Origin: a virus
DNA: 25,288 nucleotides
Strand: one strand, 5' to 3'
IMG/VR virus record: IMGVR_UViG_3300042564_000273
Span: 1-25,288 of that record
The translations under genes and the position numbers were made by a program. This document shows, one piece after another, positions 1-25,288 of this stretch; positions within the stretch are counted from its first letter, which is position 1; every line of letters begins with the position of its first letter. The notes beneath the pieces were generated by a model. That model saw nothing but the letters and a program-made list of their open reading frames with translations. It had not been told where the DNA came from and did no database searches.

Positions 1-1575
1 AATCCTATTGCTCAAGCTTTACAGAAAGTTGTAAATAATCCAGAAAACGGGATTAAAGATCTATCTAAGATCAATAGTTATAACTGGGTTACTAATAACA
101 TTAAGACTTACGTAAATAAGAAAGGTAAGAACTTAAGAGCTGAGGCAATTAATTCTTTTATTGAAAGAGAGTTTAAAGGTAAAACAAGAGTTGGATTATT
201 GTCTGAGAGTAGTAGTGCACAAAAGCTTATTGATAGCTTACAATCACAAGCAGTCTTTGGTTTATTTGCCATGAATATTTTTCCATCGGCAATTAAAAAC
301 TTTGGTGGTGCAGTTACACAGATGATTATTGAGTCAGCTGGACAAAAATATCTTAACAAAAGATCATATGCATTAGGTCAGGTTGAAGCATTTAAAATGA
401 TGTCTGATATCTCTGCTAATGTATATAATGCTAATCCATCTGAGAAGAGTGTTAATCTACAATTAATTGAGGTATTTGATCCAATCAAAGGAAGATTTGA
501 AGAAAAATTTGGTACTGAGTTTGGAAGAAGTGTTGGTACAGATTTAGCAGATAGTTTCTTAGTACTTGGTCAAGGTAGTAAAAAAGCAAACAGCGTATTG
601 TTGTCTCCAAGAAAATGGTTAGAAAATGAAGGTACTCTTTCTTTATTTGCTGGTATGATGATACATCAAAAAGTACCACAAATTATAAATGGTAAAACTA
701 ATTATATCTCTTATTTAGATGCTTGGGAAAAAGGATCAGATGGTATTTTAAAATTAAAAGCCGGAATTGATTCTTCATATGATGTAGGAGGTGAAGAGTT
801 TAAGAAAACTAGAAATAGAGTTCAAGAAACTAGTAATGCTTTACAAGGTGCATATGGAAAGATAGATAAGTCTATGCTAGACAGATATGCATTATGGAGA
901 ATGTTCTCTAGTTTAAGAAGATTCTTTACTAGAATGTTTGTAAATAACTGGTCACCATCACGATACAATGTTAGAACTGGTGATATAAATAATGGTTATA
1001 TGTTAGAATCTGCTAAACTTTTAAGAAATTTAGTATCAAGATTATCTAATGGATCATTCTTTTTAACAGATGAAGAAAAGTATGCCGGTAAAAAAGCATT
1101 TGCACATACAGCTGTAATAGGTATGTTATCTCTTATGATTGCTTACTTATTTGGATATGATCCAGATGATGAAGATAGATTTGAAAAGATGCGTGAGAGA
1201 AGTGGTGATTTGTTATCTGATGACTTTAATGCTGGTGGTTGGTTAATTAACCACTCATTAGTATCAGCATTAGGAACTAAGCAAGAAGCTTTAACATTTT
1301 TAAATCCTAGAGAATACGTTAATTTAATTTATTCTGGAGGCGCACCAACTCTTGGTCCTATTGTAGATAAGTATAAAGACTTTGCATATGATGGTTATTA
1401 TGTGCTAAGTAATGATTCTCGTGGTTTTTATACTAGAGATGTTGGACCTTATAAATGGCAACAGGAAGGTTCAGCAAAAATCTTTAATGATTTAGGATAT
1501 TTATTTGGATTAACTGGTTCTCAAGTAGATCCGATCAAATCTCTTAAAGGATATGAGTACCAAATGAGAAGATAA
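1..1575 (+). CDS. C-terminal part of a large phage protein, probably virion-associated (partial)
   Basis: The frame is open from the first base of the window, so this is the last 524 residues of a longer protein whose start lies upstream; the TTG at 199 is only an internal codon. The sequence is rich in Lys, Asn and Gly and mostly looks alpha-helical. One hydrophobic stretch (codons around 1102-1155, ending in FGYDPDDEDRF) could be a membrane segment or a buried helix. No catalytic motif is recognisable. It sits just upstream of the holin and endolysin genes and near a tail-fibre gene, which is where large internal or ejected virion proteins often lie in Bacteroidota podophages. The virion role is inferred from size and position only. 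The coding frame is certain, the function is not. Confidence 0.75.
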   Translation, partial: NPIAQALQKVVNNPENGIKDLSKINSYNWVTNNIKTYVNKKGKNLRAEAINSFIEREFKGKTRVGLLSESSSAQKLIDSLQSQAVFGLFAMNIFPSAIKNFGGAVTQMIIESAGQKYLNKRSYALGQVEAFKMMSDISANVYNANPSEKSVNLQLIEVFDPIKGRFEEKFGTEFGRSVGTDLADSFLVLGQGSKKANSVLLSPRKWLENEGTLSLFAGMMIHQKVPQIINGKTNYISYLDAWEKGSDGILKLKAGIDSSYDVGGEEFKKTRNRVQETSNALQGAYGKIDKSMLDRYALWRMFSSLRRFFTRMFVNNWSPSRYNVRTGDINNGYMLESAKLLRNLVSRLSNGSFFLTDEEKYAGKKAFAHTAVIGMLSLMIAYLFGYDPDDEDRFEKMRERSGDLLSDDFNAGGWLINHSLVSALGTKQEALTFLNPREYVNLIYSGGAPTLGPIVDKYKDFAYDGYYVLSNDSRGFYTRDVGPYKWQQEGSAKIFNDLGYLFGLTGSQVDPIKSLKGYEYQMRR

Positions 1576-1598
1576 TTTCGTATATTATATATGTAGTA

Positions 1599-1653
1599 CC
1601 CTAAAAACCATCTAGGGCTGCATCCCGAATCAACTGCGGTAAAAACAATACCG
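1599..1653 (+). promoter_or_regulatory. Two small hairpins in the leader before the holin-like gene
   Basis: The 79-nt gap after the large gene begins with an AT-rich tract (around 1581-1592) and then has two inverted repeats: CCCTA/TAGGG (1599-1603 with 1613-1617) and CGGTA/TACCG (1637-1641 with 1649-1653). The second ends one base before the ATG at 1655, where a ribosome binding site would be expected, and no Shine-Dalgarno sequence is visible. Neither stem is followed by a T-run, so these do not look like simple terminators. A role in late transcription or in translation start is inference. Confidence 0.3.
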
Positions 1654-1654
1654 T

Positions 1655-1903
1655 ATGAAACTATTAAACTTTATTGGAGGTCTTTTCAAAGATGAAAAAG
1701 GCTCCGTTTCCATGAAGCGCCTGTGTGGCTTAGTCTGCACTTTAACTCTTTGCGCTACTCTGTATGCTAACTCTTTTACTGAAGCACACTTTGCTCCATC
1801 TGTACCCTTAGTGGATGCAGTTGCATTGCTTGCGTTTGGTTGTCTTGGGCTCACAACTTTTGAGAAAGTAATGAAGAAGCCAGAAGCTAATACTGAGGAG
1901 TAA
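1655..1903 (+). CDS. Holin-like small membrane protein
   Basis: An 82-residue protein with two hydrophobic segments: residues about 22-41 (RLCGLVCTLTLCATLYANSF) and about 52-72 (around VALLAFGCLGLTTFEK). A charged N-terminus with KDEKG precedes the first, and a short charged tail ends the protein (KKPEANTEE). Two helices, small size and a position immediately upstream of the peptidoglycan-cleaving enzyme fit a class II holin, which opens the inner membrane at lysis. The gene is visibly richer in GC and in codons such as CGC, CTG and TGC than its neighbours, which may mean a separate origin. A second two-helix candidate lies at 5517, so which one is the holin is open. Confidence 0.65.
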   Translation: MKLLNFIGGLFKDEKGSVSMKRLCGLVCTLTLCATLYANSFTEAHFAPSVPLVDAVALLAFGCLGLTTFEKVMKKPEANTEE

Positions 1904-1913
1904 TTTACTGTTT

Positions 1914-1941
1914 ACTATAAACTATAAACTATAAACTAAAA
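1914..1941 (+). repeat. Tandem 7-bp repeat ACTATAA upstream of the endolysin gene
   Basis: Three perfect copies of ACTATAA lie head to tail at 1914-1934, followed by a degenerate fourth copy, ACTAAAA (1935-1941). The array occupies most of the 49-nt gap between the holin-like gene and the endolysin start at 1953. The AT-rich sequence could serve as a promoter or an unstructured translation leader. Function is not shown by the sequence. Confidence 0.6.
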
Positions 1942-1952
1942 TATAAAATCTT

Positions 1953-2510
1953 ATGAGTTTTACTAGAGAACAAATTGAAGCAGCTGTTAAAGCTAAGAGC
2001 TACAAGTATTTTGAAAACGGAGAATTCAATATCAATGTAATTGGTATTCGTAATAGTGCAACCGGACAAAAAGTTACCAATGCATTTGATGATTGGATGA
2101 CTTTAAGTTACAAAGAGGGTGGAGAATGGAAGTTCCATATCTGGCCTTGCACCACAGACAATGGTGGAGGAACTGCTCGTGTTAAACCAGGACAATATCC
2201 AGGATCACATGGTGTAGGTCTTCACCAAGGTAAATACAAATGTCTTAAACAGAAAGCACCTCTTACTGTATTTCGTGACTATACTAAAGATGGAGTATAC
2301 CAAGAAGACAAAACTGAAACAGGTGTATTTGGAATCAACATTCACAAAGCAGGAGTAGATTCTGCTCAAGTAAATGACTGGAGTCATGGTTGTCAAGTAT
2401 TTAAAAAATCTGCTGATTTTGATAAATTTCTTGCTATCTGCGAGAAAGGTGCTAAATTACAGGGAGATTCTTTTACTTACACTTTGATTAAATCAGAAGA
2501 TATTAAATAA
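1953..2510 (+). CDS. Peptidoglycan-active enzyme with L,D-transpeptidase (YkuD)-like catalytic motif, probable endolysin
   Basis: A 185-residue protein without a signal peptide. Near the C-terminus it has a His at residue 131 (NIHKAG) followed by WSHGCQVF (residues 143-150). This matches the H-x(n)-SHGC signature of YkuD-type L,D-transpeptidases, with Cys147 as the likely nucleophile; the usual Arg after the Cys is replaced (GCQV). Upstream, WPCTTDN and the VKPGQYPGSHG segment also resemble the fold. Because the gene directly follows a holin-like gene, the protein probably acts on host peptidoglycan at lysis, either as a peptidase using the same fold or as a modifying enzyme. The fold assignment is fairly strong; the cleaved bond is inference. 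Confidence 0.7.
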   Translation: MSFTREQIEAAVKAKSYKYFENGEFNINVIGIRNSATGQKVTNAFDDWMTLSYKEGGEWKFHIWPCTTDNGGGTARVKPGQYPGSHGVGLHQGKYKCLKQKAPLTVFRDYTKDGVYQEDKTETGVFGINIHKAGVDSAQVNDWSHGCQVFKKSADFDKFLAICEKGAKLQGDSFTYTLIKSEDIK

Positions 2511-2511
2511 T

Positions 2512-3198
2512 ATGCATGATTCTATTTTGGGGTTTCCTAGTACTTCAGGTATATACAAGATAACTTCTCCTACAGGTAAAGTCTATGTAGGTGAGGCTGT
2601 TAACTTGCGTATACGTTGTAGTTACTACTTAACCCCAAATAGAGTTAAAAAACAAAGAGCTATTTATAATTCTTTGGTAAAGCATGGTGTTGAGTTACAC
2701 AAGATTGAAATACTAGAATTTTGCTCTAGTGAAAATCTTTTAGAAAGAGAAAGGTATTATCAAGAACAATTTTGTAGTGTAGAAAATGGTTTAAACTGTT
2801 ATCTAACTCCTACGCATGAAAAGAAAAAAGTTCTGTCTTTAGGTACAAAACAACTTATGTCTTTAAAAGCTACAGGAGTAAACAATGCTTTCTATGGAAA
2901 GAAACACTCTACAGAGTCTTTAAGTAAGATATCAGAATCTTCTTTTGGCAGTAATAATCCTAATTACGGAGGAAAACTACAAACCGAAGAGTATCTAATA
3001 AAGCAAAGTATTTCTAATAGTAAAAAACATCTTAAGTTAACTAACACTATTACAGGAGAAATTCACATCTTCTTAAACTCTAAACAAGCTGCAGAGTTTG
3101 TAGGAGTAGGTGCTAGTAATATCAGAGAATGTAAGAAATCTAAAAACAAAGCAAAAAGAATCTATCTAGTAGAAGATTATGAAATCTGTACTAATTAG
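2512..3198 (+). CDS. Free-standing GIY-YIG homing endonuclease
   Basis: A 228-residue protein. The N-terminal nuclease domain shows GIY (residues 13-15), YVG (25-27), a conserved Arg (about 33) and a Glu in the LERER motif (about 80), the expected catalytic set. Two NUMOD3-type DNA-binding repeats follow: NNAFYGKKHSTES (about 124-136) and NNPNYGGKLQTEE (about 148-160). A helix-turn-helix of the NUMOD1/IENR type follows (SKQAAEFVGVGASNIREC, about 190-207). It starts one base after the endolysin stop, and its 3' end overlaps the next gene by 20 nt, so it sits as an insert inside the late operon. Both neighbours look intact, so it behaves as a selfish free-standing nuclease (Seg-like) rather than an intron ORF. 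Confidence 0.9.
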   Translation: MHDSILGFPSTSGIYKITSPTGKVYVGEAVNLRIRCSYYLTPNRVKKQRAIYNSLVKHGVELHKIEILEFCSSENLLERERYYQEQFCSVENGLNCYLTPTHEKKKVLSLGTKQLMSLKATGVNNAFYGKKHSTESLSKISESSFGSNNPNYGGKLQTEEYLIKQSISNSKKHLKLTNTITGEIHIFLNSKQAAEFVGVGASNIRECKKSKNKAKRIYLVEDYEICTN

Positions 3199-3631
3199 TA
3201 TTCTTTTAATATTCTTAGCCGTCCCTTGTTTTGCTCAAATCAAAATTGACAAAGCTGGGGACGGTTGGGATTTAAAAGTTGATTCAGCAATTCAACTGAT
3301 AAAGAAGGTAGACATAGATAAGTACAAGATGCTTGATACAAATTGTTCTCAAGTATCTTTTATGATAAGTCCCTACTCTTCTTGTGAACTAGAGAATGGT
3401 AAAGGTCACATCTACATAGCTGTAGCTGATCTTAAACTAAACTCTATAAATAACATTGCTGTAGTTCTAGTACATGAAAGCTTACATCTCTATATAGCAA
3501 AGAAAGGTATAGATATGATTCCGGAAAAAGAGGAAACATTTTGCTACATGTATGAACTCAGCTTTATAAAAAACTTAGAAAATCCTGAGCCTTGGCTCAT
3601 AGAACACGCTATAAATAACATAAAAAAATGA
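3179..3631 (+). CDS. Exported HExxH metallopeptidase-like protein
   Basis: A 150-residue protein with a classic signal peptide (MKSVLISILLIFLAVPCFA) and predicted cleavage before Gln20. The mature part contains HESLH at residues 99-103, the HExxH zinc motif, followed by EKEETFCYMYE (about 116-126), whose Glu118 or Glu119 could be the third ligand as in gluzincin-like peptidases. This suggests a small zinc peptidase acting in the periplasm or outside the cell. The family is not recognised further. The start overlaps the upstream endonuclease gene, and the stop overlaps the next start by 4 nt (ATGA), so the next gene is probably translationally coupled. Substrate unknown. A non-catalytic relative cannot be excluded. 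Confidence 0.7.
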   Translation: MKSVLISILLIFLAVPCFAQIKIDKAGDGWDLKVDSAIQLIKKVDIDKYKMLDTNCSQVSFMISPYSSCELENGKGHIYIAVADLKLNSINNIAVVLVHESLHLYIAKKGIDMIPEKEETFCYMYELSFIKNLENPEPWLIEHAINNIKK

Positions 3632-5520
3632 AAAAATTTATCTCTTCACTTGTAACTACTTTGTTTGCAACAGTAATGTTTGCACAAAGTTCTAGCACAT
3701 CTCCAGGTACGGGCCACTGGGTTGTGATTGATTCTGGCTACCAAGTTGCTACTACTACTGCAGGACAAACAGTAGCACCTTTACATTTCTATAACACATC
3801 TACCTCTGAAAGCATCACAGGTATGCAGTTCCGTGTATTCTACGATAACACTGCATTCACTGGTGTAGTTCCTTCTTTGAAGATCTCTACTTCAGATCAG
3901 TACTTACAGTACGTAGATAGTAACACCCAAGGATTCTTGACTGTAACTTTAGCTTACACTGGATCTAGTGCTAGCTTTAACTACTCTAATGGCGCTACTT
4001 TTGACCTTACATTTACTCATGCCGGTAGTGCAGTATGGAATAACTTAGATTCTATTAAGACTTTAAAAGTTGCGGGTGTTAAATCATTTGCTAACAAAGC
4101 TGCTACTAACTGGGGTAATGATACTACTTTGGTAGTTTACTCTTATGGTGGTCGTTTCAATCAGAAAGTATTACGTTTTGCTGCTAAGTTTAAAAACGTT
4201 ACAGGTTCAGATGCTAAGAACTTGTGGGTGTCTTTAGAGAAGAAAGCTCCTTCAGGATCTTGGACTCAAGTAGAAGCTAAAGCAACTAACTCTTTAGGAC
4301 ATGTTGTATTTAAAAAATTCTTAGATACTACTTACTGGGATGTACGTATGGTAGTTAAAGGTGATACAATGATTCCCGGTAACGTATTCTCTACTGCAGA
4401 TGCACAGAAGACTAACCAGGCTATCTTAGGTCAATACACTCCTTCAGGATTTGATTACTATACAATGGATGTAAACGGAACTGATGGTTCTATTACTATT
4501 GCTGACGTATACTCTGTGTACGGACGTTTAGCTGGTAGATTCTCTAGCTGGCCTAACTCTAAGAAAGATGTAATGTTCTTCACAGTTGCTGAGTACAATG
4601 CTATTAACGGAGCAGCTACTAACTTAACTTCTACTTATTCTACTATTAATAACTTTAACTACACTATTGACGGTAAAGATTCTATCACTTACTACGTAGC
4701 TGTTAAAGGAGATGCAAACTCTACCGGCTTTAAGATGGCCCGTTTAACTCCTATCAAGATTACTAATCCAGCTAATGCTAAGCGTTACATCATTGATGAG
4801 ACTGTAAGTTATGATTTCCCTGCAGAGACTATTGAGATTAACATGCCTAAAGTAACTGTAGATGAAGGTAACTTAGTTAACGTTCCTGTTAAAGTTCTTA
4901 CCAATGGTAAGCAATTAGGTGCACTTCAGTTAGACTTGCGTTATGACACTGCTTACTTAGAGTTTAAGAAAGTAGAGAATACTGAAAAGATGATGAAGTG
5001 GACTTCTTACTTAAACCCTTCTAACGGTACAGTATCTTGGGGAGCAGCTGACTTAACTAATGAAAACTTCTTAAATGACGGAGAGCAAGTATTTACTCTT
5101 CAGTTTATTGCTAAGAAGCCACAAGATTCTTGGGCTACTGCAGCTTTATGGACCGGTGCTAAGTATGTAGGTGATGTAAAAGCAAAAGACATGAACATTA
5201 CTCCTGCTATGGGTATTATAGAAGTACGTAGAATTAACAAGGGTGTAGTATCTCTTAATGATCTTAACTCTGTAATTGTATTCCCTAACCCTACAGATGG
5301 CGCAGTACAGATCCAGTTCCAGATTAAACATGATGCTGAAGTAGATGTAGCTATCTCTGATGAAGTAGGAAGACGCATTCAAACTATTCTAAATGAAAAG
5401 ATGCCTGCCGGTAAGTATAAGTATAGTGCTAATCTAGATCGTCTCTCAGATGGTGTATATGTACTTACCGTAGTAACAGAGCATGAAGTATTACATTCTA
5501 AAATTGTCGTAAATAAATGA
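3628..5520 (+). CDS. T9SS-exported surface protein with cohesin-like, dockerin-like and C-terminal sorting domains
   Basis: A 630-residue protein. A signal peptide (MKKFISSLVTTLFATVMFA, then Gln20) is followed by a cohesin-like beta domain (about 31-175, with MQFRVFYDNTAFTG), an Ig-like segment (about 176-250) and a dockerin-like region (about 251-305: STADAQKTNQAIL, then DVNGTDGSITIADVY). Next come a module shared with the gene at 8346 (to about 370), a second cohesin-like domain (about 400-535: VNVPVKVL, LGALQLDLRYDTAYLEF) and a T9SS type A sorting domain (about 547-630: VFPNPTDG, then LSDGVYVLTV and KIVVNK). In Bacteroidota this C-terminus sends proteins through the type IX system, which removes it and attaches or releases the cargo. 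The protein is therefore expected on the surface of the infected cell. Such a cargo in a phage is unusual. Function there is unknown. Confidence 0.85.
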   Translation: MKKFISSLVTTLFATVMFAQSSSTSPGTGHWVVIDSGYQVATTTAGQTVAPLHFYNTSTSESITGMQFRVFYDNTAFTGVVPSLKISTSDQYLQYVDSNTQGFLTVTLAYTGSSASFNYSNGATFDLTFTHAGSAVWNNLDSIKTLKVAGVKSFANKAATNWGNDTTLVVYSYGGRFNQKVLRFAAKFKNVTGSDAKNLWVSLEKKAPSGSWTQVEAKATNSLGHVVFKKFLDTTYWDVRMVVKGDTMIPGNVFSTADAQKTNQAILGQYTPSGFDYYTMDVNGTDGSITIADVYSVYGRLAGRFSSWPNSKKDVMFFTVAEYNAINGAATNLTSTYSTINNFNYTIDGKDSITYYVAVKGDANSTGFKMARLTPIKITNPANAKRYIIDETVSYDFPAETIEINMPKVTVDEGNLVNVPVKVLTNGKQLGALQLDLRYDTAYLEFKKVENTEKMMKWTSYLNPSNGTVSWGAADLTNENFLNDGEQVFTLQFIAKKPQDSWATAALWTGAKYVGDVKAKDMNITPAMGIIEVRRINKGVVSLNDLNSVIVFPNPTDGAVQIQFQIKHDAEVDVAISDEVGRRIQTILNEKMPAGKYKYSANLDRLSDGVYVLTVVTEHEVLHSKIVVNK

Positions 5521-5867
5521 ACATTAAAAAAGCACTTGGCCTTAGCCAAGCAGAACCCGTAGCTGTAGATCCTAATAACAGGTTCTACTACATGCTACAA
5601 CAAATGCAAGCCAACCGTTGGAAGATTACAGCAATTGTATTAGGTTTGTTTACTTTAATTATTGTTGGCATTAATGCCGCAGTATTTATGGAAGCTTCTA
5701 TTGGAGAAGACTGGAAAGAGATGTTACTTATTTTGTTAGGTGCCTTTGTTGGTAATCTAAACAAAGTAGTTGACTACTGGTTTAACTCTGAGGACCGTGA
5801 CAAGATGCTAATCCAAAAAGTTGATGAAGAAGACGGAGAATCATTATCTAATACAACCAATCCATAA
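5517..5867 (+). CDS. Small two-helix membrane protein (second holin candidate)
   Basis: A 116-residue protein starting with an ATGA overlap on the previous stop. Two hydrophobic helices are visible: residues about 36-58 (WKITAIVLGLFTLIIVGINA) and about 66-89 (WKEMLLILLGAFVGNLNKVV). A soluble N-terminus of about 33 residues precedes them, and an acidic C-terminal tail follows (EDRDKMLIQKVDEEDGES). Size and topology fit a holin or a holin-associated membrane protein. It is followed by a one-helix membrane protein and a lipoprotein, an order reminiscent of holin/spanin cassettes. No family-level match is recalled, so the lysis role is inference. Confidence 0.6.
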   Translation: MNIKKALGLSQAEPVAVDPNNRFYYMLQQMQANRWKITAIVLGLFTLIIVGINAAVFMEASIGEDWKEMLLILLGAFVGNLNKVVDYWFNSEDRDKMLIQKVDEEDGESLSNTTNP

Positions 5868-5871
5868 TAAT

Positions 5872-6201
5872 ATGTCTGAGGAACAACAAGAAGAAAGCGT
5901 AATGTCAGCTACCAAGAAAGCAATTATTGGTGCTGTTACTACAGCTGTTACAGCCGGGGGTGCCTGGTTTGCAACCCACTTAGGCGGTGGTGAAGAGTCT
6001 AAAGAAGAAGCTAAGACAGAACAAGCTGCACCCGGTGCACCTGTTGTGATTAACTTACAGAACAACAATACAAACCAACAGAAGCAATCTAGTGGTGGTG
6101 GAACAAACACAGTTATTAAAGAACGTGTGATTGAAAAACAAGCACCTGCACCAGCTGCTCCTGCTGCTAAGCCAAAAGAGGAGGAATCTGATCCGTGGTA
6201 A
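5872..6201 (+). CDS. Small protein with one membrane segment and Pro/Ala-rich tail (spanin-like?)
   Basis: A 109-residue protein. The ATG at 5872, four bases after the previous stop, is preferred over an in-frame ATG at 5821 lying inside the preceding gene. After a polar N-terminus (MSEEQQEESVM), a hydrophobic helix spans about residues 17-37 (IIGAVTTAVTAGGAWFATHL). An acidic stretch, an Asn/Gln-rich segment (INLQNNNTNQQKQ), and a Pro/Ala/Lys-rich C-terminus ending in EEESDPW follow. Low complexity prevents family assignment. A single anchor with an extended tail next to a lipoprotein gene recalls inner-membrane/outer-membrane spanin pairs. That is inference. The stop overlaps the next start by 7 nt. 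Confidence 0.6.
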   Translation: MSEEQQEESVMSATKKAIIGAVTTAVTAGGAWFATHLGGGEESKEEAKTEQAAPGAPVVINLQNNNTNQQKQSSGGGTNTVIKERVIEKQAPAPAAPAAKPKEEESDPW

Positions 6202-6893
6202 AAAAATGGTTTAATAAGTTTATGACTTTAGTAGTCATGACTCTTGCTGGTTGTGGTTCTATGAAAACAACAACTGATGGGGAAGCTGTAGAGAGCAAAG
6301 ATATCTCTACAGTTTCTTCCTATACTGATTCTATTAAGAAAACAGTGCAGGTAGTTAGTGTAGACATGACAAAAGTTCTTTCTTTATATCCTGCTTTACA
6401 GGAAAAGAATGTAGGACTTGGTTTTGCTGAGTCAGTACTAGATTATTTAGATGAAACTAATAGATTTATATTCACCGAAGAAAAATCAGAGATTAAAGAA
6501 AGAATGGTTACTCAATTCAAAGCCTCTAAAAAAGGTGTATTTGATGAGCCAATTGATGGAAAAGGTAAGATTAAACCTGCTCACTACTTTGTTTATGTTA
6601 CTGTGGCTGATTTTGCTGTTGATGAAGACGAGCAAGTTGATGGTCTTAAGTCAAAAGTTGTTGTTACTACCTTCATACGTTTACAGGTCCGTTTTGTGGA
6701 TGCTAAAACAGGTCAGATCTATATTGGTTCTGGTGAAGGTGAGTCAACAAAAACTGGTGAATCATTCTTGAAGTCTCTAGATGATATGAAATTCTCTCAA
6801 AGTACTGTAGGTAAAGCTACCCGTAAGTCTCTTGAAACTGCTTGCACTAATGTGATTCAAAATCTCATTAAGTCAGGTGTATTTACAAACTAA
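6195..6893 (+). CDS. CsgG-like outer-membrane lipoprotein
   Basis: A 232-residue protein starting at GTG 6195; the ATG at 6222 would leave too short a signal. It has a type II signal peptide with lipobox LAGC (Cys20). The mature part matches the CsgG / curli-assembly pattern: a helical segment (GLGFAESVLDYL...RFIFTEEKSEIKERM, about 74-104), then a beta-rich part with HYFVYVTVADF (about 130-140), TFIRLQVRFVDAKTGQIYIG (about 159-178), SGEGES, and a late helix VGKATRKSLETACTNVIQNL (about 205-224). CsgG proteins form outer-membrane export pores, and related lipoproteins act in envelope assembly. In a phage it may insert in the outer membrane of the infected host. The family call is from pattern memory; the pore function is not demonstrated. 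Its 3' end overlaps the next gene by 17 nt. Confidence 0.7.
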   Translation: MVKKWFNKFMTLVVMTLAGCGSMKTTTDGEAVESKDISTVSSYTDSIKKTVQVVSVDMTKVLSLYPALQEKNVGLGFAESVLDYLDETNRFIFTEEKSEIKERMVTQFKASKKGVFDEPIDGKGKIKPAHYFVYVTVADFAVDEDEQVDGLKSKVVVTTFIRLQVRFVDAKTGQIYIGSGEGESTKTGESFLKSLDDMKFSQSTVGKATRKSLETACTNVIQNLIKSGVFTN

Positions 6894-8349
6894 GATACTA
6901 ACCCTATTTATGATAATAGCTCTGTCCGTAAATGGGCAGGGCTTTATGTTTTCGTATACAGACCCATGTACACAAGAACTTAAATTTATTAATGCTGATA
7001 TGTCCAGTCCTATAGTAATAGCTTACTACGGACAAGTTAAAACTTTCTCTTATACAGAATTACAAGACGGAACATTTGACAATTGGATAAATAGTGTATA
7101 TTTGAAGTATAAAAATACATCACCCTGTCAAGGAGTTGGAGTAACTACAACTACAACTACCACAACAAATACAACTCTAAACATTGTAAGTAATGTAATG
7201 AACTTAGGGTCTATTTCAAATGTTGGTAGTGTAAACATAGATGTGGGATCTAGCACCTCTTCAGGGACTAACGTAGGAACAACAAACTCAAATAATAAAA
7301 CCAATGACAGCAGAACTAATTCTCGGAATCGTACTAGTGGCAGCTCTAGTAGTTCTAATTCTTCTAGCAGCTCGCCAGGAGAAACTGGAAGCAACAGCAA
7401 TGGAGGAAACCCACCAGAAAATCAAAGCGGGACTACAGACAACTCCGGCTCCAACCCCAATCCCGGAAGTGGTAGTGGCAGCGGAGAAGGTAATGGAGGA
7501 AGCAGTGGCTCCGGCTCCAGTGGAAGTTCCAGTGGTAGCGGAAGTAGTAGTGGAAGCTCCCAAGGAGGAAGTGGTGGCGGAGGTAAAACCGAAGAAAAAA
7601 CGCAAGTACAAGAAGAAAAGCCCACAGACCAACAAGTAGAAGATACTAAGACTGAGCAACAAAAGACTCAGTCTAGTAGCACTGCTAAGGCTGCTAATAA
7701 AGCCAAAGCTGAGGTTGCTAAACCAGCAATCTTAGTTACAGGTGATTTAGTTGGTATACAAACAAAATCTGACGGAGCTCAGGATGCAAGGGGTACTATG
7801 TCCTTTACAAGAGTAAAAGGAGATGGTACTTCTTCTCTTGGGTTTTCAGCTGATTATATGCTTAATGCTAAGATCGGTAATATCTCCTGTGTCCGTTCAT
7901 GGATAGGAGCAAATAAAAAAGGTAACAAACACATCAGTGTTGTATCAGATGGTATAAGTCTGATGCCTAAAGCCTTCTCTAACACAGCTCTGTTTGTTAG
8001 AGTAAATTCAGTAAAGAACTTTACAGCACTCTATGGAGCAGCTGGTACCTATGGTAAACTATACGGAGAAACAATGATCTCTACAATTGCTATAGGTGGA
8101 TTTATGTATAAGGGTAAACTTACTAAAAGTATAGATGCTACAATTATAGCAGCCGGAATCTACTCTCCCTATACCAAGTATTTTACAGAGTCTATATTTA
8201 AATCTAAGCCCATTGTAATTCCTTTCTTTAACTTTACCTATAAGATGACCAAGACTTTTGGCTTAGGTATTACAGGAGGAGGAACTTATGTGGCAGGACA
8301 AGACATCCTGAACTTTCAAATTTTAATGGGAGCTAAGTTACTGATATGA
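6877..8349 (+). CDS. Exported protein with Gly/Ser-rich linker and barrel-like C-terminal domain
   Basis: A 490-residue protein starting at GTG 6877, because a start at the later ATG (6910) would remove the basic n-region. The signal peptide reads MYLQTKILTLFMIIALSVNG, then Gln21. A short domain to about residue 85 has two Cys (DPCTQEL and SPCQG) and may be disulphide-bonded. Thr/Ser/Asn- and then Gly/Ser-rich sequence of extreme low complexity follows (about 90-235), then a charged Gln/Glu/Lys segment and an Ala/Lys stretch (to about 275). The C-terminal 215 residues are beta-rich with alternating hydrophobic strands and many Gly, ending ILMGAKLLI, as in outer-membrane beta-barrels. No family recognised. 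A different gene is encoded in the +1 frame inside the linker (7304-7639). The stop overlaps the next start (ATGA). Confidence 0.8.
   Translation: MYLQTKILTLFMIIALSVNGQGFMFSYTDPCTQELKFINADMSSPIVIAYYGQVKTFSYTELQDGTFDNWINSVYLKYKNTSPCQGVGVTTTTTTTTNTTLNIVSNVMNLGSISNVGSVNIDVGSSTSSGTNVGTTNSNNKTNDSRTNSRNRTSGSSSSSNSSSSSPGETGSNSNGGNPPENQSGTTDNSGSNPNPGSGSGSGEGNGGSSGSGSSGSSSGSGSSSGSSQGGSGGGGKTEEKTQVQEEKPTDQQVEDTKTEQQKTQSSSTAKAANKAKAEVAKPAILVTGDLVGIQTKSDGAQDARGTMSFTRVKGDGTSSLGFSADYMLNAKIGNISCVRSWIGANKKGNKHISVVSDGISLMPKAFSNTALFVRVNSVKNFTALYGAAGTYGKLYGETMISTIAIGGFMYKGKLTKSIDATIIAAGIYSPYTKYFTESIFKSKPIVIPFFNFTYKMTKTFGLGITGGGTYVAGQDILNFQILMGAKLLI
7304..7639 (+). CDS. Nested (overprinted) gene: one-helix membrane protein with Pro/Ala/Val-rich arm and basic tail
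   Basis: An ATG-started reading frame of 111 codons lies wholly inside the linker of the exported protein gene, in the +1 frame. The product looks like a real protein: a single strongly hydrophobic helix (residues about 5-22, ELILGIVLVAALVVLILL), a short charged helix (ARQEKLEATAMEETHQKIK), a Pro/Ala/Val/Glu-rich extended arm (TPAPTPIPEVVV, APAPVEVPVVAEVV) and a very basic end (KPKKKRKYKKK). This is the layout of TonB-like or inner-membrane spanin-like proteins, which reach across the periplasm. Phage lysis genes are known to nest this way (Rz/Rz1 of lambda). The Gly/Ser bias of the outer frame could itself generate Val/Ala/Glu codons, so the frame might be a shadow, but a clean membrane helix at the very start argues against that. 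Confidence 0.55.
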   Translation: MTAELILGIVLVAALVVLILLAARQEKLEATAMEETHQKIKAGLQTTPAPTPIPEVVVAAEKVMEEAVAPAPVEVPVVAEVVVEAPKEEVVAEVKPKKKRKYKKKSPQTNK

Positions 8350-9542
8350 GATGGATTATTGTTTTATTCTTTCTTACAGAGTCTCTGAGTGCACAGTTTA
8401 ATTACTCCGGGTATCTTTATAACGCAAATGGTTCTGGTGCTTCTAACGTAGCTGTAAAACTATTTAAGAGTACCGCAGGAGCAACTACAAAGACAGGTAC
8501 CCTAACTAAGATAACTTCTGGTATTCCTTCTGATAGAGGAAGAGGGGTTTCTGTTTTACATTCTACTCTTAACACAGATGAGAAATCAGTTGCTGTAACT
8601 ATTCCTTTCACGGTAAGTTATGCAGGTACAAATTATACAAGTGGTCACGTTAACTCTAACTCTTGGTTTTGTTTTGGGACAACCTCTAGCTCTGGATATA
8701 ACGGAAGTGCTACTAGTCCTAATCAACCTACTATCCATATAGGTTCAGTTAATAACAGTTCTACAGATAATAATGTTTCTTATGTTTCAACTGAAGCTTA
8801 TACAGATGGAACTTATGGAGATGTATTTAGAGTCAGGTATGAAGGTAACTGTAAATACAATCAGACAGGAATCAACTATGTTTGGGATTTGTACTTTATT
8901 AAAAACCAAACCTCAAAACAGATAGTAGTTTGGAGAACATTTACAGCTGATGGTTCAAACCAAGAACAAATGGGTATATCAACAGGTAGTGCTTGGTTAG
9001 CAAGTACTTTAGTTACTGCTGGTACTTTTGCTAGTACTACTTGGGAAATAACTTCAACCTCAACTACAACAACCTCGTCTAGCTCTTTAGATGCTACAGC
9101 ATATACTAACTCGTCAGGATATTATTCTTTTTCAAGAACTACAGTAGCAGGAGATCAATTTACAATTCAGGTAGATGCTCCAACTAGAGTACAAGCCTAT
9201 ACTACTACAGATATACAAAGTGTCTCTAATATTATTTTAGGAAAGATTGTAGCTAATGGTTTATCCTATCACATATTTGATGTAAATGATGACGGAAGAA
9301 TAAATATAGCAGACAAGTACTACGTAGCTGCTAGGAAAGCAGGAAGATTTAGTAAGTGGAGAATAGCTCCGGATGTAAGAATCTTTACTTTAGCTCAGTA
9401 CAATGCAATAGTGTCCTCTAAAGTGAACACACGTGTAACTTACCCCGGTATTAGCACGTATACAACTTCTACTTTAACTAGTGGAGGAACTCTTAATTTA
9501 TATATAATAGCTCCTGGATATTCTGGAGCAGTAACTTACTAA
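8346..9542 (+). CDS. Exported adhesin-like protein with dockerin-like module
   Basis: A 398-residue protein with a signal peptide (MRWIIVLFFLTESLSA, then Gln17). Residues 18-50 begin a carboxypeptidase-regulatory-like beta domain (SGYLYNANGSGASNVAVKLF) that seems to resume at about 250 (AYTNSSGYYSFSRTTVAGDQ), with a beta-rich Ser/Thr-laden domain between them (about 60-235). A dockerin-like module follows (about 285-335: TTDIQSVSNIILGK, then DVNDDGRINIADKYYVAARK), continuing AGRFSKW...DVRIFTLAQYNAI as in the gene at 3628. The DxNxDG loop suggests calcium binding. Unlike that gene it lacks a T9SS sorting domain, ending GYSGAVTY, so its export route beyond the periplasm is unclear. It could instead be a partner of the cohesin-like domains. 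Function unknown. Confidence 0.75.
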   Translation: MRWIIVLFFLTESLSAQFNYSGYLYNANGSGASNVAVKLFKSTAGATTKTGTLTKITSGIPSDRGRGVSVLHSTLNTDEKSVAVTIPFTVSYAGTNYTSGHVNSNSWFCFGTTSSSGYNGSATSPNQPTIHIGSVNNSSTDNNVSYVSTEAYTDGTYGDVFRVRYEGNCKYNQTGINYVWDLYFIKNQTSKQIVVWRTFTADGSNQEQMGISTGSAWLASTLVTAGTFASTTWEITSTSTTTTSSSSLDATAYTNSSGYYSFSRTTVAGDQFTIQVDAPTRVQAYTTTDIQSVSNIILGKIVANGLSYHIFDVNDDGRINIADKYYVAARKAGRFSKWRIAPDVRIFTLAQYNAIVSSKVNTRVTYPGISTYTTSTLTSGGTLNLYIIAPGYSGAVTY

Positions 9543-9544
9543 CC

Positions 9545-9988
9545 ATGAAAAAATTATTTATACTAACGTTCATTGTCACTATGGTGACTTCTCTGAGTGC
9601 TCAATGCTACAAAGTTGACACTGTTTCTAACACTGCTACTGTAAAGTATTTACTAGACAGACCTGTAGAGTTTGGTGCTAAAGCTACACTGGAAGAGTTA
9701 ATCTCTGATAAGTATAGTCTATGTGATTCCGGAAGTATTGTATCTGGAGAAATCGTATCTGTTGCAATGCCGGAACAATTACTAAACATTGTAGGACTAC
9801 AGTTCTTAAAGAGACAGTATATCATTACAACTAAGGTTGTTATCAATGGTAAAAGCTATATGGGTACTGCTACTAAGACAATGTTTGTAAATGCCATGTT
9901 TGTAGAGGTAGCCGGTATACCTCATAACAAGAAGGTTTTTTACAAGACCATGCAGCAATCCCTGAAAAATGCTGTAAATTATATATAA
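9545..9988 (+). CDS. Small exported protein of unknown function
   Basis: A 147-residue protein with a signal peptide (MKKLFILTFIVTMVTSLSA, then Gln20-Cys21). Because Cys follows the Gln, the cleavage could be by signal peptidase I; the LSAQC sequence is not a good lipobox. The mature protein looks like a compact alpha/beta fold with several strands (RQYIITTKVVINGKSYMG) and a C-terminal helix (KKVFYKTMQQSLKNAVNYI), plus a second Cys (LCDSG). It starts two bases after the previous stop and closes the run of exported genes. No family recognised. The fold layout vaguely recalls small envelope-assembly proteins, but this is not enough for a call. Confidence 0.65.
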   Translation: MKKLFILTFIVTMVTSLSAQCYKVDTVSNTATVKYLLDRPVEFGAKATLEELISDKYSLCDSGSIVSGEIVSVAMPEQLLNIVGLQFLKRQYIITTKVVINGKSYMGTATKTMFVNAMFVEVAGIPHNKKVFYKTMQQSLKNAVNYI

Positions 9989-9999
9989 GGGATTAAGTA

Positions 10000-11355
10000 A
10001 TGTTAAAACTAGACGTACTAGCTGCAGAATTAAATCTTTGGGCCAATGAAACTGAACAGATTTACCGGGCCACCAAAGAAATTAAATATAGAAGAGATAC
10101 AACTCATCTAAGGTATCTTGCTGCTACACTAAATCAGTCTAGTTTACCAGTAGCTGGTGTTACTCAAATTATTGCGGGTACTAATATTACTATATCACCC
10201 ACAAGTGGTTTAGGAGCAGTAACAATCAACGCCTCTAATATTTCTGCTAATGGATTACCTGCTGGTGGTACAACCGGTCAGATATTAGCTAAAATAGATA
10301 ATACTAACTATAATGCTGAGTGGATAGATAATTATGCTACTTGGACTTCACAGTTAAAACATGAAGTAAAAGCTGGTCAAGCTATTAATAAAGGTCAAGC
10401 AGTTTATGTATCTAGTGCTGATGGAACTAACATGATAGTTTCTAAAGCTTCTAATATTTCAGAAGCTACATCTAGTAAAACAATGGGTTTATTAGCCCAG
10501 AACTTAGCTATAAATGGTAAAGGATTTGTTATTACTGAAGGTCTATTAGCCGGATTAAATACTAATTCAGCTAATGCAGGTGATCCTGTATGGTTAGGAG
10601 CAAATGGGGATTTAATTTATGGTCTTTTAAACAAACCATATGCCCCACTTCATTTAGTATTCATTGGTATAGTAACTAGATCAAATACTAACAATGGTGA
10701 AATCTTTGTAAAAGTACAGAATGGTTTTGAGTTAGATGAATTACATAATGTAGATGCTAGAAATCCCAACAACAATGATGGTATTTTCTACAACAGCACC
10801 ACACAGCTGTGGGAGCACAAACAAATCTCAGCTGTATATTCTACTCCAACGCTCGCACAGGTCACCACAGCGGGTAACACAACCACGAATGCTATTACTG
10901 TTGGTAGTTTAAATGTAGGGGGAGTAATAAATACTGCTGCTACTTACACTAACTGCGGATTAAATGCTCCTGTAAATGTAACAACTAATGGTACAGAAAT
11001 TATTGGATTTACTGCTAAGTTAGATCCTAATGGTTGGTGGAATCCAGGTACTAAAAAATGGAGTCCTACAATACCCGGATATTACTATGTAGTATTACAA
11101 GTAAGATGGGATATTGGTACACTAGGAAATCAGATTAATATTCAGATTCTTAGAAATACAAATACAGTAGCTATTGCTCAAGACTTACTTCCTACTAATA
11201 CAGGACTTACTCAGACTACTAATGCTATTCTTTATATGAATGGTAGTACTGATTACTTAGAGTTTTCAGGATTTACCTCTAGTACTAGTGGAGAATTTAT
11301 CTTTGGAGAACCAATGGGTAACTGGACTTTCTTTAATGCTTTTAGAATTAATTAA
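10000..11355 (+). CDS. Tail-fibre or receptor-binding-like protein with C1q/TNF-like C-terminus
   Basis: A 451-residue protein without a signal peptide. An N-terminal helix (MLKLDVLAAELNLWANETEQ) may be the virion attachment part. Beta-rich repeats follow: IIAGTNITISPTSGLGAVTI, then GGTTGQILAKIDNTNYNAEW (about 88-107), a sequence type common in phage fibre proteins, then a middle domain (KAGQAINKGQAVYVSSADG) and LDELHNVDARNPNNNDGIFY. The last about 130 residues have a jelly-roll-like strand pattern with aromatic residues (FTAKLDPNGWWNPG, PGYYYVVLQVRWD, WTFFNAFRIN) as in C1q/TNF-like fibre tips. Likely role: host recognition at the tail end. A GC-richer patch around 10765-10895 suggests a recombination joint. 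Confidence 0.7.
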   Translation: MLKLDVLAAELNLWANETEQIYRATKEIKYRRDTTHLRYLAATLNQSSLPVAGVTQIIAGTNITISPTSGLGAVTINASNISANGLPAGGTTGQILAKIDNTNYNAEWIDNYATWTSQLKHEVKAGQAINKGQAVYVSSADGTNMIVSKASNISEATSSKTMGLLAQNLAINGKGFVITEGLLAGLNTNSANAGDPVWLGANGDLIYGLLNKPYAPLHLVFIGIVTRSNTNNGEIFVKVQNGFELDELHNVDARNPNNNDGIFYNSTTQLWEHKQISAVYSTPTLAQVTTAGNTTTNAITVGSLNVGGVINTAATYTNCGLNAPVNVTTNGTEIIGFTAKLDPNGWWNPGTKKWSPTIPGYYYVVLQVRWDIGTLGNQINIQILRNTNTVAIAQDLLPTNTGLTQTTNAILYMNGSTDYLEFSGFTSSTSGEFIFGEPMGNWTFFNAFRIN

Positions 11356-11378
11356 TATTAATTAATTATATTATATAT

Positions 11379-11519
11379 ATGGCAGCAGCAAAAAAAGGTG
11401 GTAACAGCATGGCTAAGAGCCTAGCACCTAAAAATACAAACAAGAAGAAGGGAAAAGCTCACAAGTCTGTAGGACCTAAAGCTACTCCTGAATCAAAATA
11501 TCGTGGTCAAGGTAGATAA
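11379..11519 (+). CDS. Tiny lysine-rich basic protein
   Basis: A 46-codon frame with an ATG at 11379 and TAA at 11517-11519 fills the gap between the tail-fibre-like gene and dCTP deaminase. The product is strongly basic (MAAAKKGGNSMAKSL, then KNTNKKKGKAHK, ending KYRGQGR) with 11 Lys and no acidic residue except one Glu. Codon use matches the neighbours, and an AT-rich leader lies directly in front (11355-11378). Basic proteins of this size may bind nucleic acid or be packaged in virions, but nothing here proves either role. Confidence 0.65.
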   Translation: MAAAKKGGNSMAKSLAPKNTNKKKGKAHKSVGPKATPESKYRGQGR

Positions 11520-11539
11520 TAATTACTATCTTTGTCATT

Positions 11540-12073
11540 ATGGTATTAGCAGATTCTGAAATCTTATTGGAACACGAGAGAGGTATGATTATTATCTCTC
11601 CTTTTAAACAAGAGTATTTAAATCCAAACTCTGTAGATTTAACTTTAAACCCTAAATGTAAAATATATACGGGTAACATATTAGACTGCAGACAACCTAA
11701 TCCTGTAGAGGAATTTGATATTCCTGAAGAGGGTTATGTGTTACAGCCAGGTGAATTATATCTTTACTCATGCAATGAAACTATTGGAGTAAAGGAAGAT
11801 ATCTGTGCTACAGTTATGGGTAAATCTAGTTTAGGTAGATTAGGTTTAGATATTCATATCTGTGCAGGATTTATTGATTCAGGATTTGTAGGATCTCTAG
11901 TATTAGAGATGCGTGTGGTAAAACCATTACGTATTTATCCTAACATGAAGATCTGTCAAATCAAGTTTGAACGTGTAGCTGGTAAAATTCTCCAGACTTA
12001 TGACAAAAAACCAGGAAGCAAATACCACGGACAATCAGGAGTGCAAGAGTCTCTCATGCATAAAAACTTCTGA
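11540..12073 (+). CDS. dcd: dCTP deaminase (possibly also dUTP-hydrolysing)
   Basis: A 177-residue protein of the Dcd/dUTPase trimer family. Visible signatures: NSVDLTL (residues 30-36), GKSSLGRLGL (94-103), HICAGFIDSGFVGSLVLEM (106-124) with the catalytic Glu at about 123, and the C-terminal lid YHGQSGVQES (162-171). It converts dCTP to dUTP in the cytoplasm, feeding dTTP synthesis during phage replication; some family members also hydrolyse dUTP to dUMP. Length is usual for the family and all key motifs are present, so it is probably active. A small zinc-ribbon gene overlaps its 3' end by up to 74 nt in another frame, and PhoH follows. Confidence 0.92.
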   Translation: MVLADSEILLEHERGMIIISPFKQEYLNPNSVDLTLNPKCKIYTGNILDCRQPNPVEEFDIPEEGYVLQPGELYLYSCNETIGVKEDICATVMGKSSLGRLGLDIHICAGFIDSGFVGSLVLEMRVVKPLRIYPNMKICQIKFERVAGKILQTYDKKPGSKYHGQSGVQESLMHKNF

Positions 12074-12185
12074 TTATTGTGTATTTTGTAATAGTAGGGT
12101 AGAGTATATTTTTGTACATGGTCACTATCAGTGCCCAGTATGTAAACAAAATGCTATACCTTGCTGTAACGGAGAACAAGCATGA
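12000..12185 (+). CDS. Small zinc-ribbon protein
   Basis: A frame of 61 codons. The C-terminal half has a clear four-cysteine zinc-ribbon pattern, CVFC (about 27-30) and CPVC (about 46-49), followed by a CC pair (PCCNGEQA). The only ATG in frame is at 12000, deep inside dcd, so the N-terminal 20-25 residues may be just dcd sequence read in another frame. A non-ATG start nearer 12070 cannot be chosen from the sequence. The stop overlaps the PhoH start by 4 nt (ATGA), supporting real translation and coupling. Such ribbons bind nucleic acids or proteins. Function unknown. Confidence 0.55.
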   Translation: MTKNQEANTTDNQECKSLSCIKTSDYCVFCNSRVEYIFVHGHYQCPVCKQNAIPCCNGEQA

Positions 12186-12868
12186 CATCAAATTCACATG
12201 AAGATGAGGTCTTCAAAGCAAAAAGAAGGCCCAAGAATCCCATTAAGTTTCAAATAAGCTTAAATGAGGAACAGAAAAGAGCTAAGTCTCTAATTCTAGA
12301 CAATCCAATAACTGTATTAAAAGGTATGGCAGGCTCAGGTAAAACACTTGTAGCCTGTCAAGTTGCCTTAGATATGTTATTTAACAAAGAGGTTGACAAG
12401 ATTATTATTACTAGACCTACTGTATCTAAAGAAGATATAGGATTCTTACCCGGAGACATTAAAGAAAAAATGGACCCCTGGTTAGCGCCTATTTATCACA
12501 ATCTATATGGTCTCTATAACAAAGAGAAGATAGATAAAGAGATAGAGTTTGGTAATATTGAGATTGTACCCTTTGCATTTGTAAGAGGTAGGACGTTTGT
12601 AAATAGCTTCATCATTGTAGATGAGGCCCAGAACGTTACACACTCTCAGATGGAGGCTATTCTAGGTAGATTAGGTAAAGAAAGTAAGATGGTAATCTGT
12701 GGTGATATTGCTCAGATAGATCTTAAAGATAAGAAGACATCTGGCTTTAGTTTCTTAGCACGTATAGAAGAACATGTTCAGGGATTTAAGGTCTTTGCTT
12801 TATTACAGAACCATAGACATACTATAGTTTCTCCTATACTAGAAGTATATAAGACCTTTAGTGATTAG
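12182..12868 (+). CDS. phoH: PhoH-like ATPase
   Basis: A 228-residue P-loop protein of the PhoH family. Walker A GMAGSGKT is at residues 48-55, the TRPT segment at about 77-80, EDIGFLPG at about 84-91, Walker B with IIVDEAQN at about 144-151, and a sensor-like ICGDIAQID further on. PhoH proteins are helicase-like ATPases linked to RNA metabolism and are frequent in phages; their exact job in infection is not settled. The length is typical of the core domain. This is the last plus-strand gene: its end overlaps the convergent minus-strand gene by 11 nt, and no terminator is visible between them. Confidence 0.9.
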   Translation: MTSNSHEDEVFKAKRRPKNPIKFQISLNEEQKRAKSLILDNPITVLKGMAGSGKTLVACQVALDMLFNKEVDKIIITRPTVSKEDIGFLPGDIKEKMDPWLAPIYHNLYGLYNKEKIDKEIEFGNIEIVPFAFVRGRTFVNSFIIVDEAQNVTHSQMEAILGRLGKESKMVICGDIAQIDLKDKKTSGFSFLARIEEHVQGFKVFALLQNHRHTIVSPILEVYKTFSD

Positions 12869-13496
12869 GATCATTATAGAAGAAGTAAGGACTATTACCA
12901 TAGGTCCTGTCTACATCTTCTGAGCTGTAATCCTCAGCATTAATTTTTAACTTAGGTATATTGTCCTTATCATAAGGAACAATAAAGTCCGGATTGTGCC
13001 ATCTAAGCAAGTTGTTTGGATGTGCACAGTAGTTACCGTCTTCTAACTGTATAAACTGGTAACACTTGGTGTCATTGTCTGTAGCATAACCTAAGTTAAG
13101 CTCATTTAGATCACCATAGTAATCATCTATAGTAAATAGATAATGGCCGGATCTCCACTTACCATCTCTACATAGTACATCTACTCTCTTATATTGTAAG
13201 AAAGCAAAGGTTGTTACTGATAAAAAGTTACTCTGACAATCCCAGGTCTGTAATAAACTTAATCTAGTCTCCTCATTATCAGAGAGTTTATCAAAGTCCG
13301 GTTTGTGTACAAAAGCAGAAAGGGGCTGCATCCAAAACACAGCCCCAAAACTACTTTGAAAGTGAAATAACAATGGCTTGTTTAATATACACTTTACACC
13401 AAACATATATCCTTCAGTAACACCATCACCGAGTCCTATATAAGAGTTCCTTATATAGCACTTTACTTGGGGTATATTTGCGTTTTGTGTGCTCAT
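12858..13496 (-). CDS. Conserved-looking phage protein of unknown function
   Basis: A 212-residue soluble protein, rich in aromatic residues and Asp/Asn, with a patterned C-terminus (RTYGNSPYFFYNDPNH). No motif or family is recognised. Segments such as DGKWRSGHYLFTIDDYYGDLNELNLGY look like folded alpha/beta structure with normal composition, so it is a real gene. It is the last gene of the minus-strand block and ends inside phoH. Its ATG follows at once after a T-run that closes a structured element (13503-13578). A perfect 7-bp GC-rich hairpin (GGGGCTG/CAGCCCC) lies within the coding sequence at 13322-13346. Confidence 0.8.
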   Translation of the reverse strand: MSTQNANIPQVKCYIRNSYIGLGDGVTEGYMFGVKCILNKPLLFHFQSSFGAVFWMQPLSAFVHKPDFDKLSDNEETRLSLLQTWDCQSNFLSVTTFAFLQYKRVDVLCRDGKWRSGHYLFTIDDYYGDLNELNLGYATDNDTKCYQFIQLEDGNYCAHPNNLLRWHNPDFIVPYDKDNIPKLKINAEDYSSEDVDRTYGNSPYFFYNDPNH

Positions 13497-13497
13497 T

Positions 13498-13578
13498 TAA
13501 AAACTAGGCAGGGCTTACATGACCTTAGCATTCCATCCTGATCAACGCCTACTACCAGAGGGTTAGTGGTTACCTAGT
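13498..13578 (-). other. Structured RNA candidate of tRNA-like length, ending in a T-run
   Basis: Read on the minus strand, the spacer forms a 76-nt unit closed by seven pairs, ACTAGGT (13578-13572) with GCCTAGT (13509-13503), the last pair being T-G. TTTTT follows (13502-13498). Inside, GCGTT can pair with AATGC, and CTA-A-CC can pair with GGTAG. The region is more GC-rich than its surroundings. A standard cloverleaf does not fit: no proper anticodon or T arm. It could be a terminator, a regulatory leader of the next gene, or a decayed tRNA-like element. Confidence 0.35.
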
Positions 13579-13579
13579 A

Positions 13580-13867
13580 TTACCAAATAATGGCAATGTC
13601 TTGCTCACCTATCATAATCTTAATGCCTTTATCTTGCATATCAACTATCTCAGCGCTTTGTAAAACGTAACTAGGGATATATACTTTATCTCCTACGTTT
13701 ACTTCTGTTACTTCTGTGCCAACAGCATATATTGTTAATGCTGTCCATTTCTTCATCATTTCAGCATCAACTTCAGCTTTAGCAGCCTCTGTTAATTCAA
13801 TGCCAAAAGTGTCTTTGTGTGGTTTGTCAAGGAGAATTCTTCGTCCTCTAAGTGTAAATGTATTCAT
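13580..13867 (-). CDS. GroES-like co-chaperonin
   Basis: A 95-residue protein matching the Cpn10 pattern: GRRILLDKP at residues 8-16, FGIELTEAAK where the mobile loop and its flanks lie (about 21-30), YAVGTEVTEVNVGDKVYIP (about 47-65) and the closing KIMIGEQDIAIIW (83-95). GroES lids cap GroEL folding chambers; phages such as T4 (gp31) supply their own lid to fold capsid proteins. Here it would be expected to work with the host GroEL. Sequence identity to bacterial GroES looks low, so the call rests on the pattern. It follows a strong terminator-like hairpin and so probably has its own promoter. Confidence 0.7.
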   Translation of the reverse strand: MNTFTLRGRRILLDKPHKDTFGIELTEAAKAEVDAEMMKKWTALTIYAVGTEVTEVNVGDKVYIPSYVLQSAEIVDMQDKGIKIMIGEQDIAIIW

Positions 13868-13895
13868 GTGTTTAGTTTTTATTTAGTCTAAATTT

Positions 13896-13954
13896 AAAAA
13901 GCCACTCAAGTGTATCAGGAAACAGGCATAACCTAATACACTTTGTGAGTAGCT
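13896..13954 (-). terminator. Rho-independent terminator between the DnaA-IV gene and the GroES-like gene
   Basis: On the minus strand, AGCTACTCACAAAGTGTATT at 13954-13935, continuing AGG (13934-13932), pairs with CCTGATACACTTGAGTGGCT (13919-13900). This gives about 20 pairs with a 2-nt internal bulge and a 12-nt loop. T5 follows (13900-13896). The two non-Watson-Crick positions are G-U pairs only on the minus strand, which supports this strand as the functional one. Confidence 0.8.
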
Positions 13955-13987
13955 TACTATGAAAATCAGAAGACAATACAAATATAA

Positions 13988-14482
13988 TCAGTTTTTTACT
14001 TCTTCAAACATTTTCTTTGTTTTATTATAAATTTCTATTTCTTTCTTGTAGTATTCCGGATATGTATGCCAGTCTTCTACAACTTTAATAGCATGTATAA
14101 TAGTTGCGTGATGCTGATTACCAATTGTTTTTCCAATAAATTGGAGTGTTTTACCTTCTAATCTAAGCATATGAATAATCACATACCTAGGTATAATGTA
14201 ATCTCTTTTGCGGGACTTACTTAATATCTCTTTAGCAGATACACCTGTTACAGAATGTAGTATGTTACAAAGCAAGGGTACAACATTGTCTGTTAGTTCC
14301 TTTTTAGGTGAGAGAGTAATACGTAGATGTAATAACTTTATCCCGTAATCTTTCTTTACCTTTTGTAACTCATTAGTGTATTCTTCCTTAATCTTACTAA
14401 GTTGTTCTTCTTTTCTTCTAAGTGCTAATCTTAAATTATGCACCTGGATCTTTAATACTTCTTTTTCATTCAGGGTTGACAT
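13988..14482 (-). CDS. DnaA domain IV-like DNA-binding protein with coiled-coil N-terminus
   Basis: A 164-residue protein. Residues 1-50 are charged and heptad-like (a coiled coil, as in KEEQLSKIKEEYTNELQKVK). Residues about 70-140 match the DNA-binding domain IV of DnaA: TGVSAKEILSKSRKRDYIIP (79-98), RYVIIHMLRLEGKTLQFIGK, and GNQHHATIIHAIK (121-133), the counterpart of the DnaA signature GRDHTTVIHA. There is no AAA+ ATPase domain, so it is not a full initiator. It may bind DnaA-box-like sites in phage or host DNA, either to start phage replication or to interfere with host DnaA; both are inference. It lies between a small unknown gene and a strong terminator. Confidence 0.8.
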   Translation of the reverse strand: MSTLNEKEVLKIQVHNLRLALRRKEEQLSKIKEEYTNELQKVKKDYGIKLLHLRITLSPKKELTDNVVPLLCNILHSVTGVSAKEILSKSRKRDYIIPRYVIIHMLRLEGKTLQFIGKTIGNQHHATIIHAIKVVEDWHTYPEYYKKEIEIYNKTKKMFEEVKN

Positions 14483-14720
14483 AAATCTTTTTTAGTTTTT
14501 TCTCAATCTCTACCTCTATATCTGCTGTACCGGGTGGCTTTAGTTGTGGCCAAACCACGGTGCAAGTAACAGATTGTTGTAGATGATCTATCCTAAGTGT
14601 GCATGAGAAAGGATAGGGTGTTAAATCTATCTCATCTTCCCATGCATCTTTAGTTATGTAAGTACCATTGTGAATAAAGACTTCAGTCTTGTGAATCGGT
14701 TGTTTTTCTATATTAATCAT
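14466..14720 (-). CDS. Small protein of unknown function downstream of the polymerase
   Basis: An 84-residue protein. The start at 14720 is chosen because it forms an ATGA overlap with the polymerase stop; the longer frame to 14762 would lie inside the polymerase gene. The protein is beta-rich in the middle (CTLRIDHLQQSVTCTVVW), with KPPGTADIEVEIEKKLKKIY near the end. No family recognised. Its stop lies inside the beginning of the DnaA-IV gene (17-nt overlap), so the two are likely co-translated. Confidence 0.65.
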   Translation of the reverse strand: MINIEKQPIHKTEVFIHNGTYITKDAWEDEIDLTPYPFSCTLRIDHLQQSVTCTVVWPQLKPPGTADIEVEIEKKLKKIYVNPE

Positions 14721-16699
14721 AAGTTTAGTTCTAGTTGTTGGTAAGCTATCTTTTCTGGACATACATTCATAATTTCACGTATTGCATTGTTAATATAATA
14801 ATCATAGTTGATATCATAACCATCCCAATCTTTTTTATCTAACTTATTCAATGTAGTCTGCAACCATCTACCTGATTCTACTTGTATGATTCTACCATCT
14901 CTATGTTGTTTTAGTATCTTACAACCCTTGTTAGAGATGTAGTATCTCACTATTTTCTGTAACGGTTCTGTTATGAGCACACCCTTAATCATGCAGTTAC
15001 TTGTAAATCTCCAATCACCTTTTGCTTTTATACCACCACAGAAGTCAACTATGCTTTTAGATTCTAGAATAGTCTTATCTACCGGGGTATTAAATACAAA
15101 GTAATTATACAGAGCTTTCCTGATAATTAAGAAAGATTTATTCTTATGTAATGCTAAGTGGTGAAACTCAAATCTACCTTTACACTTTACTGGAGAATAA
15201 CCATTATCAGTATAAATATAATAGGGCTCATCTTCTTTAAGACTAATTAGAGTCTCTTGATCTGCTTCCCTGTGGGTATTTATACCGATGTAATTGTTTA
15301 CATCCCCAATAATCATCTTCTGATACTGGTCGTGTTCCAGTGCTAGCTGAGTGATTGTCTCCCATTCAGAACATATCTCAAGATATTTTGTTTTATATTC
15401 TTCAGGTATCATCATCTCTAGACCATCTGTATTCTGCATGATAGGAATAGCACCGGGTATACCCTCTGCTATCATCTCATAAAGCATACATAGACTAAGC
15501 TGACCATTGATAGTAATACGCATGGTAAACTCAGGATCATACAGAAAGCTATTCTTATCATTGCTAAGGCCATAAGTACTGTTCAAGATGATCTTGTATA
15601 CATAGTTCTTAGGATCTTTCTTAGGGATCTTCTTACGCTCTGTAAAGAACCACTCATACTGCTCACAGAACTCTTCTTTAGGAAGATGAGCCGGAGCCCA
15701 TTTATTCTTAATAGCTAGGTTAGGATAATAACTTACAACATCTGATGACATTATTATCATACCATTCTTAGCCTCAAAGATTCCGGAACGTGCACCATGT
15801 AAACCACCTAGACCAAAATCAGTCTGCATACCTTTATAAGTTACACTATGAGCAAACCCACCTTTAGTTTCTTTAGGGTCCAACTCAATAGTTCTAAACT
15901 TATCTAGCAGCGCCTGCAACTCTGGTGTTTTAAACTTCACATAGTCTAGAATGATATCATTTACTTTGATAAGAGTTCTGTTAGTTCTAAGACCGTTGAG
16001 CTCATAACTACTAATCCCGGTAGCTTTAGATAAGAAATACTTAAATAGCTCTTTAGATATCCTTGGCTCACTAGCACTGTACAGGTTAATACCATATTCT
16101 TTTGTAAGTACACCACGTAAAGCAATTTGAGATTTACTATACTCCATTATCTTCTTGGTGAACTTTACATCATTTCTACAATAGCTTAGTACCATCTCTT
16201 GGTTCTCAATGGTGATTATGCTATCACTATGATGTATAGGCATCTCCTCTACGTTGTGCCAATCTAGTGTGTACTCCAACCATTTAAGACTAGAGCTTTT
16301 AGCCGGATTGTCCCAGTGGTTAAGTTTAAATAAATCTATCTGGTTAATCTTTAATTGTTTGTGACTATACAGAGCAAACTCACCATTATTCTTTCTATAG
16401 ATAATGTCTTGTGCTACTTTGTATAGTTTATCTGTAATCTCTAACCAAGTCATAGTTAGTAATTCACTAGAGTGATCTAGGATATACTGTATTACTTGTG
16501 CATCAAAGTCAAGACCATTAAAACTGATATGCCATTCCTCACCTTTAATGTTCTCATTAATAAAATCTACTAACTCTTTAATCTGGTTGTCATTAAAGGA
16601 TACTACAAACTCTTTTACAGACTCTTCTTTATAGTGCTCAAATACAGCACAGAAGAAATCTGACATAGTTTCTATATCCATTACCCAATGTCTCTTCAT
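14717..16699 (-). CDS. Family B DNA polymerase with 3'-5' exonuclease domain
   Basis: A 660-residue replicative polymerase. Exonuclease motifs: MDIET (residues 7-11, Asp8 and Glu10), ISFNGLDFDAQ (58-68) and YCRNDVKF (173-180). A GLGGLHG motif lies at about 296-302. Polymerase motif A is SSDVVSYYPNLAI (318-330, Asp320), motif B KIILNSTYG (369-377), and motif C NTDG (423-426), with Asn in place of the usual first Asp. Only about 50 residues separate motifs A and B, and the whole protein is short compared with T4-type enzymes, so it is a compact branch. It would copy the phage genome with priming by the Toprim protein encoded upstream. A hairpin with a T-run sits 8 nt before its start. Confidence 0.93.
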   Translation of the reverse strand: MKRHWVMDIETMSDFFCAVFEHYKEESVKEFVVSFNDNQIKELVDFINENIKGEEWHISFNGLDFDAQVIQYILDHSSELLTMTWLEITDKLYKVAQDIIYRKNNGEFALYSHKQLKINQIDLFKLNHWDNPAKSSSLKWLEYTLDWHNVEEMPIHHSDSIITIENQEMVLSYCRNDVKFTKKIMEYSKSQIALRGVLTKEYGINLYSASEPRISKELFKYFLSKATGISSYELNGLRTNRTLIKVNDIILDYVKFKTPELQALLDKFRTIELDPKETKGGFAHSVTYKGMQTDFGLGGLHGARSGIFEAKNGMIIMSSDVVSYYPNLAIKNKWAPAHLPKEEFCEQYEWFFTERKKIPKKDPKNYVYKIILNSTYGLSNDKNSFLYDPEFTMRITINGQLSLCMLYEMIAEGIPGAIPIMQNTDGLEMMIPEEYKTKYLEICSEWETITQLALEHDQYQKMIIGDVNNYIGINTHREADQETLISLKEDEPYYIYTDNGYSPVKCKGRFEFHHLALHKNKSFLIIRKALYNYFVFNTPVDKTILESKSIVDFCGGIKAKGDWRFTSNCMIKGVLITEPLQKIVRYYISNKGCKILKQHRDGRIIQVESGRWLQTTLNKLDKKDWDGYDINYDYYINNAIREIMNVCPEKIAYQQLELNL

Positions 16700-16707
16700 A
16701 GTTTTAG

Positions 16708-16737
16708 AAAAAAAAGGGGGACTATTACATCCCCCTT
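16708..16737 (-). terminator. Hairpin with T-run just before the polymerase gene
   Basis: On the minus strand, AAGGGGGATGTAATAGTCCC continues CCTT and then a T-run: stem AAGGGGG (16737-16731) with CCCCCTT (16720-16714) and eight T (16715-16708). It has the form of a rho-independent terminator for the upstream minus-strand genes, but the T-run ends only 8 nt before the polymerase ATG. It may instead be an attenuator or processing site. A near copy lies before the primase gene (24991-25020). Confidence 0.7.
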
Positions 16738-16769
16738 GATTGTTGGTTTATATGGCAATCCTCAAGACC

Positions 16770-17168
16770 CTATACTTGAGTTGGACCCGTGATTCCTACT
16801 GATTCTTTTTCCAAGATACTAAAGTCAAAGCTATCATGATTCATTGCAAACTTAGCAATGATATCTAAGATCTCTTCTTTCTTATGTACATAATACTCTT
16901 GGAAAGACTCAACCAGTCTTCTCTCTTCCGCGTAACTTTTTTCTGGATTCTTTCTGTTCTTAACAAATATTACATCACCTTTATCATCCATTCTAGGAAT
17001 CATGTGGTAAGCATCTTTAATAATTTTAGAGATGATAACCAACATGCTAGCTTCTGGATCATAAATCATTTCTACATAAGGACAAGTTTCTACCAAAGGT
17101 ATAACTTTAAAACTCTCCTGACCGTTCCATACGGCACTAATACATAACATACTATCTTTCATATACAC
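16770..17168 (-). CDS. Protein of unknown function
   Basis: A 132-residue soluble protein with two beta-rich segments in the first half (MLCISAVWNGQESFKVIPLV, ASMLVIISKII) and helices in the second (KSYAEERRLVESFQEYYVHK, EILDIIAKF). The C-terminus is SVGITGPTQV. No motif recognised. It lies three bases downstream of the next gene in the minus-strand operon, and a terminator-like hairpin separates it from the polymerase. Confidence 0.7.
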   Translation of the reverse strand: MYMKDSMLCISAVWNGQESFKVIPLVETCPYVEMIYDPEASMLVIISKIIKDAYHMIPRMDDKGDVIFVKNRKNPEKSYAEERRLVESFQEYYVHKKEEILDIIAKFAMNHDSFDFSILEKESVGITGPTQV

Positions 17169-17171
17169 AAA

Positions 17172-17732
17172 TCAAATAATTAAATCTTTCATTTCCAAAT
17201 TCTCTACAGGTATTTTAAGTGTTTCTTTTTCAGCGTGATATGGAGCACACAATTCTCCAACACCTTTTAGGATGTTTACATTCACTCCTAGCAGCTCTGC
17301 ATAGACATCAAAATAGTCTTCCGGGTATAGATAACTCATCACGTACTCATAAGTACTAGAGTCTTTACCATAGAATCTTTCAATCTCATCTTTAGCAGTG
17401 TCAGACAACTGAGAGTATTTACCCTTTACAAATTTATCCCAGTCATAAGCCCGGTCATCAAATGTAAAAATATAAATACCCTTGTTATCTGTAGTCTGTC
17501 TAAACTCACAGAACTTATCATTACCAAACAACTTAACCCTCTCAAAGATTTGATAGTCTTCATTATCTTGTATATCATAAACGCAAATAAGTTTTCTATC
17601 AGTAGGAGATACAATCTCTTCCCATGCAATGTAAGTCTGTATGGGTTTGATATGACTGCCTCTTCTAATGTTTAGTGCCGGGTATAAGAATATCCGGGAT
17701 TTCTGTGTGTACTTGTCATGTAATTTCTTCAT
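17172..17732 (-). CDS. Protein of unknown function
   Basis: A 186-residue protein. The first half is beta-rich with many charged and aromatic residues (SRIFLYPALNIRRGSHIKPI, TYIAWEEIVSPTDRKLICVY, NKGIYIFTFDDRAYDWD). The second half is helical (LSDTAKDEIERFYGKDSSTY, EYVMSYLYPEDYFDVYAELL). No catalytic motif is recognised. The start overlaps the nuclease stop by 4 nt (ATGA), suggesting translational coupling with the PD-(D/E)XK gene and possibly a shared process. Confidence 0.75.
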   Translation of the reverse strand: MKKLHDKYTQKSRIFLYPALNIRRGSHIKPIQTYIAWEEIVSPTDRKLICVYDIQDNEDYQIFERVKLFGNDKFCEFRQTTDNKGIYIFTFDDRAYDWDKFVKGKYSQLSDTAKDEIERFYGKDSSTYEYVMSYLYPEDYFDVYAELLGVNVNILKGVGELCAPYHAEKETLKIPVENLEMKDLII

Positions 17733-18700
17733 AGTATTATTTTGTTTACAATATACTCATAAGGTAGAGAATAATCTCTATTTGTATAATGATAATGTGC
17801 TTCATCTAACGCTTTTCTAAATCTTGTATTCCAGTCATCCAGTGTTAACTGAGAAACAGGAAAGCAATAAATCTGCTCATACTTGTCTACCACCACAAAA
17901 GAATACTGATAAGTGTAATCAACTTTTAAGAAGTGACATTTAGCTAGTAGTACATACATTGCAGCCTGCATCCAATAGTTGTAGTACTCTACACTCTCTC
18001 TGAATTCAGGAATTGTTTTACTAGTAGTCTTAACGTCTGCTATCTTAATTACTTTGTTTACATCATCTACAATTACACTGTCAAGAATACCCTTAATACC
18101 AAACTTGTAGTCAACTAAATCACAAGATGCTGGTAACTCTCTATGAAATTTAGTATCATCAAACTCTGTAATATCTAGACCTAGATGATATCTAACTTCC
18201 GGATTAGCTTTAAACTTAGTTACTACCCGTAAGCATTTATCATATGTGCTTTGATCAATTACAGATTTACCAATACTATTTATAAGATCAGTAAGATAGT
18301 CAGTAGTAATTGGTGTAATTACCTTGGCTAGTCTTTGCTCATCCGTTTTTAGTGTCTGGTAAAGGTTCTTTTCTATTAAAATGTTTAAGATTTCATCTTG
18401 AAAGTTAGACAAATCATCACAATTATGTTCTCTAAAGATTTTATCTACAATATCCTTAAGATTATCTGAAGGAAGTTTACTTTTAGATACATAAAATTGA
18501 TTACTATACTCATCCGGTTGTAGTAGAAGGCAGTGAATTAACCTGCCCTCTACCAAATGTGCACCAACCGATTCCTCCTTTTGTTGGAGGATGTAATGAG
18601 TAAAGAACAATCTAGGACTGAATCTTAATTTGCTTAGTCCTGAGTAACTAATATAATACTTAGTTTTATAAAACTGTTCTATTAACTCTTGATCTGTCAT
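17729..18700 (-). CDS. PD-(D/E)XK nuclease of the RecB/Cas4-like group
   Basis: A 323-residue protein. The N-terminus YISYSGLSKLRFSPRLF (residues 16-32) and GRLIHCLLL (52-60) match the start of RecB-type nuclease domains, with His56 a likely metal ligand. The catalytic core is GILDSVI (204-210, Asp207), then IADVKTTSK (220-228, Asp222 and Lys224), followed by YYNYWMQAAMYVL (239-251) with the family's Gln245. No cysteine cluster for an iron-sulphur centre is visible, unlike true Cas4/AddB. Probable role: exonuclease in phage recombination or replication, or degradation of host DNA. It overlaps both neighbours by 4 nt. Confidence 0.85.
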   Translation of the reverse strand: MTDQELIEQFYKTKYYISYSGLSKLRFSPRLFFTHYILQQKEESVGAHLVEGRLIHCLLLQPDEYSNQFYVSKSKLPSDNLKDIVDKIFREHNCDDLSNFQDEILNILIEKNLYQTLKTDEQRLAKVITPITTDYLTDLINSIGKSVIDQSTYDKCLRVVTKFKANPEVRYHLGLDITEFDDTKFHRELPASCDLVDYKFGIKGILDSVIVDDVNKVIKIADVKTTSKTIPEFRESVEYYNYWMQAAMYVLLAKCHFLKVDYTYQYSFVVVDKYEQIYCFPVSQLTLDDWNTRFRKALDEAHYHYTNRDYSLPYEYIVNKIIL

Positions 18701-19764
18701 TCTACTATTTTTTGTTTGTATGTTTCATTCATTTGAATTGCACTGATAGTAAAGATACCATTCTCACCATATGTTTTTACATGTTTTAGAATATCCTCTT
18801 TAAACTCAGATAGGTATTCTCTCTTAAGTTTACCACCATCTGCTAATCTACGAACAATATCTATAATATCACCACTGTAATAGTTAGGATCAATATTCCA
18901 GTAAGTAGTCATGTACTGTCTAAATGCTTTATAGTTTACATGGTTTGTACCGGGCATACTACGTATATCAAACTTAGATATCAACTTCAAGATATATACC
19001 ATAGACTGATCATAGTCACAGTTACATAGTAACTCCAAAGCAATTTCCTGATTCTGAGTTGAACTAAACATACTTACCAACCTTGCATAAGATTCAGAGT
19101 TAAGTGGTTGAGAACCATTACACTGTTTCATTACATCTTTATCAGAGATAATAACGTTAGTATTAGCTAGTAAGTCATTGATTAGTTGTTCATAGGCATC
19201 TTCTTTAAAACGATAAGTGTAGAAATGATTAGTGTCTAAACCTAAACTAGTTGAATTACTTTGAGTAACATAGTTATGTACACCCGAAAGTCCTCTATAT
19301 AAAGACCATTCTATAATAACATAATTACCTGCTTCTGGATCATCTAATTCAGGAGAAGTAATACCATAATGATCAAGTATTTTTTTCATTTCAGCTATTT
19401 CTATCCCCATCTCGTTTCTTCTATCTATGGTTTCATCTACAACCTGTTTTTTATTAAAGACTATTTTAGTTGCTTTGGTGTGATTTCTTACTATATCAAA
19501 ACCAATCTCTTTACCAGTTTCCCGTATTTTATACCGGGGGATGGTTACCCCCGGCATTATAAATACTTTGTCACCAGCCACAAGACTCTGTGTTGATGTA
19601 GTTAATGTATCAAAAATAGTTACATCTACTGCTTTAAAACTTTCAAACGTAAGGGACTCTATTAAGTCTTTATAGTTATTATGATTTAAACCATAAGGGG
19701 TGTAATACTCACCTGCTTTCTTAAAATACTTGTTACCATCAAGTCTTACATACAAATTTTTCAT
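18697..19764 (-). CDS. Conserved unknown protein coupled to the MoxR-like ATPase gene
   Basis: A 355-residue soluble protein, start overlapping the MoxR stop by 4 nt. The first third is beta-rich (GDKVFIMPGVTIPRYKIRET), the middle has ELDDPEAGNYVIIEWSLYRG, and the C-terminal half is helical (EIALELLCNCDYDQSMVYIL, MPGTNHVNYKAFRQYM, GDIIDIVRRLADGGKLKREY). No family recognised. Tight coupling to the ATPase suggests it is a partner or substrate adaptor of the MoxR/VWA pair; that is inference. A very GC-rich perfect hairpin, CCGGGGG/CCCCCGG, lies in the coding region (19534-19554), unlike the AT-rich surroundings. Confidence 0.75.
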   Translation of the reverse strand: MKNLYVRLDGNKYFKKAGEYYTPYGLNHNNYKDLIESLTFESFKAVDVTIFDTLTTSTQSLVAGDKVFIMPGVTIPRYKIRETGKEIGFDIVRNHTKATKIVFNKKQVVDETIDRRNEMGIEIAEMKKILDHYGITSPELDDPEAGNYVIIEWSLYRGLSGVHNYVTQSNSTSLGLDTNHFYTYRFKEDAYEQLINDLLANTNVIISDKDVMKQCNGSQPLNSESYARLVSMFSSTQNQEIALELLCNCDYDQSMVYILKLISKFDIRSMPGTNHVNYKAFRQYMTTYWNIDPNYYSGDIIDIVRRLADGGKLKREYLSEFKEDILKHVKTYGENGIFTISAIQMNETYKQKIVE

Positions 19765-20510
19765 CGGATTGTGTACTCCATAACTTTATCGTTCAACATA
19801 AGCTTTTGAAATTTCTGCTTGTTACCATTAATAAGATTTCTTACAATCATATACTTAAGGTCAATAGCAAATATCTCATCCACCACTAATTTCTCAAAAC
19901 GTTTGATTACTTCACTCTTCATAGGATTTGTTTTGAAGTGTGCCAAAGCAAAGTTTACAATCCTAGTACTCATAATACTAGCAATGTCTGCCCGGTAATC
20001 ATCACCTCTACCAACTGTAGACTTCAAAGTACCTATGATATAATCCTCATTGTCATGTAAGATAATGTCTTTAGGAGACACCAACTGGTCCAGTTTGTTA
20101 TTGATAAACAAAGTAAACAAGCTAGTCATGTCTGCACCAACAGAACCTTCACCAATCATTTGGATCATAGGTAGATTATCTTCAAACTTCTCAAAGCTAG
20201 AGATAGCATTAAAGAATGTAGTAATTGCACGTGGGTTAGTAGACTCAGTAACAACTTCTGGATGCTTCAAGATGAAGTTAATACATCTGCCATCCATAGC
20301 TGTTTCTTCTGCCCACTGTGCCCAACAGTCTACATCAAACTTTAAGTCACAAGAAATAAAGCGAGTAGTTTGTGCTACGTCCATACTATTTACGTGATAG
20401 TCACCGCCATCAGGGTTAGTAGTTAAGATGATAGTCCAGTCTTTAGGTAACTTCCATGAGATATACTCCTGAGTGTTAATCAAATCCATACATGCTTGGA
20501 TCATTCTCGG
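19761..20510 (-). CDS. MoxR-like AAA+ ATPase, exon 2 (C-terminal 249 residues)
   Basis: The second exon of the intron-split ATPase gene. It begins at CCG (20510), directly after the inferred last intron base G20511, and continues the Walker B helix of exon 1 as PRMIQACMDLINTQEYISWK. Sensor 1 is IILTTNPDG (about residues 171-179 of the joined protein), with an arginine-finger-like AQTTRF shortly after. A helical lid (RAITTFFNAISSFEKFEDN) and a C-terminal helical part end at VMEYTIR. The joined exons give one frame of 393 residues. MoxR ATPases act with VWA proteins to remodel or activate targets, and the VWA gene lies directly upstream. The TTG at 20513 could give a short separate ORF but has no leader of its own. 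Confidence 0.88.
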   Translation of the reverse strand, partial: PRMIQACMDLINTQEYISWKLPKDWTIILTTNPDGGDYHVNSMDVAQTTRFISCDLKFDVDCWAQWAEETAMDGRCINFILKHPEVVTESTNPRAITTFFNAISSFEKFEDNLPMIQMIGEGSVGADMTSLFTLFINNKLDQLVSPKDIILHDNEDYIIGTLKSTVGRGDDYRADIASIMSTRIVNFALAHFKTNPMKSEVIKRFEKLVVDEIFAIDLKYMIVRNLINGNKQKFQKLMLNDKVMEYTIR

Positions 20511-21562
20511 CAATAATGTTATCCTATAGGTTCTTTATCCTATAGTTCTGTACTTTCATTTAGTTATTTGTACAGTTCAGACTATATCATCAGTAACCTT
20601 TAAGTATTGATATACATAAGTTACTGTCCTGCGCTCTTGGTATTTTACTGTCTCCAACATCACTTGGTAAGACTCCATATACTAGTCGTTGAACCTTCTA
20701 ATTATTTCTAATTAGCTTGGCTGCTGATTGTCCTCTTCAGGAGTTTCCAGCAATTCACAGGATTTAAGGCGGACACGAGAATGTTTCCATTTATAACCAC
20801 CAGCAGTTCTATTATATTTAATAGCTCTGGGTATATTAGGTATTCCAATTTCTTTAATAGAGTTAAATGTTTTAATATAATTATCATTTAAATCATATTG
20901 ATCTACAGCAGTGGTTTCCCAGTTATTAGGTATAGGACCTAATTGTTCTACTTTATCAAATGACCATCTATAATTATAATAACTATGAAGTCTTTTTCCT
21001 TTACATGCTACAGCAATACCAGATATATCTTTTATATTTAGATATTTTCCAGCATCTGTTATGCTATTAAAAGATTTAATAAAAGCACCTTCCATATTAT
21101 ACATATGTACAAGTCTTTTATTAACAGGACTCCATCCATTTTCTATTCTTTTTTTCATTGCTTGAGATAATCTTTCTTTAAAGACTGCATCTCTTCTTAA
21201 TGAAACTGGATCTAATATATGGTTTATACAAGGTTTAAGATCATCCATATAAAACTTCTCTCTTTCTATAAGTATATCAGGTTTACACTGTTCTAAAACA
21301 GTAAAGTAAATTTCTTGATATTTATTATAAAGATTTTGCATTGTTCTATTATGATGTCTATGCTCTTGTAATGACCACTGATGATGTTTTAATCTATGAC
21401 CTATACTGGTAGAACTACCAATATAAGTTCTATTTTTAATTTTAAGATGATATATACCAGATATTCCATAGTATTCTTTTATTGTTTCTTTGCTTAAGAG
21501 TATCATATTATAAAGATACGCAAATGCTTCAAGAAATAAAAGCTACCTTGGATTAATTATTT
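20511..21562 (-). mobile_element. Group I intron in the MoxR-like gene, carrying a GIY-YIG endonuclease ORF
   Basis: The 1052-nt insert splits the ATPase after its Walker B region. The 3' half shows a group I core on the minus strand: AATTGCTGGAAACTCC and AATCAGCAGCCAAGC (P3-P6 region, 20755-20715), GTTCAACGACTAG (20694-20682) and GATATAGTCTGAAC (about 20588-20575). P7 forms between GACTA (20687-20683) and TAGTC (20584-20580). CAGTAAC/GTTACTG forms a P8-like stem, and CTGTAC/GTACAG and CTATAGG/CCTATAG form P9 hairpins. The 3' end is put at G20511. The 5' site is put after the U of GAT (21563). Joining there restores RAD-PRMIQA in frame. P1 is not clearly resolved: GGAU can pair with AUCC, but without the usual G-U at the splice site. 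Confidence 0.9.
20712..21506 (-). CDS. GIY-YIG homing endonuclease encoded in the group I intron
   Basis: A 264-residue protein. The nuclease domain has GIY (residues 17-19), YIG (28-30), Arg38 in GHRLK and Glu81 in LIEREKFYMDDL, the expected active-site set. Two NUMOD1-like DNA-binding repeats follow: YNMEGAFIKSFNSITDAGKY (136-155) and YDLNDNYIKTFNSIKEIG (204-221). Such enzymes cut intron-less copies of the gene and drive spread of the intron. The ORF begins about 56 nt into the intron, and its last 16 codons overlap the P3-P6 core sequence, so the C-terminus (ELLETPEEDNQQPS) is constrained by RNA folding. All key residues are present, so it is probably active. Confidence 0.92.
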   Translation of the reverse strand: MILLSKETIKEYYGISGIYHLKIKNRTYIGSSTSIGHRLKHHQWSLQEHRHHNRTMQNLYNKYQEIYFTVLEQCKPDILIEREKFYMDDLKPCINHILDPVSLRRDAVFKERLSQAMKKRIENGWSPVNKRLVHMYNMEGAFIKSFNSITDAGKYLNIKDISGIAVACKGKRLHSYYNYRWSFDKVEQLGPIPNNWETTAVDQYDLNDNYIKTFNSIKEIGIPNIPRAIKYNRTAGGYKWKHSRVRLKSCELLETPEEDNQQPS

Positions 21563-21994
21563 ATCCGCCCTAGTATAGTCATCTAATAATAAGATACCAG
21601 ACTCACCTTTACCAGAAATCCATTCAGGTGCACAATAAGCAGTGCGCCTTGCACCGGTTAGTTTAAACCCGGCCTTAACTGCTAGCTCAGCTTCCATCTC
21701 AGTTACCCACTTAGTCTTGAGACCATCAGGAGTATCTTTACCAATCTGGAATTCCTTAACTGGAAATCCTACTAGATCTGATAACTCTTCTATCATTGCA
21801 AGGTTAATTTTTACAAACTGCATACCCTCTTCTTTTGCAAGATTAGAGACAATTGTAGTTTTACCAAGACCTGCATTACCTACTACATTCAAAGCTGTTG
21901 GTACTTTACCTTGACCTTGAATGAATCTGTTGTTGTTAATTACGTGCTTAATGAAATCTTTTAATTCAGCGCTGTTTAATTTTACTTGTGCCAT
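21563..21994 (-). CDS. MoxR-like AAA+ ATPase, exon 1 (N-terminal 144 residues)
   Basis: The first exon of the ATPase. Walker A is GNAGLGKT (residues 39-46), in ALNVVGNAGLGKTTIVSNLA. A LSDLVGFPVKEF segment (about 70-81) is typical of MoxR-type AAA+ proteins, and Walker B is ILLLDDYTRAD at the exon end. Without splicing, translation would stop two codons later (AAA TAA), giving a truncated protein without sensor or lid. The start at 21994 follows the VWA gene's stop by 13 nt. The intron insertion point lies in the most conserved part of the gene, as usual for homing introns. Confidence 0.9.
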
Positions 21995-22007
21995 GTTTTT
22001 AGGGTTT

Positions 22008-23147
22008 TTAGTTTAGTTGGATTTGGGGACCGGGTAGTTGCTCATTGATTTGGGCTTTTGAAGAAATAACCCAAAGCATTCTACCTCTTGGTGTAACTGT
22101 TGTATAACATTCACCATCTGTTAAATAAATAAGACATGTGTATTTCTTAGTATTCTTGTTATAATATTCTAATACGGGATCAAACTCAGTACCTCCACGG
22201 CCTTTGACTTCTACATCCTTCTTAGGGTTATAACTCTCAACACTAGTAATCTCTGTATCACATTGTAATACTGTAATCTCTGTTCCGGTTTTATGCATGT
22301 GTTTAATTTCATTGAAGAACTCTACAAGTTCATCATTGCTCACACTACCAGATGTATCTATTGCAACCAAGATATGTTTCTTGGGTTTAAATTTCATTCC
22401 GGGAGCATCCGGATATCTCTTGTTAATCTTCTTTCTAGATAACTTAGTCTCAACAATATAAGAGTTACCAGCAAATCTTCTCAGATAAGCTTTCCAGTTA
22501 AATTTACTTGGGGTAACTGCAGTGATTCTTTTATAAATCTCACTAATTTCTCCAGGTAAATGACCTCTAGCTTTTAGACACTCTTCTGCTGCCTCTCTAA
22601 GTTGATACTCAGCTTGAGACTTAAGTAATTTCTTTTCAGAATCACTTAGGTTATCAAACTCTTCCCATGTAGGATGCATATCATCACCATCACCCATCAT
22701 GTTTTGTACATCTTCATCATCTTGATTCTTTTGTAACATCTCATAATAGTATCTAGTACCTGCTTTATGATTAAGTCTTAAGTCAGGAAATGAACTAGGT
22801 AGAATAGCACCTTCTGGAAGACAGCTTGGAGTAATGTACTGATTAAGTTCACAGTCAGCAGCTATGTTAAATAACTTCTTGTCTGCAAACTCATCCCTTA
22901 AGTTAAGGTGATCAAACACAATATGTAAAAGCTCATGCCACAATAGACCTTTCTTGTGGTCATGTGGTAGACTAGCCCAGAAATCTGAGTTAATCACAAG
23001 CTTATAATTAATGTTGTGTTTGCTTACACCGGCAGTTGGAATTCTGTTATTCCATTCTTTGTTGAGACCTATTAAGAACATACCATAGAAAGGTTGTTCA
23101 AGCATAAGTTCTTTCCCGGCTAATGCCAGTTCTTCGTCTTTTTTCAT
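22008..23147 (-). CDS. VWA-domain protein with HExxH metallopeptidase-like N-terminus (DUF2201-like)
   Basis: A 379-residue protein. The N-terminal domain has HELLHIVFDH (residues 71-80; His71, Glu72, His75, His80), followed by NIAADCELNQYI (94-105), the pattern of putative VWA-like metallopeptidases. A helical and acidic middle region follows (about 135-200). The C-terminal von Willebrand A-like domain has MIDAS motifs DTSGSVS (264-270), GGTEFDP (318-324) and TDG (343-345). Proteins of this type are encoded next to MoxR-like ATPases throughout bacteria, and the ATPase here is the next gene downstream. The pair probably acts as a remodelling complex in the cytoplasm. The target is unknown, and the peptidase activity is predicted from the motif only. 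Confidence 0.85.
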   Translation of the reverse strand: MKKDEELALAGKELMLEQPFYGMFLIGLNKEWNNRIPTAGVSKHNINYKLVINSDFWASLPHDHKKGLLWHELLHIVFDHLNLRDEFADKKLFNIAADCELNQYITPSCLPEGAILPSSFPDLRLNHKAGTRYYYEMLQKNQDDEDVQNMMGDGDDMHPTWEEFDNLSDSEKKLLKSQAEYQLREAAEECLKARGHLPGEISEIYKRITAVTPSKFNWKAYLRRFAGNSYIVETKLSRKKINKRYPDAPGMKFKPKKHILVAIDTSGSVSNDELVEFFNEIKHMHKTGTEITVLQCDTEITSVESYNPKKDVEVKGRGGTEFDPVLEYYNKNTKKYTCLIYLTDGECYTTVTPRGRMLWVISSKAQINEQLPGPQIQLN

Positions 23148-23160
23148 AGTAAGTTTGGGT

Positions 23161-23421
23161 TTAAAGTTTTGTAATCTTATCCAGTTCTTCTAAAAACTGA
23201 AATGCTAATTCTTCTTCATTTTCTATAAATGAGTCTGTAACATTTCTCTTAGAGAAATAATCATTTACAATCTTGATCACATGAGAGTTCTTAGCTTTTG
23301 CCTCGTTTACAGATTTTTTAAGTTCTGGATTTACAAGTTCTCTAATAAACTGATACTGCACATTAAGTGCTTTGGCTAATATATAAGCCTTTCTAATTTC
23401 TTTTAAATCTGATTCTTTCAC
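23161..23421 (-). CDS. Small helical protein of unknown function
   Basis: An 86-residue, almost wholly helical and highly charged protein (ESDLKEIRKAYILAKALN, ENEEELAFQFLEELDKITKL). The start is put at GTG 23421, which overlaps the upstream stop as GTGA. An ATG at 23448 would add nine residues (MDRPCSRDC) that lie inside the upstream gene and look like its shadow. No family recognised. It sits between another small gene and the VWA gene in the minus-strand operon. Confidence 0.65.
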   Translation of the reverse strand: MKESDLKEIRKAYILAKALNVQYQFIRELVNPELKKSVNEAKAKNSHVIKIVNDYFSKRNVTDSFIENEEELAFQFLEELDKITKL

Positions 23422-23645
23422 ACAATCTCTGCTACAGGGTCTGTCCAACCGTTTGCATCATTTACACCACTAACATAAGCTTCTGCTTCTTTCTTGGTAT
23501 CAAATTCCTTAATACCATAATCATAGTCTACCTGCATTGATTCATGTTTATTACTAAACAATGCATCCCAACCATGAATGTCTACATAAAGAGCCGCAGC
23601 TTGACTAAAAGCGTACATTACTTTGATCTTCTTTTTTACTTCCAT
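23418..23645 (-). CDS. Small protein of unknown function
   Basis: A 75-residue protein with a lysine-rich start (MEVKKKIKVMYAFSQAAALY) and a C-terminal pattern FDTKKEAEAYVSGVNDANGW, which I recall as a recurring ending of small phage proteins in Bacteroidota, though I cannot name a family. Its ATG overlaps the RusA stop by one base (TAATG), and its own stop overlaps the next gene, so it is part of a tightly coupled run of genes. Confidence 0.7.
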   Translation of the reverse strand: MEVKKKIKVMYAFSQAAALYVDIHGWDALFSNKHESMQVDYDYGIKEFDTKKEAEAYVSGVNDANGWTDPVAEIV

Positions 23646-24013
23646 TACTTTAGGATTTTAATTTCTACTTTTGGGTTTTTAGTATCATACTCGTAAATAG
23701 CAAATACCGGAATAAGTTCATCAGCATTGTCATCATCTATCCAATCATAAGTAACCATTGCATCTTGTACAGCTTGTGCTATGTTAATCAAGTCAAACTT
23801 ATGTCTGCTCTTTCTATAGAACTTAAACTCTACATACAATGGCTTAGTAAGACCTTTAGATTCTTTTCTAAACTGTTTTGCTTGTGATTTCCAGTGTTCA
23901 TCAGTTGCAAGTTTCCACTTTCTTGTGGCTGCACTTGCTACACTGTATCTGCCTGTCCACACTCTACCATTCTTACTAGAGGGTGTATTACCGGGTATGA
24001 TAAATGTTGTCAT
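23645..24013 (-). CDS. rusA: RusA-like Holliday junction resolvase
   Basis: A 122-residue protein, the normal RusA length. It shows IPGNTPSSKNGRVW near the N-terminus (residues 6-19) and the conserved acidic core FDLINIAQAVQDAMVTYDWI followed by DDDNADEL, with Asp74, Asn77, Asp84 and Asp93-95 corresponding to the metal-binding aspartates of RusA. The enzyme cuts four-way DNA junctions made in recombination or replication of phage DNA. It lies directly after the primase-like gene with a 4-nt overlap (ATGA), consistent with a replication module. Confidence 0.85.
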   Translation of the reverse strand: MTTFIIPGNTPSSKNGRVWTGRYSVASAATRKWKLATDEHWKSQAKQFRKESKGLTKPLYVEFKFYRKSRHKFDLINIAQAVQDAMVTYDWIDDDNADELIPVFAIYEYDTKNPKVEIKILK

Positions 24014-24978
24014 AACTTACTATCTATATATTCTTTTACTTTAAGATATCCGTGGTCCATTACTGAATCAGAGATGTCTTTAGATAACTGCAAATATAAA
24101 GGTTTCAGGTAATTAAATTGATTACAATACTTTACAGTAGATCTGTTACCGGCCTCATCATTATCAAATAGTATATAGCATGTCTTGTAGTTACTACTGA
24201 TACTATCTAGATACTCTTTCTTGATCATAGTATTCTCAGAATCTGGTGCCAGGAAATCTATATGTGGGTACATCTTCTTTAAACACATACCATCTTTAAG
24301 AGAGGAGACAATCACTAATGAATCACTACCGGATAGTTGCTCACTGCCCTGTATGTAATCTTTTACTTTTAAGAACTTCTTCTTTTGTACTTTAGGCTGA
24401 TAGATTTTAACTAGTGTACCATCTTTCTTGAAGTAACCATATATATTAGAGCCCTCAATATTTAAGACTTTATATATACCATCCTCTTCTTTAAACATAG
24501 TATAAGTAGTTAGTGGCTTTACGTTATAGTGCTCTAGCATTCTAGATCCTACACCATACTTACCCCAATAACTCTTATCTAGTGTATTCCACTGCCTTAT
24601 CTCATATCTATCTATCTTGTATTTGTTGTATTGTTTAAATACTTGTAAGTCATAACCACCGTTATTATGCAATACAAACTCATTGTAATCTCTTACAATC
24701 TTATGCATTGTATTTAACCGGGTATCTATACCAAGTATATGCTGTACTAAATCAACACAATCACCACCCTTATCTGTAGAGAAATCTTTGTAGTAGTATT
24801 TCTCTCTATCTTGTTTAAAATAGATACACATACTAGGAGTTCTTTCACTAGGGTTAAAGATAGATTTAATCTTAATGTCTTGACCAGTTAACTTCTGATC
24901 TAATCTACAATAATGCTCAAATACCCATGTTATAGGTACTGACTTTATATCCGGAATTAGGATCTTCGTACTAATCAT
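24010..24978 (-). CDS. DnaG-like Toprim primase
   Basis: A 322-residue protein with a DnaG-type layout. The N-terminus has a CHC2-like fold without visible zinc ligands: FNPSERTPSMCIYF (residues 41-54) and YYYKDFSTDKGGDCVDLVQ (61-79). The Toprim domain (about 218-300) has LVIVSSLKDGMCLK (221-234) and ILFDNDEAGN (269-278), with the acidic DND. The Glu that usually precedes Gly in the first Toprim motif is replaced by Ser. It probably makes primers for the family B polymerase, possibly with a helicase encoded elsewhere. The Cys and Glu changes mean activity is predicted, not certain. A hairpin with a T-run ends 12 nt before its start. Confidence 0.85.
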   Translation of the reverse strand: MISTKILIPDIKSVPITWVFEHYCRLDQKLTGQDIKIKSIFNPSERTPSMCIYFKQDREKYYYKDFSTDKGGDCVDLVQHILGIDTRLNTMHKIVRDYNEFVLHNNGGYDLQVFKQYNKYKIDRYEIRQWNTLDKSYWGKYGVGSRMLEHYNVKPLTTYTMFKEEDGIYKVLNIEGSNIYGYFKKDGTLVKIYQPKVQKKKFLKVKDYIQGSEQLSGSDSLVIVSSLKDGMCLKKMYPHIDFLAPDSENTMIKKEYLDSISSNYKTCYILFDNDEAGNRSTVKYCNQFNYLKPLYLQLSKDISDSVMDHGYLKVKEYIDSKL

Positions 24979-24990
24979 AACTGCAATAAT

Positions 24991-25020
24991 AAAAAAGGGG
25001 GACCATATAATCCCCCTTTT
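24991..25020 (-). terminator. Hairpin with T-run just before the primase gene
   Basis: On the minus strand, stem AAAAGGGGGA (25020-25011) pairs with TCCCCCTTTT (25002-24993) around an 8-nt loop, ending in a run of six T. It looks like a terminator for the partial gene upstream, but ends only 12 nt before the primase ATG. It shares GGGGGAT...GTCCCCC with the hairpin before the polymerase, so both may be leader elements or attenuators rather than plain terminators. Confidence 0.7.
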
Positions 25021-25039
25021 ATATAATAAACTTTAAAAC

Positions 25040-25288
25040 TTAAAACTCAAATCCTGTAGATGTATCAGAACCTGTGGTAAAAGGATTAGTATCACCAAAT
25101 GATGCTACTGTTTCTACCTTAGCTTTCTTGATATGTAATTCAGGATTGTAAGAGATTAATTTACTTGGGCTTGCAGCTGCAGACTCCAATGCATATGCAT
25201 CTTTGCTAGACTTTGGTAAGAACAAATCATAGTTGATATAACCATTCTTCTCATACTCTTTACCATTGATGCACATGTTAAATAAGGT
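25040..25288 (-). CDS. C-terminal part of a replication-region protein (partial; possibly single-strand DNA-binding)
   Basis: The frame is open to the window edge (codons continue upstream of the ATG at 25276), so the gene is cut off. Visible are a beta-strand-rich stretch (MCINGKEYEKNGYINYDLFL) and a flexible acidic end (GDTNPFTTGSDTSTGFEF) closing with an aromatic residue, as in single-strand DNA-binding proteins whose acidic tail recruits partners. Its place next to the primase fits. The SSB idea is inference from composition and context. The gene itself is secure. Confidence 0.6.
   Translation of the reverse strand, partial: TLFNMCINGKEYEKNGYINYDLFLPKSSKDAYALESAAASPSKLISYNPELHIKKAKVETVASFGDTNPFTTGSDTSTGFEF

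Follow-up and report, generated by a model that had tools for sequence, protein, structure and literature searches.

A predicted membrane-protein gene nested in the linker of an exported-protein gene of Bacteroidota-type phages, with standalone homologues in a lysis-type cassette

Overlapping genes are usually argued for from statistics alone. In phage phiX174 the lysis protein E is nested in gene D and combines an N-terminal membrane helix with a basic cytoplasmic C-terminus. MraY inhibitors of the E type carry the motif Arg-Trp-x-x-Trp (PMC11812184), and in the Rz/Rz1 pair of lambda, Rz is an N-in inner-membrane protein and Rz1 an outer-membrane lipoprotein with a lipobox (PMC6139136).

The DNA examined here, referred to as the window, is the complete stretch of 25,288 nucleotides of the IMG/VR virus record IMGVR_UViG_3300042564_000273. 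The phages that carry the nested gene described below belong to Bacteroidota-type bacteria. As in lambda Rz/Rz1 (PMC6139136), a small gene for a membrane-associated product lies wholly within an envelope-protein gene, in its +1 frame and close to lysis genes; however, the inner protein lacks Cys, is predicted to be oriented N-out/C-in and occurs also without the outer gene. It shares with phiX174 E its small size, the nesting in another frame, the N-terminal helix and the basic C-terminus, but it contains no Arg-Trp-x-x-Trp motif (indeed no Trp at all), an endolysin-like gene lies nearby and the inner gene is also found standalone. The tailed-phage holins provide a third comparison, being short membrane proteins of conserved layout and variable sequence encoded beside an endolysin-like gene, whereas the protein studied here has one predicted span, a long cytoplasmic arm and a basic tail, is nested in the gene of an outer-membrane protein and coexists with a separate holin-like gene (1655-1903). 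Like overprinted viral genes in general (reviewed in PMC8227390), it is a novel frame inside an older gene, in this case in its disordered part, and it differs from them by its standalone copies and by a promoter match inside the host gene.

The outer gene, its linker and the nested reading frame

The outer protein comprises, in order, a signal peptide, an N-terminal domain, a Thr tract, a Gly/Ser/Asn linker and a C-terminal beta-barrel-like domain. Its signal region (LSVNGQGF) has no lipobox Cys, and the best PDB fold matches of the C-terminal domain, obtained with a low-confidence model, are mostly outer-membrane barrels. The features of the locus are as follows (clades and standalone homologues are described in the next section).

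6877..8349, + strand: outer gene, exported protein of 490 aa, GTG start
7075..7104, + strand: promoter match TTTG-N18-TATATTTG of the Bacteroidota -33/-7 type, inside the outer gene
7247..7594, + strand: Gly/Ser/Asn linker of the outer protein, approximate extent, predicted disordered
7304..7639, + strand: nested (inner) gene, intact, ATG start, 111 aa, in the +1 frame of the outer gene
7316..7372, + strand: predicted single membrane helix, inner residues 5-23 (hydropathy, outer-synonymous depletion, AlphaFold)
7412..7432, + strand: inner motif HQKIKAG, common to the standalone gene of L124 and the short nested form of clade C
7478..7504, + strand: inner motif AAEKVMEEA (AAEKVMKEA in standalone homologues, AAQEVMxEA in clade B)
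7586..7618, + strand: basic tail of the inner protein, KPKKKRKYKKK; K95 to K103 do not vary among nested and standalone forms

The inner protein, as translated from the window, runs MTAELILGIVLVAALVVLILLAARQEK...KPKKKRKYKKKSPQTNK (111 aa). AlphaFold models it as a continuous helix over residues 2-41 and a short helix over 55-65, the remainder being of low confidence. The layout given in the preliminary description (N-terminal helix, Pro/Ala/Val/Glu arm and Lys-rich end) is indeed read in the inner frame, and the outer frame over the nested ORF is Gly/Ser/Asn-rich as stated there.

This composition limits what the frame itself can tell. A stop in the +1 frame can arise only if T is the middle base of an outer codon, which is the case for none of the codons of Gly, Ser, Asn, Thr, Pro, Glu, Lys, Gln, and Asp, so an open +1 frame proves nothing and its openness, trivial given the linker composition, was dropped as evidence for a gene. 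The richness of the inner frame in Val, Ala, Glu, Leu, and Ile likewise follows from the composition of the outer linker and is no evidence either.

A polar low-complexity linker is present in every relative, Immutovirus included, and is Gly/Ser/Asn-rich throughout the clades. As relatives lacking the inner gene also possess it, the linker is older than the 111-codon form, and the proposal that it arose as a by-product of selection on the inner gene is not supported, given that Immutovirus has the linker without that gene. Only in clades A and B do the codons and residues of the linker appear to have been shaped by the inner gene.

Relatives, standalone homologues and gene neighborhood

Searches with the inner protein retrieved 14 viral contigs; 80 loci were retrieved with the outer C-terminal domain as query, which takes no account of the inner frame. 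Clade A comprises 20 distinct sequences with an outer C-terminal domain mostly at least 91% identical to that of the window, and clade B two sequences with 82–87% identity. The inner ORF is full length, with the same ATG and the helix-arm-KPKKKRKYK layout, in all 22 distinct outer genes of these two clades. Clade C encodes a shorter nested form (46–50 aa) that stops after HQKIKAG, and clades D to G have different +1 ORFs in the linker. The expectation that related phages retaining the linker would also retain the inner frame thus stands for clades A and B, where the ORF is intact throughout, but not beyond them: the other clades keep the linker with shorter or different +1 ORFs, which makes the 111-codon form specific to clades A and B. 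Among the relatives of the outer gene that were found, only Immutovirus, the outgroup, is named (31.6% identity); its +1 frame is open over a long stretch and encodes no membrane helix. No close relatives were found among cultured phages, and tblastn searches of cultured phages with the inner protein and the L124 protein gave no match.

Two further observations concern this set. In two clade C loci (L068 and L083) a second hydrophobic +1 ORF follows the stop of the short nested ORF, so that one linker may hold two small membrane ORFs. Contig RFPL01000028.1 (L126), catalogued as a Sphingomonadaceae MAG, carries clade B outer and inner genes and is probably a phage contig that was wrongly binned.

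A profile of the nested proteins led to standalone homologues in L124 and L125, and the L124 protein in turn to those in L129 and L130. The clade A/B HMM scores them with E values of 2e-20 to 2e-15, one copy per record. Nested and standalone proteins share the helix with R24/E26, the QKIKAG motif (within QQKIKAG in L129 instead of HQKIKAG), AAEKVMKEA and KPKKKRKYKPRN. Both other forward frames of the standalone ORFs are full of stops; the same protein is thus also encoded where no linker constrains it, which argues that the gene is real and not an accident of the linker. These homologues are the decisive result for the reality of the gene.

The standalone copies lie in a lysis-type cassette. 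In L124 and L129 the order is virion protein, holin-like protein, endolysin-like protein, a protein with a transmembrane segment and coiled coil (TM+coiled-coil), exported protein, inner homologue and tail-type gene, with a GIY-YIG gene inserted after the endolysin-like gene in L129. The flanks of the standalone locus also surround the operon of the window, the virion protein being 68–69% identical, and no match to the outer gene was found in the L124 and L125 contigs (97 and 50 kb). The TM+coiled-coil protein of the cassette shows a weak match to Rz-like spanins (E 0.09). Its gene overlaps that of the exported protein in L129 (3219-3928), the second member of the pair having no lipobox; these two proteins are a possible two-component lysis pair, the first i-spanin-like.

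Three genes upstream of the outer gene in the window are relevant to this comparison.

1655..1903, + strand: holin-like protein, 82 aa, membrane-type, called from size and layout alone; near-identical gene in the standalone loci
1953..2510, + strand: endolysin-like protein, weak call; homologues upstream of the outer gene in relatives
6195..6893, + strand: gene for a lipoprotein with a weak LpoB-like signal, upstream of the outer gene

No family match was found for the holin-like product, and PDB sequence searches with the lipoprotein and the endolysin-like protein returned nothing useful. The L129 copy of the endolysin-like protein matches phrog_3000 and, weakly, the endolysin phrog_33083 and YkuD. 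In the clade A and B records with readable coordinates the endolysin-like gene lies 4–5 kb upstream of the outer gene; the same query had no match in the records of clades C, D, and F, L088 and Immutovirus. A GIY-YIG homing endonuclease (2512-3198; in L129, absent from L124) separates the endolysin-like gene from an operon of exported proteins (3179-9988), parts of which recur in Immutovirus. This operon encodes an HExxH-containing protein, a cohesin with a Por secretion tail, small TM proteins, the LpoB-like lipoprotein, a barrel-like protein and a weak dockerin-like match, and is replaced by three small genes in L124 and L129.

Selection on the inner frame, promoter match and origin

The comparison of substitution rates in both frames that had been suggested for this locus was made in clade A (20 sequences), with the expected outer-synonymous rate taken from the flanks of the outer gene itself. 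A global two-frame omega fit was dropped in favor of these observed/expected (O/E) rates, since hardly any site is synonymous in the two frames at once, which leaves the fit weakly identifiable. Over the helix (SGSSSSSNSSSSSPG) 4 outer-synonymous changes are seen against 23.8 expected (O/E 0.17, p 8e-7), a p value that is optimistic for a single window because recombination alters local rates in clade A (other windows O/E about 0.4). Changes that are nonsynonymous in the outer and synonymous in the inner frame occur there at 0.40 of the neutral rate. A window overlapping the basic tail has an outer-synonymous O/E of 0.37. Directly downstream of the nested gene (7726-7870) the value in clade A is also about 0.4, possibly as a result of recombination.

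Serine codons segregate according to what the inner frame needs, TCT giving Leu and TCC giving Pro in that frame: the TCT:TCC ratio is 99:0 in the helix and 1:106 in the arm, compared with 197:31 downstream and 313:77 in the linkers of other clades. As the sequences are related, these counts are not independent and p values serve as guides.

Synonymous codon shuffles of the linker point in the same direction. The hydropathy of the helix is 3.35 against a shuffled mean of 1.91 (p 0.0015), and a layout of Met, helix and basic tail at the score of the window arose in none of 1000 shuffles. Other clades were dropped as inner-free controls, since they have +1 helices too, and the other frames and Immutovirus were used instead. 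The combined p over 19 relatives is 2e-15 for the +1 frame, whereas the other forward frame and two reverse frames are null (0.34, 0.86, and 0.98) and the third reverse frame is weak (0.001). The layout is also above chance in clades B, D, E, and G; clade C and the singletons vary, up to 63% of the shuffles of clade C linkers yielding a comparable layout. In sum, the nested membrane-protein gene of the preliminary description is upheld by the standalone homologues, the conservation in clades A and B and the loss of the helix in codon shuffles, and the inner ORF is, judging from sequence, almost certainly a genuine, selected and complete gene in the linker.

A second nested ORF in the window, of 106 aa with a hydrophobic stretch (6451-6771, + strand), lies within the lipoprotein gene (6195-6893) and has similar counterparts in relatives. 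It was rejected as a gene, the synonymous rates of its host gene being mostly normal with one low window (6600-6644), and is probably a by-product.

The promoter match, of the flavobacterial type (consensus from PMC6847099 and PMC9723704), precedes the inner start by about 200 bp. It occurs in 22 of the 22 clade A/B outer genes and in none of 42 others under a looser pattern and spacing; the clade B copy in L126 keeps the inner ORF without it. Across the 3' part of the match, including the -7 box, clade A shows no synonymous changes against 20 expected, the zero-change block being defined by 15-codon windows starting at 7081-7099 with the TTTG end just outside. In L129 the -7 box TATATTTG directly precedes the standalone ATG, with TTG at a spacing of 18 nt; L124 has the same box in this position and no matching -33. 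The pattern TTTG-N17-21-TANNTTTG is found three times in the window, compared with 0.9 by chance. From this pattern an internal promoter at 7075-7104 is likely, and transcription of the inner gene would probably start from it. Translation would begin at the ATG at 7304, which sits in an A-rich context as expected for Bacteroidota (PMC6847099). RNA structure in the leader (7112-7320) is not convincing (z -1.7).

The inner frame is under selection of its own and the outer frame is the older of the two, as in overprinting. Insertion of a standalone gene into the linker was ruled out by the stops in its other forward frames, which such an insertion would have brought into the outer frame; birth by overprinting followed by escape is therefore the simpler order. 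The tree places the standalone forms among the nested ones, though support is weak and branches are long. We infer that the linker was there before the gene, which originated within it and turned standalone afterwards in at least one lineage. A broader proposal, at somewhat less than even odds, sees the low-complexity linker of this outer-membrane-type protein as a nursery for membrane-protein genes. Nearly the whole family would contain a +1 ORF with Met, membrane helix and basic tail, unrelated between clades, and in one lineage the overprinted gene would have gained its own promoter and later escaped, to persist standalone in the lysis cassette after loss of the host gene.

Topology, function and significance

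The N-terminal flank of the inner protein contains no Lys or Arg in the representatives listed for clades A and B and for other clades, and the 20 residues after the helix contain 3–6 in clades A and B and 4–9 in most others, L090 being an exception. An N-out/C-in topology is predicted from this asymmetry by the positive-inside rule only. The product would thus be a small single-span inner-membrane protein with a short acidic N-terminus and a membrane helix continuing as a cytoplasmic helix; a flexible arm would lead from there to a short amphipathic helix (AAEKVMEEA) and on to the strictly conserved Lys-rich tail. Family searches returned only chance-level matches and none that names a function; a holin match, to phrog_1350 with L129 only, is not significant (E 0.19).

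The favored reading, considered moderately probable, is that of an overprinted small inner-membrane protein with its own promoter, oriented N-out/C-in and belonging to the lysis region with a role there. Such a role is plausible from gene neighborhood and layout: as holins do, the standalone forms occur as small membrane proteins in a lysis cassette, beside endolysin-like and holin-like genes. The protein would most likely contribute to lysis from the inner membrane, either as a holin-class protein or by setting lysis timing, an assignment favored by the endolysin-like gene upstream in clades A and B and by the place of the standalone gene within the cassette. It would work independently of the outer protein.

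An inner-membrane protein for host takeover or superinfection exclusion instead of lysis is the strongest of the competing functions, though an unlikely one; it would suit a small N-out/C-in protein with a basic tail, the operon of the window encodes several exported proteins and there is no functional family match, but the standalone forms are directly in the lysis-type cassette, ahead of the tail-type gene. Distinctly improbable is the nested pair put forward in the preliminary description, a spanin- or TonB-like bridge with its arm in the periplasm that would disrupt the outer membrane together with the outer protein. The Pro/Ala/Val arm and Lys-rich end recall TonB linkers, and the barrel-like outer C-terminus and lysis-type neighborhood fit; this pairing is nevertheless not borne out, since the charges predict the reverse of the TonB or i-spanin orientation (L090 excepted), neither protein has a lipobox, the inner protein matches no TonB or spanin family and no Pfam C-terminal TonB domain, its homologue occurs in phage contigs with no outer-gene match and the separate TM+coiled-coil protein of the standalone cassette looks more like an i-spanin. 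Hardly credible is a by-product of the low-complexity linker conserved through kinship, since the composition-driven openness and A/V/E/I/L richness, the helix-free open frame of Immutovirus and the clade C shuffles that speak for it are outweighed by standalone homologues without an overlapping frame, outer-synonymous depletion, serine codon segregation, the shuffle tests and the confinement of the promoter match to clades A and B.

With the same protein encoded both nested and free, this family offers a natural control for gene overlap: it becomes possible to tell selection on the inner frame from that on the outer one and to judge the cost of overlap by comparing nested with freed copies. 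The findings also suggest that disordered Gly/Ser linkers readily permit new membrane proteins to arise, that genes nested in this way would be missed by annotation pipelines and that a promoter located within one phage gene can serve the expression of a different one. Should the proposed part in lysis prove right, the lysis systems of Bacteroidota phages, which are poorly known, would gain an unannotated component.
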